From Leucobacter coleopterorum (GTDB lineage: Bacteria > Actinomycetota > Actinomycetes > Actinomycetales > Microbacteriaceae), in contig NZ_CP049933.1 in assembly GCF_011382985.1 (NCBI RefSeq), positions 2,542,001-2,606,000 on the forward strand: a stretch of 64,000 nt of DNA, given 5' to 3'. The notes under the pieces were generated by a model. The model saw only the letters and a program-made list of their open reading frames with translations. It did not search any database and was not told where the DNA came from. Position 1 is the stretch's first letter, and each line of letters begins with the position of its first letter. Made by a program: the position numbers and the translations under genes. Below are positions 1 to 64,000 of the stretch, one piece after another.

Positions 1-371
1 AGCAGACCGAGGAACGACCCCAAGAAGATCGAACTGATCACCGCGATGGCAATCACGAGGAACGCCGTGCGCGCGCCCCAGATGACGCGCGAGAGCACGT
101 CGTAGCCCGCGATGGTTGTGCCAAACGGGTGCGCGGCGGATGGTGCCTGCAGCGATCCAAAATCACCGTCGGGGCCGGATAGCGCCGAGAACCCGTAGGG
201 CGCCAAGAGCGGCGCGAAGAGCGCCACCACCACGAAGGCAAAAACCAGCACGAGGCCAGCAATGAGCATGCCGCGCTGCAGGCCAATGCTCTGCCGAATC
301 TGCTTGACAAGCGGCCAAGAGTGCCAGCCGCGCTCAACACGCGGGGCCGTGAGAATCGCTTCGGTTGTCAT
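1..371 (-). CDS. Peptide ABC transporter permease, DppC/OppC type (partial)
   Basis: Inner-membrane permease subunit of a dipeptide/oligopeptide ABC importer; only the first ~123 codons lie in the window and the reading frame runs off the left edge. The start is the ATG whose complement is at 369-371, one base before the end of the upstream DppB-type permease gene. The visible part has a cytoplasmic N-terminus, a strong membrane helix at about residues 34-54 and then the periplasmic stretch containing HPFGTT and DVLSRVIWGAR, which is typical of the DppC N-terminal domain (OppC_N). It forms an operon with the DppB-type permease and the binding protein upstream. Substrate cannot be read from sequence. 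Confidence 0.9.
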   Translation of the reverse strand, partial: MTTEAILTAPRVERGWHSWPLVKQIRQSIGLQRGMLIAGLVLVFAFVVVALFAPLLAPYGFSALSGPDGDFGSLQAPSAAHPFGTTIAGYDVLSRVIWGARTAFLVIAIAVISSIFLGSFLGL

Positions 372-372
372 C

Positions 373-1446
373 TCAGTACCTCACTCGCGGGTCGATGAGC
401 GCGGCGACCACGTCAACCACAAAGTTACTCAGCGCGACAATTACCGCGAGCAGTGCAACGATGCCCTGCACCGCAACGAAGTCGCGCGCGCTCAGGTAGT
501 GCGCCAGCTGGAAGCCCAGACCTTTCCACTCAAAGGTGGTCTCTGTCAGCACAGCACCACTGAGCAACAGCGCGATCTGCAAACCAATCACCGTGATGAT
601 CGGGATCAGCGCCGGCTTGTACGCGTGCTTCGTCACCAGGCGATACTCGCGAATACCGCGGGAACGGCCCGAGTCGACATACTCCTGCCCCAGTGTGCCG
701 ATCATGTTGGTGCGCACGAGCCGCAGGAACACGCCCGCCGTCATCATGCCGAGTGTCAGGGCGGGCAGCACGGCGTGCAATAGCACGTCGCCAACGTTGG
801 CAATGTTGCCGGTGCGGAACGCATCAATCAGGTAGAACCCGGAGGGATCCGGCAGCGTTTGGATCGCTAACTCCGTTGATATCGAAGCCCTGCCAGAAAC
901 CGGCAGCCACCCCAGCCAGATGCCAAAGATGAGCTTCATAATCAGGCCGGAGAAGAACACCGGGGTTGCATACGTAAAGATCGCGAACACGCGCAACACC
1001 GCGTCGGGTCCGCGATCCCGGTAGTACGCCGCCAGCATGCCGAGCGGGATGCCAACAATCAGCGCAACGATGATCGTGTAGATGGCGAGTTCGAGGGTTG
1101 CGGCACCAAACGTCATGAGCACCTCGGTGACCGGGCGACGGTCACTAAAGGTGACGCCAAAGTTCCCCGTGAACACCTGACCGAGGTACTCGAAGTACTG
1201 CACGATGAGCGGGCGATCGTAACCCGCGGCAGCGACGCGCTCTGCCAACTGGTCGGGAGGAAGTCTGTCGCCAACCGACGCGGTGATGGGGTTGCCCATG
1301 GTTCGCATGAGGAGAAAGACCATCGTCACCAGAATGAAGACGGTTGGAATGATGAGCAGTGCTCGCCAGAGAATAAAACGACCGAGCCCACCGCCGCGCT
1401 GTCGCGCAATTGCGGCCGGAGCCGTGTCGGTTTCAGTAATAACCAT
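373..1446 (-). CDS. Peptide ABC transporter permease, DppB/OppB type
   Basis: 357-residue permease subunit of the dipeptide/oligopeptide importer. After a cytoplasmic N-terminus there is a membrane helix (about residues 25-48), then a periplasmic segment with GLDRP-like text (GYDRPLIVQYFEYLGQ) and the motif GNFGVTFSDRRPV, which is characteristic of the DppB family. Five further helices follow, with the BPD_transp_1 coupling region and EYVDSGRSRGIREYRLV near residue 255. Length and topology are normal for the family. It lies between the binding-protein gene (78 bp upstream) and the DppC-type gene (1 bp downstream), so the three are almost certainly cotranscribed. Confidence 0.93.
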   Translation of the reverse strand: MVITETDTAPAAIARQRGGGLGRFILWRALLIIPTVFILVTMVFLLMRTMGNPITASVGDRLPPDQLAERVAAAGYDRPLIVQYFEYLGQVFTGNFGVTFSDRRPVTEVLMTFGAATLELAIYTIIVALIVGIPLGMLAAYYRDRGPDAVLRVFAIFTYATPVFFSGLIMKLIFGIWLGWLPVSGRASISTELAIQTLPDPSGFYLIDAFRTGNIANVGDVLLHAVLPALTLGMMTAGVFLRLVRTNMIGTLGQEYVDSGRSRGIREYRLVTKHAYKPALIPIITVIGLQIALLLSGAVLTETTFEWKGLGFQLAHYLSARDFVAVQGIVALLAVIVALSNFVVDVVAALIDPRVRY

Positions 1447-1524
1447 GAGTGCTCCGTTGAAAATGGAGAAACGGGGAGAAGCGGGCGAACGCGGTAGTCC
1501 GCGCTCGCCCGCTTTTCGAAACCG

Positions 1525-3140
1525 CTACTTCGTGATCAGTCCAAAGCGGAGTTTGAACGAAGCGTCAAGCGTCACGCCCTCGACACCGTCAACCGCGACC
1601 GCAACCTGTGCGCCCTGCAGCATCGGGAGAGTCGAAAGCTCAACCGCAAGCTTGTCTTGGATCTCACCCAGGATCTTCGCGCGCTCTTCGGTATCGCTCG
1701 TGACGCGCTGCTTGTCGATCAGCGCCGTGATTTCTTTGTTCTCGAAGTGGTTCACGAGGAAGTTGTCCGGCAGGAAGAACGGCGACAGGTAGTTATCGGG
1801 ATCGGAGTAGTCCGGGAACCAGCCGAGCTGATGCACGGGGTACAGGTCTTCAACGCGATCCTTCGTGTACTGACCCCACTCGGTCGACTGCAGGTCCACC
1901 TTAAAGAGACCGGTCGCCTCGAGCTGCGACTTGATCTGCGCGTACTCCTCGGCCGAAGAGGCACCGTAGCGTTCACCCGCATACTGCAGCGGGAAACTCA
2001 CCGGAGTCTGTACACCGGCGTCCGCGAGCCGCTTCTTCGCGCGCTCAACGTCGGGGCCACCCTTTCCATTACCGTACAGATCTTTCAGCGCTTCGTTTGC
2101 GCCGAGCAGCCCCTCTGGAATAAAGGAGTAAAGCGGCGTGTAGGTATTCTTAAAGACCTGCGTCGAGATCTTCTCGCGGTCAATCGTGTCGGCGATGGCC
2201 TGGCGCACTGCGAGAGCCTTCGCGGGGTCGGCGTCAGCGGTCGTCGCGCCGAACGGCATCGAGTTGAAGTTGAACACGAGGTAGCGAATCTCCCCGCCAG
2301 GTCCCTTAATAACCTGCAGTCCCTTGGTCGTCTCGAACTTCTCAACATCGGTCGCAGAAAGGCTGCGGAACGCCACGTCAACGGCCTTCGTTTCGATTGC
2401 CTGACTCAGGTTTGACTCGTTGGCGAAGTATTTCTGGTTCACGGACTCAGTCTTGGGTGCGCCCCACATGCCCACATAACCTTCATATGCCTTGAACGCG
2501 ATGAGGTTGCCCTTGTCGTACTTCGTGATGGCGTACTGTCCAGCAAAGGGATTCGCTTTCACGATGTCTTCGTCGCTTGCCACGGCGTCAGCCGGGAACG
2601 AATCCTCATCAACGATTGGTGCCACAGGGCTCGAGAGCACCTGCGGGAAAGTCTGATCATTGGGGTTTTCAGCTTGAACACAACTGTGAGATCGTCTGAT
2701 GCCTCGACACTCTCGAGGTTGGCAAGCAGACTCGATGGGCCATTGGGGTCCGCGATCTTCAACTGACGATCGAACGTGAATTTTACGTCTGAGCTGGTGA
2801 GGTCATTGCCATTGGCAAATTTAAGCCCCTTCTTCAGCTTGACCGTGTACTCGGTGGGCTGCGTGAATTCCGCTGATTCGGCGGAATCAGGGGCCACAGT
2901 CGATTCGCCAACGGGGTTGTTCAAGAGGAACGGGTACACGTTCGTCATGACCTGCCAAGAACCGTTGTCGTATGCCCCAGCCGGATCAAGCGACGTCACG
3001 GTCTCGGTCGTTCCGATGGTAATCGCACCTCCGGCTCCCGAACTTCCGCCACTATCGCCACCTTTGTCGCCCGAGGCGCATCCGGAAAGGAGCAACGCTC
3101 CGGCTCCGACAATCGCGACTGCCTGCAGTAATTTCTTCAT
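1525..3140 (-). CDS. Peptide ABC transporter substrate-binding lipoprotein (frameshifted)
   Basis: Extracellular solute-binding protein, family 5 (SBP_bac_5), delivering peptides to the downstream permeases. The start MKKLLQAVAIVG is preceded by an excellent ribosome site (GGAGG, 6 bases upstream). The signal peptide ends in the lipobox LLLSGC, so the mature protein is a lipoprotein. The reading frame breaks at a four-base G run (2662-2665; C run on the coding strand): FKLKTP continues as NDQTFPQVLSSPVAP only if one base is restored. With that base the protein is 538 residues, normal for the family. The C-terminal half is intact, including an LGWFPDYSDPDNYLSPFF region. I infer a sequencing deletion rather than a dead gene because both halves are fully conserved. 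Confidence 0.85.
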
Positions 3141-3334
3141 TGATTTCCTCCAGTCTATTTGCGCGACGCGGCTGAAACTCAACCGTGCGTCACCACGCTT
3201 CCGACCTTATCGACCTTGGAAGCTAGCTGAAAGGAATTACTCCGGCTGTAACCATTCCGTAATCAGCCCTGTGGAACCATTGAGACAACTGTCGAAAAAA
3301 CCTCTATTTCTTGCGACATTCGTCCAACGACGTT

Positions 3335-4006
3335 TTACAGCGGCTTGAAGCTCTTGACGAATGCGTCGGTGAGGCCCCACAGTTCGTCGAACAGTTCTGG
3401 CGCCGCTGCACAGCTTTCCGCAGGCTTGGCTACTTCGTACGTGCCATCCTCGGCGCGGATGGCGCCCCATTGTGTGCGCATTGCCCTGCAGGACTCGGGG
3501 AGCGAATTGATGAGGGGGCTGTCGAGCGTGAGGTTCACGTTGTCGGGAATCGCGTAGCTCGTTGAGCCGAACTTCTGACTCAACTGCGAGGTCACTCCCC
3601 AGGCAGGAATATCCAACTGACTCGTCGGCCCCACGTCCACCTTCGGAACCTGGTTCGCTGGCTTCGTCTCGGGCTTCTTCGTTTCCGTCGGAGTCGAGGT
3701 TTCTGTTGGTGTGGACGTAGTCGGCGACTTCGTCGTCGTGGGCGCGGCGGTTGTGGTGGGCTTGGGATCCGCCCCACCGCCCCGTGCCATATTCACGACA
3801 ACAATCGACAGAATAATGGCCACAACGGCTACGATTCCGACGATGATCCAGGGCTTTGCACCCGATCCGCGACCAGGATTTGGGGTCTCAATTCTGGCCG
3901 TTCGCACACGTTCCGCTTGTTCGTATGAGAGGCGCTCGCGGGCCGGCACCGGCTTCGGTTCCTCCGCAATCGGTCCGAACAGTTCCTCAAGTGGGTCTTT
4001 ACTCAC
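3335..4006 (-). CDS. Hypothetical single-pass membrane protein with Thr/Pro linker
   Basis: 223-residue protein that I cannot assign to a named family. Residues 1-50 are charged and cytoplasmic; one membrane helix lies at about 52-70 (WIIVGIVAVVAIILSIVVV). A low-complexity Thr/Pro/Ser/Lys linker follows at about 82-118, then an extracytoplasmic domain of about 100 residues with two cysteines (SCRAM and ESCAAAP) that could form a disulfide. The layout fits an exported, membrane-anchored sensor or cell-wall-associated protein. It stands alone on the minus strand between the peptide importer and the kinase gene, with no overlap to either. Confidence 0.75.
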   Translation of the reverse strand: MSKDPLEELFGPIAEEPKPVPARERLSYEQAERVRTARIETPNPGRGSGAKPWIIVGIVAVVAIILSIVVVNMARGGGADPKPTTTAAPTTTKSPTTSTPTETSTPTETKKPETKPANQVPKVDVGPTSQLDIPAWGVTSQLSQKFGSTSYAIPDNVNLTLDSPLINSLPESCRAMRTQWGAIRAEDGTYEVAKPAESCAAAPELFDELWGLTDAFVKSFKPL

Positions 4007-4042
4007 TGTTACACCCTAACTATTTCCAGCCAATTCGCACAT

Positions 4043-4804
4043 TTAAGCGGCCATTACCTCAAGGATTGCATGACGTCGCTCCAAAAATGCCTGCACGCGT
4101 GCGAGATGCCGATCCATCGCGCCCGAATCTCGCAGAGCGATTGTGCCGGGGTCTCCACGTTCGATACCGGCCCGCCAACGCTGTTCAATGAGCCCCATCC
4201 GTGATTCGACGGCGTTGAGCAGTTCAACCGGGTCCACTCCCCCATATGCCTTGGCCGCGGCCTCAACTCGCGCGGCCACCTCGAGGTTTGGGATCTCCCG
4301 CAGCAATGGCACCCCAGACCAGCATAGAAACGCGAGGTCGTCAATAGGCCGCCCGGGACCCGCGCGATCCCAATCGATCATTCCGGCGAACTCGTCTTCG
4401 ACAATCACCCAGTTATACAGGCCGGGGTCGTTATGGCAGATCACTTCATCTGTGCCAAGCCGCTGGCTCCCTTGTCGCCACTCAACCTCACCTGGCCGAT
4501 ACTTGCGAACCGTGTCGTGAAATCTTCGCAGCCAGGCAGCCGCCTGGGTAAGCGCTTCGAGGGTGGACTGTTCTGTCTCGGGATCAAGCGTGTGCCCAGG
4601 CAGAAAACTCAGCACCTCACGATTCTCGTCATCGAACCCAAGCACTGTTGGCACCCCATCGAGTCCCTGATCTGCCAAGAATTCAAGGAGCGCGTGTATT
4701 GCGGGAGTCCATGGACCCGTCGGCCGGTGCACGCGAGCCTCGCCGTCTGGCAGGCGCACGCGCCACACTCCACCGGATCCGCCAGGAAGGTACTCGGTTT
4801 CCAC
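4043..4804 (-). CDS. Aminoglycoside phosphotransferase/choline kinase-like protein
   Basis: 253-residue APH-fold kinase. The catalytic loop is visible as ICHNDPGLYNWVI (H-N-D-x5-N around residue 125) and the metal-binding motif as GMIDWDRAGPG (IDWD, about residue 146). The N-terminal lobe begins with YLPGGSGGVWRVRLPDG, the nucleotide-binding hairpin region. The family phosphorylates small hydroxylated molecules such as aminoglycosides, choline or macrolides. Nothing in the neighbourhood indicates a resistance island, so a metabolic kinase is as likely as an antibiotic-modifying enzyme. Length is slightly short of the usual 260-300. Confidence 0.82.
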   Translation of the reverse strand: METEYLPGGSGGVWRVRLPDGEARVHRPTGPWTPAIHALLEFLADQGLDGVPTVLGFDDENREVLSFLPGHTLDPETEQSTLEALTQAAAWLRRFHDTVRKYRPGEVEWRQGSQRLGTDEVICHNDPGLYNWVIVEDEFAGMIDWDRAGPGRPIDDLAFLCWSGVPLLREIPNLEVAARVEAAAKAYGGVDPVELLNAVESRMGLIEQRWRAGIERGDPGTIALRDSGAMDRHLARVQAFLERRHAILEVMAA

Positions 4805-4853
4805 CCCTCGACGCTATCGCAATGTAGTTGAGACTGGCAGGATCCCGCGCCAG

Positions 4854-5606
4854 CTAAACGTTGTGAATGCGCCGTACAGCGGGTGAGGTCTCGACGGTGG
4901 CGGAGGTGAGGCCAGGATCGCCGTGCAACTGAGCATGAAGCCGTTCCATGCGGGTGTCGAGCTCGGCAGCGGTGTCGGCCGCATTTTTGAGTTCCCCAAT
5001 GAGGGAATCGGGCACTTGCCGGTCGTACTTGTAATAGATCTTGTGTTCAAGCGTGGCCCAGAAGTCCATGGCGATGGTGCGAAACTGTACTTCGACCGGC
5101 ACGTTCACGCGTCCCGTGGAGAGGAACACCGGCACAGAAATGATAGTGTGCAGGCTCTGGTACCCATTCTCTTTGGGGGTCTTGATGTAGTCCTTTACCT
5201 CAAGCACGGTGATGTCGTCTTGTCGGGTGAGCAGGTCAAAAAGCCGGTATACGTCTCGAATGAAGGCACAGGTCACTCTCACTCCGGCAACATCATGAAT
5301 ATGACCCCGGATCACGTCGAAGTTGCTATCAAGACCACTCCGCTCAAGCTGTTCAACGAGACCACGACGCTCGAGTTTCTCGAGTAGGCTGTCGACCGAT
5401 TTCACACGGCTGGAGACGTGCTCGATGGGGTTGTACTCGTGCATGTGCAGAAACTCTTCTTGCAGAATCGCAAGTTTTGTTTCGACCTCTTGCATCGCAA
5501 AACGGTACTCGAGCAAGAAGCGCTGCAACTGATCGCCGAGGGCTCTCATCGCACTCGCTGAAATAGTGATCTCATCGCCCAGGGGGTCTACGGCGGGATT
5601 GCTCAT
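4854..5606 (-). CDS. Small alarmone synthetase / GTP pyrophosphokinase (RelQ-like)
   Basis: Single-domain (p)ppGpp synthetase of the RelA/SpoT nucleotidyltransferase family, about 250 residues, without the hydrolase and regulatory domains of long Rel proteins. The synthetase fold shows DVAGVRVTCAFIRDVYRLFD, then KDYIKTPKENGYQSLHTII (the conserved GY-x-SLH substrate loop) and VEVQFRTIAMDFWATLEHK. I choose the ATG at 5604-5606 (MSNPAVDPLG); the frame stays open upstream to 5882 but that part is low-complexity and overlaps the next gene. Such proteins make ppGpp/pppGpp or pGpp under envelope or nutrient stress. Monocistronic by spacing. Confidence 0.9.
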   Translation of the reverse strand: MSNPAVDPLGDEITISASAMRALGDQLQRFLLEYRFAMQEVETKLAILQEEFLHMHEYNPIEHVSSRVKSVDSLLEKLERRGLVEQLERSGLDSNFDVIRGHIHDVAGVRVTCAFIRDVYRLFDLLTRQDDITVLEVKDYIKTPKENGYQSLHTIISVPVFLSTGRVNVPVEVQFRTIAMDFWATLEHKIYYKYDRQVPDSLIGELKNAADTAAELDTRMERLHAQLHGDPGLTSATVETSPAVRRIHNV

Positions 5607-5673
5607 GGTGTCAGCGTAACGATGCCGGTTCAGGATTGGCTGTGTTTTGGAGACGCGGAGCCTGTGTTCAGCT

Positions 5674-6315
5674 CTAGCCGATGGCGGCGATGAGACTGAT
5701 GATGGTCGCGATGATCCCCGCGCCGAACAAATACCCGAGCACCGTCTGTCCGATAACGATACGCCTGATGCCGTTGCGTGTAATGACGGCATCAGCGACG
5801 CTGTATGAGACCCCAAGCACAACCGAGAAGTAAACAAAATCTGAGTATTCAGGGGCTTCTTTCTGATTGAACTCGATCCCACCCGCGTCGTTTAGGTAGT
5901 ATTCCTTCGCGTAGCGGAGCATGTAGTCGGTCTGGATGAGCACCCAGGATGAGACAACGCTGAGCATGGCGATCCCCGCGTCGACGTAGGCGTCGACTCC
6001 GCTGAGATAGCGGGAGTGCACCACCACCGCGGCGACGGCACCAAGGCTTGCGACGCTGCCCACGATGGCAACGATTTGCGCGGTTCTGCGGCCTGGATCT
6101 TCAAGGATCGCGTGATCCCGCGTCGCAGCAGCGTCCATCGGCCACACCTGCATCAGGGTCCAGGTTGTACTGATGATCGCGAGCGCCGCCCAACCTGCTA
6201 ACAGTCCCGCAGCAAGGCCGAGGACGTTGCCAGTCACCGCGCCCACCACGACCCCAACCAAGATTGCAACGGCCCATCGCAGTCTCACCTGCGCCCGCAC
6301 CGGCAGCTTACTCAT
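5674..6315 (-). CDS. DUF1345 family integral membrane protein
   Basis: 213-residue membrane protein with about five hydrophobic helices. The sequences AKEYY and GIEFNQKEAPEYSDFVYFSVVLG near residues 135-165 are the hallmark of DUF1345, a family of unknown function. Its ATG overlaps the stop of the DinB gene (ATGA), so the two are translationally coupled. No catalytic residues can be named. Confidence 0.88.
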   Translation of the reverse strand: MSKLPVRAQVRLRWAVAILVGVVVGAVTGNVLGLAAGLLAGWAALAIISTTWTLMQVWPMDAAATRDHAILEDPGRRTAQIVAIVGSVASLGAVAAVVVHSRYLSGVDAYVDAGIAMLSVVSSWVLIQTDYMLRYAKEYYLNDAGGIEFNQKEAPEYSDFVYFSVVLGVSYSVADAVITRNGIRRIVIGQTVLGYLFGAGIIATIISLIAAIG

Positions 6316-6947
6316 ATTCGGATCGTATCGTGCGGTGGCACTTTTGGCATGCCGGCGGCTTGACGGGCCGTTGCCTCAAGCGTCACAACGTAGTCTTGCC
6401 ACCACTCCTCGTTTTGCCGAGGCATGTTCGGCACGGCCTGGCGCATTCCCACGGATCCGTCGAGTTGCTCGCGGAGAATGTCCGCCTGCCCGGCGTGGCG
6501 ATTGGTCTCGGCTATCATGTGGACCAGCAGGTGGCGCATGGTCACCGAGTCGCCGCGGTCTCCCCACCAGGGCACTGTTCCTTGTGCTTCAAGTCCGAGT
6601 TCGCGCACGGAAGTATCGTCAGCCAACCAGATGCCGCGGCACATTTCGAGGATCTGTTCACTTGACTCATCGACCGTCGCCCACATGTCTGCGTTGTCTG
6701 GGGCGTCGTCTGCGAGCCACGGGAACGCATACTTCGGTTCTCGCCCAAAACACTCGGTGAGATAGCCGTGCTCGACGCTCGCAACGTGTTTCACAATGCC
6801 GAGCAAGTTGCTACCGGTTGGTGTCAGCGGTCGCCTCGCATCGTATTCGCTCAGGCCATCGAGCTTCCAGAGAAGCGCCTCGCGGGCGGTCTGTAGGTAA
6901 CCGAGCAGGAGCTCAGTTTCGGTGTCTGTGTTGGTACCCGTGCTCAT
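6312..6947 (-). CDS. DinB family protein (DUF664-like)
   Basis: About 211 residues, a four-helix-bundle protein of the DinB/YfiT superfamily. The three metal-ligand histidine regions are visible: IVKHVASVEHGYL, MRHLLVHMIAETNRHAGQADILRE and the typical LxWKLDGLSEYDARRPLTPTG opening. Members act as divalent-metal-dependent thiol transferases (for example mycothiol) or are uncharacterised. The start ATG at 6945-6947 (MSTGTNTDTETE) is preferred over the upstream 6977 because the family begins close to TELLLGYLQ. It precedes and overlaps the DUF1345 gene by four bases. Confidence 0.9.
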   Translation of the reverse strand: MSTGTNTDTETELLLGYLQTAREALLWKLDGLSEYDARRPLTPTGSNLLGIVKHVASVEHGYLTECFGREPKYAFPWLADDAPDNADMWATVDESSEQILEMCRGIWLADDTSVRELGLEAQGTVPWWGDRGDSVTMRHLLVHMIAETNRHAGQADILREQLDGSVGMRQAVPNMPRQNEEWWQDYVVTLEATARQAAGMPKVPPHDTIRI

Positions 6948-7067
6948 GTTGGCCAGCGTAGCTTGAGGGTCGGACACTGTCGATGATCCGGGTCAATCAG
7001 ACCTGAGTACCACGGGTTGATACCCCGGTCGGACGACATCTTTGCTGTCGCACGCGAGGCTAGAAGC

Positions 7068-7241
7068 ATGAAGCACACGAACCCGTTCCGACAGCCCTCC
7101 ATCTTCATCGCGGTGTCGCTTACCCTCGCATGCGTGATTGCTCTCGCCGCCTCGTTCGCCATGACGACGGCGATTGGGTCTGTAGTGCCGTCTGCGGTTT
7201 CGAGTGGGGGCGACAGCGTAACCAGTGCGACCACACCTTGA
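7068..7241 (+). CDS. Small exported/membrane peptide (57 aa), hypothetical
   Basis: MKHTNPFRQPSIFIAVSL opens a short frame with a basic N-terminus and one hydrophobic segment (about residues 12-34), then a Ser/Thr/Val-rich tail ending VTSATTP. This is the layout of a small secreted or single-pass membrane peptide. It fills an otherwise empty gap between DinB and the next minus-strand gene. No strong Shine-Dalgarno is visible (AGAAGC just upstream). A 125-codon frame on the opposite strand is less protein-like. I do not recognise a family. Confidence 0.4.
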   Translation: MKHTNPFRQPSIFIAVSLTLACVIALAASFAMTTAIGSVVPSAVSSGGDSVTSATTP

Positions 7242-7350
7242 TGAACGGAAGTTTGGCTCAGCCAACGGTCGCTAGACGGTATATCGCCAATCCCACAAGT
7301 TAGGTTGTCGATAGACGTCAATGGACAACACGCGTGCTGTTGCGAGCCAG

Positions 7351-7689
7351 CTACTCCTCAAGAGTGCTCCCAAGAGGCCAAGGCTCATACGACACATCCG
7401 CGAAGTCAGCGACCTCTGTTCGTAGGCGCGCGGCGATCCTCGTTCCTTCTTCGCGCCACCGCTCACGAGCAGCGTCATTTGCCCAACCGTCGAACGGGTC
7501 GAAGTTTCGCTCCCACAACGAGTTCCAGTCGGCGAGTTCACGAGTCAATACCTCGGACAAACCATACATCTCTGGGGTCGTCGTGTATCCCACGTCCCAC
7601 GCCGGGGTCGAGTCCTCCCATAGCGGCCAATCACGACCGTAGTCGAGGAAAAGACGGATCATGCGCCTCGCCGGAACCACGCCCTTCAT
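7351..7689 (-). CDS. Hypothetical protein (~112 aa)
   Basis: Acidic, tryptophan-rich cytosolic protein; key text includes RMIRLFLDYGRDWPLWE, TPEMYGLSEVLTRELADW and WREEGTRIAARLRTEVAD. It resembles small conserved proteins found beside toxin-immunity or unknown loci in actinobacteria, but I cannot name a family. The start MKGVVPARRMIRLF (7689) or the internal M at RMIRLF is more likely than the open-frame start at 7719. It is on the minus strand, 227 bp downstream of ychF. Confidence 0.6.
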   Translation of the reverse strand: MKGVVPARRMIRLFLDYGRDWPLWEDSTPAWDVGYTTTPEMYGLSEVLTRELADWNSLWERNFDPFDGWANDAARERWREEGTRIAARLRTEVADFADVSYEPWPLGSTLEE

Positions 7690-7915
7690 GTGAAGCACTC
7701 TACACGGAGCATGAATCACGGCTGCGGTGGCAAGGTCACATCAAAGTCTTTGCAACAGGGGGCACTCCCAACCTGAATGCATGCGAAAGCGCAATGTTGC
7801 ATGTTTTTCGTACGTGGTTTCATGCACAATTGGGCTCTCGCGAGCATCTGCTCCGCGTGTGTTGGGGACACCGCGACTTTGAAAGGCCCCTGCTGCGGTG
7901 GAGCTCCACCGAGAG

Positions 7916-8987
7916 TTATACGTTAAAACGCCACTCGCAAACGTCGCCGTCCTGCATCACGTACTCTTTGCCTTCCATGCGGGCTTTGCCCTTGGCACGA
8001 GCCTCTGCAACCGATCCCGCTTCAACAAGGTCGTCGAACGAGATGATCTCGCCCTTAATAAAGCCCTTTTCGAAGTCAGTGTGGATCGCGCCTGCGGCTT
8101 GCGGGGCGGTTGCGCCCTTGGGGATCGTCCAGGCGCGGGCCTCCTTCGGCCCGGCGGTGAGGTAGGTTTGCAGGCCGAGCGTATCGAAGCCGACACGGGC
8201 GAGCTGATCCAGCCCGCTTTCTTCCTGCCCAATTGACGCAAGAAGCTCGGCGGCGTCCGCCTCATCGAGTTCGATCAGCTCGCTCTCAAGCTTGGCATCA
8301 AGGAAGATAGCCTTCGCGGGGCCACCAGAGCGGCGAGCTCATCGAGACGCGCGCGATCCTGAAGCACCGTCTCGTCGACGTTAAAAACATAAAGGAACGG
8401 CTTCGCGGTGAGCAAACCCAGTTCACGAATCGGCTCGAGATCAATGTCGGTGTGCGACAGCAGTTTGCCGTCGTTCAGCGCAGTAATGGCGGCCTTCGCG
8501 GCATCGACCACACTCGCGTCAATCTTCTTCGACTTCAGCTCCTTCTCAAAGCGCACGAGTGCCTTCTCAATGGTCTGCATGTCGGCGAGGATCAACTCCG
8601 TGTTGATCGTCTCCATGTCGCTTGCGGGGTTTACGCCGCCCTCAACGTGAATCACGTCGGGGTCGGTGAAACCCCGCACAACCTGCGCAATAGCGTCGGC
8701 TTCACGAATGTTGGCGAGGAACTGGTTACCCAGCCCCTCACCCTCACTCGCGCCACGCACGATACCCGCGATGTCGACAAAGCTCACAGGTGCTGGCAGC
8801 AACTTTTCGGATCCGAAAATCTCAGCGAGCTTATTCAGTCGCGGATCCGGCAGGTTCACCACCCCAATGTTCGGCTCGATCGTCGCGAACGGATAGTTCG
8901 CTGCGAGCGCGTCGTTTGAGGTCAACGCGTTAAACAGCGTCGACTTGCCTACGTTGGGAGACCTACGATTCCGATAGTTAGAGCCAC
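7916..8987 (-). CDS. ychF: Redox-regulated ATPase/GTPase YchF (frameshifted twice)
   Basis: Universally conserved Obg-family P-loop NTPase that binds ribosomes and prefers ATP. The start is GTG at 8985-8987 giving VALTIGIVGLPNVGKSTLFN once one base is restored in the run at 8956-8958; the Walker A motif is GLPNVGKS. Further text includes DIAGIVRGASEGEGLGNQFLANIR (G3 region) and FNVDE (NxxE-type G4). A second break lies at about 8318-8323, after which IFLDAKLESELIELDE and the C-terminal TGS domain (TYLTAGPKEARAWTIPKGATAPQAAG, ending VCEWRFNV) continue to TAA at 7916. With both bases restored the protein is 357 residues, the family length, so it is intact in reality. Confidence 0.88.
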
Positions 8988-9029
8988 GAGGCACCAGTCT
9001 ACGCGGGTTCACCCGATTACCCGACAGCG

Positions 9030-9452
9030 CTACCCAATAGCTGGTGGCCAGACCCCAATAATCACTGCCATCACCACCACCGTCACGAACTCGTGCGCAA
9101 TGTTGATGATGGTGAGCGCTGCGGGCCTGCCCTCGAAGGCATCATGCGTAATGAAGCGAGAAGCGGTGAAACCAGCCCACAGGATCACGCCCGTGAGTAG
9201 CGTGCCGAGCAGAAAGGATCCGCCGTAGAACTCAAACGCGATCCAGCTCGCCCCGGCCAGCACCCAGGCAGAAATGAAGCTCACAATGACAGTGACCAGG
9301 ATCGGCCCCACCGCCGACTTGCCCGTCGGGTCGACTTTGGCGAGACGCATCCAAGCGTTACCGAACACCTTCGGCGTGTACCAAACGGTTCCGACGAGCA
9401 TGGTTGAGAGTGTCGCGACCAACACTGCCCAGTAGTTGATTTCAGGAATCAT
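9030..9452 (-). CDS. DUF1761 family membrane protein
   Basis: 140 residues with four predicted membrane helices. The opening INYWAVLVATLSTMLVGTVWY and the later WAGFTASRFITHDAFEGRP match the DUF1761 pattern (small four-helix proteins of unknown function). Monocistronic; it lies just upstream of ychF on the same strand (about 43 bp gap) and could be cotranscribed with it. Confidence 0.88.
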   Translation of the reverse strand: MIPEINYWAVLVATLSTMLVGTVWYTPKVFGNAWMRLAKVDPTGKSAVGPILVTVIVSFISAWVLAGASWIAFEFYGGSFLLGTLLTGVILWAGFTASRFITHDAFEGRPAALTIINIAHEFVTVVVMAVIIGVWPPAIG

Positions 9453-9543
9453 GATGTCCCCCTTGACCGGTGGTTATACGCTCGCGATGGCGAGATAGGT
9501 CAATCATCTCACCAATGTCGGCGGTGTGTGCCAGGATCATTAG

Positions 9544-10128
9544 GTGTCAGTCAACTTCACCGCGCTCGATTTCGAGACCGCTAACAGCCACCCATCATCC
9601 GCGTGCTCGGTTGGGCTCGTTCGGGTGCGCGCCGGAGTTGTTGTGGAGCACGCCTACTGGCTCATTAAGCCCCCACCCGCGCACGCGGAGTTTCTCCCTT
9701 TTAATATCAAGATTCACGGCATTACCGCTCAGATGGTTGCCGATGCGAGGCCGTGGCAGGATCAGCTCACCGAGTTGACAGACTTCATCGGCGACGACAT
9801 TGCCGTTGCGCACAATGCCAGTTTCGATATGGGGGTCATCCGGGCCGCCTGCGCTGAGAGCATCTCCCCCACGCCCCGTTTGAAGTACCTGTGCAGCGTG
9901 CAGGTGTCGCGCAAGACCTATGAGATCCCCTCGCACCGGCTTCCCCTTGCCGCCGAAGCCGCCGGGTTCGGCGAGTTCGCGCACCACGATGCGCTTGCCG
10001 ATGCTGAGGCGTGTGCTGCAATCATCAGCGATGCTGCCAGGCAACACGACGCCGACGACGTGCTCGCGCTCGCAAAGAAAACGGGGCTGCGGGTCCAACA
10101 GCTCAAGGCGATCCCTCTCAAACTCTAG
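9544..10128 (+). CDS. 3'-5' exonuclease (DnaQ/DEDD family)
   Basis: 194-residue exonuclease domain protein. Exo I is FTALDFETAN (D-x-E), Exo II is DIAVAHNASFDMGVIRAAC and Exo III is the terminal HHDALADAEACAAI (H-x4-D). These supply the four acidic metal ligands of DnaQ-type nucleases; the histidine makes it a DEDDh enzyme. GTG start at 9544 after an AGGA-containing site. It lacks polymerase-interaction segments and is a stand-alone nuclease acting on single-stranded DNA or RNA ends. It is codirectional with rmuC, 111 bp away. Confidence 0.88.
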   Translation: MSVNFTALDFETANSHPSSACSVGLVRVRAGVVVEHAYWLIKPPPAHAEFLPFNIKIHGITAQMVADARPWQDQLTELTDFIGDDIAVAHNASFDMGVIRAACAESISPTPRLKYLCSVQVSRKTYEIPSHRLPLAAEAAGFGEFAHHDALADAEACAAIISDAARQHDADDVLALAKKTGLRVQQLKAIPLKL

Positions 10129-10239
10129 TTTTGGTTCAGGGTCCGGGCCGCTGTCTCGGTTTTTCGCCCGTCCGCAATCATCAATGTCCGAGGCTACCTG
10201 TAGCGTGGCCACATCAACTTCTCCTAAGGAATCCTCACC

Positions 10240-11721
10240 ATGGACGCACTCTTGCTCACGCTACTTATTCTGAACCTGCTTGGCATCCTGGCAGCTATCG
10301 CTATCCTGCTGTTCCGGCGCGGGCCGTCGGGCAGCAACGCCGCCGTCAGCGGCGGCGAACTTCGCCAAGATCTAGCAACTCAGCGCGGCGAACTTGCATC
10401 TTCGCTGTCAACGATGCAGCAGCAGCTAGGCGGCTCGCTCACGGGTCTGAGTGACCGCTTTCACGCGACTTCGCAGGCTTCTCTGCAATCGCAGGTTGAG
10501 CTAAAGAGTGCAGTCGAGACACGCTTCGAAGAGCTGCGCATTTCAAACGAGACGAAGCTTGAACAGGTGCGCACCACCGTCGACGAGAAGTTGCAGGGCA
10601 CGCTGAAGACCGCCCTGGCCGAAAACGCGCAGCGCGTTCAAACCCTCACGGACACCCACGTGGCAAAGCAGGCTGAACTGCAAGAGACGCTGCGGGCAGA
10701 ACTCGAAAAACTTCGCCAGGGCAACGAGGCGAAGCTTGAAAAGATGCGCGAGACCGTTGACGAGAAACTGCAGGGCACGCTCGAGCGCCGCCTGGGTGAG
10801 TCCTTCAAACTGGTCAGCGATCGACTCGAACAGGTGCAAAAGGGCCTCGGTGAGATGCAGACGCTGGCCTCCGACGTCGGCGGGCTGAAGCGCGTGCTCA
10901 CCAATGTGAAGAGTCGCGGCAGCTGGGGTGAGGTGCAGCTGGAACGCCAGCTCGAAGACATCTTGACCCCCGAACAGTACGAGCAGAACGCAGCAATTCG
11001 ACCAGGATCGGCCGAGCGGGTCGAGTTCGCGGTGAAACTGCCTGGCCGCGGCGAGACCGAGCGAGTACTGCTCCCCATAGACTCGAAGTTCCCACAAGAA
11101 GACTACGAGCGCTTGCTTGAGGCGCAGGAGAGCGGCGAAAAAGAGGCCGTCGAGGCAGCCTTCAAGGTGCTGGAGCGTGTGATCCTCACCCAGGCCAAAC
11201 TCATTGCGGAAAAGTACATCGTTCCACCGCACAGTACCGACTTTGCGATCATGTACCTGCCGACGGAGGGGCTCTTTGCCGAGATCGTTCGCCGGCCAGG
11301 CCTGGCCAGCAAGCTCCAGAATGAGTTGCGAGTGATTGTGACCGGGCCGACTACACTCGGCTCGTTACTCAACAGCCTCCAGATGGGCTTCCGCACGCTC
11401 GCTATCGAGAAGCGCAGTTCCGAGGTATGGCAGGTGCTGAGCGCCGCGAAACAGGAGTTCCAGAAGTACGGCCAGGTCTGGGAAAAGCTCGAAAAGCAGC
11501 TCGCGACAGCCCAGAACACGGTGCACCAGGCCGGTGTGCGCACCCGCGCGGTCGCCAAGCAGTTGCGCTCGGTCGAGACACTCGGCACGGAAAACTTCGG
11601 CACGGAGCCCCTTGGACTCACCCAGTCACCCATCGAAGACTTGCTCACTGACTTCGATGACGCCGAAGAGGATGCGCCGGTCTCAGAAGACGGCGATGCC
11701 ACGGACAAGACCGACGACTAA
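10240..11721 (+). CDS. rmuC: DNA recombination protein RmuC
   Basis: 493 residues. An N-terminal membrane helix (about 3-22) precedes a long coiled coil (about 45-210) with internal repeats around ETKLEQVRTTVDEKLQGTLKTAL and EAKLEKMRETVDEKLQGTLE. The RmuC core (about 215-420) follows, with VGGLKRVLTNVKSRGSWGEVQL, LLPIDSKFPQEDY and IMYLPTEGLFAEI. RmuC limits inversions at short repeats and has a predicted nuclease-like fold. The C-terminal tail is acidic and disordered. RBS AAGGA lies upstream of ATG 10240; a strong hairpin follows the stop. Confidence 0.95.
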   Translation: MDALLLTLLILNLLGILAAIAILLFRRGPSGSNAAVSGGELRQDLATQRGELASSLSTMQQQLGGSLTGLSDRFHATSQASLQSQVELKSAVETRFEELRISNETKLEQVRTTVDEKLQGTLKTALAENAQRVQTLTDTHVAKQAELQETLRAELEKLRQGNEAKLEKMRETVDEKLQGTLERRLGESFKLVSDRLEQVQKGLGEMQTLASDVGGLKRVLTNVKSRGSWGEVQLERQLEDILTPEQYEQNAAIRPGSAERVEFAVKLPGRGETERVLLPIDSKFPQEDYERLLEAQESGEKEAVEAAFKVLERVILTQAKLIAEKYIVPPHSTDFAIMYLPTEGLFAEIVRRPGLASKLQNELRVIVTGPTTLGSLLNSLQMGFRTLAIEKRSSEVWQVLSAAKQEFQKYGQVWEKLEKQLATAQNTVHQAGVRTRAVAKQLRSVETLGTENFGTEPLGLTQSPIEDLLTDFDDAEEDAPVSEDGDATDKTDD

Positions 11722-11726
11722 ATAGT

Positions 11727-11775
11727 TGAAGCCCCCGGTCGGCGACTCTCATGAGCCAACAGACCGGGGGCTTCA
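11727..11775. terminator. Bidirectional hairpin between rmuC and surface protein A
   Basis: A perfect 14-bp inverted repeat (TGAAGCCCCCGGTC at 11727-11740 and its complement at 11762-11775) with a 21-base loop sits between two convergent genes, 5 bp after the rmuC stop and 15 bp before the end of gene A. There is no long T run, so termination efficiency is unknown, but position and stem strength fit a shared terminator. Confidence 0.75.
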
Positions 11776-11789
11776 GCAGTTCGGCTGAA

Positions 11790-14175
11790 CTAACTTACAA
11801 CGCGACGCCTCACAGCGAGCATGACAGCCACGCCACCACCGAGCAGCAGCAGCGCCGCGGGCAGCACCACCGAGAGTGAAGCTCCGGTAGTTGCCAGGTC
11901 GGCAGCAACGCTCACCGGGTGAGTAGTGCAGTTCGACTGAGCACTGTTACACACCGGGTCACCGCCCGCCTTCACCAAGAAGTTACCGAGAACTCCGTCA
12001 CCTCTCTTCTCCTTCGGCAGCACGGAGACGCTGTAACTCACAGTGGCCTTCTGTCCAGGCTGAAGCGTTCCGGTTATCGGGAATCTGCCATCGACGACAT
12101 CCCCAACAGAGAGAGCCGCGTCAGACGCCTGAGGAGCCTTAACCATTTTGGCGTCATCCAACACTCCACTGAGAGCGTCTTCCGCGTCTACGGCAACCGG
12201 GGCTTCCCCGGTATTCTCGAAGTGGAGCGTGTACCTCACTTTGTCGCCCTCGGCCACCGAGGCACCCGAAGCGGGTCGGAGCTCTTGCGCATTTCGAGCT
12301 CCCCGATCTTGTGATCGGTGGCACAGTTGCCGGGCAGGCAAGCATCCGAGTCATCGGGAGTCAGCACGTTGTCGAGCAGGTTGTCGCCACGCTCACCATC
12401 AGCGCGCACCGTCACGGAGTAGGTCACCTTCGCAGTGGCACCGGGGGCGATAGCTCCCGTGATCCTGAGCGAGCTCTTGTCGCGTACCGGGGTGACAGTA
12501 TCCACGTCCGAAGCCGGCTCAGTCGTCACATCGGCATCATCGAGCACGGCCGAGAGGTCATCCGTTGAATCGACGTTCGCCGGCGCATCACCCGTGTTGG
12601 TGTAAGTCAGCGTGTACGTGACCTTCTGCCCAGCTTTAACATTCGAGCCCGAAACGGGGTCGGATGATTTCGCGGCACCCAGACCCGGCACGGCGGCGGG
12701 GAGCTGGATGTCCTCTTGCTCATCAAAATCGATCAGTGCCCAGTCATCGATGAGGCGGTTGTTACCCCAGGTGCCACCATTGGCGGTGTCGTAGGAGGGT
12801 GAATTCGCTCTGGATCCGCGGCCCATTGACAAGTCCCCAGGTCCCATCCGTGCACTCCCGCCGCGCTATCGACGCCGTTCGGACCGCTCGACATTTGAGG
12901 GTGGTTGAGCACTTCATGTTGGCCTGATGGTCGATATCGATCGAACTGAGAATCGAGTCGTCCCAGAAAATCCTCGACTCGGTACCGTCTGCGGGTCCGT
13001 TGAGTCGAGTAACGGAGATGCCACCCGAGAGGTACTCCACGTCCGCATCAGTAAAGTGCACCTCAGCAAAGCTGTCGAGGCGAACACGGAAAGAGATGGC
13101 CGTGGTCACCGGGATGGCCTTACCTGCGGCGTCGAGCCCATCAAAGTAGCCGGTTCCCTCTCCCCCGACGACCGCGATGTTGAACGAGCGGTCAGCGGCG
13201 CCATCAAACACGCCGTCGCCATCGACATCAACCTGGACGGTTGCGCTGCCCTCGAAGTTTGCAATCTCTGCGCGGATCGTACCGGAGCGAGACCCGATAC
13301 TTTCCTGATCGAAGGAGACCTTCTGGAGGTCTGGTTCCACGGGGGTATTGTTCAGCCATGTCGTCGAGCCGCTCGGCAGCGTCACCTGAGCGGGAAGATC
13401 TGCGGAAGGTGCCTCAAAGAAGAGCTTGTATGGAGTAAACGTGCAATTGGTCTCGGCAATGTTGCGGAAGTCGCTCGTGTATTGAGGATTGCCGCTTTCA
13501 AAGTTCACACCAATACTCGTCGACGTGTGTGCGCTCGCGCAGGTGTTTTTATCTACAACGCCAAAGGCATTTGCATCGTACACGGAGTCGATCCCGTTCA
13601 TCGCGGGCGATCAACCCGGTAGATGTAGCCATGTTCCGTCAGCACCCACATGGAGAGATCCACGGGGGCAAAATCGAACGGGGTATCTACCTGGCGGTAC
13701 TGCTCTGTCCAGACACGGCCTTCAACTGGCGCACCGTTGCTGACCGTGATGTCCCAGGTCATCCATTGCCTACCCAGCACAGGACTCACACCCGCCGGTG
13801 CTTGAATAGCGACCGACCACACTCCGCTCACAGCGGCAACCTCGTTGAAATTACACGCCGTACCAGCGGGGGTGCCGATAGAGATGGTGGCACAGCTGTT
13901 TGCGACCGTACCATCCGGCCGCGTGACCACGATCGTGGGATCCCAGATGTTTACGTTTGACCCCTGCCGCTCCTTCGCGAAAGTCGAGGACAGGGTTTCA
14001 CCGGCCTCAACGTATGCGTACCAAGTCTGCGCGTTCCGCACAAAGCCACTCACAGGGCCGCTTGCGGCCTTTGCGGGGTACCCGGCACCACCAGGGTGCA
14101 TAGCACCAGCAGTGCCGTAAAGAGAACCGGCAGGGTTCGAAACCTCACCCTAGCCTGGGCGTTCAAGTCCGTCAT
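11790..14175 (-). CDS. Surface protein A: exported, DUF11-type repeats, LATTG anchor (frameshifted)
   Basis: Cell-wall-anchored exoprotein, about 796 residues after five single-base repairs (near 14100, 13605-13607, 12913, 12835-12838 and 12273-12275). The start MTDLNAQARVRF has a good site (AAGGAAAAG, 62 bp after gene B) and a secretion signal. The N-terminal half contains YAYVEAGETLSSTF, an RPDGTVANSC segment and VDVDGDGVFDGAADRSFN, which looks like a calcium-binding or pre-peptidase-type region. Two DUF11/isopeptide-like modules follow (KSSDPVSGSNVKAGQKVTY and KSSDPASGASVAEGDKVRY). The C-terminus is a sorting signal: LATTG, hydrophobic helix, RRRVVS. LAxTG is typical of class E sortase substrates. 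Last gene of the surface cluster; it does not share the N-terminal architecture of B, C and D. Confidence 0.8.
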
Positions 14176-14242
14176 TCTTTTCCTTTCGAATCAAACAAAA
14201 ATCATTCGCGTTTTAACTTCGAGCGGCAGCAAGATCAAAGAT

Positions 14243-17200
14243 CTAAGCAGCATCCGACTCAGCAGCTCTGCGCCTGCGCTGGAACAGCACGATTCCCGCG
14301 GCAACCAAAACACCGGCGAGAGTTGCGATTGCCAGGCCAGCGCCTGTCTGTGGAAGCCGTCCACCAATACCGGGGATTCCGCCGCTAGCGGTCACCTCCG
14401 TTGACGCACACGACTGATCCTCACCCGGCGCCAACTCGTCGGTATTGGCTGGATCCGTACCGGCTTGGGCAGCAGCTGCTTGACCCTCACCCCAGTCAGC
14501 AGGCGGCACAGAAACCACACAGTTCGTGATCTTCTCACCGGCCTCAGCGACCACCCGAGCAGTCACCGAATATTCAACCGATTCGCCCACCTTCAAGCTG
14601 TCGATCTGCCACACCAGCACACCGTCAGTAACCTCAGGATCACCAGCAGCTGATTCAAACTCAACGCCATCTGGCAGCTCGTCACGAGCAGAGAACCCCG
14701 CAACATCAAGGTCCCCGGTGTTCTCCACACGAATCTTCCAGGTCAATTCACCACCGGCAACCATCGTTGCGGGCCCGGTCTTCTCAACCTCAACGCGACT
14801 CGCAGGGGCGTCAACACACCCGGTATCGGTCAATCGAACGCCATCTACCAGCAGAGCGCCCACATTACGCAGACCACCACCAGCAGAGCAACCGGTCACG
14901 TCGGCCCCAAGGCCGCCAAGCACCAAAACCTCAGCAGTCACCACAAACCGATGAGTCTCACCGGCAGCAATGGGCGTATCCGTTACGATCGCCACCGCGT
15001 CAGCACCGTTCCAACCAGGATCAGTCACCAGGTCGCCAGGAGCAACGTTCTCCACACTCGCCTCGGTCATCTCGATGCCGTCTGCGAACGCAAAAGCATC
15101 CTCCAACGAGTACGTTTCATCGAATTGACCAGTGTTGGCCACCTCAAGCTGGTACACAATGGTGCCAACACCAGAGGAATCAATCTCAGAGCTCGTCACA
15201 TTCTTCTGAATCGTGACATCTGTCGCCGCCGCAACCAGCGCAGAGCTATCCTCGTCGCTGTCGCTCTGGCCAAACTCGTCCACGATCTCCGCGGTCGCAG
15301 TGTTCACCTGCTCACCCGGCTCAGGAATAACGGCCTGGAATGTCAGCGTCCCCGACTGCTGCGGAGCAATCTCACCAACGCTCCACACCGGCACAAGACC
15401 CGTCACATCTCCCGCACTCGCGACGGCGCTATCAGCAACATATTCAAGCCCGGCAGGGAGCTCATCTGTCACGGTCACGTCGCCGGAGTTTGGCCCAGTA
15501 TTCGTCACTCGGATCCTGAATACACCGGTTCCGCCGTGGCGCACGGTGTGCGTCTCGGCCCACACTGCGTCATCCGCCGGATCACACAGTTGAACGTCTG
15601 CGGCAGTACACGTCTGTTTCGAAACATTAACCAGCGGGCTCTGCACTCGAATAGCTGCGTCGGGTGTAGAGACGGCTCTGCTCAACACCTCGGGGTTCAC
15701 GCGCATCCGGAACCTGTTCGTGTAGGTGTCACCGCTCGTATCTCCGGTGGGAACAAGCGTGAGCTGCCACGTAAGAGTTTCGCCCGCGTCCAGCACGGTT
15801 GTTCCCGTGGCCGACGGCGACGCAAACCTGATCGCAGTCACCTGCGAGGCGTTCGGGCACCCGGCGGTGCCAAGTTGGCTCACCGTACACGCCCACGCGC
15901 CCGATCCAGGTTCCTCAAACCAGGCGTCACCCGGCGATCCAGGATCAGCGAAGCCGTCTTGAGCACCGTCCTGCGCGTCCAATACGTCGGGGCTAATCGT
16001 CGTCACGTATGCCTGGACCGTGCCGGGCAGATCCGCCACTGACATTCCCCTGAACCCACCCGAGAACGAAGAGGCGGGCTGCCTTGCGTCTCCGTTAAAC
16101 GGCAGCACGTCAATCGCATCCAATCGCTCCATCGCGCTCGATGTTGCGTTCTTTACGGTCAAATCCCACACCAGCGGGCCCGCAAGCGGGCGATACGGCG
16201 TCGCGGTCGATTTCGTCGCGTAGACCGTCGCGCCCGCAATCACCTGGGCTGTGGCCGAGGAGCTCCGCAGCGCGAGGGACGACGGATCGTCCGACGAGGT
16301 TGCGACCGCCGTGTTCATATACTGCATCCCGTTGGTCGCATCAAGCGGCACGCGTGCAGAGTATTCGAGCGGCTGCAACACCGTTCCAGGCAGCACTGAA
16401 CCGTACTTCCAACGCACGCCGTGCGCTGTACCAGATGGGACTGCGTTCCAGTCGGAGCCGTCACACGCGTCACAGAACTCGACCGCGGCACCGTCAGGGC
16501 TGGTAACGCTCAGCGGGTTGACCGTCATTCTCGGTGACGTTGCCGGAAGAATGTCGGTAAAGATGACGTCGCGCATTGGATCACCGGGCGTGCCACCACC
16601 GGCGGTTGTTACAGACGGCTCCAAGCGGAAGCGCGCGTCTGTGCCGGGGGCCACCTGGTTCCCCGATCCGGGGTTCTGCTCCAGGATCGATTTGTTCACG
16701 CGGACCTCACCGTTGACCAGGCGAATACGGTCACCCGCACTTCCGGCATGGGCAACGGGATTGTAAGTATTCGTGATCCAGCGCGGGGTTGATCCCGAAC
16801 GGAAACGCGCGAAGTTCGAAACGAGCGTGCCATCAGGATTGTTGGTCGAGTCGAGCGTGGACGGCCCGGTCACACGAAGGTACGTGTTGAGGTGCTGGCT
16901 CGAGTTGCCCGGTACCGGCACGAGGTAACGAATGCGCACCCGGTCGATACTGTCCCGGTAGCCGTCGGGCGAGATCTGGCCGCCGAGAGCTGCGGCGGTG
17001 GGATCGGTCGTCCACACGGCGTCACTGTCTTCACAGGTGGTCGACCGCATCTCGGCGTACGTGGTCGGATAGGTAGCTGGCGCCCCAAACTCAAGCACAA
17101 AATCGCCGGCTGTGAGGCCGTCCGTTCTTGTCGAAGCCGGGCCAATAGCAGGGGTTCTCGCAACCAGACGTTGCGAAGTGTGGTCGAATACGTCACAGAC

Positions 17201-18774
17201 AATCACGTTTTCCGCTTCAACAATCGACCTCGTGTACTGCACGTTTGAACGTACGACGAAGCCGGCCGTTGCCCGAATATCACCCTGCCAAATACCACTT
17301 GATTCGCCAGGAGCACCGCCGGTTTCGAAATCACGATAGTACTTCACCGCACTCTCGGCCCCTGCTGTTACTGTGCGGGTGTGGCTGTTGTTGGCCGTCG
17401 GTTCGGTTCCGTCACCGAAGTTGGAGTTGCCTGCAACGTCGTCGGGATCGAAATCCGTGTAGGTGTTTGTCAGCGCCTTTTGGCCGCCAGCGTCGACGAC
17501 GTCTTGCACCGGAAGCCAGACGTACGCTACACCAGTCGCAACGTAGAACGTGCCTGCGGGCAACGCGACCGTGCCGGCTCTCGTTGGGAATGACACTCCA
17601 CGCGTGTCTGTACCGGTGAGTGTCATCGTAAACTCTCCACCCGGCGATCCAGGAGCACAAGTGATCGTTCCGGTGTTCACCACCGCGTTGTCAGCCGTCG
17701 AGCCACTGATGCCAATTCGCGAAGCCGGAACGGCATTATTGATGCCAACGTTTGCGCATCCGGGGCTCCCGTTCCCGTCGAGACCTCGGGGGTGTTCCAG
17801 TTCATCAAGCGGGCGTTCGCAGAAACGCCGCTCACGTCATCGGTAAACGTGATCGGTGAAGCCAGCTGAGTCATGCCCTTCAGCGCCTGATCACCCGTAC
17901 GGGTCGGGTGGATGACTGCGATACCAAAGGTAAACTGGTTCACGAGACCGGGCTCCCCGTTGGGACCGGTTGTAGCGAAGAAGCCGGTCGAGTTCTTCCG
18001 CAGATCGTAGAAGGCACCGGCCGATACCGTTGTAGACACCTCGTTCGAAGCAACCAGCGGACTTCCATCAGCGTCACCGAGCGCAAACAAAACAGTCTTA
18101 ACCTGACCATTGATCGACTCGGTGGTCACCTTTGCTACAGGGCTGATCGACTCGGTACCCGGTTCAGTGGCCGTCGGCTTCTGGCAGATGAGCACCCGGC
18201 GATCCCCACCCGGTGCGCCCGTGGTCGAGTCATACAGTCCGGTCGGGTTTGGGGTCGCACCAGTCCCGTTACACTGCGGAGGAGCGGCCAGCCACTCCAT
18301 TCCCGCGGGAAGAGTCGAGATGGCGTACGGCTCGGTCGTGGGTCCGTCGTAGTCAAACTCCAAACGATACTGAACAGTGTCGTTTGTTCGCACGATCCCG
18401 TTGTTTGCACCCGAGTCGTTGCCCGGATCGTCGTTCGCGTCAAAAACAGCGGTGCCATCCGACACAACCGTCAGTTGGGGTTGCGTTATAGAGAGCAACG
18501 AAATGGACCCCTGAGCTGGCTTCAGCGTATCAGTTCCTTCGGCTTCAGCAGGCTGCTCACCTGAAGAAGCCTTCGGCGCATCTGATGTGTCGACTTCACC
18601 GGCCTTTTCGGCCTCGCCAGCTTTTCCGGATTCGTCAGACTCCACGGCTTCGGCGGGCCGTGCAGAGACGGCCGAGGCCGCATCGGCGGCACCGAGAGTG
18701 CCTACCAAACAGCCAACAATAACTAGAGCCAGCGCCGCTCGCGTACGCGAGATAGCGGCTTTCAGAACGCTCAT
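14243..18774 (-). CDS. Giant surface protein B: shared ectodomain, DUF11 repeats, LPQTG anchor (one frameshift)
   Basis: About 1,510 residues after one repair at 17774-17776. MSVLKAAISRTR starts a Sec signal (cleavage near AASA), followed by an acidic Ala/Glu spacer to about residue 88. The N-terminal module has NNGIVRTNDTVQYRLEF and LPAGMEWL at about residues 125-162, then YTDFDPDDVAGNSNFGDG, VCDVFDHTSQRLV and RVRIRYL. A middle module has IDVLPFNGDAR. The distal part holds at least three DUF11-like Ig modules (RVTNTGPNSGDVTVTDELP, EVANTGQ, RVENTGDLDVAGFSARDELP). The C-terminus is LPQTG-helix-RRRR. Such proteins are sortase-linked stalks; ligand unknown. It lies 68 bp before A and 148 bp after C, probably in one transcription unit with both. 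Confidence 0.88.
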
Positions 18775-18830
18775 TTCATTTCCCCTATATTTAACCCCAC
18801 ACCCAGCTAGCACAGAACACTTCGCGGGTT

Positions 18831-18865
18831 GTAGCCGGGAACGAGCGTGTGCTCGCCCCGGCTAC
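18831..18865 (-). terminator. Hairpin between surface genes C and B
   Basis: GTAGCCGGG (18831-18839) pairs with CCCGGCTAC (18857-18865), and inside it CGAGC pairs with GCTCG around a four-base loop. It sits after the repaired stop of C and before B. On the minus strand it is not followed by a T run, so it could attenuate or stabilise the transcript rather than end it. Confidence 0.55.
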
Positions 18866-18922
18866 CTTTTCTTGCAGTGAGAGTCTCCCTGGGTTCTCAG
18901 TTAAGAAAACCCCTCCCTAATC

Positions 18923-21900
18923 TCAAACGATAGATTTGCGTCTACGTAGAATCAAGCCTCCCCGAGCAATAACGCGAGTGCGATTAACGCCGCACCGCCG
19001 AACTGCGAGCCCGTCACCGGCAGACCTGGGATAGCTTCACCCTGATTCGGCTTCACGGGGGAGAGATCATCGGGGCAGATCTCCTTCGAGCAGGTGAAGG
19101 TGTTGACCACGGTGAAATTGAGCTTCTGCAGGTCATTTGGAGTGCCCTGCGTCACCGCAACTCCCTTTTCGAAGCTGCTCGCCGAGATCTCGACCTTGCT
19201 CGCACCACCGTTATCGACCTCTTCGCCGAAGCACTTCGCGCCGAGCGGAAGGTAACGCGGATCCCCCGAATCGTTGACGAGCATCTTGGTTTGCCCGCCC
19301 TTGAGCTTGACGGAGCCGGAGTAGACATCAACTCGTTTTTCTTTGCCCGCGGCATCCATTTCCGAGATCTGGCAGGTCACCAAGATCTCGAACACGGCCT
19401 CGCTCATGTGGTCGACGGCCGCCTTGTCACCATCGAGCTTCTTTGTAACGGCAAGGGTGCCTGCCGAGTAGAAGTTGGTCAGTGACGCGGTCACCACACC
19501 GGCCTGCTGGGTGGCGGGATCCCACGGAATAGTGACGTCGACCGGTGCCGCCGCTTCGTCAGCGTGTCCGGCAGCGCTCTCTGTCACCTTGCAACTCGCG
19601 AAGGCAGGTAACGGTCCGAGCACATCTGAGGTGATCGCCTCGGATCCGTTCACCTCAAGCGTTACCTGCTGCTCCAGCACATTCTCGCCTTCAAAGGTGC
19701 ACGCGACGTCAAAGACGAGCTTGTCACCCACGGCAAACTCTGCCGCACCAGCTCCCTCAAGGGTCTTATTGATCTGTAGGCCGCCCGAGGGCAGTAGACC
19801 AGCATCGATCGTTGGATCCGAGCTACTCACACCGAGCACCACCGGATTCGAGGCACCGGTTGCGGTGTCCGCGTCAGAGTCGATCTCCACGTTGGAGTCC
19901 GTACCGAGCAGCCCAACGGGTGCGGTGTCTTCAACACGAGGAGTGGTGAACTCCGCCCCCACCGGCTTTTCGAAGGTGACCACGTAACCCTTGGCGTCGG
20001 AGGCACGGAGGTTCTCAAACACGTAGTTGCCAGAGTCATCGGTCTCTGCCGAGGCCTCGACGGAGTTGCCGAGGTCGTCGGTGCCTGAGATGCGCACCGG
20101 AACGCTCTTCGCGTCGGGTTCTGCCGCACCGTCGAACTCATCCTGTAGACCGTTGCGGTTGAGATCCCACCACACGCGGTTGCCCACGGATGAGGCGACC
20201 ACTGTTTCTGGGCGGTTGAGGGGGCCAATTGTATTATCGAGGCCTCCAGCAGCCGCCATGACGCGGTTCACATACACGTTCTCAGCTGCGTTGCCAACAC
20301 CGACCATCGAGATTTCAACTTCAATAACCTCACCGGACTCATAGGCCCCCGGACGTTGCACGCGCACACCAGTTACTTCGTTTGCTGCAGCGGGGCAGTG
20401 ACCCATGCCTAGCACTCGGGTTCCACCCACAGGAGCATCGCACCAGGTGGTAGATCCATCAGCAGCGTTTGAAACGTGCTGCGGGTTGGCAGAGAAGGTC
20501 TCAGCACTCGTGTACAAGAGAGCCACTCGATCGCCCCTAGTAACAACTGCAGAGACAAAGTCGAGCGTTCCAGCAAAGTTAGAGCCCAGGGCTCCGTTCT
20601 TGGGGAGCACATCAATCATGTCTGGAGCAGTGACCGCACTCGCTTCGGCAGCGGGCAGTGTATTGCTGAGGCGCACGGCCCAACGATTCAGCTCGTTTTG
20701 CGCCTGACCCGCACGATTCACCTGCGTGACTGGGGTTAGTGCAATCTTTTCAAGCTTCACACCGGCAATGTTGCTGAGCTGTACCTGAGCACTATCACTA
20801 CGCTGCTCCACCGTCGAGGAGTCGCCCTCAGCCCAGACCACAACCGTGTTCTGGTACACGCCGTCACCCGCCGTCGGTGAAACCTCGGCCGACAGCACTA
20901 TTGGGTCGATGGTTGTGTTGACCTCGTGCTTTGGAAAGACCCACCTAATGTAGGTTTCGTCCGCGCCACAGGCCGCACGCTTGGCGTCACCCGGGGTTGA
21001 CCCGAGGGTAACAGTGGTCGGGGTCGGGTCGCCTCAGAGTAAGTCTGTGACGCAGGAAGGCAGTCCTCAACCCACACGTCTTTGAGTACACCGGTGGCCG
21101 CCGAGCCTGAGGTGAGCGACGGGGAAAGCTCGTACTGCACCAGATCGCCACCGGTCACCTGAGGTGGCATCGAGGAGAACTCACCGGTGTCGCCCTTCCG
21201 CACCTTCTTAGCGATGCGGGCTTGAGCGTCAGCAAGGATGAGTCGGTCGCCGGGCTTACCGACGTTTCCATCGGGATCGGCCACGTTCGCTCCTGGAACG
21301 TAGTCAGAAAGTCCCCACTTGCTCGGAGCGTCGAGCACATCCTGCATATTGAGGCGGTCCAAAGGCACCCGCTTCAGGGAACCCCAGTTGGGCAAGATGT
21401 CACCGGCACCCCTGCCGCCGTCAGCAACCCGCATTCCAATAGAGATGTAGGCGCGCACCTGGTTGAAGTTCGCAACTTCAAGCCCCTGCGTATCGGGGAG
21501 CACGATGTGGGCACGCACTCGCGCTACGCCCGTGTAAATTCCCTTGGCAGCTAGTGCTGGATCGTTGCCGGGAACCTTTTCTGGTGCGTCGTACCAGGGC
21601 CCTTGATCCTCACCACACGCTGAGTTTGCGCCTGCCGATCCGAGAAGCGCCGAGTACTGCACCTTAAGCTCGGGCGTCTCGCTCTTTTGCTTGGCCCACT
21701 TGGCCTTGTCAGCTGTGTCAGGCACATTGTTGTATCCAGACACCCAGACGGGTGCCCCGTCTGAGCCAACAAACTGCGCTCTGGCATCGGAAGACGCGGG
21801 AATGTTGCCGGCACGCAGATGCAGGCGAGTGTTATCCCAGGCGTCACACGCAACCACGCTCACCTCAGCGGGGGTCGCAATGTCCGCCCCTCCTACGGTG

Positions 21901-23658
21901 AGTACACTCACCACGTCCTGTTTGGGCGCGACGGTGATGCCGCCGCTACCGAGTGGTGCGCCACCCGGAGGGCCCTCAAAGTAGTTGTTTCCCGGCGTGA
22001 ATTCTTCCGCGGTCATGTTTCCGGTGGTGCCCGGAACTCCCGCAAAGTCCTTTGCGAAGCTACCCGCGAGTGTTACCGAGGGCGTTGTGGTGCGGTAGTC
22101 ATTCCAGTGGATGCCAGGGTAATTCGCGGATTCTGGGCCGGGCTGGTCGGCGCTCGTCTCGTGATCGGAAGCAGTGAAGCCCGAGATGCTGAGGTCTGAG
22201 AACACGTTGCGAGTGGGCAGCGTCCAGTGATCCCCGGAGGCGTTCACCTTGCCGAAGTCACGAATCGTGTCCACCGGGGTCGACACCTGAACACTGCTGG
22301 AAACCGCATAGGCGGTATTCGCTGGCAATGCCTTACCGTCGGAATACGTTTTGGTGGGGTAACTACGCAGTGAGGTGTCAGCATTGCGAATGCTAATTTT
22401 CGCGGGCTCGCCCGGTCCCTTCTGATCAATTTTCACGCTGCCCGAGTTGCGTACGGAGTTGGCGGCGTTCTTGCTCTTGCCGTCAATCACATTGGCGGGG
22501 CCTCCTGAGAGCACCCCGCTATAGCTAATGATGCGAGCGCCGTACTTGTCAAGATCAGCATTGATAGCAGCGATCTTGTCTACGCTCATGCTCGGGTAGA
22601 GTGCCTCCGGCGAGACATCGTCGGTGAGCGTGATGTCACCGATCGCGGGCATCGCCCCCTTACCGTTGGCCGGAGCCGAAAGATAGAGGGAGTAGATGTT
22701 CACGGAACAGGCACGCGTTTTGTCCCAGTAGCAGGGCTGGACGTACGGACCCCAGACATACCCGGCGTTCTCGCCGGTTCCGATGCTGTTCTTCGACAGA
22801 TCCCACATTAGGCGAGCCGAAGCCTTAACCGTGGGAAGCGCACCGGTAGCAGCAACGGGCTTGTCGAGGCCATCGGCCGTGATCGACGCGGACTTAACCG
22901 CTAGGGTCTGCCCCTGGTGCACGAGGTTGAGCACCTTCACCGTAAAGAATACGTAGTCAGTCGCTGCTGATTTGTTGCCCACGTTGCAGGTGAGCGTTTG
23001 CTCAGCGAGCTCGTCAACAGACTTGGCCGTTAGCGGCACCTTGGGGTTCCCGCAGCAGCGGGCAGGAGGGATGATCCAGTTGCCTTGCAGTATCCGGGCA
23101 TCTCGAGGATCTCCATCCCCTTTGGCAGCGCCACAGACCAGGTGAGGTTTTCGGCATCGCTCTTTGAGACCGAGTACTCAACCTTGTACACCACGGTGTC
23201 ATTGACCCGCACAATGTCGTTGGTCGAGCTGGCGTCGTTTCCGGCCGAGTTGTCGCCGGGGGTGAAGGGATCGGTGCCGCTGCGGTACCTGGAGAGCTTC
23301 ATCGAGATCGAAGGGAGCTCGTCATCGGGGTCGGCCGTTGCCGGAGCCTGTGCGGGTGTCGCAGCCGTGGAGGGAGCAAAGAGATCCCGAGCGGGAGAGG
23401 CCAGCGGCTCCTCAGCAGGGGCCGTCTCGGCGGCACCTTCACCCCCCTGGGGCAGTTCCGTAGTTTGGGGATCGACACCTTTAGGCGCGCCTGCCTCGGG
23501 AGCGTTCGTCTCGGGAGCCTCACCAACGACTGGTGGATCTGCGGTCTCTTCCGCCCAAGCAACACCGCTCGGCATGAGCGTAAGCCCGAGCAGCAGAGCC
23601 AGCATTCCGGCTGTCCCCCGTTTCCCCCAGATCTTCGGATCCTCTTTCGCACGGTCAA
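18923..23658 (-). CDS. Giant surface protein C: shared ectodomain, SdrD-B and DUF5979 modules, LPVTG anchor (frameshifted)
   Basis: About 1,579 residues after repairs at 23615-23619, 23043-23046, about 21030-21035 and 18960-18963. The best start is TTG at 23656-23658 (GGGGAG 7 bases upstream), giving LTVRKRIRRSGGNGGTAG and then the signal core MLALLLGLTLMPSGVAWA. ATG at 23679 is an alternative. The N-terminal module has STNDIVRVNDTVVYKVEY and LPKGMEIL, then CDAWDNTRLHL, VARVRAHI and MIDVLPKNGALG. An SdrD-B-like domain (NRVWWDLNRNGLQDEFDG) and two DUF5979-like domains (each beginning LQINKTLEG or LAVTKKLDGD) follow. The final repair restores LPVTG-helix-RRRKSIV and moves the stop to 18923; without it the sorting signal loses its basic tail. 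Confidence 0.85.
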
Positions 23659-23901
23659 GCGCACACTCCCCACAGTCATTGGCAACATCGTTGAATAGTT
23701 GAGCTTCGTCACTTTTGAGCGCCTGCCAGCAGGCGGGTGCGCAGAAACCCAACAGAGCAAGAGACCTTCCTCGACCGGCCACGTTACGGAGCCGCCCGAT
23801 CTCTCAGCCAAATCCCAGCTTCGGGATAAGTCCTATAATTTCGCGCTGAAGATCCACCACGAGCACGGTGGCCAGTCCAGGCCTACACCACGCATTTCGC
23901 G

Positions 23902-25011
23902 CTAGTGAATGAGCACCCAGTTGGGCGAGGCGTCATCGCCACCTGGCCGTTCGGGCGCGGGGTCAGATTCGCGAGAGGTTTCCACTGACTCACCGCGGGG
24001 CGCAGTCTCAACCCCGGGCTCCCCGCGATCCACTGCGGCAGACTCCTCGGCGTCAGCACTTGTCGAGTGAGGTTCTTCCGTATCCAACTCAGCTACCTTG
24101 TTCACTGGTGTCGTTGGAGCAGAAGATTCAGCCTGCTGCCCGGGCTGCACAAACAGGAACACCCCGGCCACCCCGGCGGCCAGTGCGAAAAGTACGCCGA
24201 TGGCACGCAGATTTGCCTTGCCCTTGACCAAGAGAGCAATGTTGCGAACAACGCCCTCAGATGCAGCCGCGGCGCCACTTCCGGGCGTGAGAGCAACGGC
24301 CACCCCGGCACCACCACCGACGAGCAGCGGTCCAAACACGATGCGCAGACTCTGATTGAGCACCTTCAGTTTCGCCACCTGGACCGCGCAAACTTTGCAG
24401 TACTGCAGGTGTTCCGAAGCAACTTTTCTCTTGCGGGCAGGGAGGCTGCCACGCACATACCCCGCGAGAAAGGCCGCAACACCCCTGCATCCCGGAGCTG
24501 ATTGCTCAATGTACTGCTGCAGGTATGCAACGCGCAGCCCCTCCCTGGCCCGAAACGCGAGGGCTGCCACAGCATTCCCAGAAAGCTCAAGCAGCTCACC
24601 CGCTTGGTCGTGGCTAAGCCCCTCAACCTCAGTCAGCCACAGCACACGTTGCCACGACTCGGAGAGCGATCCCAGCGCACGAGCGAGCAGATCGTTCTCC
24701 ATGTGCTGCACCGAGACATCTTCTATGGCGACGGCCGGCAGCTTTTCAAGTTCGTCATCTGCAAGAGCGCTCGTGTTGCGCTCCGTCTTGGTTGCGCGTC
24801 CTAGTTCACCGCGAAGGGCTGTAAATAGGTAGGCAATGAACGAGGTGCGTGGGCCAAGGCCCTTTTGCAGCGCGGCAAAAATCTTTGCGAATACCTCCGC
24901 AACGATGTCTTCAGCATGATGGCTCGACCTCACAAGGTGCAGGGCACGCGCGAACGCGACGCCTCGGTACCGTGAGTAGAGTTCAGCAAACGCCGCCTGC
25001 CGCTCTTTCAC
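23902..25011 (-). CDS. ECF sigma factor fused to zinc-finger, membrane helix and acidic outside tail
   Basis: Extracytoplasmic-function sigma factor. Sigma-2 covers about residues 5-72 (FAELYSRYRG, HAEDIVAEVFAKIF) and sigma-4 about 105-165 (LGSLSESWQRVLWLTEVEGLS, then the helix-turn-helix). A zinc-binding anti-sigma-type motif, H-x3-C-x2-C (HLQYCKVC, residues 201-208), follows, then a helix at about 271-288 and a Pro/Glu/Ser-rich acidic tail of about 80 residues, presumably outside. The listed start is GTG. The frame continues upstream with TDWDDVRL, typical of this sigma group, so the true N-terminus is probably about 20 residues longer with a non-AUG start or an indel near 25060. It lies between C and its sister sigma gene. 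Confidence 0.85.
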   Translation of the reverse strand: MKERQAAFAELYSRYRGVAFARALHLVRSSHHAEDIVAEVFAKIFAALQKGLGPRTSFIAYLFTALRGELGRATKTERNTSALADDELEKLPAVAIEDVSVQHMENDLLARALGSLSESWQRVLWLTEVEGLSHDQAGELLELSGNAVAALAFRAREGLRVAYLQQYIEQSAPGCRGVAAFLAGYVRGSLPARKRKVASEHLQYCKVCAVQVAKLKVLNQSLRIVFGPLLVGGGAGVAVALTPGSGAAAASEGVVRNIALLVKGKANLRAIGVLFALAAGVAGVFLFVQPGQQAESSAPTTPVNKVAELDTEEPHSTSADAEESAAVDRGEPGVETAPRGESVETSRESDPAPERPGGDDASPNWVLIH

Positions 25012-25168
25012 TCCATTGGAGTCGTCAGCAACAAAACAGCACAGTCGAACGTCATCCCAGTCAGTGAAACTGCGAATTTTGATTCACTCCCCCAATTTTG
25101 ACAAAGCCAAACTCGAGGTTTAGCCGAAGCCAGATCCGTGCCCGAGTGCCCCCAACCCAGACGAGGGA

Positions 25169-25174
25169 ATTATA
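25169..25174 (-). promoter_or_regulatory. Extended -10 promoter upstream of the first fused sigma gene
   Basis: On the minus strand the sequence CTGATATAAT is a perfect extended -10 (TGnTATAAT) in an otherwise GC-rich 286-bp gap. No good -35 is found 16-18 bases upstream, which is acceptable for extended -10 promoters. Transcription would begin near 25162, giving a leader of about 100-150 bases before the sigma gene. The rest of the gap (25012-25297) shows no other gene. Confidence 0.55.
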
Positions 25175-25297
25175 TCAGATGAAACAGGCAGACCGACATC
25201 GCGCTCTCCCACCACAGAGCCCGAACCCCCAAACCAAGATTCGCCTTTCATACGGTCGCCCAGATCTCACAGTCCCATTCAGCTACGCTCCAATGCG

Positions 25298-26545
25298 CTA
25301 GTCAGCGTAGAACCGAAACGTCTCCGTCTCTTCTCCAAAGGTGACCGTGACGACGTACTCACCACTTCGCGGCGCCGAAATGATGCCCCGTTTACCAACG
25401 ATGCCGATGTCCCCGAGCTTCTCCTCATCGTGAAACACCGCAACATCGCAGCTCTGCTCGCCCGCCCCAGCGTTCAGCACCTCTAGGTGCCTGTTACCTT
25501 CCTCGGGCACGTAAACGACTCGGCAACCACCGAGGGCGGCCACCTCTTTCCACTCGGTGGCCTGTGGCGCTTGCGTTGCTGTGGGCTGCGGTGTCGCCCG
25601 GGTCGGCTCGCCCCTCACGCCACCGGCAAGCAATAACCCAATAAGAACTAACACCCCTGCCGCACCCATAAGGATGACACCGGGAGTGGCGGTTGCTGAG
25701 GCAACCGTCGCTGACGCTGCGGTTGTTCGGCTGCCCAATCCGAGAGCGATACTCACCGGCAGCAGCAACACCACAACCCGGAATCTCTCGACCATCTTCT
25801 GCCGCGCAATAAGGGCGGCCTGACAGTGCTCGCAGTGTTCAACGTGTACGCCGATCCGCCTATCTCGTGCGCTTCTCGAGCGCCCCGTCATGAGCTGTGT
25901 ATCTTCGGCGGTTCCCGGCTTTGACTTGTCCAGACGCTGGTTCCAGCCGATGATCTGCTCGGCGCTGTAGAGGTGCCCGGCAGGGATGTTTTCTGCGGTG
26001 ACGCACTCGAGGTATTTCTGAGTGAGGGCCTGCTTCGCGCGGTAGTAACGCACGTCGACCGTGCTCGTATTCACACCCAAGACACGCGCAATATCTTTGC
26101 CCCTCAGCTCTTCGATGCTCCTAAGCCAGAACACGAGCTGCTGCTGCTCGGTCAAGCCGTTAAAAGCCTCAAGAAGCACAGTGTCAGGCTCGGTCAGTGG
26201 TTCCGGTTCTTCCGGCAGGTAGAGCTCAACATCTTCAACACTGACCTCCTTATTTAACTCCCGTGCGCGCGAGGTAGCGACGTTGCGGATGGTGGTGATG
26301 AGATACGGCCCCACCGCGACCCGGGGACCGCCACCCTTTTGCATCGCTTCGAGCACGCGGGCGAAGCTCTCCGAGACAATGTCGTCAACTGCATCTTGCC
26401 GGTGAGCGAATCGGATCGCCCAGCCACGCGCGTACGGTTCGTGCAAGCGGTAGAGCTCCGCGAACGCGCTCTGATCCCCCGCAAGATGCGCGGCGGTCAG
26501 TCTTCGATCCTGCGTTTTGAAGTCCTCTTCGGCGCCTTCCGCCAT
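25298..26545 (-). CDS. ECF sigma factor fused to zinc-finger, membrane helix and beta-rich outside domain
   Basis: 415 residues from the ATG at 26543-26545, which has a strong AGGGGGG site; the frame extends upstream but that part is not protein-like. Sigma-2 lies at about 25-95 (FAELYRLHEPYARGWA, AVDDIVSESFARVLEAM) and sigma-4 at about 125-180 (LTEQQQLVFWLRSIEELRGKD). H234-x3-C238-x2-C241 forms an anti-sigma-type zinc site. Helices at about 257-270 and 291-309 lead to a Thr/Pro linker and a 90-residue outside domain with two cysteines and a predominantly beta pattern (EYVVTVTFGEETETF). It shares MQKGGGP with its sister's LQKGLGP, so the two are tandem paralogues with different sensors. Directly downstream of surface gene D. 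Confidence 0.88.
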   Translation of the reverse strand: MAEGAEEDFKTQDRRLTAAHLAGDQSAFAELYRLHEPYARGWAIRFAHRQDAVDDIVSESFARVLEAMQKGGGPRVAVGPYLITTIRNVATSRARELNKEVSVEDVELYLPEEPEPLTEPDTVLLEAFNGLTEQQQLVFWLRSIEELRGKDIARVLGVNTSTVDVRYYRAKQALTQKYLECVTAENIPAGHLYSAEQIIGWNQRLDKSKPGTAEDTQLMTGRSRSARDRRIGVHVEHCEHCQAALIARQKMVERFRVVVLLLPVSIALGLGSRTTAASATVASATATPGVILMGAAGVLVLIGLLLAGGVRGEPTRATPQPTATQAPQATEWKEVAALGGCRVVYVPEEGNRHLEVLNAGAGEQSCDVAVFHDEEKLGDIGIVGKRGIISAPRSGEYVVTVTFGEETETFRFYAD

Positions 26546-26690
26546 GTTCCCCCCTGTCTGAGCGCACTGCTCAGATACTGCATCCCTTCTTTGGGTTTGG
26601 TCTCTGTCTCGCAAGGTGTATACAGCCGCGTGTGTGGGCGGAGATGTTCCCCACCCACACACGCGACTCGTCGCTCGGGTTCTAGCTAGC

Positions 26691-29600
26691 TTAGACCTCG
26701 CGCCTGCGGCGACGTTTCTGCAACAGAACTCCCCCGAACAGCAGCACCCCAGCGATTGCCGCGATGAGTGCCACCGCGATTGGCGTTCCAAGACCAGAGC
26801 CACCCGTGGTTGCAAGGTTTGCGCTCGATCCATCTGTGGTACCGGGTTCGGGATCACCAGCTCCCAGCACGGTCACCTCGTAGTTCAGGTCGACACACTG
26901 TCCAAGGTCATCACACACTCGCACGGTGAAGCGGTCGGTGCCGGTGAAGCCGTTTTTCGGCGTGTAGCTGACCATCGCACCGGATACCGAGACGGTGCCG
27001 TGCTCGGGCAACGCGACGATTGAGTCCATGGTAACGGGCTGCAGGTTGGTGCCGACCGTGTTGCCAATTGGATCAAACACTGCCGCCTGGTCGTCGTGAC
27101 GCAGCGTCGTCTTCTCGCCTTGTCCGGTTGGTGCTGGTTGCACCGTCACCACATACCTTCCGGTCGCGGTCTGTCCCACACCATCCGTATAGGTCACGAC
27201 CGTGGTGTACACACCCTTCGGCGCATACACCCCACCGCCCTCATGCGACGTGTACACCACAGACCCGAGTTTGACGCTGCCACGTTCCGGCTTCTCAATA
27301 ATCACGGCCTTTGTGTTGCCATCACCACCCGACACCTTCTCAGTGAAAGTGTGCGTCGCAGTCTTGGGCAACGTCCCCACCAGAGCCTCCTGGTCTACCG
27401 CAGTGAGGGCCGGGTAGACGGTCACAGTGAACGTCACACGGGTCTCTTGACCGTACGCATCAACCACCACACCCGTGAAGGTGTACTCACCCGGAGCAAG
27501 CCCCGCGGTATCCCAGGAAATCACACCATCTTTCAATACCGGCTCCCCGGCAGCACCTTCCGGCACGTTCGTGAACGTGAGTTCCGGATCCTCACCCGTG
27601 ATCTTGACACCCGCGAACTCCGCCACGGTCGTACCCTGCTGGGATCCGACCCGATCACTGTCCTGATCAACGGTGAAACCAGGGCCGACTGGCGCTTCCA
27701 CGATGATCGTGACAGTCGCAGTCTCAGTGACCCCCAGCACGTTCGTCCAGGTGTACTCGAACGTGTCCACGTAGCTGTTGCCGGTCTCACCTGCAGGCCA
27801 TGCCGCGGGAGCAGTGTACGTGACGGTACTCTGCACCCCGGGATCACCGGAGCAGTCACCGCGATACTGCCGCCCTTCGCGGTCGTGGCTGCGGGGAGTG
27901 CGACCGTGTTCGAGGCGGCACCCATCCCGATACTGCCAGGAGCAGTCGGGATGTCAAGAGTATCGTTCGCGGTCACATCCACCATGACACTCTTCCCCAC
28001 ACCAACCGTGATGAGCGGAGCAAACATGCCGGGATCATCCACAAGTACCGGATCCGCGATCACTTCCTGATACAACACATTCTGATCCGTGAGCACATCA
28101 CCGGCAGCAACCGTCACCGAGGTAGCAGGCAGGAGCCTGCTCCAGTCAGCAGACGCGGAAGCCTTCAAACGCACTTCATACTCACCGGCAGGCACCAACA
28201 CCCGGTAATTCCCCGCAGCGTCTACATCCGTGGTCGCTACCACCGTGTCATACGCGGGACTATAGATCTCTACCGTGTCATCCCCGGCAGGCCAGGAGCC
28301 GTCACCAGCGCTGAACCCGCCATCAAAATCAAGGTCACGCGTGACGGTCCCCGACAGTTCCGCAGCGGAAGACACCAGTTCCACGCTCGATACCGCACGG
28401 AACACCTGCACCGTCGTCGGATCACTATTGACCGGCTCAGTCCGACCATTCATGTCGTTCACGAGCTTGCCACCACGAGCAAGGTTCCCAAGCTGCACCG
28501 ACACCGATGCCGTGCCGCCATAGCCGGGCTGCATCTCGTTCGACGTCGTAAACCGCAAAGCCGTAGTCCCAGCAGGAGGGTATCCCCAGACAAGGACTTC
28601 CACGTCACACCTGACGCGCCATCCTCGTTCCCGGCCTGGGCAACCGCAGCCTCAACCGTTGCGGCAGCATCAGTCGTGTACTCGACACCGACAGACCCCA
28701 TCGCGGGCGTCGTCATCTGAGACTCCACCTTCGACACCCGAAGCGGCGCACCCAAACCAGTCGTGCCACGACTATCACCATTAAACGGCAACACGTCCAC
28801 AAACCGGCCCACACCAATCACCTGCGGCGTACCATTGGCCCAGTTCAACGTGTACTGAAACTCCTCACCCGGAGCGACTTTTCCGGGCTGGGCCGTCGTA
28901 GCGACTTTGCCACCGGTGAAGGAGGCAACCGACGCAACCGTCAAGGTCGGGGTCTCGGAGCGGTCAGTCCCTGAGCTCGCGCCGCCCTGCGAAGCCTGTG
29001 TGAAGTCACCCGGCGAGGAGATCACACTGGTTGCGGTTCGAGTCGATCCATTGGGCGTCAAAACCGATTGCTCAACCTGGAAACTGAAAGAAGACAGCAG
29101 TGTCTCATGGCCTACGACGGCCGCGCTGAAGCTTCCCCCGGGTGTTCCTCCGGGAGCGTTGATATCTCCAAGGCGGAATGTGATGGAAGCAGGTGCGCCG
29201 TCGTCAGCGTTACAGGGTATGCCATCCGCGCCAAAATCAGGAGCGGTGTAGTCATACGGAATACCCGTAGCATCCAACGACGCCCTCACGGGAATCGCAC
29301 ACGTCGAATCAAGATCCACCTGGATTCGTACGTCCTTCGCAACCGCGTCGATTCCAGCCATCGGCGCACCGATCACTAGTGGACTCACCGTAAGGGTGGC
29401 AAGTTCTCCACCCTGCACCGATGCCGAGGACCACACCGCACGGTGTCGCACGAGGGCTGAGATAACATCGATGCCACCGCCGCGCCCGGTGCCGGCCGCA
29501 GCCGGGGAATCGGGCATGTTCGACTTGACGGCCGGCGTCTCAGCAGAGCCAAATTGCCAGAACCACGGAATCATTTGCTTGTCCGCTATCCCAAGCGATG

Positions 29601-31248
29601 CCGATGTGGTCGTTCGCTTCATGGGGAGGCTGAGTCCGTAAGCGCGACTCGGAGCGAGTGACGGAAGGTATTTCACGCGCACCGCATCCACCTTGCCGGA
29701 ACCGCCCGCCGCGTCAACGGTGCTGTGCCACTGGGCGGAACCATCTCCAGCAACACCACAGTCATACGCCCTCCGGGCAGAATTGTCTGCCAGGTTGAGC
29801 GATGCGTACTCAACAACATAGTCATTTGCCGGGAGAGCCGTTCCCGTGAGGTAGTCAGAGGCGGCGTACGCGGCGCTACCTGATTGCCCCCTCGGCTCGC
29901 CAATGAGATTTACCAGCTGAGCGTCGAACGCCACGCACCCAAATACGTTGGTTGCGGCATCTGTCGCAGTCGTATCGTTGAGAACTCCCATTCCCGTACG
30001 AAACTCCTGCCCCGGCGTCACAGGGTACTGCGAACCTCGGAAGCTCTGGTTCACTGAGCCGATCATTCGTTGGCCATTGAGATTGGTCACGTGTGTCTGC
30101 CCCGCCAGGAGTTTTACACTCTGTGTTCGGTCGACAGTGAATGTGAAGCCGTTCCGTGAAGGGTTTGTCGTGATCAGCGCATCACCCGGCGCTTGCCCCT
30201 GCGCATACCCTGCGCCAAAGTTCGATGCTCCGCTGACACCATTCGGGTCAAACCCCGAGAACTGGCCCTGCAGTGTCGTGATCTCGCCGGATGGCAACTC
30301 AGACCCATACGGCACAAAGATGGGAATGCCCAACCGACGCGCACTTGTGAAGTTAGCTGGCATGGTCGAAGAAGTGGAGTTTGGCGGAACAAAGCTCGTA
30401 ATGCCGGTGACCGTAAAGGTTGCTACCCCTCCGGTCTGTGTCACGGTGACACCGCTCGGCAGCAAGTTATTGGGAATGACTGCTCCAGCGGGGAGCGCAA
30501 GAGAAAACTCAAACGGCTCCGCAAGAGCTTCAAGGCCACGCATGTCTCCGCCCGGTCGAGTCGCACCAAAATCTACATACTGGGTCCAGAGGATTCCGTC
30601 CTGACCCCCGACGGTATCGCGGGAGAATGCGTTTCGGTAGGTACTGAACTCCATCGCAACAGTGGCAGCAACAGTCACCGCACTGGAAGCCGTAGCAGAG
30701 ACACCATTCGCGGAAATTGTTGGCTGCAACTTTTCGCCGTTCCCGTTCTCAAACGTCCATGCCCGGAACTCAACCTGCTGGCTCCCCGTCGTATTGGCCG
30801 TCACCTTGCAGGAGAGCGTGCGGCTTGCGTTGGTGATCGTGCCGCCCGCATCACACACCGATGACGCCGAAGCTCCAGCGTCCCACCTCATCCCCACAGG
30901 CAAGGTCGACGTATAGGTCACCACCCCTGGGGCAGCAACCTGCGCGGTCGCGCGATACTGAATCCAGTCGTTTGCCGCGACAACATCGTTCCTGTTCCAG
31001 GAACGCCCCTCAACCGTGGCATCATTATCAAACTCATTAGATGAACTGCCGTCCTGCACCACATCAAACGCGAGACTACTCAACGTCGCGTCGGCAGCAA
31101 ACGCAGGAGAAGCCCCCACACCCAGCACACCGGCCACCAGAGCGGCCGCGACACTCATCACACCAGCCCTCCGCCAGCCACGAAGTCCGTTCTCCGAACC
31201 CTTTAATTTCAAGTTTTTCAACGCTAACGCATTCCTTCCAAAGGCCAT
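26691..31248 (-). CDS. Giant surface protein D: shared ectodomain, SdrD-B-like and Ig/CshA-like modules, LATTG anchor (frameshifted)
   Basis: About 1,519 residues after repairs at 28584-28587 and 27836-27839. The signal peptide is GWRRAGVMSVAAALVAGVLG ending ASPAFA. The start ATG at 31248 is listed, but TTG at 31221 follows GGAAGG and may be used. Shared-architecture motifs are NDVVAANDWIQYRA with LPVGMRW, FSGFDPNGVSGASNFGAG, VFGCVAFD, AVRVKYL and VDVLPFNGDSR. A carboxypeptidase-like/SdrD-B module follows (LDFDGGFSAGDGSW, AGNYRVLVPAGEYEV), then several Ig-like repeats, the last with VSYTPKNGFTGTDRFTVRVC as in CshA or cadherin-like repeats. The end is LATTG-helix-KRRRRREV. First gene of the surface cluster. 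Confidence 0.87.
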
Positions 31249-31551
31249 TAAGCCCGCCCCAACTCATGGCTCACCAAAACATAGAAATGCAGCCAATCTG
31301 CATTCCGGACAGCGTATAGACGCGAGACCCGTGATTTCCTTACAGGCTTAGAGCAAATTTTTTACACAAAAATTTGCAGGCATCGACTCTGCGCGGTAGC
31401 AATCGCAAAGGCGCTGCGTTTCGATGGCGAAAGATCCCCTGTTGCGCGCTCTACGCGCAACTCTTTCCCACCACAATTCTACCTCGTTAGGAGCAAACCG
31501 GGTCATCATCCCAGTAACTACTCAGGGGAACGAAATCCGCTCGAAACGCCG
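31249..31551. other. Intergenic region with AT-rich palindrome and hairpin
   Basis: No gene is seen in this 303-bp gap between tetR and surface gene D, both on the minus strand. It holds a 10-bp AT-rich inverted repeat (GCAAATTTTT at 31353-31362, complement at 31368-31377, 5-base spacer), about 105-130 bp upstream of D, and a GC-rich hairpin (GTTGCGCG at 31441-31448, complement at 31454-31461) about 90 bp after the tetR stop, a candidate tetR terminator. The palindrome is a candidate operator or promoter element for D. Confidence 0.5.
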
Positions 31552-32207
31552 TCAACGCTTCTTCGCTGCCCCCGCGTCCACAAGCAACCTGCGAAGCGAC
31601 CTCTCGGCCATGTCGTACGCATCATCGTCATCGTGGAGCATAGATCGGGTATTTACTGCCACAAACAACGCGTACATATCAAAAGCGAACTGCCGGGAGT
31701 CAGTATCTTGTCGCAGATCCCCCGCCGCTACAGCTCTCGCCGCACACCGCGCCAGATAGTCGTCCCACTCCCCAGGCACTGAGCGACTCGTTGCTTCACC
31801 GCACCCGGCCTTGAATCGAACTCAGCGGCCGCCGCGAGAAAGAAGCAACCACCTCGAAACACCCGATTTCTTGAGTATCGAAGCCAGGAGGCGCCGATGG
31901 CCCGCAGCTTCTCGGCACCGTCTGGCACCTCAGAGCACGGGGTGATCACCTCGGCAACGAACACGGTTCTGGCATACTCAACAACGGCGAGCTGCAGCGC
32001 TTCTTTGGAGCCAAACAACGTGGCGATACCGCTCTTGCTCAGATGAACGGCGTCCGCCAACTGGGCAATACTCATGTCACTCAAGCCCTTTTCAGATGCC
32101 ATCTGCACGGCTTCCGCGAGCACAAGCTGCCTCGTGGCATCGCCGCGGAGGCGCCGTCCGTCAACAGGCGTTGGCGATCCTGAGGTGATAGTTGGCATGT
32201 GAACCAT
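31552..32207 (-). CDS. TetR family transcriptional regulator (frameshifted)
   Basis: About 218 residues after one repair at 31770-31773, where KQRVAQCLG continues into EWDDYLARCAARAV. The N-terminal helix-turn-helix is plain: DATRQLVLAEAVQMASEKG, LSDMSIAQLADAVHLSKSGIATLFGSKEALQLAV. The C-terminal ligand domain contains GCFFLAAAAEFDSRPGAV, of the TetR_C type found in AcrR-like regulators. The start is MVHMPTI (32207) or MPTI (32198); no Shine-Dalgarno is visible, so the mRNA may be leaderless. It is divergent from the hydrolase gene with a 24-bp palindrome between them, the classic layout of a repressor controlling itself and its neighbour. Confidence 0.87.
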
Positions 32208-32217
32208 GTTAGCATCC

Positions 32218-32241
32218 ATATACGAACGATCGTTCGTATAT
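32218..32241. promoter_or_regulatory. Perfect 24-bp palindromic operator between tetR and the hydrolase gene
   Basis: The half-site ATATACGAACGA is followed directly by its exact reverse complement. The core ACGAACGATCGTTCGT resembles operators of TetR/AcrR-type repressors (paired ACnAACG-like half sites). It lies 10-20 bases upstream of the candidate tetR starts and 21 bases before the hydrolase ATG, so binding would block both genes. Confidence 0.85.
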
Positions 32242-32262
32242 ATTCTTCGGATTGCGAGACCC

Positions 32263-33129
32263 ATGCCAAAGATTCACCCCGCCGCCCAGAGAGCCTTTCG
32301 TGCAGGAGGGAAGGTGCTGCCCGGCGCAACAGTAAGCCTGGCGCTAATCGCTTTCGGGGCGACCGGCAAACCAGCCCGGATTCGAAAGAGCGAAATCATC
32401 GTGCACAACAGAGCCAGAGTGCAGGTTAGAGAGCTTCGAGGCCACAAGGTCGCCGTATACGAGTGGTTCCCGCAAGCGAGCGCTACCCCGCAGAAATCAC
32501 CCGTTCGTACAGTTCTCCTGGTTCACGGCTGGCGCAGCCGCGCTTCTAGGTTCGGCCCGCTCATCGAACAGCTCACCCTGGCGGGGCACCGGGTCCTATC
32601 GTTCGATGCTCCAAGGCACGGTAATTCTCGGGGCGCAAAGCCCTCAGTCATCAACTTCACCGAGGTTGCACTCGAACTCACCAGGGATCAGAAGGGGCCG
32701 GTCTCTGTCGTCGGGCACTCCCTCGGGGCGCTTGCCGCACTGACCGTCACGAGTAAGACAACACAGGTTGAACGGGCCGTTTCCATCGCGGGTCCGGCTA
32801 CGGCTTCGTACCTGCGCGACGCATTTATGCAAGCTGTCCAGCTGCCGACCAAGCTACGCCACAGGTTTAGTGAGCGGATCGCAACTGCATATCCGACGGA
32901 GTCCGGCACTATCTTCACCGAGTTCGACGCCACGAAGAGTCACCCGAAAACCAACACGCCAACTCTCGTCATCCACGATGTAGATGATCGAGAAGTTGTC
33001 ATATCTGAAGCCGAGCGGGTGCCGCTAGCTCATCAGCCCGAATCCCAGTTCATGCGTACGACGGGTCTTGGGCACAATCGTGTTCTATCGAATCGCGAGG
33101 TCATCGACCGGATCGTGGGCTTCGTGTAG
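32263..33129 (+). CDS. Alpha/beta hydrolase
   Basis: 288 residues from ATG 32263 (MPKIHPAAQRAF). After an N-terminal segment with an aliphatic stretch (about 20-32), the hydrolase fold begins at TVLLVHGWRSRASRFG (oxyanion HG). The nucleophile elbow is VVGHSLGALAA (Ser in GHSLG), the acid region is VIHDVDDREV and the catalytic histidine is in GLGHNRVL. The fold suits esterase or lipase chemistry on a small lipophilic ester. Control by the adjacent TetR suggests an inducible detoxification or degradation role; the substrate is unknown. Confidence 0.88.
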   Translation: MPKIHPAAQRAFRAGGKVLPGATVSLALIAFGATGKPARIRKSEIIVHNRARVQVRELRGHKVAVYEWFPQASATPQKSPVRTVLLVHGWRSRASRFGPLIEQLTLAGHRVLSFDAPRHGNSRGAKPSVINFTEVALELTRDQKGPVSVVGHSLGALAALTVTSKTTQVERAVSIAGPATASYLRDAFMQAVQLPTKLRHRFSERIATAYPTESGTIFTEFDATKSHPKTNTPTLVIHDVDDREVVISEAERVPLAHQPESQFMRTTGLGHNRVLSNREVIDRIVGFV

Positions 33130-33161
33130 ATCGAAACCCACGAGTACCCGTCAAGCAGAAC

Positions 33162-34145
33162 TTAGTCCCAGCGGGTCGGATCCATGTCGCTGATAACATG
33201 GCGGATCGTGCCGGAGTAGGAGCGCATCACGATACTCTCTGCCCGCACGAACGGGCCACGACGCTGGACGCCCTCAACGAAGTCAGCGGAGGTGATTCCG
33301 GTCGCCACGAAGTAGGCGTTGTCGCTTGCGACCAGGTCGTTTGCCTCAAGCACACGAGTCAAGTCGTGTCCAGCGTCGATCGCGCGAGCACGCTCCTCAT
33401 CATCCTTCGGCCACAGGCGCCCCTGAATGACGCCGCCGAGCGCCTTCACCGCGCACGCAGTGATGATGCCCTCGGGGGTGCCGCCGATCCCGACACACAG
33501 GTCGATGCGCGAATCCCAACGAGCTGCGTTCACGCCGCCGGCAACGTCGCCGTCCATGAGGAGTCGAGTGCCGGCACCCGCTGCGCGAATGTCGGTGATG
33601 AGCTGCTCATGGCGAGGACGGTCGAGCACAGCGACACGAATGTCTGAAACGTCGACGTTCTTAGCCTTCGCCAGCGCGCGGATGTTGTCACCAATGGGAC
33701 GATCAATTTCGACAACGCCGACTCCCTCGGGTCCACACACGAGCTTGTCCATGTAGAACACGGCGGAGGGATCGTACATGCTGCCGCGGTCCGCGACCGC
33801 GATCACCGAGAGCGCACCGGGGCGCCCCTCTGCCGTCAGCCGCGTTCCGTCAATCGGGTCGACTGCAACGTCGCAGTCAGCACCCTCACCGTTGCCAACG
33901 ACCTCACCGTTGTACAGCCAGGGAGCGTCGTCTTTCTCACCCTCGCCGATCACGACGGTCCCGTTCATGTTGACGGTGGAGAGAAAACGCCGCATCGCGT
34001 CGACAGCCGCGCCGTCGGCGGCGTTTTTGTCACCGCGTCCAATCCACGGGGTGGCACGCATTGCTGCTGCCTCGGTCGCGCGGACGAGTTCCATCGCGAG
34101 GTTACGGTCGGGCTGCCACTCGCCAAGCGAATTCGGTTCAGTCAT
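33162..34145 (-). CDS. glpX: Fructose-1,6-bisphosphatase class II
   Basis: 327-residue GlpX-type phosphatase hydrolysing fructose 1,6-bisphosphate to fructose 6-phosphate in gluconeogenesis. The metal-binding signature DVAVDPIDGTRL is at about residue 95, preceded by VVIGEGEKDDAPWL. MLYDP-like MYDPSAVFYMDKLVCG and CVGIGGTPEGIITACAVK are also family hallmarks. ATG 34143-34145 (MTEPNSLGEW) is preferred over the upstream GTG. It is divergent from the aldolase gene, so both directions of the same metabolic step are encoded side by side. Confidence 0.95.
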   Translation of the reverse strand: MTEPNSLGEWQPDRNLAMELVRATEAAAMRATPWIGRGDKNAADGAAVDAMRRFLSTVNMNGTVVIGEGEKDDAPWLYNGEVVGNGEGADCDVAVDPIDGTRLTAEGRPGALSVIAVADRGSMYDPSAVFYMDKLVCGPEGVGVVEIDRPIGDNIRALAKAKNVDVSDIRVAVLDRPRHEQLITDIRAAGAGTRLLMDGDVAGGVNAARWDSRIDLCVGIGGTPEGIITACAVKALGGVIQGRLWPKDDEERARAIDAGHDLTRVLEANDLVASDNAYFVATGITSADFVEGVQRRGPFVRAESIVMRSYSGTIRHVISDMDPTRWD

Positions 34146-34266
34146 ACACACAACCCTACCGCGTAGACTTGACTACAAAGCGGCCTCGCGCCGAACAATC
34201 CATCGGCCTCGCGCCGAACCAATCACAGCGGCCATTCGCCGATCCGATCGACGCCAAGGAGCACAC

Positions 34267-35295
34267 ATGCCCGTCGCAACCCCGGAACAGTACGCAGCAA
34301 TGCTCGACGCAGCGAAGTCGGGATCCTTCGCCTTCCCCGCGGTCAATGTTTCTAGCTCGCAGACCCTCAATGCAGCGCTGCAGGGATTCTCGGAGGCTGG
34401 ATCCGACGGCATCATTCAGGTGAGCTTTGGTGGCGCCGACTACTTCGCTGGCCAGTCGGTCAGCAACCGTGTCGGCGGAGCGATCGCCTTCGCCAAGTAC
34501 GCCGAAGAAGTTGCGAAGGCACACAACGTTACGGTCGCGCTGCACACCGACCACTGCCCAAAGCAACACCTCGACAACTTTGTGCTGCCGCTGATCGCGG
34601 CCAGCGAGGAGCGGGTCGCCCAGGGTGGCCTCCCCTACTTCCAGTCGCACATGTGGGACGGCTCGGCGATCCCCCTCGCCGAAAACCTCAGCATCGCAAA
34701 GGAGTTGCTGCCCCGTATGGCTGCTGCGCAGATGATCCTCGAGGTCGAGATCGGTGTTGTGGGCGGCGAAGAAGACGGCATCAGCCACGAGATCAATGAC
34801 CAGCTCTACACGACCCTCGAAGACGCTGTCGCGACGGTCGAAGCACTCGGGCTCGGTGAGCAGGGCCGCTACATGACCGCCCTCACCTTCGGCAACGTGC
34901 ACGGCGTCTACAAGCCGGGCAACGTGAAGCTGCGCCCAGAACTACTCGCCGAAATTCAGGCGGGTCTGCAGGCCAAGTACAGCACGGGTGAGAAGCCGCT
35001 CGACCTGGTGTTCCACGGAGGATCAGGTTCGTCCGCCGACGAGATCGCCGAGGCCGTGCGCAACGGTGTCATCAAGATGAACATCGACACCGACACTCAG
35101 TACGCCTTCACACGCCCGGTCGCCGACTTCATGCTCAAGAACTACGATGGTGTGCTGAAGATCGACGGCGAGGTTGGCAACAAGAAGATGTACGACCCCC
35201 GCGCCTACGGCAAAGCGGCGGAGAACGGCATGGCCGCCCGCATCGTCGAGGCTACACAGCAGCTCGGTTCCGCCGGCCGCTCGGTGAGCGCCTAA
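34267..35295 (+). CDS. fbaA: Class II fructose-bisphosphate aldolase
   Basis: 342 residues; cleaves fructose 1,6-bisphosphate into DHAP and glyceraldehyde 3-phosphate with a zinc cofactor. Visible motifs are VALHTDHCPKQHLD (catalytic Asp and zinc His), GVVGGEEDGISHE, FGNVHGVYKPGNVKL (zinc His), LVFHGGSGSS (zinc His) and MNIDTDTQYAFTRPV. The start at 34267 follows AAGGAG by 5 bases. The stop overlaps the ATG of the next gene (TAATG), so the two are translationally coupled. Confidence 0.96.
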   Translation: MPVATPEQYAAMLDAAKSGSFAFPAVNVSSSQTLNAALQGFSEAGSDGIIQVSFGGADYFAGQSVSNRVGGAIAFAKYAEEVAKAHNVTVALHTDHCPKQHLDNFVLPLIAASEERVAQGGLPYFQSHMWDGSAIPLAENLSIAKELLPRMAAAQMILEVEIGVVGGEEDGISHEINDQLYTTLEDAVATVEALGLGEQGRYMTALTFGNVHGVYKPGNVKLRPELLAEIQAGLQAKYSTGEKPLDLVFHGGSGSSADEIAEAVRNGVIKMNIDTDTQYAFTRPVADFMLKNYDGVLKIDGEVGNKKMYDPRAYGKAAENGMAARIVEATQQLGSAGRSVSA

Positions 35296-36107
35296 TGTCG
35301 AATCTCTCTGAGGAAGAACCGCAGCCTGCGGCCGAAAATGCCGCTGAGTCTCCCTCGACTCGCCCGCAGCCAGCTTTCGGGGAGTACGCACCAGAGGGCT
35401 GGGAATGGAAGCCGGAGGGCGCGGACCAGGTTGCAGCCACAGATCCTCTCGCTGCACCAGCGGGTCGCCCCGAAAACGGTGCCATCGCTGGTGTTCCCCA
35501 CAACCTTGGCGCAGCAAGTGGCGGTTCAGGATCGACCTCAGCCTCTGTCGACTCTGCCGTGCCGGGGACTCCCACAGGCTCTTCTGTACCCAGCGATCCC
35601 GCAGGTAGCACACCCGGCGATCCTGCGCCCTATCGAGCAAACCACCCTCCCGCCGCAGCTCCCTCGTACACAGCTGCGCCCTCGGTTACGGGAACTCCCT
35701 CTCGCATGGGAGATCGTGTCATGACGATTATCCTGCTGGGCATCGGCGTGTTTGGGGTCATTATCTGTTTCCAGACAATGATGGGCATGCACGCAAGTTT
35801 TGTGCTGATGGGCGAGGCTCTTGAGATCAAAGACTTTCAGGTTCCCTCGTGGATCGGAACACTGGGCACGGTAAGTGCGGTTGGGTTCCTCGCACTTTTT
35901 GCAGTGACGCTCATTTTCTCAATCCAGCGCATGCGGGCCCGAAAAATAGCGTTCTGGGTTCCGCTCACCGCGGGTGTTATTGCCGTTGTTGCAGTAATCG
36001 TGTTGATTATGGTGGCGATCTTTTCGTCACCGGACCTTATGGAAGCAGCGTCCGATCCCGGCGCCAATCAGAAGATCCTCGACTACATCTATTCGTCCAC
36101 ACCGTAG
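35295..36107 (+). CDS. Proline-rich tetra-helical membrane protein (DUF6264-like)
   Basis: 270 residues. The first ~140 are Pro/Ala/Ser-rich and disordered and include FGEYAPEGWEWKPEG, an opening that recurs in Microbacteriaceae membrane proteins which I believe are called DUF6264. Three hydrophobic helices follow at about 148-170, 192-215 and 222-248. No catalytic residues are seen. Function unknown; it is coupled to the aldolase by a one-base overlap and followed by a strong terminator. Confidence 0.75.
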   Translation: MSNLSEEEPQPAAENAAESPSTRPQPAFGEYAPEGWEWKPEGADQVAATDPLAAPAGRPENGAIAGVPHNLGAASGGSGSTSASVDSAVPGTPTGSSVPSDPAGSTPGDPAPYRANHPPAAAPSYTAAPSVTGTPSRMGDRVMTIILLGIGVFGVIICFQTMMGMHASFVLMGEALEIKDFQVPSWIGTLGTVSAVGFLALFAVTLIFSIQRMRARKIAFWVPLTAGVIAVVAVIVLIMVAIFSSPDLMEAASDPGANQKILDYIYSSTP

Positions 36108-36121
36108 ACGATGCTAAATAG

Positions 36122-36159
36122 GTAGGGCCACTCTAAACAGCGGTTTGGAGTGGCCCTAC
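36122..36159. terminator. Bidirectional terminator between the membrane protein and ispH
   Basis: GTAGGGCCACTC (36122-36133) pairs perfectly with 36148-36159. After a T/G mismatch, AAAC pairs with GTTT around an AGCG loop. It is located between convergent genes, 15 bp after the plus-strand stop and 50 bp from the ispH stop. Confidence 0.85.
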
Positions 36160-36208
36160 AACGTTCGTGCGTGAACGTCGGTGGGTGGCCGATGTTGTCG
36201 GAGCCCCG

Positions 36209-37338
36209 TTAGCGAACCCGCCCACCGAGCGCACGCTCGTCACGCTTACCATTAACGTCTTGACGCAATTCTTTGGGCAGCGAGAAGACGAGGTCTTCCT
36301 CAGCTGTGACGGTCGCTCGCACGTCGGAGTATCCGGCGTCAGCGAGGTCGTCGAGAAGTTCTTGCACAAGTACCTCAGGCACAGAAGCTCCACTCGTCAC
36401 GCCGACCGTGCGCACGCCGTCGAGCCATTCCTGCTTGACCTCGTTTGCAAAGTCAACGCGGTAGGCAGCTTTCGCACCGTACTCAAGCGCGACCTCTTTC
36501 AGGCGCACCGAGTTCGAAGAGTTTGAGGATCCAACCACCAGCACCAAGTCAGCCTGCGGTGCAATCTTTTTGATCGCGACCTGACGGTTCTGGGTGGCGT
36601 AACAAATGTCGTCGCTCGGCGGGTCTTGCAAGTTCGGGAAACGCTCGCGCAGGCGCCGCACGGTCTCCATCGTCTCGTCGACCGAGAGTGTGGTCTGCGA
36701 GAGCCACACGAGCTTGTCGGGATCTTGCACCACGAGTGTGTCCACGTCTTCGGGTGAGTTGACGATGGTGATGTGATTGGGGCTTCACCAGCCGTACCCT
36801 CTACTTCTTCGTGCCCCTCATGACCAATCAACAGGATCTCCATGTCTTGCTTCGCGAAGCGCACTGCTTCGCGATGCACCTTGGTGACCAGCGGGCATGT
36901 TGCATCGATGGCGTGCAGGTGACGCTCTTCGGCAGCGGCCACCACCGCTGGTGAGACACCGTGGGCAGAGAACACAACGTTTGCGCCCTCAGGCACCTCG
37001 TCGACCTCTTCAACAAAAATCGCGCCCATATCTTCAAGGGTACGCACAACGTGCACATTATGAACGATCTGTTTGCGAACGTACACGGGGGCTCCGAATC
37101 GGTCGAGGGCCTTCTCAACCGCAACAACTGCGCGATCCACCCCGGCACAGTAACCGCGCGGGGCCGCAAGCAGCACCTGCTTGGCACCGTCAACGGGTAA
37201 ATCTTTCAGGCGCCCGACCTCGCGACGCAGTCGCGGCATCGCGAGGCTCACAACGGGCGCACCAATGGTGCGCTGATTGTGTGCAGAATGCTTGTTTTCG
37301 GCCGTCTGGTCAGGCACTGCGTGCCGAGTATCACCCAT
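36209..37338 (-). CDS. ispH: 4-hydroxy-3-methylbut-2-enyl diphosphate reductase (frameshifted)
   Basis: Last enzyme of the MEP isoprenoid pathway, an iron-sulfur protein reducing HMBPP to IPP and DMAPP. Cluster and substrate motifs are [36 protein letters not shown] and [11 protein letters not shown], with SGASVPE near the end. The frame breaks in a four-base run at 36779-36782; restoring one base joins EGTAGEAP to [20 protein letters not shown] and gives about 376 residues. This is an essential gene in bacteria that use the MEP pathway, which argues strongly that the break is a sequence error. The start may be MGDTRHAV or the later [11 protein letters not shown]. Confidence 0.92.
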
Positions 37339-37491
37339 GCACCCAGTTTACGCTGCGACCTCTGGGAGAGGCCGGACAGCCTAGGTTGACGCTGGCACGC
37401 CCGCCGTCTCATCCCGCGCGACCCCTTGCACCCACGTCTCACGAAAGTCCCCACCAATCCCAGAGTTTCTCGTTACGGGTAGTGTCGAAGC

Positions 37492-38715
37492 ATGGCAGAA
37501 ACGTCGAACGCCGCCTCGAACGCACCCGCAACCCGCGAGGCCCCGTGGCCGGTCGGAGTGATGAGCGAGAAGATCGCCGCCTGGATCGAGCGTCTCGGCA
37601 TGGTGTGGATCGAGGGCGAGGTCACGCAGTGGCAGCTGAGAGGTGGTCACGTCTACGGCAAACTGAAGGACCTGACACAAGATGCAACCGTGAGCTTCAC
37701 GGTGTGGCGCTCGGTGACGCAAAAGCTGACCAGCGAGTTTGCGCAGGGTGACCGTGTGATCGCACTGGTGAAGCCGAACTTTTGGGTGAAGGGCGGTTCG
37801 CTCACAGTGCAGGTCTTTGAGCTCTCGCACGTTGGTCTCGGCGAGTTGCTCGAGCGCTTGGAGCGGCTGCGTCGCCAGCTACAGCAGGAGGGGCTCTTCG
37901 ATGCCTCACGTAAGCGTCCGCTGCCTTTCTTACCGAGGCGCATTGGCCTGGTCACGGGGCGTGACTCCGACGCGGAGAAAGACGTGATCCGCAACGCTAC
38001 CCTTCGGTGGCCGGGGGTCCAGTTTAAGGCGCACTACGCATCGGTGCAGGGGGATCGCGCAGCGGTCGAGGTGACTGCGGGTATCGAGGCGTTGGATCAG
38101 GATCCCTCGGTTGACGTCATCATCGTGGCCCGCGGCGGCGGCGATTTCCAGAATCTGTTGCCCTTTAGCGACGAGCGCGTGGTGCGAGCTGCCGCCGCCG
38201 CCAACACACCGATCGTGAGCGCCATTGGCCACGAAGCAGATCGCCCACTGCTTGACGAGGTCGCCGATCTGCGCGCCTCCACGCCGACGGATGCGGCGAA
38301 GCGCGTGGTGCCCGATGTAGGTGAAGAACTCGCGGGGCTGGATCAGGCGCGGGCGCGCATGAGTTCCCGGCTGGGCCAATACCTGCAACACGAGACCGAC
38401 CGTATTCTGCAGTTGCGCGGCCGTCCGGTGCTGGCCAACCCAAATCGATTCATCGATGAACGGGCAGAAGAACTCGTACGTTGGATCGCCAGAGGAAGCG
38501 AACTCGCGGATCGCAGCATTGACGATCGTGCCGTGGCCCTTACAGAGGCTCGCGCCCGCCTCAACGCACTCTCACCTCAAGCTACTTTGGAGCGCGGCTA
38601 CGCGATCGCGCAGTTAGAGGATGGATCGGTACTGCTGGATCCTGAGAGGGCAACGGCGGGCACCGCGATTCGGCTCTCCCTTGCGGGCGGAAAGCTTGCC
38701 GCGCGGGCCGAGTGA
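37492..38715 (+). CDS. xseA: Exodeoxyribonuclease VII large subunit
   Basis: 407 residues. The N-terminal OB-fold is visible as MVWIEGEVTQWQLRGGHVYGKLKD. The nuclease domain shows IGLVTGRDSDAEKDVIRN, VDVIIVARGGGDFQNLLPFSDERVVRA and PIVSAIGHEADRPLLDEVADLRASTPTDAA, all signatures of XseA. The C-terminus is helical. With XseB it degrades single-stranded DNA bidirectionally. Divergent from ispH; xseB lies 566 bp downstream, separated by an inserted NTF2-like gene. Confidence 0.95.
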   Translation: MAETSNAASNAPATREAPWPVGVMSEKIAAWIERLGMVWIEGEVTQWQLRGGHVYGKLKDLTQDATVSFTVWRSVTQKLTSEFAQGDRVIALVKPNFWVKGGSLTVQVFELSHVGLGELLERLERLRRQLQQEGLFDASRKRPLPFLPRRIGLVTGRDSDAEKDVIRNATLRWPGVQFKAHYASVQGDRAAVEVTAGIEALDQDPSVDVIIVARGGGDFQNLLPFSDERVVRAAAAANTPIVSAIGHEADRPLLDEVADLRASTPTDAAKRVVPDVGEELAGLDQARARMSSRLGQYLQHETDRILQLRGRPVLANPNRFIDERAEELVRWIARGSELADRSIDDRAVALTEARARLNALSPQATLERGYAIAQLEDGSVLLDPERATAGTAIRLSLAGGKLAARAE

Positions 38716-38724
38716 TGCGCCTCG

Positions 38725-38799
38725 TTTGCAATCCCTGCAAACCAGCCGGTGCTCACCGGTCAGCCGCCCAGTAGGCCACCCAGGCCTTACAACCGGCTG
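38725..38799 (+). promoter_or_regulatory. Structured element after xseA: competing hairpins
   Basis: Several inverted repeats are packed in 75 bases: TTTGCA/TGCAAA (38725-38741), CCGGTG/CACCGG (38746-38759) and a longer-range CAGCCGGT (38743-38750)/ACCGGCTG (38792-38799), which encloses GTAGGCC/GGCCTTAC. The CCGGT strand is shared, so the second and third pairings are mutually exclusive. It may be an xseA terminator or an attenuator for the downstream NTF2-like and xseB genes. Confidence 0.45.
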
Positions 38800-38856
38800 A
38801 GCTACAAGCACTGCTAACGTGTTCGCCAAAACAAATGAATCAAACGGAGGCACAGC

Positions 38857-39276
38857 ATGACCCCCACTGAAGTTGTTGAGACGTTCTGGGCCTGCATGCA
38901 GGAGCGAGACTGGGCTGGCGTGCGGGGAACACTCGCGAACGACGTCGTTGTCGAGTGGCCCGAGACCAACGAGCGGTTTTTTGGCGCCGACGACGTCGTT
39001 GCGGTGAACAGGGAGTACCCAGAGGGCTGGGAAATACGTGTGCTTCGAATCGTGCAACAGGGAAATCTGGTCGTCGCAGAGGTGGAGGTGCCTCAGAAAG
39101 ACGTCGGTGTTTTTCGAACCGCGGCCTTTATGGAGGTCATGAATGGCCTGATCACCAGATCTGTTGAGTATTGGGTGCAAGTAGGAGGCTCTGAGCCGCC
39201 TGCCTGGCGGAAAGACTTCGCAAGTCGCGCTGAAGTAGCTGACCGGCCCGGCCCCCAACACGGCCAGGTAGACTGA
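38857..39276 (+). CDS. SnoaL/NTF2-like domain protein
   Basis: 139 residues with the small alpha-plus-beta NTF2-like fold: [19 protein letters not shown] (first helices), [26 protein letters not shown], then antiparallel strands [23 protein letters not shown]. Such proteins act as small isomerases, hydrolases or ligand binders; the active site cannot be inferred. A GGAGG site precedes ATG 38857. It sits between xseA and xseB, an unusual place, and ends 5 bases before xseB. Confidence 0.82.
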
Positions 39277-39281
39277 TCCCC

Positions 39282-39518
39282 ATGTCTGACGCCTTCCAGG
39301 ATCCCGCCGAGCTCAGCTACGAGCAGGCACGCGACGAACTCGTGCAGGTGGTCGGCCGCCTTGAGCAGGGTGGCACCACACTCGAAGAGTCACTGCAGCT
39401 GTGGGAGCGTGGCGAGGCACTGGCTGCCCGCTGCGAGGAGTGGCTGCTGGGTGCCAGGCAGAGACTTGAGGCCGCCCGCCAGGGTGTGACTGGCGAAACC
39501 AACGAGGTTCAGAACTAG
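39282..39518 (+). CDS. xseB: Exodeoxyribonuclease VII small subunit
   Basis: 78 residues with the XseB pattern [45 protein letters not shown]. It forms the small helical subunit of exonuclease VII. Two bases separate its stop from the DUF4245 start. Confidence 0.95.
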
Positions 39519-39520
39519 TC

Positions 39521-40231
39521 ATGGCAAAGAAACAGAAACCTCCGGCGATCGTCGCAGAGCTCGGCCGCCCAGAAACCAAGGCTGAGACCGCAGCCCGTAA
39601 GGCCACCGACTCCTTCAACTATCGTCAGCGTAAGACCGTCAACAATCTGGTCTTTTCACTGATCGTTACCCTGGGCGTTGTACTCGTCATGTTCCTCGCA
39701 GTGCCGCAGGGTGTTGGCAAGTTCGAAGATCAGGCACTCGACGTCAAAACGCTAGCGGCCGAGGCCTCGCCGACCGCCGGACGAACGCTTGTTGCACCTG
39801 ACGTACCCAAGGCATGGAAAGCGAAGCAGGCACGACTTCTGCAGTCTGACGACGTGAACTACTGGAAGATCACGTACACCACGGTCGATGAAGCAACGGG
39901 CCAAGAAGCCTTCGCCTCGGTTGTACAGGCGTTTACCTCCGACGGATCCCCTGTTGACGATGCTTGGGTTTCGGAGCAGTTTGAGCGGCAGGAGCCAACG
40001 GGCTCCGAGCAACTCGCCGGAATTGACTGGGTCGTCTTCGATCACCCAGAGGTCAGCCCAGACAACAGCAACGTTGTCTTCGCGCTCCAGGGAACGTGGA
40101 AGGGCGACTCGATCCTTATCTCTGGCACCGATACTCCGGCAACGCTGCGGCTTCTCGCGATTGATGCGATCAAGTCGCTCGAATCAGGCTCCACTGACAC
40201 GGCCACTGAAACCAACCAGGAGACACTGTGA
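39521..40231 (+). CDS. DUF4245 family membrane protein
   Basis: 236 residues. One membrane helix at about 42-62 (LVFSLIVTLGVVLVMFLAVPQ) is followed by an exported domain with WKAKQARLLQSDDVNYWKITYTT and a terminal LRLLAIDAIKSLE. This matches DUF4245, an actinobacterial family of unknown function commonly adjacent to exonuclease VII. The stop overlaps the GTG of the carbonic anhydrase (GTGA). Confidence 0.88.
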   Translation: MAKKQKPPAIVAELGRPETKAETAARKATDSFNYRQRKTVNNLVFSLIVTLGVVLVMFLAVPQGVGKFEDQALDVKTLAAEASPTAGRTLVAPDVPKAWKAKQARLLQSDDVNYWKITYTTVDEATGQEAFASVVQAFTSDGSPVDDAWVSEQFERQEPTGSEQLAGIDWVVFDHPEVSPDNSNVVFALQGTWKGDSILISGTDTPATLRLLAIDAIKSLESGSTDTATETNQETL

Positions 40232-40914
40232 CCGAACCCCGCGTAACTCCACAACAGGCATGGGACGCGCTCGAAGCAGGCAATGCGCGCTTCATTAAAG
40301 GCGGCCCCCAGCATCCTCGGCAGGATGTTGAGCGCCGCAACGAAATCGCGACCGTGCAGAAGCCCGATGCCGCGCTGTTCGGTTGCTCTGACTCACGTCT
40401 GGCTGCTGAGATTATCTTCGATGCTGGTCTGGGTGACCTCTTTGTCGCACGCAACATGGGTCACGTCGTTGCTGAATCGATCACGGCCTCAATGGAGTAC
40501 GCCGTTGTGAATCTCGGGGCCGCCATTATCGTGGTGCTCGCACACGACTCCTGCGGAGCCGTCGCAGCTTCCATCAACCAGATGACAAAGGATCCATCGC
40601 CCGTGCCGGTTGCCGTTGGCAACACGCTCGAGCCGATCCTGCCCGCCGTGCAGCGGCTGTGGATGCGCGAGAACCGCAACACCCCTTACGTCGATAGCTC
40701 ACTCATTGACGCCGACGCCGTTGGCCGCGTTCATCTCGACAACACGGTGAACGCGCTCCTGCGCAGTTCACGCATCATCAGCGACGCGGTCGCGAACGGC
40801 ACCCTCGGTGTCGTTGGTTGCCAGTACCGTCTTGCTGAAGGTCGCGCTGTACCGGTGAGCGCCGTTGGACCGCTCGACATCGCTAACGACACAAAGCCCT
40901 CCCCCGTTATCTAA
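40228..40914 (+). CDS. Beta-class carbonic anhydrase
   Basis: 228 residues; catalyses reversible CO2 hydration. Zinc ligands are visible as C-x-D-x-R in [13 protein letters not shown] and H-x2-C in [12 protein letters not shown]. The [21 protein letters not shown] segment is typical. GTG start at 40228 overlaps the DUF4245 stop. It belongs to the same operon-like run as xseB and precedes fumC. Confidence 0.94.
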
Positions 40915-40984
40915 TCCCAAACGTTGTACCCCGCCGTCATCCTGCGCGAAACCGCAGGACCCAACATCGAACCAAAGGATGATT

Positions 40985-42390
40985 GTGACTGAAGAAATCG
41001 AGTACCGCATCGAGCACGACACGATGGGTGAGGTTCGAGTACCGAAGAGTGCACTCTACGCCGCACAGACCCAGCGCGCCGTCGAGAACTTCCCCATTTC
41101 GGGCAAGGGCCTGGAGCCCGCGCAGATCATTGCCCTTGCTCGTATTAAGCGCGCAGCTGCAATTGCGAACGCCGAACTCGGGATCCTCGATGCCGACATC
41201 AGCAAGGCCATCGTTGCGGCGGCCGACGAGATCATCGGTGGCGCACACCACGACCAGTTCCCTGTCGACACTTACCAAACCGGTTCCGGTACTTCCTCGA
41301 ACATGAATATGAACGAGGTGCTTGCTACCCTCGCAACGAAGCACCTCGGTGCACCGGTTCACCCAAACGACCACGTGAACGCTTCGCAGTCTTCGAACGA
41401 CGTGTTCCCTACCTCGGTTCACATCGCCGTCACCGGCGCATTGATCGAGCAGTTGGTTCCGTCGCTCTCACACCTCGCCGAAGCGTTCGAAGCCAAGGCC
41501 GAACTGTGGAAGACTGCCGTCAAGCCGGGTCGCACGCACCTCATGGACGCTACCCCCGTCACGCTCGGACAGGAGTTCGGCGGCTTCGCAGCGCAGATTC
41601 GCTACGGCATCGAGCGAGTACAGGCTGCGCTCCCCGCGTCGCTGAGGTTCCCCAAGGCGGCACCGCTGTTGGAACCGGCATCAACACCCCGCTCGGCTTC
41701 CCCGAGAAGGTCATCGCTGAGATCGCTGCTTCCAGCGGCCTGCCGATCACCGAGGCTCGCGATCACTTCGAGGCTCAGGCAAACCGCGACGGTCTCGTTG
41801 AGGCTTCGGGCGCACTGCGCACCATCGCCGTGTCGCTCACCAAGATTAACAACGACCTGCGCTGGATGGCGTCAGGCCCCAACACGGGCCTCGGCGAGCT
41901 ACACATCCCCGATCTGCAGCCCGGCTCCTCGATCATGCCCGGCAAGGTGAACCCCGTTGTTCCCGAGGCCGTGCTGATGGTGTGCGCGCGGGTGATCGGT
42001 AACGACGCGACCATCGCCTGGGGCGGCGCTTCGGGCTCGTTCGAGCTCAACGTGCAGATCCCCGTCATGGGCACCGCGCTGCTCGAGTCGATCCGTCTCA
42101 TGTCGAACGCAACGCGAGTGCTGGCAGACAAGACCGTTGCTGGTCTCGAGGCCAACCTGGATCGCGCTGCGGCCCTGGCCGGCATGAGCCCGTCGACCGT
42201 TACCCCGCTGAACCGCCTCATCGGTTACGAGGCCGCCGCGAAGATCGCGAAGCACTCGGTCGCCAAGGGCATCACCGTGCGCGAGGCCGTGATCGATCTC
42301 GGTTACGTCGAGCGCGGTGAGGTCAGCGAGGCTGACCTCGACAAGGCCCTCGACCTGCTCTCGATGACCCACCCGGGCGTCGCGAAGTAG
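40985..42390 (+). CDS. fumC: Class II fumarate hydratase (frameshifted)
   Basis: TCA-cycle enzyme interconverting fumarate and malate, about 468 residues after one repair. The start is GTG 40985 ([17 protein letters not shown]) after AAAGG, with ATG 40979 as alternative. Motifs are [27 protein letters not shown] and the signature [11 protein letters not shown]. The frame breaks at the C run 41632-41635; restoring one base joins AALP to [22 protein letters not shown]. Expected to be functional because both halves are fully conserved. Confidence 0.94.
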
Positions 42391-42411
42391 TCGCAAATCT
42401 GATCTACCTCG

Positions 42412-42469
42412 TTCGCGTGTCACGGATGTGTACTATAGCGGTTTTTAGTACATTTTCGTGACACGCGAA
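42412..42469. promoter_or_regulatory. Nested inverted repeats between fumC and the TPR gene
   Basis: A perfect 13-bp inverted repeat (TTCGCGTGTCACG at 42412-42424, complement at 42457-42469) encloses a 7-bp one (TGTACTA 42429-42435, TAGTACA 42446-42452). The outer arm is followed by TTTTTCG, so on the plus strand it could be the fumC terminator. The AT-rich inner dyad also lies 42 bp before the TPR start and could be an operator. Confidence 0.65.
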
Positions 42470-42493
42470 TTTTTCGTAGAGGAGACGTCGAGC

Positions 42494-42964
42494 ATGAACA
42501 GCTGGCAAGAACGCGTTGACGTAGTTTGGGGTGACGAAACCGCATCCGCCGACGAAGTTATCGCGCGGATCTCAGAGTTGGTCGCCGAGTTGTCCACTGA
42601 TGATCCACGCGGACCATTTGAACTGGGTGGTGCTTATGACTCTGCGGGCCGCGAAGCGGAGGCCGCAGAGCAGTATGCCCGCGCCGTCGACCTGGGCCTC
42701 GGTGGCCCGGCTCGCGCCGAACTCGACATTCAGTACGCTTCGACCCTGCGCAATCTCGGCCGCTTCGAAGAGGCCGTTACTATGCTGCAGACCTCTGAGC
42801 GCGATCCCAACCTCGGTGCCTCACCCGACGCGTTTCTGGCTCTCGCGCTACACTCTGCCGGCAGGCCAAACGAGGCGCTCGCGGTCGCGTTAGAGGCCCT
42901 GATCCCTACCCTGCCCAGGTACCAAACTTCCCTGCGCAGCTACGTCGCGGAACTGCGAGCCTGA
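42494..42964 (+). CDS. Tetratricopeptide-repeat protein
   Basis: 156 residues; MNSWQERVDVVWGDE starts after GAGGAG. Helical repeats are visible as ELGGAYDSAGREAEAAEQYARAVDLGL and ASTLRNLGRFEEAVTMLQTSERDPN, then LALALHSAGRPNEALAVALEALI, i.e. about three TPR units. It is probably a protein-protein adaptor; partner unknown. Convergent with the acyl-CoA dehydrogenase gene, 16 bp apart. Confidence 0.85.
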   Translation: MNSWQERVDVVWGDETASADEVIARISELVAELSTDDPRGPFELGGAYDSAGREAEAAEQYARAVDLGLGGPARAELDIQYASTLRNLGRFEEAVTMLQTSERDPNLGASPDAFLALALHSAGRPNEALAVALEALIPTLPRYQTSLRSYVAELRA

Positions 42965-42980
42965 TCGCCGCTACAGCGCA

Positions 42981-44114
42981 TCAATCGGTCAGGAATCCGC
43001 GCACCGTCTTGGCAAGGGCCGACGCCGACGACGGATGAAACAGTCCGGCGAGCACGTCCCTGTACAGACGCGCAAGCTCGGAGTCGGCCTGGAAGCCCCG
43101 GGATCCGGCAAAGCGCATCGCCACCTCCACCGCGCGACGCGCCTCGTCGCAGACTTGGTTGCGCGCTGCGGCGAGCGCCAGAAACCAATCGTCTCGCTCC
43201 GCTAGACCATCGACGTCACGCGCCAGTAGCGTGAGCGCGTCGAGGGAGCGGCGATGATCCAGCACTGCCTCGGTCAGCCGCGTTGCAAGTTCGGGATCGT
43301 CGAGCCGGATACCCTCCCCACCCGCCGCAGCGCGATTCGCCGCCTGTCGTGCCAGTTCGAGTGCGCGATCCGCGATCCCGGCGTACACCGACGCGGTGAG
43401 AATCGAGAACGAGGAGAAAATCGCGAGCACAAGCGGGGCTCTGCCGTCGAAGGGTGCGATCCTCGCGGCGACATCTTCAGGCAGGATCCGAACCCCATCG
43501 AGCTTGGTGTTCCAGCTCTGGGTTGCACGCATGCCGAGTGGGTTCCAGGTGCCGGGGTGCTCGATGGTTCCCTCAGCGAGCTCTTCGTTGTCGCGACGCA
43601 CAAACCCGAACACGAGGTAGGGGTCTTCCCCGGGCTCTTCGCAGCGTGCGTGCAACCCGAGCCGGGTCCACACGGGCGAGAGAGTGGTGAATACTTTGGT
43701 GCCCGTAATTCGAAATCCACCGTCTTGGGCAGGCGAGGCAACCGAGAAGGCGTCTAGCAGCACGGCTTCGTTGCCAGCCTCGGAGATACCAAAGGCAAAC
43801 ACCTCGCCGGCCACCGCGTCACGAAGCACCCAGTCGAGCGTGTCGATGCCCCGCTCGTGCAGGAAGCGAGCCACCTGCACCCAAACCAGGTGCATGTTCA
43901 CTCCGAGCGCGGTCGCCGGAGCATATGAAGCAAGTCGGCGTTGGCACCGCACGAGGGTGTCGAGCGAGAGTCCCGCACCGCCCAGCTCACGAGGCACAGC
44001 AGCCGCGAGATAGCCTCTGTCACGCAGCTCAGCAAAGTCCTCAGTGAAGAACCGGTTGTCACCGTCGTAACCGGCGGCTCGCTCGCGAAACTGCTCGAGC
44101 ATTGAGGTGGGCAA
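42981..44114 (-). CDS. Acyl-CoA dehydrogenase family protein
   Basis: 377 residues with acyl-CoA dehydrogenase N-terminal, middle and C-terminal domains. ELRDRGYLAAAVPRELGGAGLSLDTL opens the helical N domain; FAFGISEAGNEAVLLDAF and ITGTKVFTTLSPVW form the beta domain; and a four-helix C domain ends with AMRFAGSRGFQADSELARLYRDV. The typical catalytic-base region is not obvious, and the form resembles flavin-dependent hydroxylase/desulfurisation (DszC-like) relatives. FAD-dependent oxidation or oxygenation is inferred; the substrate is unknown. Confidence 0.85.
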   Translation of the reverse strand: MPTSMLEQFRERAAGYDGDNRFFTEDFAELRDRGYLAAAVPRELGGAGLSLDTLVRCQRRLASYAPATALGVNMHLVWVQVARFLHERGIDTLDWVLRDAVAGEVFAFGISEAGNEAVLLDAFSVASPAQDGGFRITGTKVFTTLSPVWTRLGLHARCEEPGEDPYLVFGFVRRDNEELAEGTIEHPGTWNPLGMRATQSWNTKLDGVRILPEDVAARIAPFDGRAPLVLAIFSSFSILTASVYAGIADRALELARQAANRAAAGGEGIRLDDPELATRLTEAVLDHRRSLDALTLLARDVDGLAERDDWFLALAAARNQVCDEARRAVEVAMRFAGSRGFQADSELARLYRDVLAGLFHPSSASALAKTVRGFLTD

Positions 44115-44209
44115 GATCTCTTCGGGCTTAGCTGAGTCACCCCTTCAGCCTACGCCCGCGATCCTGAGCCTGCTGTGGCTCACCGCGCTCACGAGTGCTC
44201 CGGTTTCCA

Positions 44210-44275
44210 ACGAGCGCCCAGCTAGCCGACAGGTCGGTAGTCTGGCCGCTCGTCGGTAGTCTGGGCGCTCGTCGG
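44210..44275. repeat. 19-bp tandem repeat inside a 12-bp inverted repeat
   Basis: Two copies of a 19-bp unit beginning GTCGGTAGTCTGG (44233-44251 and 44252-44270, one mismatch) and a partial third copy (GTCGG) are flanked by ACGAGCGCCCAG (44210-44221) and its perfect complement (44261-44272). It lies downstream of the PIN-PhoH stop and upstream of the dehydrogenase gene, so it could be an expanded terminator hairpin. Confidence 0.7.
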
Positions 44276-44302
44276 GTTTACCTGCGCACCGTGGTGCAAC
44301 AG

Positions 44303-45656
44303 CTACGGTGTATCAAGCAGCTCCGTGACCAGCGCCGCGATTTCACTGCGCTCGGACCTGGTCAGGGTCACATGACCAAACAGCGAGTGCCCCTTCAGCT
44401 TTTCGATCACCGCGGCAATACCGTCGTAGCGGCCGACCCTCAGGTTATCGCGCTGCGCGACATCGTGAGTCAGGATCACCCGAGAGTTTTGCCCGATCCT
44501 GCTTAGCATGGTGAGCAGCACTCCCCGCTCGAGCGACTGCGCCTCGTCAACGATCACAAACGCGTCGTGCAGCGAGCGTCCACGAATGTGGGTGAGCGGC
44601 AGCACCTCAATCATGTCTCGCGCGAGCACCTCGTCGAGCACATTCTCCGAGACGATCGAACCGAGTGTGTCGAAGACGGCCTGCGCCCACGGGTTCATCT
44701 TCTCTTGAGAGTCGCCTGGCAGGTAACCGAGCTCTTGCCCGCCCACCGCGTAGAGCGGCCGAAACACCATGATCTTGCGGTGTTGCCGCCGTTCAAGCAC
44801 CGCCTCAAGACCTGCGGCGAGCGCGAGCGCTGATTTGCCGGTGCCTGCACTGCCGCCGAGCGACACGATCCCCACCCTGGTGTCGAGCAGCAGGTCAATG
44901 GCGAGTCGCTGCTCTGCGCTGCGACCGGTAAGCCCAAACACCTCGCGGTCCCCTCGCACAAGGTGCAGCGAGTTTTCTCCGTCCACCCGGCCGAGAGCGG
45001 ATCCCCGGGCGAGGTCAGGATCAGCCCAGTCCCCAGAGGCAATGAAGCTACCTCGGGACATCTTCGAGCCGATCCTCCTCCCACAACACCCGCATCTGCT
45101 CTTCGTCGAGCTCAAGCGAGTCGGTTCCCGTGTAACTGTCGTCGCGCGCCATCTCTGCGCGATACTCCTCTGATCCGAGTCCCAGCGCGGCAGCTTTCAA
45201 CCGCATCGGCAGATCCTTCGAAACAACCGTCACGTCGAGTCCCTCAGCCGCCAGGTTTTGCGCAACCGCCAAGATCCGGGTGTCGTTGTCCCCGAGCCGC
45301 ATACCACTCGGCAGGGTGTCAACGCTGCTGTGGTTGAGCTCGACCCGAACGGTACCGCCTTCCTCGCCAACCGCAACAGGAATGTCGAGCCGCAAATGTT
45401 CGGCCCGCAGCTGATCAAGTATTCGCAGTGCCCGGCGAGCGAAGTATCCGATCTCGGGATCGTGCCGCTTTTTCTCCAGCTCCATCAGCACCACAACAGG
45501 TAGCACAACGGAGTGCTCAGCGAAGCGGAAGAGCGCCGCTGGATCGCTCAGAAGCACCGAAGTGTCAAGCACGTAACTGCGTTGCCCCTGATGAGCGTTG
45601 GTGGCGCGCTCTGAGTCGCCTGCGATACTGAACTTGGGTTTTTGGGTGTTGGCCAC
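44303..45656 (-). CDS. phoH2: PIN-PhoH family RNA helicase/nuclease (frameshifted twice)
   Basis: About 451 residues after repairs at 45055-45057 and 45003-45006. The N-terminal PIN domain (about 25-150) has [27 protein letters not shown] and [12 protein letters not shown], carrying the acidic metal ligands. The PhoH domain follows: [17 protein letters not shown], Walker [17 protein letters not shown], Walker [12 protein letters not shown] and [11 protein letters not shown]. In mycobacteria, PIN-PhoH2 is an RNA helicase-nuclease tied to a toxin-antitoxin-like system. GTG start after AAGGAG (6-base spacing). A short upstream frame and alternative hairpins precede it. Confidence 0.92.
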
Positions 45657-46083
45657 GATGGCTCCTTCGGCTGACCAAGGCTTCAGGTTGAAGCCCTGAC
45701 GGCTTCAGCGGTTAACTCCCCCAAAGCGGTTGTTTGCCTTGAGTGACCCTCCCGCTCGTCGGGCACCCTGCCCGATACCACACACCGTACGCCGCAATCC
45801 CTGAGGCTTGTCTAGTGACACGCTCTGATTGTTATGAACGTCACACTTCAGTCACGTGAACAACACATTTCCAGAGCTTGCCAACAGATCACGCTTCGAG
45901 GCCAATGAACGCACACAATTCCGATATTCTTGGGACTGTGGCGCAGCAGCTGGGGATGCCTACACTGGCGGTCCCGGGTGCGAGCAGTGAGAATGGGTGA
46001 AGTTCATCCGTTCTCGGCGCGCAGTTAGATCGATCTCGTCTTCGAGCTCAACACAAACACAGTCCCTTCCGAAAGGTACGCAC
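45657..46083. other. Divergent intergenic region, phoH2 / nucleoside transporter
   Basis: 427 bp without a long gene. The phoH2 side holds a possible 38-codon leader frame and three arms of alternative hairpins (GCTTCA 45680-45685, TGAAGCC 45689-45695, GGCTTCA 45701-45707). A second small hairpin, TCGGGC/GCCCGA, lies at 45759-45775. The transporter side (45850-46083) is GC-rich with no confident promoter; TACACT near 45960 is a weak -10 candidate. No purine or other known riboswitch fold was recognised by eye. Confidence 0.5.
45705..45821 (-). CDS. Possible 38-aa leader peptide upstream of phoH2
   Basis: GTG-initiated frame beginning VSLDKPQGLRRTVCG and ending NNRFGGVNR; strongly basic and glycine-rich. 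Its TGA stop is the first three bases of the arm TGAAGCC that can pair with a downstream arm, and the phoH2 ribosome site lies about 37-45 bases further. The Shine-Dalgarno is weak. It could be a regulatory leader peptide or chance. Confidence 0.3.
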   Translation of the reverse strand: MSLDKPQGLRRTVCGIGQGARRAGGSLKANNRFGGVNR

Positions 46084-47148
46084 ATGTTCTTCACCAAGCG
46101 TCGCGCTCGCGCGGCACTCATCGCGGGCGCCGCAGCTGCGGCTCTGCTACTCACCTCATGCGCCAGCGGCAACAGCGGGAGCGACAACGAGTCCAGCGAC
46201 GCTGATGGCCCGAGCTTCATCTACATCACGAGCGATCCGATCGGCCAGAACGAGTTTCTGAAGTCGGGCAAGATCGGCATCGACAACGTCGCCGACGAGT
46301 TCGACGGCACCTCGAAGACCTACGAGTCCAAGGACGAGGCCACCCGCCGCGCCAACCTTGAGGCAGCGATCGCGGAGGCCCCCGAGGTTGTCGTGATGCT
46401 GGGCTTCCAGTTCCAAGACATCGCGAAGGAGCTCGCTGAGCAAAATCCTTCTCAGAAGTTCTTGCTAATCGACGCCGCTGTTGAGGGCGCTCCCGACAAC
46501 CTCTACCAGGCAACCTTCCGAGAGCAGGAGCCTTCCTACCTGCTGGGTGTTGAGGCTGGCATGCTCACCAAGGCAAACAAGGTTGGATCGGTCATCTCGC
46601 TCGATATCCCGCTGCTCAAGAAGTACTCTGACGGCTTCGCCGAGGGGGCTAAGAGCGTGAACCCCAAGGTCAACGCGGTCGCACCCCAGGTCATCGGTGG
46701 CAGCGGCGACCCCTTCGCTGATCCCGCACGAGGTAAGGAGCAGGCGCTCGCGTTCGCAGCAACCGGTGTCGACCAGGTATTCGCAGTTGGTGCTGCCTCG
46801 AACGGTGGCATCATGGAGGCCGCCAAGGAGAAGGGCTTCTCAGCGTACGGTGTCGACGCAAACCAGTGCCCAATGGCTCCCGGTTTTGTGGTTGACGGCA
46901 GCATCAAGTCTGTCGACAAAGTCGTCGAGACCGTTGTTGGTGAGATCATGGACGGCAAGTCCGTCAAAGACGCGACCTCTTCGTTCGGCCTGAAGGAAGA
47001 GGGCATGACGATCGTCAGTCTCACCGACGGCGCGGCTGACTCGAAGTGCACCGTCATGGAGAACGCTGACGTGCTGAAGAAAGTCAAAGAGACCCGCGAC
47101 GACATCGTGAGCGGCAAGATTAAGGTCACTGACCCCACTGCCGAATAG
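46084..47148 (+). CDS. BMP-family nucleoside/purine-binding lipoprotein
   Basis: 354 residues; binding component of a BmpA/PnrA/Med-type ABC importer for nucleosides. The start follows GAAAGG. The signal peptide ends at the lipobox LLLTSC. The fold has FIYITSDPIGQNEFLKSGKIG, then VVMLGFQFQDIAKELAEQNP and VFAVGAASNGGIMEAAKEKG, with AYGVDANQCPMAPGFVVDGSIK lining the ligand cleft as in PnrA. It heads a four-gene operon with one ATPase and two permeases, and is followed by a strong hairpin that may limit read-through to the downstream genes. Confidence 0.92.
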   Translation: MFFTKRRARAALIAGAAAAALLLTSCASGNSGSDNESSDADGPSFIYITSDPIGQNEFLKSGKIGIDNVADEFDGTSKTYESKDEATRRANLEAAIAEAPEVVVMLGFQFQDIAKELAEQNPSQKFLLIDAAVEGAPDNLYQATFREQEPSYLLGVEAGMLTKANKVGSVISLDIPLLKKYSDGFAEGAKSVNPKVNAVAPQVIGGSGDPFADPARGKEQALAFAATGVDQVFAVGAASNGGIMEAAKEKGFSAYGVDANQCPMAPGFVVDGSIKSVDKVVETVVGEIMDGKSVKDATSSFGLKEEGMTIVSLTDGAADSKCTVMENADVLKKVKETRDDIVSGKIKVTDPTAE

Positions 47149-47154
47149 GCATTT

Positions 47155-47203
47155 CCGCCGGAGTCGCAGTATCCACTAGCCGTGGGTGCTGCGACTCCGG
47201 CGG
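47155..47203 (+). terminator. Intra-operon hairpin after the binding-protein gene
   Basis: Perfect 15-bp stem: CCGCCGGAGTCGCAG (47155-47169) with 47189-47203, 19-base loop, no T run. Such hairpins after binding-protein genes commonly stabilise that mRNA segment or partly terminate transcription so that binding protein exceeds transporter. Confidence 0.75.
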
Positions 47204-47237
47204 TGTCGTAATCGTCTGGATTTATGAAGGAGTGAGC

Positions 47238-48815
47238 ATGGCCGCCGAGGTTTCCATGCGCGGGATCACCAAGCGGTTCCCCGGGGTGCTCGCCAACGAC
47301 AGCGTCGACTTCGAGGTCGAATCGGGTGAGATTCACGCCCTGATGGGTGAAAACGGAGCGGGCAAATCGATTCTGATGTCGATCCTCGCTGGGGTCTACC
47401 AACCCGAAGAGGGCGAGATCCTCATCCGCGGTGAGCGCCAAACACTCGCCTCACCGCTCGATGCCATCAACGTCGGCATCGGCATGGTGTTTCAATCCTT
47501 TAAGTTGTTTCCCTCGCTCACCATCGCGGAGAACGTCGTGTTTCGCCGTGAACCCACCAAGCGTGGCCTGATAGACCGGGCCGCAGCGAACCGCAAGGTC
47601 GCGGAGATCGCTGAGCAGTACGGTCTCGCCATCGATCCCACCGCTCGTGTCGACTCTGTGCCCGTGGGTGTGCTGCAGCGTGTCGAGATCATCAAGGCGC
47701 TCTATCGCGAGGCGAGCGTACTCATCCTCGATGAGCCAACGGCCGTGCTCACTCCACAAGAAACCGACCGGCTCTTTGACGTGCTGCGCGCGCTCAAAGC
47801 CGACGGTCGCACGATCATCCTCATCACTCACAAACTCAATGAGGTCATGGCGATCTCAGATCGTGTGACGGTGCTGCGTGACGGCCGCAACGTCGCGCAG
47901 CTCGTCACCGCAAATAGCTCGCCCGAAGAGATCACCCGCCACATGACCGGCAGGCACGTAGACCTCACGACACCACCACCAGCGCAGCGGCCGGGCCAGG
48001 TCGTGCTCGATGCACGCGAGATTACGGTGCCCGGCTCGGGTGAACGCGCAGCCGTCGCAGAGGCGAGCCTTACGGTGCGGTCTGGCGAAATCGTTGGTAT
48101 TGCCGGGGTTGCCGGCAATGGCCAGGTCGAGCTTGCCGAGGCGATCATCGGCATGCGTCGCACCACCTCGGGTAGCGTGCGCATTGGCGACGTGGATCTC
48201 AGTCACTCGTCAATCGCGCAGCGGCGTGACGGCGGCATCGCCTACATCCCCGAGGATCGCCACGCGATCGGCAGTGCTGGAACTGCTGACGCCATCGATA
48301 ACCTCGCCCTCGGACACCACCGCAAGGCCCCGCTGCTGAGCCACGGTCTGCTCGCGCGCGGCGCGATGCTCGAGCACGCGAAGCGTCTCATCAAGCGCTT
48401 CGGCGTGAAGATCGCGTCACCCTCGACCCCGGTTGGTACCCTCTCGGGAGGCAACCTACAGAAGGTGGTTGTCGCCCGCGAACTCGATTACAAGTCGCCC
48501 CTGCTCATCGCTGAGCAGCCGACACGCGGCGTCGACATCGGTGCCATCGAGGCAATCCACCGTGAGCTCTGCGAGTATCGCGATGGCGGCGGTGCACTGC
48601 TGCTCATCTCGGCAGAGTTGAGCGAAATCATGTCGCTCTCTTCGCGAGTCCTCGTGATGTTCGAGGGCAGGATCGTCGCCGAGGTTCCGAAGGCGGAGGC
48701 CACTGAGGCGCTGCTCGGTCTCTACATGGCAGGACACGAACCGGAAGAACGCCATCGAGCCAGCGCTTTTGCGCCGCTCGCTAACGGCTCCACGCAAAAG
48801 GGGGACGCGCTGTGA
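47238..48815 (+). CDS. Nucleoside-type ABC transporter ATP-binding protein (two domains)
   Basis: 525 residues with tandem ABC domains, as in sugar and BMP-nucleoside importers. Domain 1 has MGENGAGKSILMSILAG (the residue after GKS is Ile where Thr is usual), then VLILDEPTAVLTPQE. Domain 2 has GIAGVAGNGQVELAEAI in place of a standard Walker A and LSGGNLQKVVVARELDYK plus LLIAEQPTRGVDIGA. The degenerate second P-loop is normal for this subfamily. ATG 47238 follows AAGGAG by 5 bases. The stop overlaps the GTG of the first permease. Confidence 0.93.
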   Translation: MAAEVSMRGITKRFPGVLANDSVDFEVESGEIHALMGENGAGKSILMSILAGVYQPEEGEILIRGERQTLASPLDAINVGIGMVFQSFKLFPSLTIAENVVFRREPTKRGLIDRAAANRKVAEIAEQYGLAIDPTARVDSVPVGVLQRVEIIKALYREASVLILDEPTAVLTPQETDRLFDVLRALKADGRTIILITHKLNEVMAISDRVTVLRDGRNVAQLVTANSSPEEITRHMTGRHVDLTTPPPAQRPGQVVLDAREITVPGSGERAAVAEASLTVRSGEIVGIAGVAGNGQVELAEAIIGMRRTTSGSVRIGDVDLSHSSIAQRRDGGIAYIPEDRHAIGSAGTADAIDNLALGHHRKAPLLSHGLLARGAMLEHAKRLIKRFGVKIASPSTPVGTLSGGNLQKVVVARELDYKSPLLIAEQPTRGVDIGAIEAIHRELCEYRDGGGALLLISAELSEIMSLSSRVLVMFEGRIVAEVPKAEATEALLGLYMAGHEPEERHRASAFAPLANGSTQKGDAL

Positions 48816-50016
48816 GCGCACTGCACCGGATCGGACGCTGGTTCATGGGGCCCATCCCCATATCCGTCCTCCTCGCGCTCCTCATTGGCGCGTGTTTCAT
48901 GCTGGTCGCGGGGTGGACCCTCTCAGCGGCTACTCCGCCATGCTCAAGGGCTCCTTTGGCAGCGGTGCGGGTATCGCCAACACACTCCAGCGCGCTATCC
49001 CCATCATCGGCATGGGTATCGCCATTGCGGTGGCCTTCCGCGCGGGTGTACTCAACCTCGGCGTTGAGGGGCAGGCAGGGCTCGGTGCACTCGCCGGCGG
49101 GATCGTCGCGATCTATGTGCCTGGACCCGCGATCCTCATAGTGCCACTCGCGTTTATCGTCGCGATCACCACGGGTGCTGCATGGGGCCTGCTCGCGGGC
49201 ATCCTGCAGAATCTGTGGGGCGTGCCCGTGTTGCTCTCCACTCTGCTACTCAATTATCCCGCCCGTTATTTCGCTTCGTGGATGATTCGTTTTGAGCTCA
49301 ACGCAAACGACACAGACATGGTGGCGAGTGAGCAGGTGCGCCCCGAAGTACAGCTCTCGATGCTCGTACCGCGCGACTCCGCGTTCGCCGAAACCCTGCG
49401 CAACTCCCTCGGCCCAACAAGCCCCATCACAGCGATACTCACCGGGGTCAACTGGTCGCTCGTCATTGTGATCCTCGTCGTGCTCGGCGCGATCTTCATG
49501 AATCGCCGTACACGCTTCGGCTTCGAGTCGGGTCTCAGCGGCCAAAACCCCGAGTTTGTGCGATACAGCGGTGTGAAGCCCGGCCCACTCGTTCTGCGCA
49601 CGATGGCCCTCTCGGGTGGCCTCGCGGGCATGTTTGGCCTCATGGTCATTATTGGGGCGCCCAACACGCGACTCATCGAGGGTGCGTTCATACAGACCAA
49701 CTTCGCTTGGACCGCGCTGCTGGTCACACTCCTGGCGCTGTACAGGCCAGTCGGTATCGTGGTTGCGGGTCTCTTCTTCGCCGCGATCATGGTCGGCAGC
49801 GACGCGATGGGCCGCGAGCTTGGCCTCTCACCCCAGATTGCAGCAGTCATTCAAGCCCTCGTCATTATCTTGCTTGCGTTCCGTGTGACCATTCCCTGGC
49901 TGCGCAAACGCAAGTCAAGGGCTACAGACGATCCACCTTTCGCGGAGCCCGAACATCTTTCTGAGCCGCGGCTCGCCGCAGTAGAAACGAACGATTCCAA
50001 GGAGTCAGGTCGATGA
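48812..50016 (+). CDS. Nucleoside-type ABC transporter permease 1 (frameshifted)
   Basis: About 401 residues, BPD_transp_2 family. The start is GTG 48812 (MSALHRIGRWFMGPIPISVL), overlapping the ATPase stop. One base is missing at 48910-48913: FMLVAG continues into VDPLSGYSAMLKGSFGSGAG. Conserved text includes AIAVAFRAGVLNLGVEGQAGLGALAGG and LSTLLLNYPARYFASWMI, with about nine helices. It pairs with permease 2 to form the membrane channel. Confidence 0.9.
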
Positions 50017-50927
50017 ACTTCTTAGAACTGTTTGATCAGGATCTCATCTCTTCAGTGCTCCGCGCGCTGATCCCGATCCTGCTTGCTGCACTCGGCGGCA
50101 TGCTCGCCGAGCGCGTCGGCATCTTCAACATCGGCCTCGAGGGCATGATTCTCGTCGGCGCGTTCTCGGGCGTTGCTGCGTCATTCTTCACGAATAACTG
50201 GCTGGTCGGAACCACCGTCGCGATGATTTGCGGTGCGCTCTTCTCGCTGATTTTGGGATACGGCGCGGTATATCGTAAGGGTGATCCCATCGTGCTCGCG
50301 ATCGCGATGAACATTCTCGCGGTCGGCATGACCAGCTTTTTGATCGTTGCCATGTTTGGTGTGCAAGGGGTGTTCCAGGATCCCGGCATCGATGGCATCC
50401 CGGTGTGGCGCATTCCTGTGCTCGCCGATATTCCGTGGATTGGCGCGCTGTTTGCGCTGACGCCACTCGGTTACCTTGCGCTGCTCCTGGTGCCCGTACT
50501 GTGGGTTGTGCTGTTCCGCACACCACTCGGCATGCGTCTGCGCGGTGTTGGCGAACGTCCACTCGCGGCTGCGACGATGGGTGTCAACCCGCAGCACTAC
50601 CAGCTCGGAGCCGTAATCGCTTCGGGAGCCCTCGCGGGCTTGGGTGGGGCGCAGCTCGCGCTCGGCAACGTGGTGCAGTTCACTGAAAACATGTCCGCTG
50701 GACGCGGCTGGATCGCGGTTGTTGCCGTCATGCTCGCGCGTGCTCACCCGGTTGGGGTGCTCGGTGCGGCGCTGCTCTTCGGGTTTATCGACGCGATTGG
50801 GTTCCGCCTGCAGTCGTTCGGTCTCCCGCAGCAGCTCACTGACGCGGGTCCCTACGTGGTGACGCTGCTTGTGCTCATCGTGCTGAGTTCACGACTGCGT
50901 AAGACTCGCGATGCGGTGCTCACGTGA
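50013..50927 (+). CDS. Nucleoside-type ABC transporter permease 2
   Basis: 304 residues, about eight helices. LLAALGGMLAERVGIFNIGLEGMILVGAF is the BPD_transp_2 signature of BMP-type importers, and GARAH-like VMLARAHPVGVLGAALLFGFIDAI is also typical. ATGA overlap with permease 1 and GTGA overlap with the cupin gene give tight translational coupling. Confidence 0.93.
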   Translation: MNFLELFDQDLISSVLRALIPILLAALGGMLAERVGIFNIGLEGMILVGAFSGVAASFFTNNWLVGTTVAMICGALFSLILGYGAVYRKGDPIVLAIAMNILAVGMTSFLIVAMFGVQGVFQDPGIDGIPVWRIPVLADIPWIGALFALTPLGYLALLLVPVLWVVLFRTPLGMRLRGVGERPLAAATMGVNPQHYQLGAVIASGALAGLGGAQLALGNVVQFTENMSAGRGWIAVVAVMLARAHPVGVLGAALLFGFIDAIGFRLQSFGLPQQLTDAGPYVVTLLVLIVLSSRLRKTRDAVLT

Positions 50928-51385
50928 TCAGCCTTCCAGCAGAGGCCGCCCGCTGGGTCGAGCACCTCGGTCTTGAACCACTCGAGCACGAGGGTGGACT
51001 CTTCCGCCAGATGCACCTCGACGAGTACTCAAGCGCAATCTATTATTTGCTCGCCGCACCCGACTTTTCAGCACTGCACTCACTCAATTCGACCGAGGTG
51101 TACCACTGGTATGCGGGATCACCGCTCGAATTGTTGCTGCTGCACCCGGATGGTCGCTCCGAGGTAAAGGTACTTGGACCCGATCTCGATGTCGGCCAGT
51201 TGCCACAGTTGGTGGTGCCGCCAGACGTGATGCAGGGATCCTCACCCCAGTCTGGCTGGACCCTGATCGGAACGACCATGTCGCCTCCCTTCCAGTGGGA
51301 CGGATTCAAACTCGGCGAACGAGACGCCCTCCAGTCGCGGTTCCCAGAGCAGAGGGATCGCATCTTTACACTCACGAGGGCCTAA
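50924..51385 (+). CDS. Cupin DUF985 family protein
   Basis: 153 residues with the DUF985/cupin_5 pattern: GLEPLEHEGGLFRQMHLDEYSSAIYYLL, TEVYHWYAGSPLELLLLHPDG and QGSSPQSGWTLIGTTMSPPFQWDGFKLG. This is a small double-stranded beta-helix protein, probably a sugar- or nucleotide-derivative-binding or isomerase-like enzyme of unknown substrate. GTG start overlaps the permease stop, so it belongs to the transporter operon and may process the imported substrate. Confidence 0.9.
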   Translation: MISLPAEAARWVEHLGLEPLEHEGGLFRQMHLDEYSSAIYYLLAAPDFSALHSLNSTEVYHWYAGSPLELLLLHPDGRSEVKVLGPDLDVGQLPQLVVPPDVMQGSSPQSGWTLIGTTMSPPFQWDGFKLGERDALQSRFPEQRDRIFTLTRA

Positions 51386-51431
51386 ACGTAACCCCTCACA
51401 AGTAAAAAATCTAAGGGTTAAGGTATTCATC

Positions 51432-51991
51432 ATGACCGACGCAAGAATTGTCAGAACCCGAGCAGCACTGCACTCGTCTATCACTGATCTCGCTGCCCAC
51501 AAGCCAGTCCCGACCATCACCGTTTCAGAACTCGCAATCCGCGCGGGCATCAATCGCGTGACATTTTACAAGCACTATGCCTCCCCGCCGAGGCTCTGAT
51601 TGCTGCTCTCGGAAATGAACTCGACACAGCACGCGAGCACTTTGTTTCGGATACTTCGGATTCTTTTACCACCACCGTCAGCTTGGTGCTCGATCATGTT
51701 GACCGCCACCGCGCTCTTTATCAGCTAGCCATCAATACACCAGAAGACGGTGTTGTACCCAACCTGCTCGCAGACCACTTCACCGAGTCACTGCAGCAGT
51801 ACCTGGCGGGGCACCCAGAACTGACGCCACCCAAACCTGAGGTTGATCCGACGATTGCGGTCCGTTTCTTTGCGCATGGACTCGTCGGCGCGATCAAGGC
51901 TTGGGTGCAGAATGGTGACACCGACCGCTCTGCCTTCATTGCAACGATTCGGACATTCTCGCCTAAGTGGATGTTCCCGACGGGCGACTAG
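51432..51991 (+). CDS. TetR family transcriptional regulator (frameshifted)
   Basis: About 186 residues after one repair at 51582-51585 (HYASP continues AEALIAALGNELD). The helix-turn-helix reads TITVSELAIRAGINRVTFYKHYA, close to the TetR subgroup whose recognition helix is followed by FYxHF. The C-terminal domain has FFAHGLVGAIKAWV, typical of TetR_C regulators such as DhaS-like proteins. ATG 51432 follows AAGG. It may regulate the upstream transporter operon or the convergent CPBP operon. TAACCC/GGGTTA arms at 51389-51394 and 51415-51420 in the gap before it are a weak operator candidate. Confidence 0.85.
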
Positions 51992-52003
51992 TTCGTAACC
52001 TTG

Positions 52004-52754
52004 CTACTGGGTCGCGGTGTTATACCTCGGAGTGAGGGCTGGTTCCTTGCGGAACTGGCCCGTCAAGATCAGCACAAACACAATAAACGTAATGGCGATC
52101 CAACCAGCGCCCCGAGCGGACTCGCAAGCGCGGGATCAAGTGGCTCACCCGCTGCGGCGAGTAACATAAAAAGTCCCGCTGAGGCGTTCAGCGCCCCGTG
52201 CGCAAACACGGCGGGCCAGACCGATCCCGTGCGCAGCCGCGACCAGCCGAGCAGCACACCCCACGCTATACAACCGGCAGTCATGAGTGCTACACCGCGC
52301 AAGTCCGTCAGATTGAAGTTGTAGCCGAGCAGGATCAATGGAGAGTGCCACAGCCCCCAGATCGCTCCCGAGAGGATCAGCGATGGCCACACGCCAAGCG
52401 GTCGCAGTGCGGGCAAAAGCCAGCCACGCCACCCAATTTCTTCGCCGGCCGGAGCGGCCAGATCCCAAGGAACTGCAACCGCGTCCCCTCTAACGGAACA
52501 CGCATCACAAACGTGGCGGCGAGCGCGGCGACGGTCGGCGTGAACATCATCGCTGAGGCGAGCAACGAGAGCATGAGCGGAAAAGCCGGGCTGTCGGTGC
52601 CCATGATCCAGAGCGGGGTTGCGACCAGCCAAGCTAGGCCAAACGACACAACCACAAACACTGTAACCGCGCCCCAGGGTACCCGCTGCAGCCGGTCGGG
52701 GCGATCTTGAACGATGCCGGGCACACGTTCCACAAAAGGTGTCTCATGAGTCAT
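52004..52754 (-). pseudogene. CPBP (Abi) intramembrane protease, internally shortened and frameshifted
   Basis: CAAX-protease/bacteriocin-processing (CPBP) family membrane protein. Two N-terminal helices (WGAVTVFVVVSFGLAWLVATPLW and MMFTPTVAALAATFVM) are followed almost at once by the catalytic motif GEEIGWRGWLLPALRPLG (EExxxR), with WGLWHSPLILLGYN and FAHGALNASAGL (catalytic histidines) downstream. Family members usually have about 60-80 more residues, with two helices, between FLGIWPLRPA and GEE. Here these run together with a frame change near 52450, around a short shared GGCGAAG. A further base is missing at 52110-52113; repair gives ITFIVFVLILTGQF and a TAG at 52004. It may be truly broken or an assembly collapse. 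Confidence 0.65.
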
Positions 52755-53686
52755 GATTCTTTACCTTTCTCCGGCAGCTTCGCTGCTGCCTTGGCGGCGG
52801 CCGCGAGCAGCGCGGCCCCGGTTGTCGCATCGTCAACCGCAGCGACACGGTCAATGTCTGCAGCTGGCACACGAATCGTTGGCCATCCCACAATAGAGCG
52901 CGCCTCGAGCCCCGTCTCGTCAATGCGCACGCGGAACCAGCAGGTCGTGGCAAACGCCGTGGCGAGCACCAGCAGCAGCAGCGTCATAAGCCACCACACC
53001 GGAGTACCAATGGCGTACAGCAGCACTAGACTTGCGGCAACAATCGTGAGGGTGCCCGCTATCGCCCAAACGAATGCGTTGGAGGGGCGGACCTCTCCAA
53101 ACCAGAATCCGCGCTCAGATGTTTCGAGAGGCAGCGGTTCGCTATCGTCCTTGATCGGTCGTTCGATACGAACTCGGGGCTGAAAGAAAAAGGCGGCGAG
53201 GCCCACGGCAACGGCAACACCGGCACCAATCGGGAGACCCCATGGTGCGGGGGCCACATCTCGTGCGTCAACCGCGTCGAGTTGCGGTACCAGCATCAGC
53301 AGGATTCCAAGCTGCACCAGAACCACAGCACCCAGCATGATAGAGGGGACCGCTTTATTCGCAGCACCCCAGACCGGAGCCCCGGGCTTCTGCAGGCCCT
53401 GTACACCTTGCAACGCTGAAAGAGCGGTCAGGAATAAGCTGACTGCGCCGATGCCAATGGCGTTGGTCCACGGTGACCCAAAACCGTTCGCCACGCCGTT
53501 AATGTCCCAGTGAATGGCAGTTGGGTCAGGCATACGCGGTATCCAGAGAATCTGCGTCAGAGTCCCGGCTGCCGTGACCACAAGTGGCAACAACAGGCCG
53601 ACCACTCTGGCAGCCCTGCGCGCACGTTCAAGATCTCGGAGTTGATTGTCACTCAGCAGCTCTTTGTCTTCAGTATTGTCGCTCAT
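52751..53686 (-). CDS. DUF1648 family membrane protein (possibly internally shortened)
   Basis: 311 residues. The DUF1648 domain is seen as IHWDINGVANGFGSPW, followed by about six helices, two of them after PIKDDSEPLP, and a C-terminal beta segment RVRIDETGLEARSIVGWPTIRVPAADID. Homologues I know continue with a PH-like domain of about 45 residues before DDATTGAALL; here RVAA joins VDDATTGAALL directly. Function unknown; it is in an operon with a YtrA-like GntR regulator (ATGA overlap) and CPBP gene (ATGA overlap), so it may serve envelope stress or antibiotic response. Confidence 0.85.
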   Translation of the reverse strand: MSDNTEDKELLSDNQLRDLERARRAARVVGLLLPLVVTAAGTLTQILWIPRMPDPTAIHWDINGVANGFGSPWTNAIGIGAVSLFLTALSALQGVQGLQKPGAPVWGAANKAVPSIMLGAVVLVQLGILLMLVPQLDAVDARDVAPAPWGLPIGAGVAVAVGLAAFFFQPRVRIERPIKDDSEPLPLETSERGFWFGEVRPSNAFVWAIAGTLTIVAASLVLLYAIGTPVWWLMTLLLLVLATAFATTCWFRVRIDETGLEARSIVGWPTIRVPAADIDRVAAVDDATTGAALLAAAAKAAAKLPEKGKES

Positions 53687-54087
53687 GCTGAGGTTCCTCC
53701 TCTTATCTCTTCACTTTGCTGCGTGCTTGAATGCCCTGATGTTTCAGACCCGGCAATAAGCGCGGCGAGTGCGTCTCGCGAGACCCCGAGTGCTTCGGCG
53801 TGTGCTACCAGGGCTTCTGCTTCGGCGCGCAACTCCGCGATTGCGGTGGCAGCTTGCGTAACTACGGCCCCACGGCGCCTCTTCAGGTCAATAAGCCCTT
53901 CGTGGCGCAGCAGCTGATACGCACGCAGCACGGTGTGCACATTGATGCCGAGACCAACAGCCACTTCCCTCGCGGGCGGAAGTACGGATCCGGGACCAAC
54001 CCGACCCGCTGAGATGTCGGTGCGCACCGAGTCTGCAATCTGGGCGTAGATAGCCCGTTTACTCGTTTCGTCCACCCGGATGAGCAC
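53683..54087 (-). CDS. YtrA-like GntR family transcriptional regulator
   Basis: 134 residues. The winged helix reads AIYAQIADSVRTDISAGRVGPGSVLPPAREVAVGLGINVHTVLRAYQLLRHEGLIDLKRRRGAVV, and a short C-terminal helix follows, as in the YtrA subfamily. These repressors usually control their own operons of transporters or membrane proteins, and respond to cell-wall antibiotics in Bacillus. First gene of the DUF1648-CPBP operon. A candidate inverted repeat lies upstream. Confidence 0.92.
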   Translation of the reverse strand: MLIRVDETSKRAIYAQIADSVRTDISAGRVGPGSVLPPAREVAVGLGINVHTVLRAYQLLRHEGLIDLKRRRGAVVTQAATAIAELRAEAEALVAHAEALGVSRDALAALIAGSETSGHSSTQQSEEIRGGTSA

Positions 54088-54106
54088 TCGACTTCACCTC
54101 ACTTCT

Positions 54107-54137
54107 CCAATAACTCTACATCAAATAGAATTATTAG
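54107..54137. promoter_or_regulatory. Imperfect inverted repeat, candidate GntR operator
   Basis: CCAATAACTCTA (54107-54118) and TAGAATTATTAG (54126-54137) match in 10 of 12 paired positions with a 7-base spacer. It is AT-rich in a GC-rich genome and sits 20-50 bp upstream of gntR, as for self-regulated YtrA-type repressors. The rest of the gap (54138-54262) shows no gene. Confidence 0.65.
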
Positions 54138-54262
54138 AACAGGAGATGGACCGTCCGCCGCCGAGTGCACCGCTAACCCACGAGTGCTCTAGATAATTAC
54201 GCGGTGTTTTGTGACACTCCCAGTTAAGCTGGTCACTCGCCACCGCGACCCCTCCCTCGAAA

Positions 54263-55426
54263 CTAGAACGCCGAGATCCCGGTCAGCTCACGGCCGATCA
54301 CCAGCTGATGCACCTCGTCGGTGCCCTCATAAGTACGCACCGACTCCAGGTTCGCCATGTGGCGCATCACCGGGAAGTCGCTCGTGATCCCGTCTCCACC
54401 AAGAATCGACCGCGCCCGCGATGCTATCTTGATCGCCTCACGCACATTGTTGAGCTTGCCGACGGAGATCTGCCCGAACGAGAGGTTACCCGAGTCCTTG
54501 AGCCGTCCGAGGTGCAGCGCAAGCAGCAGACCCTTTTCGTACTCAAGGAACATGTCGGCAAGCTGCGCCTGAATAATCTGCTTGCCACCGATGGGGCTAC
54601 CAAACACCTCGCGCGTTTGTGAACGCTCGATCGCGAACTCAAGGCAGGATCGTGCCGCCCCCATCACACCCCAGGCGATGCCGTAGCGGGCCTCGTTCAG
54701 GCATTCGAACGGCGCCGAGAGTCCCTTTGCTTTCGGCAGCATTGCGTTGAGTGGAAGCCTGACGTCAACGAACTCCAGGTCGGCCTGCAGCGACGCGCGC
54801 ATCGACAGTTTGTTCTTGATGGCCGAGGCGGTGAAACCTGGGGTATCGGTCGGCATGATAAAGCCGCGCACCACCCCTTCCTCGTCCTTCGCCCAGACCA
54901 CACCAAGGGCAGCAATGGTACCGAGGCCGATCCAGCGCTTCGCCCCGTTGAGTACCCACTCGTCACCCTCACGGCGCGCAGTGGTAAGCATGGTGTTGGG
55001 GTCGGATCCTCCCTGCGGTTCTGTGAGCCCGAAGAAGCCGATCGTCTCACCCCGGCCCATGGCCGGTAGCCACCGCTGCTTCTGCTCTTCGGAACCAAAC
55101 TTGTGGATCGCACCCATCGTGAGCGAACCCTGCACCGACAGCGCGGTACGAAACCCCGAGTCAACGGCCTCGAACTCCATTGCCACGAGGCCGTATGCGA
55201 CCGAAGACGCGTTCGGTAGCCCGTAACCGTCCATGTACATACCGAAGGCACCAAACGCGCCAACCTCTGGCAGCAGTTCGCTCGGCGAGCGGTTTGCTTC
55301 GAAAGCCTGATCGATGATCGGACTCAAGCGGGCCTGCGCAAACTCGCGCGCCTTCAACTGCCAGTCGCGCTCTTCTTCTGTGACGTAGTCGGTGACGTCA
55401 AAAAGGCGGTCGATAGAGGTGGGCAT
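54263..55426 (-). CDS. gcdH: Glutaryl-CoA dehydrogenase-type acyl-CoA dehydrogenase
   Basis: 387 residues. FAD/substrate motifs include GFFGLTEPQGGSDPNTMLTTA, WIGLGTIAALGVVWAKDEEG and the C-terminal ILGGDGITSDFPVMRHMANLESVRTYEGTDEVHQLVIGRELTG, with the catalytic Glu in the TYEGTDEVHQL motif shared by glutaryl-CoA dehydrogenases. It would oxidatively decarboxylate glutaryl-CoA to crotonyl-CoA. 58 bp downstream of the CaiB-type gene, so probably cotranscribed. Confident for the family; the substrate is inferred from partner and motifs. Confidence 0.85.
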   Translation of the reverse strand: MPTSIDRLFDVTDYVTEEERDWQLKAREFAQARLSPIIDQAFEANRSPSELLPEVGAFGAFGMYMDGYGLPNASSVAYGLVAMEFEAVDSGFRTALSVQGSLTMGAIHKFGSEEQKQRWLPAMGRGETIGFFGLTEPQGGSDPNTMLTTARREGDEWVLNGAKRWIGLGTIAALGVVWAKDEEGVVRGFIMPTDTPGFTASAIKNKLSMRASLQADLEFVDVRLPLNAMLPKAKGLSAPFECLNEARYGIAWGVMGAARSCLEFAIERSQTREVFGSPIGGKQIIQAQLADMFLEYEKGLLLALHLGRLKDSGNLSFGQISVGKLNNVREAIKIASRARSILGGDGITSDFPVMRHMANLESVRTYEGTDEVHQLVIGRELTGISAF

Positions 55427-55484
55427 GGTGCTCCCTGGGTTAGATTCTGCGGCTCGCTGGCGCTTGCGCAGAGGGCAATAAGGA

Positions 55485-56684
55485 TCAGCTAGCGCGACAA
55501 CCAGGTGGCATCCTGGTGCTCCCCACGTTGGGAGGCGGCGCTTGATAGTGCGGCGGCGTCAGCGAGAAATCAATCGGGGTCGCGATGGAGCGCAGCGTCT
55601 TCGCCGAACCATCGGGCGCGACAGCCGGGGTCTCCGCGACAACACCGAGCCCGAGCGACTCGGCGAGCTCGATTGCCTGCCCAATCGAGTTGACCCGGCC
55701 GGCGGGAATGTTCGCCGCGGTAAACGCGGTGATCCATTCTTCTGCCGTGCGGGAGCGCAGCGGCACCTCGAGTGCCGCCCGCAGTGCAACGCGGTTTGCG
55801 ACACGCTCCGGGTTGGTGACGAACCGCGGATCCTGAGCCAACTCGGGTACACCGAGCACCTCGCACAGCCGCGCAAACTGCCCGTCGGTTCCCACCGCGA
55901 GTGCGATCGGCTGGTCTGAAGCATCGAGCGTCTCGTAGGGCGAGATCGAGGGGTGCGCGTTACCCATGCGCGTCGGCGACACCCCGGTTTCGAGCGTCGA
56001 CGAGGCCTGATTCGCGAGCGCTGAGAGCAGCGAGGTGAGCAGCGTAACCTTGACGTGCTGGCCCTGCCCGAACGTCGGCAACTCAGGGGTATCGCGAGCG
56101 CGCAGCGCGGCCTGAATGCCAATGACCGAGTTCAGTCCGGTCAGAATATCAACCAGAGCGACTCCAACCTTTGTCGGCTCACCACCCTGCTGACCGGTGA
56201 TGCTCATGAGTCCGCCAACCGCCTGCACCAACAGGTCGTAGCCGGGCAGGTCTTTGCCCGCGGCGTCGCCGAAGCCCGAGATCGAACAATACACAACACC
56301 GGGATTCTGCACGGCGAGTGCCTCGTAACCGAGACCAAACTTCTCCATTGTTCCCGGTTTGAAGTTCTCGATGACCACGTCGGCAGTGCGGGCGATTTCG
56401 GCGGCGCGGGCAAGGCCCTGGGAATCCCGCAGATCGCAGACGACCGAGCGCTTGCCGCGGTTGACCCCCGCGAAATAGGTGCTCTGCCCGACAGCGTTGA
56501 CGGGAGGGCTCCACTGCCGGGTGCCGTCACCCTCGGGGCTCTCGATTTTGATGACGTCTGCCCCAAGATCGGCAAGAATCATCGTGGCGTGTGGCCCGGC
56601 GAGCACTCGCGAGAAGTCTGCGACCCGGATGCCGCTCATTGCTCCAACCGGCAGTGCGTGCTGTGTATTTGCGTCCGTGCCCAC
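55485..56684 (-). CDS. CaiB/BaiF family CoA transferase (class III)
   Basis: 399 residues. The N-terminal domain has GIRVADFSRVLAGPHATMILADLGADVIKIESPEGDGTR; the middle has the conserved aspartate in KVGVALVDILTGLNSVIGIQAAL, the nucleophile forming an acyl anhydride; and the C-terminus is QAPPPNVGSTR. Together with gcdH it resembles the SUGCT-GCDH pair, where a CoA transferase activates glutarate. Start ATG 56684; MSGIRVADF at 56639 is also possible. Divergent from pucR. Confidence 0.9.
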   Translation of the reverse strand: MGTDANTQHALPVGAMSGIRVADFSRVLAGPHATMILADLGADVIKIESPEGDGTRQWSPPVNAVGQSTYFAGVNRGKRSVVCDLRDSQGLARAAEIARTADVVIENFKPGTMEKFGLGYEALAVQNPGVVYCSISGFGDAAGKDLPGYDLLVQAVGGLMSITGQQGGEPTKVGVALVDILTGLNSVIGIQAALRARDTPELPTFGQGQHVKVTLLTSLLSALANQASSTLETGVSPTRMGNAHPSISPYETLDASDQPIALAVGTDGQFARLCEVLGVPELAQDPRFVTNPERVANRVALRAALEVPLRSRTAEEWITAFTAANIPAGRVNSIGQAIELAESLGLGVVAETPAVAPDGSAKTLRSIATPIDFSLTPPHYQAPPPNVGSTRMPPGCRAS

Positions 56685-56791
56685 GGGGATCCCTTCAACT
56701 CGTTTGCTTCCGCCAGTCTACGGACCCCCGCCAACATCCCGCCGCCCACCTTGCATGGAGCTAGGCGTGGGGGCTGTGCAAGAATTGCCTC

Positions 56792-58294
56792 ATGGTTGCC
56801 CTCTCCCAGCTGCTGGCTCTGCCCGATCTTGGGCTGCGTCTCCTGCAAGCGGGGCCGGGGATCCCGAGCTCAGCTGGGTCTCAACAACAGAACTGCTCGA
56901 CCTCAGCGAATACCTTGAGGGCGGCGAGATCATTCTGACAACCGGGCTCACCCTGGGCGCAGAGGATCCTCGCTGGCGCGATTTTGTTGCCATACTGAGC
57001 AGGGCCCGAGTCGCGGGAATCGGGTTCGGGATCGGTGTCAACCACGAGCGCATTCCGGCGCCACTCATTCGCGCAGCAAGCGTGTATCGGGTTGCTCTTT
57101 TTGAGGTGCCACTGCCGGTGCCGTTTATTGCCGTGAGTAAAGCCATCGCCGAGCTGATGCGTGCCGATGAACTGCGCGCGGCCAGGGGCGCTCTGCGAGC
57201 CCAGCAACGTCTGCTCGACCGTTCACGAGGCGATCAAGATCCAGCCGAGGTGCTATCGAACATCGCGCAGGTGACGGGACGACAGCTCGCGCTGCTCGGC
57301 TCCGACAACACGGTTCTCGCGAGCACGGGCGGTTTTGCGAGTGTGCGAGACAGTGTGAGCACGGAATACATTTCGCTCGATGCCGAGGGGGCACTGAGAC
57401 TCGCCGTTGTGGGCGACGCCCCGCTCTCGCCCGAGGGCCGCTCAGTGATCGCGGCAGGGTCGATGGTGCTCGGTATGGGACTTCGCGGGGATCGGCTGGA
57501 AGAGACGCGCGAGCGCGAGCGCTGGGAACGGTTTACCGCGGGTCTGCTGAGTGGCGCGGAGCGCCCCCAAAGTTTGGCGATCCTCAACCCAACCCTTCAG
57601 CTGCCGGAGCGAGTGCGTGCCGTTGCCGTGCAGGGAACCGCCGAAGATATCTCCGCCTGGCGACATCGCCCCCGCAGCGGTCTCGACCGGCTGATTGCGG
57701 CCTCGCAGGATCCGCCGCGCGCGCCCGGAATCGCTCTCGCCTGGCAGTTGTGCACCGATTCCGACTCCGCCGTGGAGGTGGCCCTCAAGGTCGCGGCCAC
57801 CCACCACCTCGACGTGGTCGTTGGTCGCTCCGCGCCGGTCTCCAGCGCGGCATTGAGTTACCGCTCCGCCAGCACCCGCCTGCGTTCATTGTCGCTCACG
57901 GCCCCCTATACACCGCACCCCGCATCCCCGTGGTGATCTGGGCGGATCGCAATACACCCCTGTTGGACGCGCTTCTCAGCCTGGCAGACGCCGAAGGGGC
58001 ACCGACGGCTCCCGGTCTAGAGCGCTGGGAGCGCACGTCCTCGGTCCGCTCTCGCTCGGTAGCGACGAACTGCCGGAGCCTGAGCGAACGATGCTGCGCG
58101 ATACCATGGCGGCCGTGTTTCACGCGGACGGCCAGCGCGGTCCCGCCGCTGCTACGCTCGGCATTCACCGCAACACGCTGCGGGACCGCTTGACCCGCAT
58201 CGAGCGCCTCACGGAGCGGTCGCTGGCAGACGCCGACGACCGCGCCGAACTGTGGTTTGCGCTGCGACTCGAAGAGATTGCGGGCGACTCCTAA
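56792..58294 (+). CDS. PucR-family transcriptional regulator (frameshifted three times)
   Basis: About 501 residues after repairs at 56851-56854, 57902-57906 and 58027-58029. MVALSQLLALPDLGLRLLQAG starts the PucR N-terminal domain (TELLDLSEYLEGGEIILTTGL, RIPAPLIRAASVYRVALFEVP). A GGDEF-like CdaR region follows (about 190-380), and the C-terminus is the helix-turn-helix HRNTLRDRLTRIERLTERSL. PucR proteins sense purine or other catabolites and activate adjacent genes. Divergent from the CoA transferase/dehydrogenase pair, so it probably controls them. Confidence 0.88.
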
Positions 58295-58479
58295 GCGAGC
58301 TCGGGCGCAGCGGGCTCGCCCGGTTTGCCCTCTGAGTGCGGCTCGTGAAGCGCGTGCAGCGCACCGTTCACATCACCGTGTAAAAAGTCGTTGACAAGCT
58401 CGTCGAGGGCGACCGATTCCCCAGTCCCCTGCGGAACCTCAACTCGAATTCCGGTATCTTTTGCACGTTTCCTGTCCAT
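58291..58479 (-). CDS. Small hypothetical protein (62 aa)
   Basis: MDRKRAKDTGIRVEVPQGTG opens a protein with an alternating amphipathic stretch (VALDELVNDFLHGDVNGAL) and an acidic tail. Codon composition is similar to real genes nearby, and the frame ends exactly four bases into the convergent pucR stop. The 206-bp region between it and the peptide-binding protein gene contains their promoters. I recognise no family. Confidence 0.4.
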   Translation of the reverse strand: MDRKRAKDTGIRVEVPQGTGESVALDELVNDFLHGDVNGALHALHEPHSEGKPGEPAAPELA

Positions 58480-58685
58480 GCTTCACAATAACCCCGTTCG
58501 GCAAATTTGCGCATCACATTTTGTTCCCAAATTGGGAGCACTCTCAGCAAAGCCGCTACGGGCCCCGGTTGCAGAATCGTTACGTTCAGTGTCGAAAGTT
58601 TTCACCGTAGAAACTCCCTCTGTAATACGCTGAACCAACTGAGCCGGTCAAGAGTCCGCCACACTTCACGAAGGAGCGAAGTACC

Positions 58686-60317
58686 ATGCTGAAGGTTTCA
58701 CCTCGTTCAATGCGACAGCGCCTCAGCGCTGCGACCGCGCTCGTTGCGGCTGCGGCACTCGTGCTCACCGGCTGCGCAAGCGGTAGTTCCTCCGGCGATG
58801 ACGCGGCCCCTGCCGTAAAGCTGGTCGACACCGGCAAAGACATTGATCAGGTGACGGTGGCATTCCCCGGCTCGCTAGCGAACCTCTACATCGGGCAAGA
58901 AAGCGGCATCCTGAATTACAACCTCGTTGCGACCGTACAAGAGGGGCTCGTTGGGCAAGACTCCGGCGGCAAGGTCGTTCCCGCCATCGCCGAGTCGTGG
59001 GAGAGCCCCGACACCTCGACGTACGTGTTCCAGCTGCGCGAAGACGCCAAGTTTCAGAACGGTGATCCGGTTACGGCCGACGACGTGGTCTTCAGCATCA
59101 AGCAAGCAGCGGATCCCGAAGCTTCACCCGGCATCTACTACTACCTGACAAACCTCGCCTCGGTCGAGAAGACTGGTGAACGCGAGGTGACGGTAAAGAG
59201 CAAAACCCCCGACGCTACGTTCCTTGTCGGTCTCTCGAACGCGGGTGCGGTTGTGATCACCCAGCAGAAGTTCTGGGAGGCTCACAAGGGCAACATTGGG
59301 ACAAGCGACTCGCTCATCCTCGGTACCGGCCCCTACAAGGTCACGGAGTTCCAACCTGACTCGCACGTCACCCTTGAGCGCGTCGACACCTGGTGGGGAG
59401 GGGTCCCAAAGGCCAAGTCGATCCGCGTGAACTTCGTTCCAGATGCCAATACGCGCCTCGCCGCGGCGAAGAAGGGCGACATCGATATCGCATTTAACGT
59501 GCCGATCAACCAGGCGGCCGAGTGGAGCAAGATCAACGACATGCGTCTTGAGGCCCTCAACGATCTCTCGTATGTCGGGCTCATCTTCGACCAGAAAGTC
59601 AAGCCGTTCGACAACCCTGATGTGCGCACCGCCATCGCAGAAAGCATTGATCGCGACGCGATCGCTGACAAGCTTTTGCGCGGCTACGGCGAAAAGGCGA
59701 CGGCCATTATGACGCCCGAGTCCCTCGCCGCGGCGTACGACGGCGATGAGGCCCGCAAGGAGCTCGCGAAGGTTCCGCAGCACGACTTCGACCTCGACGC
59801 CGCGAAGAAGTTGCTCGCGGGCACCGACGCGAAGGGTTTGAAGACCGAGCTCACCTACCCCAATACGGGCCCGCAGCTCGGGATCGCCGCCCAGGCCATC
59901 GCCGAAAATCTCAAGAAGATTGGCATGGAGGTGACTGTCAAGGAGGTACCGATTGAAGAGTGGCTCGCCACCATCGGTGACGGCGAGCACGGCCTCGGCT
60001 TCATGTGGTATTTCTCGACAACGGGTGACCCGGCTGAGGTCAACGGTTACCTGCTCGGAGCCGACAACCCGAATTCTTTTGAGAGCGACGACGCGAAGAA
60101 TCTCATCACCGAAGCCAACGCACTCGTCGACCCGAAGGAGCGCGCGCAGAAGCTAATCGAGTTGGAGACATTGAACGCCAACGAAACCGTGAACGCTCCG
60201 ATATGGTGGGGCAAGTCACTCACCGCGTTCTCAAACAGCGTTGGGGTGACTGACTACAGCCCGTACACCTTCACCGGCGTGTGGGGTGCGAAGCTGTTCG
60301 CCGCCGAGGTCAAGTAA
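58686..60317 (+). CDS. Peptide ABC transporter substrate-binding lipoprotein
   Basis: 543 residues, SBP_bac_5 family. MLKVSPRSMRQRLSAATALVAAAAL ends at the lipobox VLTGC. The two lobes show PAIAESWESPDTSTYVFQLREDAKFQNGDPVTADDVVFSI and VRTAIAESIDRDAIADKLLRG. RBS GAAGGAG precedes the ATG. It heads a complete importer operon with permeases and a fused ATPase. Only about 19% of signature residues define specificity in this family, so the ligand (peptide, nickel or other) is not called. Confidence 0.93.
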   Translation: MLKVSPRSMRQRLSAATALVAAAALVLTGCASGSSSGDDAAPAVKLVDTGKDIDQVTVAFPGSLANLYIGQESGILNYNLVATVQEGLVGQDSGGKVVPAIAESWESPDTSTYVFQLREDAKFQNGDPVTADDVVFSIKQAADPEASPGIYYYLTNLASVEKTGEREVTVKSKTPDATFLVGLSNAGAVVITQQKFWEAHKGNIGTSDSLILGTGPYKVTEFQPDSHVTLERVDTWWGGVPKAKSIRVNFVPDANTRLAAAKKGDIDIAFNVPINQAAEWSKINDMRLEALNDLSYVGLIFDQKVKPFDNPDVRTAIAESIDRDAIADKLLRGYGEKATAIMTPESLAAAYDGDEARKELAKVPQHDFDLDAAKKLLAGTDAKGLKTELTYPNTGPQLGIAAQAIAENLKKIGMEVTVKEVPIEEWLATIGDGEHGLGFMWYFSTTGDPAEVNGYLLGADNPNSFESDDAKNLITEANALVDPKERAQKLIELETLNANETVNAPIWWGKSLTAFSNSVGVTDYSPYTFTGVWGAKLFAAEVK

Positions 60318-60322
60318 GACGA

Positions 60323-61291
60323 ATGAGCAGGGCTGGGAAGCGCCTCACAAAGACGCTCACGCTTCGCATTGCGAGTGTGGTGCTGATCCTGCTTGTCATC
60401 TCGTTTCTCTCGTTCTCCCTGCTCTACCTTGCGCCGGGTGATCTCGTGAAGAACCTGCTGGGCAACCGGCCGAGTACCTCTGAGGCCATCGAGGCGATTC
60501 GCACCCAGTACCACCTCGACGATCCTTTTTTGGTGCGCTACTTCGACTGGCTGTTCTCGGCGCTGCGCGGCGACTTCGGGGTCTCGATTCGGCTGCAACA
60601 GCCCGTCACTACAGTGATCGAGAGCAGGGTGGGTGTGACCGCCGAGCTCATCGGATTCTCGTTTCTGCTCGCGCTGGTCACCGCGGTGCCGCTCGGCATT
60701 CTGAGTGCGGCGCGCGCTGGCAAGCGCCTCGACCGTGCGGCGAGCGCCGTGTCGCTGTTTGGCCTGTCGGCTCCGAGCTTCGCGCTGGCTATCCTCGCGA
60801 TCTCGGTGTTTTCGCTGCTGCTTCCGATCTTTCCTGCCTACGGCGCGGGCGCCGAGGGGGTTGAGCGCTTCTGGCATCTGGTGCTGCCGTCAGCCGTGCT
60901 CGCGGCCGGCATCGGGGCGATCCTGATGCGAATGACCCGCGCCGCGGTGCTCAGAGAACTTGAGAGCGATGCCATCACCTTTGCCCGCTCGCGCGGCATC
61001 ACCGAGAGCAAGATCCAGCGTATCGCCCTGCGTGGGGCCCTGATCCCGATCGTCACAAGTGCCGGGCTGATCCTCACCTTCATTATCGGCGGCACGATCA
61101 TCGTGGAAACGGTGTTTGCACTCCCCGGTCTGGGGCAGCTGCTCGAAGAGGCCGTGCTGTTCAAAGACCTTCCCGTGGTGCAGGCCATCACCCTTCTTGT
61201 GGCGGCGGCCATCGCGATCATCACCATTCTCGTGGACATCAGCTACACGCTGCTTGACCCGCGGGTCCGAGCGAGGGAGCTCGTCGGATGA
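60323..61291 (+). CDS. Peptide ABC transporter permease, DppB type
   Basis: 322 residues from ATG 60323 (MSRAGKRLTKTLTLR), 5 bases after the binding-protein stop. Helix at about 17-37, periplasmic DDPFLVRYFDWLFSALRGDFGVSIRLQQPV (the RGDxGxS motif), five further helices and FARSRGITESKIQRIALRGALIPI. Overlaps the DppC-type gene by four bases. Confidence 0.94.
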   Translation: MSRAGKRLTKTLTLRIASVVLILLVISFLSFSLLYLAPGDLVKNLLGNRPSTSEAIEAIRTQYHLDDPFLVRYFDWLFSALRGDFGVSIRLQQPVTTVIESRVGVTAELIGFSFLLALVTAVPLGILSAARAGKRLDRAASAVSLFGLSAPSFALAILAISVFSLLLPIFPAYGAGAEGVERFWHLVLPSAVLAAGIGAILMRMTRAAVLRELESDAITFARSRGITESKIQRIALRGALIPIVTSAGLILTFIIGGTIIVETVFALPGLGQLLEEAVLFKDLPVVQAITLLVAAAIAIITILVDISYTLLDPRVRARELVG

Positions 61292-62153
61292 GTTCACAAA
61301 CCACCCAAATTTCGCTGCTCAACCGCGTGCGGGTCGCACCCGGTAAACCCCGCGACTGGAGTGTCATCGCTTCGGCGGTGTTTCTGTTGCTGGTGGTCAT
61401 CACCGCGGCGATATCGCCGTTTCTCACGGAGGCTGCGACAAGCCAGAGCATCCTTGATTCGCTGTTGCCCCGGGATCGCCTGGCCATCCCCTCGGCACCG
61501 ACGAGCTCGGCCGCGACGTGCTGCTCGTCACGCTCGCGGGCACGGGATCTGCGGTTGCTGGCCCCGTCGTGATCGCCGTGGGGTCGATGGTGCTCGCGAT
61601 CCTGTTCGGCACGCTCGCGGGGTACCTGCGCGGTTCCATTGACTGGCTGGTGGGCCGTGTGGTTGATATTTTGCTCGCGCTGCCGATCATGCTCGTCGCG
61701 ATTGTTGTCGCGGGCATCTTTGGGGCCGGGTATTGGGTGACGGTGTTTATGCTTGTGGCGCTCTTTGCGCCCTCCGATATTCGCATCGTGCGGGCTGGAG
61801 TCACCGAGCAGGCGCCAAGGCCCTACGTCGAGGCGGCGCAGATGCTGTCGCTATCACCCGCGCGCATCATGTATCGCCACATCGTGCCAAACGTGTGGCC
61901 GCTCATCATGACGAACCTGATGCTGAACCTCGCGATTGCGCTGGTCACCCTATCCTCGCTGTCGTTCCTCGGCATCGGCGTCGCGCCCGGCACCCCCGAT
62001 TGGGGACGCCAGATTACGGACGGTCGCGGCATCATGGGTGATAACCCAGCCATGATGGTTGTGCCAGCGGTGCTAATCGTCCTCGTGGCAATGGCCATTA
62101 ACGTGCTCGGCGATCACATGGGCGAGCGCCTGCGAGAGCGGGGGTTACAGTGA
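61288..62153 (+). CDS. Peptide ABC transporter permease, DppC type (frameshifted)
   Basis: About 288 residues after repair of one base at 61468-61471, which joins SILDSLLP to PGSPGHPLGTDELGRDVLLV (the HPLGTDxLGRD signature). N-terminal helix at about 26-46; later EAAQMLSLSPARIMYRHIVPNVWPLI is the ATPase-coupling region. ATGA overlap upstream and GTGA overlap with the ATPase gene downstream. Confidence 0.92.
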
Positions 62154-63763
62154 GCGACACGGGTTTGCCCGCGACGATGGCGGTCGGCTCAGCGCAGGGC
62201 GTGCGGGTTTTGGCCCTGCAGGTCGAGAGCGCGGAGCGCACCATCGTGCAACCGTTCGATGCCGCAGTGCTGCCCGGCGAGATGCTCGCAATTATCGGGG
62301 AGTCAGGATCGGGCAAGTCGCTTACCGCCCGCGCGATCACTGGGCTGCTGCCGCGTGGGGTGCGCGCGACCGGTCACTCCGAGATTGACGGCTATAGCTA
62401 CGATCTCGCTGCGTCTTCGGCCGGGGTGTGGCGAGAAGTCCGGGGCCGCCGAGCGGTCTTGCTGCTGCAGGATCCCTTCACGAGTTTGAGCCCCGTGCTG
62501 CGCTGCGGCGAGCAGATCGCGCTCACTGTCGAGGCCCGTCTGGGCCGCTCCCCTGGGCGGGCGGCACTCCAGGCCGAGGTCGAGCGACGGCTCGCCGAGG
62601 TGCAGCTACCGGCGCGCGTTGCAAAGATGTACCCGACTGAGCTCTCTGGCGGCATGCGGCAGCGCGTCGCCATCGCCGCGGCTCTCGCAGCAGAACCACG
62701 ACTACTCATCGCCGACGAGCCCACAACAGCACTCGACGCGAGCACCCAGGGCGAGGTGCTCGACCTGCTGCGCAGTCTGCAGCTCGCACACCGCATGAGC
62801 CTCATCCTTATCAGCCACGATCTCGGGGTGATCGAGGGGCGAGCCGACCGCGTGTGCGTGATGCGAAACGGCGAGGTGGTCGAGCAGGGTACGTCAAGCC
62901 AGGTGCTGCAGAACCCGCAGCACGAGTACACTCGAGCCCTTATCGCGGCGAACCCTTCGATCTCTGACGCGGCCTCGTCGGTATCCCCGGCACCCCAGAG
63001 CAACCCGCCGATTCTCGTCGCCACGAGTGTCTCCAAATCGTTTGGCGACACCGCCGCTCTAACCGATGCCTCGGTTGAAGTCGCTGCGGGTGAAGTTCTT
63101 GCCATCGTTGGTGAGTCGGGATCGGGCAAGTCTACCCTCGCCCGCGCTATCGCGGGCCTCGAGGTTCCCGACACTGGAACCGTCACGCTTCACAGCAAAC
63201 AGTTGCCCGCGGGGCGGCGAGGGCGCAAACCGGGGCAGATCCAGATCGTCTTTCAGGATCCGTACTCAACGCTCAACCCCTCGTTCACAATCGAGCAATC
63301 GCTACAGGAGGCGCTGCGGGCGGGCGGCGACCGCACGCGCACCGTGAGGGATCTACTTGAGCTCGTTGAGCTCGATTCCAAGCTTGCGACGCGACGCCCG
63401 TCGCAGCTCTCGGGTGGCCAACGGCAGCGTGTGTCGATTGCGCGGGCGCTGGCGCCGAACCCCGAGGTGCTGATCTGCGACGAGAGTGTCTCAGCTCTCG
63501 ATGTGTCGGTGCAGGCGCAGATTCTCGCGCTGCTCGCGCGGCTGCGAGACGAGCTGGGGCTCGCGATGCTGTTTATCACCCACGACCTCGGGGTGGTGGC
63601 AAGGATCGCCAACAACGTGATTGTGCTGCGAAACGGCGAGATTGTGGAGCGCGGCGAAACCGAGCGGGTGTTGCGGGCACCCCAGCACACCTACACGAAG
63701 CTGCTCGTGGCAGCGGCGGAGCAAGATAGCGTTCACAGGGAAAGCAGGGAAGCAAGGGAATGA
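62150..63763 (+). CDS. Fused peptide ABC transporter ATPase (DppD-DppF)
   Basis: 537 residues with two complete ABC domains. Walker A motifs are GESGSGKSLTARAI and GESGSGKSTLARAI; signatures are LSGGMRQRVAIA and LSGGQRQRVSIA; Walker B regions are LLIADEPTTALD and VLICDESVSALD. The second has Ser in place of the usual Pro after DE. Each domain ends with the oligopeptide C-terminal extension (PQHEYTRALIAANP and PQHTYTKLLVAAAE). One protein replaces the usual DppD and DppF pair. GTG start at 62150. Confidence 0.95.
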   Translation: MSDTGLPATMAVGSAQGVRVLALQVESAERTIVQPFDAAVLPGEMLAIIGESGSGKSLTARAITGLLPRGVRATGHSEIDGYSYDLAASSAGVWREVRGRRAVLLLQDPFTSLSPVLRCGEQIALTVEARLGRSPGRAALQAEVERRLAEVQLPARVAKMYPTELSGGMRQRVAIAAALAAEPRLLIADEPTTALDASTQGEVLDLLRSLQLAHRMSLILISHDLGVIEGRADRVCVMRNGEVVEQGTSSQVLQNPQHEYTRALIAANPSISDAASSVSPAPQSNPPILVATSVSKSFGDTAALTDASVEVAAGEVLAIVGESGSGKSTLARAIAGLEVPDTGTVTLHSKQLPAGRRGRKPGQIQIVFQDPYSTLNPSFTIEQSLQEALRAGGDRTRTVRDLLELVELDSKLATRRPSQLSGGQRQRVSIARALAPNPEVLICDESVSALDVSVQAQILALLARLRDELGLAMLFITHDLGVVARIANNVIVLRNGEIVERGETERVLRAPQHTYTKLLVAAAEQDSVHRESREARE

Positions 63764-64000
63764 ACAGTGTGGCGGTGTCATCTTGGACGCTTCATGAGGC
63801 TCAGTTGCCGGTCGAGTTGGAGGCAGGGCTCTCAGCGGAACGGCTCGCGCTTTGGCAGGTGGAGCGGGAACTTTGGACACCCCGCACCTTTGTTGCGAGT
63901 TCTTCCAATGGCGAGTTTATGGGTGCCGCCCTCACTGTGGGACGACCGCACACGGCCTACCGCAAGATCGTGGATGTGGTCGTCGGCGAGCAAACCGGGC
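63760..64000 (+). CDS. Unidentified protein, N-terminal part (runs off window)
   Basis: 80 codons are visible from ATG 63760 (MNSVAVSSWTLHEAQLP), overlapping the ATPase stop as ATGA. The strands LWTPRTFVASSSNGEFMGAAL and TAYRKIVDVVVG are consistent with the start of a GNAT-type acetyltransferase, but this is a guess. It is in the peptide importer operon and so may act on the imported compound. Confidence 0.6.
   Translation, partial: MNSVAVSSWTLHEAQLPVELEAGLSAERLALWQVERELWTPRTFVASSSNGEFMGAALTVGRPHTAYRKIVDVVVGEQTG

Follow-up and report, generated by a model that had tools for sequence, protein, structure and literature searches.

What do two adjacent sigma factors, each joined in one chain to an anti-sigma-like region, a membrane anchor and a different outer part, have to do with each other and with the surface adhesin genes around them? 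The window analysed here, a stretch of 64,000 nucleotides from the genome of Leucobacter coleopterorum, contains such a tandem (S1 and S2, Table 1), which a sequence-only reading had taken for paired paralogues with different sensors in one surface-sensing circuit. Fused ECF-anti-sigma proteins are already known as groups ECF48, ECF52 and ECF53 (PMC8999054), and in the parts of that review used here such proteins are known by their architecture, with few having a known signal or target.

Two fused sigma factors of different type

S1 and S2 carry the only matches to sigma region 2 within the window, and in both the Pfam matches to regions 2 and 4 lie above cut-off (TIGR02937: 61.6 bits in S1 and 70.1 bits in S2, with a cut-off of 42.9). 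The two sigma reading frames described earlier are indeed present. Both also contain the described H-x3-C-x2-C motif; the zf-HC2 model itself reaches 17.5 bits in S1, under its cut-off of 22.2 bits, and gave no match in S2 in the Pfam search. The outer segments differ as had been proposed: by eye, the tail of S1 forms an acidic, low-complexity stalk rich in P, E, S and T, while S2 has a short, P/T-rich linker and a β domain of about 90 residues with two cysteines.

The closest relative of S1 (L040/L077) is 48% identical to it. The 369-residue frame is probably short, since the best family matches start at read-through residues 4-12, upstream of the GTG at residue 24; coding probably extends further 5', to about 25080, and the 5' end of the gene appears disrupted. 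A DDxTPNWxL-type pattern, drawn up after the tails had been inspected, is found in 11 of the 60 fused sigma factors described below and in 0 of 676 control proteins.

The S2 ectodomain is predicted from its single sequence as an Ig-like β sandwich (pLDDT 86.5 in the best of five models), and its Cys 341 and Cys 366, which probably form a disulfide, are invariant among 10 aligned S2-type members. A search of its profile against PDB sequences gave no convincing match (best E 0.054). Among the matches listed, fold searches with the model gave Ig/FN3-like sandwiches, with a best Foldseek E of 3.3e-3 and none at 0.001, and VIA gave a top Z of 9.1, to a designed protein; what the model suggests is thus a general Ig/FN3-like fold and no specific family. 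An AlphaFold model of whole-length S2, with S1 as sole partner, was discarded (mean pLDDT 52, C-terminal half unmodelled). Between S2 and the adhesin gene before it lies a strong hairpin (z of -4.76 for region 26546-26700), and at least 11 Watson-Crick pairs occur at the equivalent position in 7 of 10 loci of the S2 (C2) type, compared with 45 of 646 controls.

Table 1. Features of the S1-S2 locus, in window coordinates.
Feature	Position	Strand	Basis or remark
S1, fused ECF sigma factor, 'NW' type	23902..25011	-	369 aa counted from GTG; clade placement and Pfam
S1 sigma region 2	24793..24981	-	Pfam PF04542, residues 11-73
S1 sigma region 4	24541..24690	-	Pfam PF08281, residues 108-157
S1 zinc/anti-sigma motif HLQYCKVC (HxxxCxxC)	24388..24411	-	residues 201-208
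S1 probable membrane-spanning segment	24148..24204	-	residues 270-288; K/R: 4 before, 0 after
S1 conserved C-terminal peptide DDASPNWVL	23911..23937	-	closes the low-complexity stalk
TATAAT hexamer 5' of S1	25169..25174	-	by eye; not called by promoter scan
S2, fused ECF sigma factor, 'C2' type	25298..26545	-	415 aa; Pfam and clade placement
S2 sigma region 2	26255..26455	-	Pfam PF04542, residues 31-97
S2 sigma region 4	26024..26176	-	Pfam PF08281, residues 124-174
S2 zinc/anti-sigma motif HVEHCEHC (HxxxCxxC)	25823..25846	-	residues 234-241
S2 probable membrane-spanning segment	25625..25681	-	residues 289-307; hydropathy
S2 ectodomain, ~90 residues, predicted Ig-like β sandwich	25301..25573	-	structure model, single sequence
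Strong hairpin between S2-side adhesin stop and S2	26624..26668	-	21 pairs, 18 Watson-Crick
ECF-type promoter-like site 5' of S1-side adhesin: CGTAACG-N15-GGTCTCTTG	23758..23788	-	
Promoter-like element 5' of S2-side adhesin: TAAAAAATTT ... TGTAAGG-N15-CGTCTATA	31315..31364	-	
S1-side apparent cognate adhesin	18952..23782	-	SdrD_B, DUF5979, LPVTG end
S2-side apparent cognate adhesin	26691..31248	-	Big_9 Ig domain, LATTG end
Third adhesin of the run	14243..18774	-	DUF11, Gram_pos_anchor, LPQTG; frames 17677-18774, 14243-17683

A large family with extensions probably outside the cell

The fused layout recurs in 60 genes from 78 stretches and is therefore not a chance assembly of motifs. These 60 are what remains of 74 sigma-like genes after exclusion of 14 without HxxxCxxC and a membrane segment; orthologous loci are each counted, and the number is a lower bound because gene calling missed genes that the genome search found, such as the L077 relative of S1. 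S1 and S2 belong to two different, well-supported clades of this large family, both with members at unlinked loci, and one relative, G034, has 18 called fused-sigma copies. A zf-HC2 match at E ≤ 0.01 is found in 42 of the 60. A single scan of genome contigs gave one distant locus, and a plasmid search five distant records.

The sequence-only reading had described one transmembrane helix. A membrane helix is predicted by hydropathy in both proteins, but S1, S2 and most family members carry two hydrophobic segments after the zinc motif, the first being less hydrophobic than the second (mean 1.76 vs 2.30). Around the second segment, K/R are commoner before than after it in 37 of the 60 members, equal in 17 and fewer in 6, which favours a C-terminus outside the cell; S2 is among the six (0 before, 2 after, contrary to the rule). 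Extracellular-type Pfam domains (Big_13, Big_6, DUF11, CARDB) occur in family members, the longest extension after the membrane segment reaches about 950 residues, and the extensions of S1 and S2 probably lie outside the cell. We also weighed a signal-peptidase site in the Ala-rich region following the first hydrophobic segment but dropped it, since the charge pattern places this region inside. The proposal that one chain serves as sensor, tether and sigma factor is supported.

Sigma and adhesin types go together

The link with adhesins suggested earlier is supported as a real one by gene neighbourhoods, with a promoter-like element before many linked adhesins. A sortase motif lies within 6 kb of 42 of the 60 fused sigma factors, compared with 3 of 40 control places (48/60 and 8/40 under a looser rule), leaving 18 fused sigmas without a strict motif at this distance. 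Of the 14 excluded, non-fused sigma-like genes, three lie within 6 kb of a sortase motif (L018_6, L096_8, L096_9), each of them being short or broken.

Adhesin genes do flank the tandem, as had been described, but each is split between frames in this assembly: the S1-side adhesin into 23030-23782, 20898-23039 and 18952-20898, and the S2-side adhesin into 28459-31248, 27533-28603 and 26691-27836. The LPVTG of the former was found, but a frame change cuts its tail, while sorting motif, hydrophobic stretch and positive tail are complete in 26691-27836 (LATTG) and, in the third adhesin, in 14243-17683 (LPQTG). Genome G000 has four sortase genes. The S1-side adhesin is 61-62% identical to the adhesin next to the S1 relative in L077.

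Sensor types and adhesin types vary together: the best match in another genome shares the type in 23 of 28 cases (shuffle control: mean 0.175, with 0 of 2000 shuffles reaching 23/28), and the same holds in 10 of 12 cases inside the single genome G034; D11-type adhesins had their own type as best match across genomes in 0 of 3 cases. For these counts, sensor types were taken from the sigma C-terminal part alone (C2 and D11 cores by eye, then HMM; L075 hand-labelled NW, L114 kept as uncertain), and the cognate adhesin was the nearest within 1.5 kb, with bearers of a sorting motif taken first and the two window pairs and the L077 pair assigned by hand. The two window adhesins are each closest to adhesins of their own sigma's type, and S1 seems to be coupled to the adhesin gene after it and S2 to the one before it.

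Promoter-like elements before the adhesins

Upstream of many linked adhesins lies a common promoter-like element that control genes seldom or never have in that position. Its strict form, GTAAC-N15-19-[GC]TCTTT, does not occur in 1.59 Mb of control strand and is found 29-88 bases past the sigma stop in 8 of the 17 NW loci scanned, with one more NW locus (L048) beyond these. With a three-block matrix based on a visual alignment of the blocks, and with the lineage under test omitted from training, 18 of 40 regions exceed all 643 control upstream regions and 12 fall outside the top 5% of controls. Some of the 40 are redundant, as the window S1 site and the L113 locus each enter twice and L099, L105 and L107 are close orthologues; moreover, the training set still contained a relative in the case of L081/L087, L082/L109 and the L105-L107 group. 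At held-out loci, 10 of the 45 sortase genes in the vicinity of a fused sigma reach a score of 17, against none among 676 control genes of every kind (Fisher 3e-13). Restricted to sortase genes, the comparison is borderline (10 of 43 scorable genes near a fused sigma vs 0 of 14 scorable unlinked ones, Fisher 0.044), 7 of the 21 unlinked genes having too little upstream sequence for scoring.

In the window, the S2-side site scores 20.8 against a control maximum of 16.1 (643 controls, window outside the training set). The S1-side site is equalled or bettered by 2 of 633 controls, and by 1.1% of 643 in the three-block test; the longest adhesin frame has its 5' end within this site (23782), while gene calling starts the gene at 23605. 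Single matches can arise by chance: among further genes near fused sigmas, 3 of 80 with a signal peptide and 5 of 235 others also reach the score of 17, and a match of 24.4, above both window sites, lies inside the S1 coding sequence at 24840. Genome-wide in G000, the NW motif is not enriched, occurring at 6 sites compared with 23 for the reversed pattern, and we therefore claim no wider regulon. Nor do we claim autoregulation: among 44 held-out regions upstream of fused sigmas, one attains the promoter score.

Alternative explanations

That S1 and S2 jointly form one switch with two inputs for one adhesin cluster was suggested by their adjacency and common direction between adhesins, and a comparable adhesin-sigma-sigma-adhesin run exists at L065 in G034. 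This is, however, the only other tandem in the genus stretches examined, its second sensor is of a different type, and a further tandem, L196, comes from another family. What is conserved among relatives is the sigma-adhesin arrangement and not the sigma-sigma one: the nearest S1 relative (L040/L077) adjoins its adhesin with no room for S2 directly before it. Given also the separate clades with unlinked members and the match of each window adhesin to its own sigma's type, a single paired circuit appears very unlikely, and we read the tandem as the seam of two sigma-adhesin modules, at which one in the order adhesin-sigma meets one in the order sigma-adhesin. The modules themselves could be products of hitchhiking, with fused sigmas and surface genes sharing fast-evolving islands without any regulatory tie and the promoter serving surface genes generally through another sigma factor. 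Surface genes are common in the genus, as the looser-rule control places show, some fused sigmas have no adhesin nearby, and the contrast with unlinked sortase genes is borderline; yet the promoter score is absent from control genes of any kind, the strict site sits 29-88 bases past the sigma stop in 8 of 17 NW loci, types co-segregate even within one genome, and the non-fused sigma-like genes near a sortase motif are few and all short or broken, so that we consider hitchhiking quite unlikely.

It is very unlikely that both hydrophobic segments cross the membrane, leaving a cytoplasmic C-terminal part and no outside sensor. The presence of two segments in most members and the charges of S2 would fit such a topology, but the charge rule across the family (37 vs 6 of 60), the weaker hydrophobicity of the first segment, the extracellular-type domains and seven homologues with a pilin-like end and a sorting signal speak against it. 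Unlikely, too, is that both modules are decaying and inactive in this strain, as the frame-split 5' end of S1 and three frame-split adhesin genes might indicate, together with a broken S2-like copy (G000:C1:594310-595523) whose adjoining genes we take to be IS transposases. Against decay, frames of 369 and 415 codons remain open in S1 and S2, intact relatives exist, and the 89.6% completeness of the single 3.2-Mb contig could reflect assembly errors at the base level.

A proposed signalling device

We consider it likely that each fused sigma is a self-contained transmembrane signal device for one surface-protein gene. By homology, its N-terminal sigma2-sigma4 part would direct RNA polymerase, while the zinc-motif region may act as a fused class-I-type anti-sigma domain that silences it. 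One membrane helix would bear the outside sensor, in S1 a disordered acidic stalk ending in DDxTPNWxL and in S2 the Ig-like domain with its probable disulfide. A cue would free the sigma part, most likely through cleavage outside the cell followed by an M50 intramembrane protease (G000 has one M50 gene, at G000:C1:2490836-2492113, and all 14 control genomes also have one), and the freed sigma would transcribe its cognate sortase-type adhesin from the ECF-type promoter. The target of S1 would be the downstream gene (23782-18952) and that of S2 the upstream gene (31248-26691).

In seven related genomes, the outside part of the fused sigma is pilin-like, bears a sorting signal and is encoded inside a pilus gene cluster. 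We tentatively raise the possibility that the outer part reads the state of its own cognate fibre, a single molecule uniting sigma, anti-sigma and tether with a portion that binds the adhesin or becomes incorporated into it, so that the cell checks or counts adhesin assembly and adjusts transcription; the outer end of the sigma-pilins would then be a sortase substrate covalently joined to pilus or wall, with the DDxTPNWxL peptide of S1 and the Ig-like domain of S2 as non-covalent counterparts.

Relation to known systems and implications

Compared by description, ECF48 and ECF53 resemble S1 and S2 in that an actinobacterial ECF sigma is joined to a probable zinc anti-sigma domain, to one or two membrane helices and to an extension, but their extensions are given as up to 400 residues, shorter than the longest found here, and the description as excerpted here makes no mention of the sortase-anchored proteins to which this family is linked (PMC8999054). 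ECF52 (SCO4117) of Streptomyces coelicolor likewise unites ECF sigma, zinc finger, transmembrane region and outside module in one chain, with release by proteolysis proposed, but it is described as a single copy with a putative motif at 29 genes, whereas the sensors of the family here are of several types, some genomes have many copies, and the adhesin partner is local (PMC5826349, PMC8999054). Its extension is a proline-rich stalk, of which S1 is reminiscent with its P/E/S/T-rich tail and S2 only with its short linker. It also bears a carbohydrate-binding module, whereas no Pfam match to one was found in S1 or S2 at E ≤ 1, nor in the 60 members at E ≤ 0.01.

In SigI/RsgI, the sigma factor and its anti-sigma are two distinct proteins, and sigma-I does not belong to the ECF sigma factors. 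As portrayed in the excerpts used here, the SigI/RsgI sets of Clostridium thermocellum are similar to this family in being multiplied, with differing sensors and targets in the surface machinery, and are released by RseP, but their targets are cellulosome genes and not adhesins (PMC12203970, PMC10575876, PMC6056542, PMC4711584). According to the review, the only fused ECF with proteolytic activation shown by experiment is IutY of Pseudomonas putida (ECF243), which, unlike the S1/S2 family, serves Gram-negative siderophore signalling (PMC8999054). In the open-licence PMC literature searched, we found neither one sensor per adhesin nor sigma-pilin fusions; one paper returned by these searches, PMC13082335, deals, in the part used here, with another subject.

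What distinguishes these loci is that sensor, sigma, promoter-like site and a single partner gene occur together, recur and vary together, and because they are co-located and co-varying, the question of what fused sigmas sense and switch on becomes answerable. To our knowledge, sigma-pilin fusions would link a surface fibre to transcription more directly than any other system. For adhesins and pili, the family would offer a Gram-positive counterpart to SigI/RsgI.

The locus in the window

Pfam domains and sorting motifs give the gene order adhesin-S2-S1-adhesin-adhesin in the window, in agreement with the sequence-only reading that surface adhesins enclose the sigma pair. S1 and S2 match ECF sigma factors in both Pfam and NCBIfam, and each goes on with the HxxxCxxC motif, a pair of hydrophobic segments and an extension at the C-terminus. 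All three adhesin genes (14243-31248) are broken into frames with short overlaps in the current assembly, a single 3.2-Mb contig with a completeness of 89.6%, and these splits may be either assembly errors or real decay; the 5' end of S1 also seems to be disrupted there. A scan of window 1-64000 gave neither a tRNA or tmRNA gene nor, at gathering score, a match to any Rfam family.

Features of the window and of loci (L) in the source genome (G000) and in relatives, including the related genome G034
Feature	Position	Strand	Description
S2-side site	31315-31364		promoter-like, before S2-side adhesin
S2-side adhesin	31248-26691		Big_9, LATTG; first in transcription order, before S2
Hairpin	26624-26668		between adhesin and sigma
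S2	25298-26545	minus	ECF sigma factor, 415 aa; directly before S1, head to tail
S1	23902-25011	minus	ECF sigma factor, 369 aa; head to tail after S2
S1-side site	23758-23788		promoter-like, before S1-side adhesin
S1-side adhesin	23782-18952		SdrD_B, DUF5979; follows S1 in transcription order
Third adhesin	18774-14243		DUF11, LPQTG; last in run, after S1-side adhesin
Second adhesin-sigma-sigma-adhesin run (G034)	L065:659-14967	one strand	C2-type and D11 (DUF11-like) sensors
S2-like sigma remains (G000)	L004:8215-9233		near genes that we take to resemble IS transposases
S2-like sigma remains (G000)	L205:3118-3264		upstream of 747-aa gene with LVVTG end
Sigma-pilin	L082:8619-10352		SpaH-like pilin end, own sorting signal
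Sigma-pilin	L109:8744-10507		SpaH-like pilin end, own sorting signal
Sigma-pilin	L200:7069-8832		SpaH-like pilin end, own sorting signal
Sigma-pilin	L201:4065-5807		SpaH-like pilin end, own sorting signal
Sigma-pilin	L202:7336-9069		SpaH-like pilin end, own sorting signal
Sigma-pilin	L203:7559-9268		SpaH-like pilin end, own sorting signal
Sigma-pilin	L204:7601-9319		SpaH-like pilin end, own sorting signal

A family of fused sigma factors linked to adhesins

S1 and S2 were matched in 36/36 same-genus genomes searched at E<=0.001, a threshold that also admits ordinary ECF sigmas, and S1 at E<=1e-25 in 61 of 198 genomes and 25 of 73 genera of a wider sample of the order. Gene calling on 78 stretches (the window, 17 from G000 and 60 from other genomes) yielded 74 sigma-like genes, 60 of them with the fused layout, a lower bound for the family, including 18 in G034 and five in G000, where further copies look broken. 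At E<=0.01, Pfam detects region 2 in 57, region 4 (PF08281) in 56 and zf-HC2 in 42 of these 60, and, as outside domains, Big_13 in 6, Big_6 in 5, and DUF11 and CARDB in 1 each. In other families of the order, proteins of ~980-1620 aa begin with an S1-like sigma part (L101, L103, L189-L195).

The proposed link between sigmas and adhesins finds support in the family: a six-frame search found a sortase sorting motif within 6 kb of 42/60 fused sigmas vs 3/40 control places at fixed coordinates in relatives (Fisher 1.5e-10), and called genes with a looser motif gave 48/60 vs 8/40, counts that include related loci and are hence not independent. Within G034 only, the motif lies near 14/18 fused sigmas and 2/10 control places.

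Matching of sensor and adhesin types

The C-terminal parts define the sensor types NW (S1; end peptide DDxTPNWxL), C2 (S2; Ig-like, two cysteines) and D11. Pieces of the S1-side adhesin share 61-62% identity with the adhesin adjoining the closest S1 relative, followed by adhesins at NW-type loci, and the S2-side adhesin is closest to those of C2-type sigmas (best 41-43%, L089). Across genomes, the top adhesin match comes from a locus of the same sigma type for 23 of 28 typed loci (shuffle mean 0.175; 0/2000 shuffles as high), the failures being three D11 loci, L069 and L075; within G034 this holds for 10/12, failing at L069 and L077. A tree built from 69 sigma parts unites the NW group (12 rows, S1 among them) on one well-supported branch and the C2 group (11 rows, S2 among them) on another; one untyped row falls inside each. 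The two sigmas had been read as paired paralogues; given their separate groups and adhesins matched by type, the tandem did not arise by recent duplication but is, as judged from sequence, a seam between two modules.

Topology and sensor parts

The second hydrophobic segment of the fused sigmas is the stronger (mean 2.30 vs 1.76 for the first), and K/R residues around it are more numerous before it in 37 of the 60, equal in 17 and fewer in 6; S2 runs counter to this rule. Together with extracellular-type domains, conserved cysteines and sorting signals, the charge rule favours a single spanning helix with the C-terminus outside. The first segment may belong to the anti-sigma region or associate with the membrane. 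By eye, an Ala/Pro-rich 'AP.SA'-like stretch recurs in many fused sigmas after the first segment and before a K/R-rich loop.

The S1 stalk is low-complexity; its final residues are nonetheless kept in distant relatives (S1, GDDASPNWVLIH; its nearest relative, GDDTTPNWALVE), with S1-like ends at L105, L106, L107, L099, L076, L113, L083, L041, L047, L050, L051 and L048. The end pattern, composed after inspecting the tails, matches 11/60 fused sigmas vs 0/676 control proteins. Two cysteines are invariant across the 10 S2-type ectodomains aligned, and the S2 ectodomain, folded alone from a single sequence, is predicted as an eight-strand sandwich (pLDDT 86.5, best of five models) that resembles Ig/FN3-like domains.

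Promoter-like sites and hairpin

Many NW sigmas are separated from their adhesins by a stretch containing TGTAAC-N-GTCTTTA, whose strict form stands 29-88 bases past the sigma stop in 8/17 NW loci scanned (L106, L105, L099, L107, L110, L083, L047, L051) and has zero occurrences in 1.59 Mb of control strand. By a matrix trained on seven of these eight, L050 outscores all 633 controls, the S1-side site outscores all but 2 of them, and the two closest S1 relatives rank at 1.7%. With a second matrix of three blocks, including an upstream A-tract, and the tested lineage left out of training, 18/40 regions score above the highest of the 643 control upstream regions (16.1) and 12/40 fall outside the top 5% of controls; the S2-side site, absent from the training set, scores 20.8, above every control, and the S1-side site ranks at 1.1%.

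At held-out loci, a score of 17 is reached before 10/45 sortase genes near a fused sigma (nine loci) vs 0/676 control genes (14 sortase, 166 signal-peptide and 496 other); against scorable unlinked sortase genes alone the difference is no more than borderline (10/43 vs 0/14; Fisher 0.044). Near fused sigmas, 3/80 signal-peptide genes and 5/235 others also attain it. Scanning whole stretches gave 49 matches near fused sigmas (2.33 Mb of strand) vs 10 in controls (1.59 Mb), and nine of these 10 lie without any start within 1.5 kb. A match scoring 24.4 within the S1 coding sequence is probably due to chance. Upstream of the fused sigmas themselves the score is reached in only 1/44, and since such sites of their own are rare, the sigma seems to be produced in advance. 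In 7/10 C2 loci the adhesin is set apart from the sigma by a strong hairpin (controls, 45/646), and none of this strength was found upstream of the sigma in 11 NW loci.

Mechanism and comparison with known systems

The domains, adhesin linkage, type matching and promoter-like sites can be read directly from the sequences, and the picture with the best support joins one sigma to one sensor and one adhesin. In such a module the zinc domain would silence the sigma, a cue would trigger it, proteolysis would release the sigma part, and the linked sigma would recognise the promoter-like sites. G000 encodes an M50 protease, as do 14/14 control genomes.

That fused ECF groups are known, as the earlier reading stated, is documented for ECF48, ECF52 and ECF53, which are expected to be released by proteolysis (PMC8999054). 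SCO4117 (ECF52) is described as carrying a carbohydrate-binding module, and a putative motif for it was placed at 29 genes (PMC5826349); this module was not found in S1 or S2, which are therefore not assigned to ECF52. In working principle, SigI/RsgI comes nearest among the systems compared. Within the literature searched, it appears to be new that different sensors are coupled in modules to one sortase-type adhesin each, that these modules have a promoter-like architecture in common, and that they are multiplied within a genome.

Sigma-pilin fusions

Outside the window, the C-terminal parts of two fused sigmas match the last 200 positions of the SpaH/EbpB major pilin model, including the sorting-signal region (L082, 3e-19, 69 bits; L109, 6.5e-15, 55 bits), both short of the curated threshold of 95. 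Downstream of the L082 fusion come genes for a large protein with LPLTG, a complete SpaH-type pilin (1.7e-96) and a sortase of class C (6e-69). This order, read from gene sizes and ends, recurs in five further genomes (L200-L204), seven in total; the class C sortase is model-confirmed in L082 and L109 (2e-65) only, L200-L204 having sortase-sized and pilin-sized genes. In all seven genomes the sigma-pilin ends in an LxxTG-type signal and basic tail. These fusions likewise appear new within the literature searched, and they suggest how the family may work: the outside part of a fused sigma can be a piece of the fibre encoded by the genes that follow.
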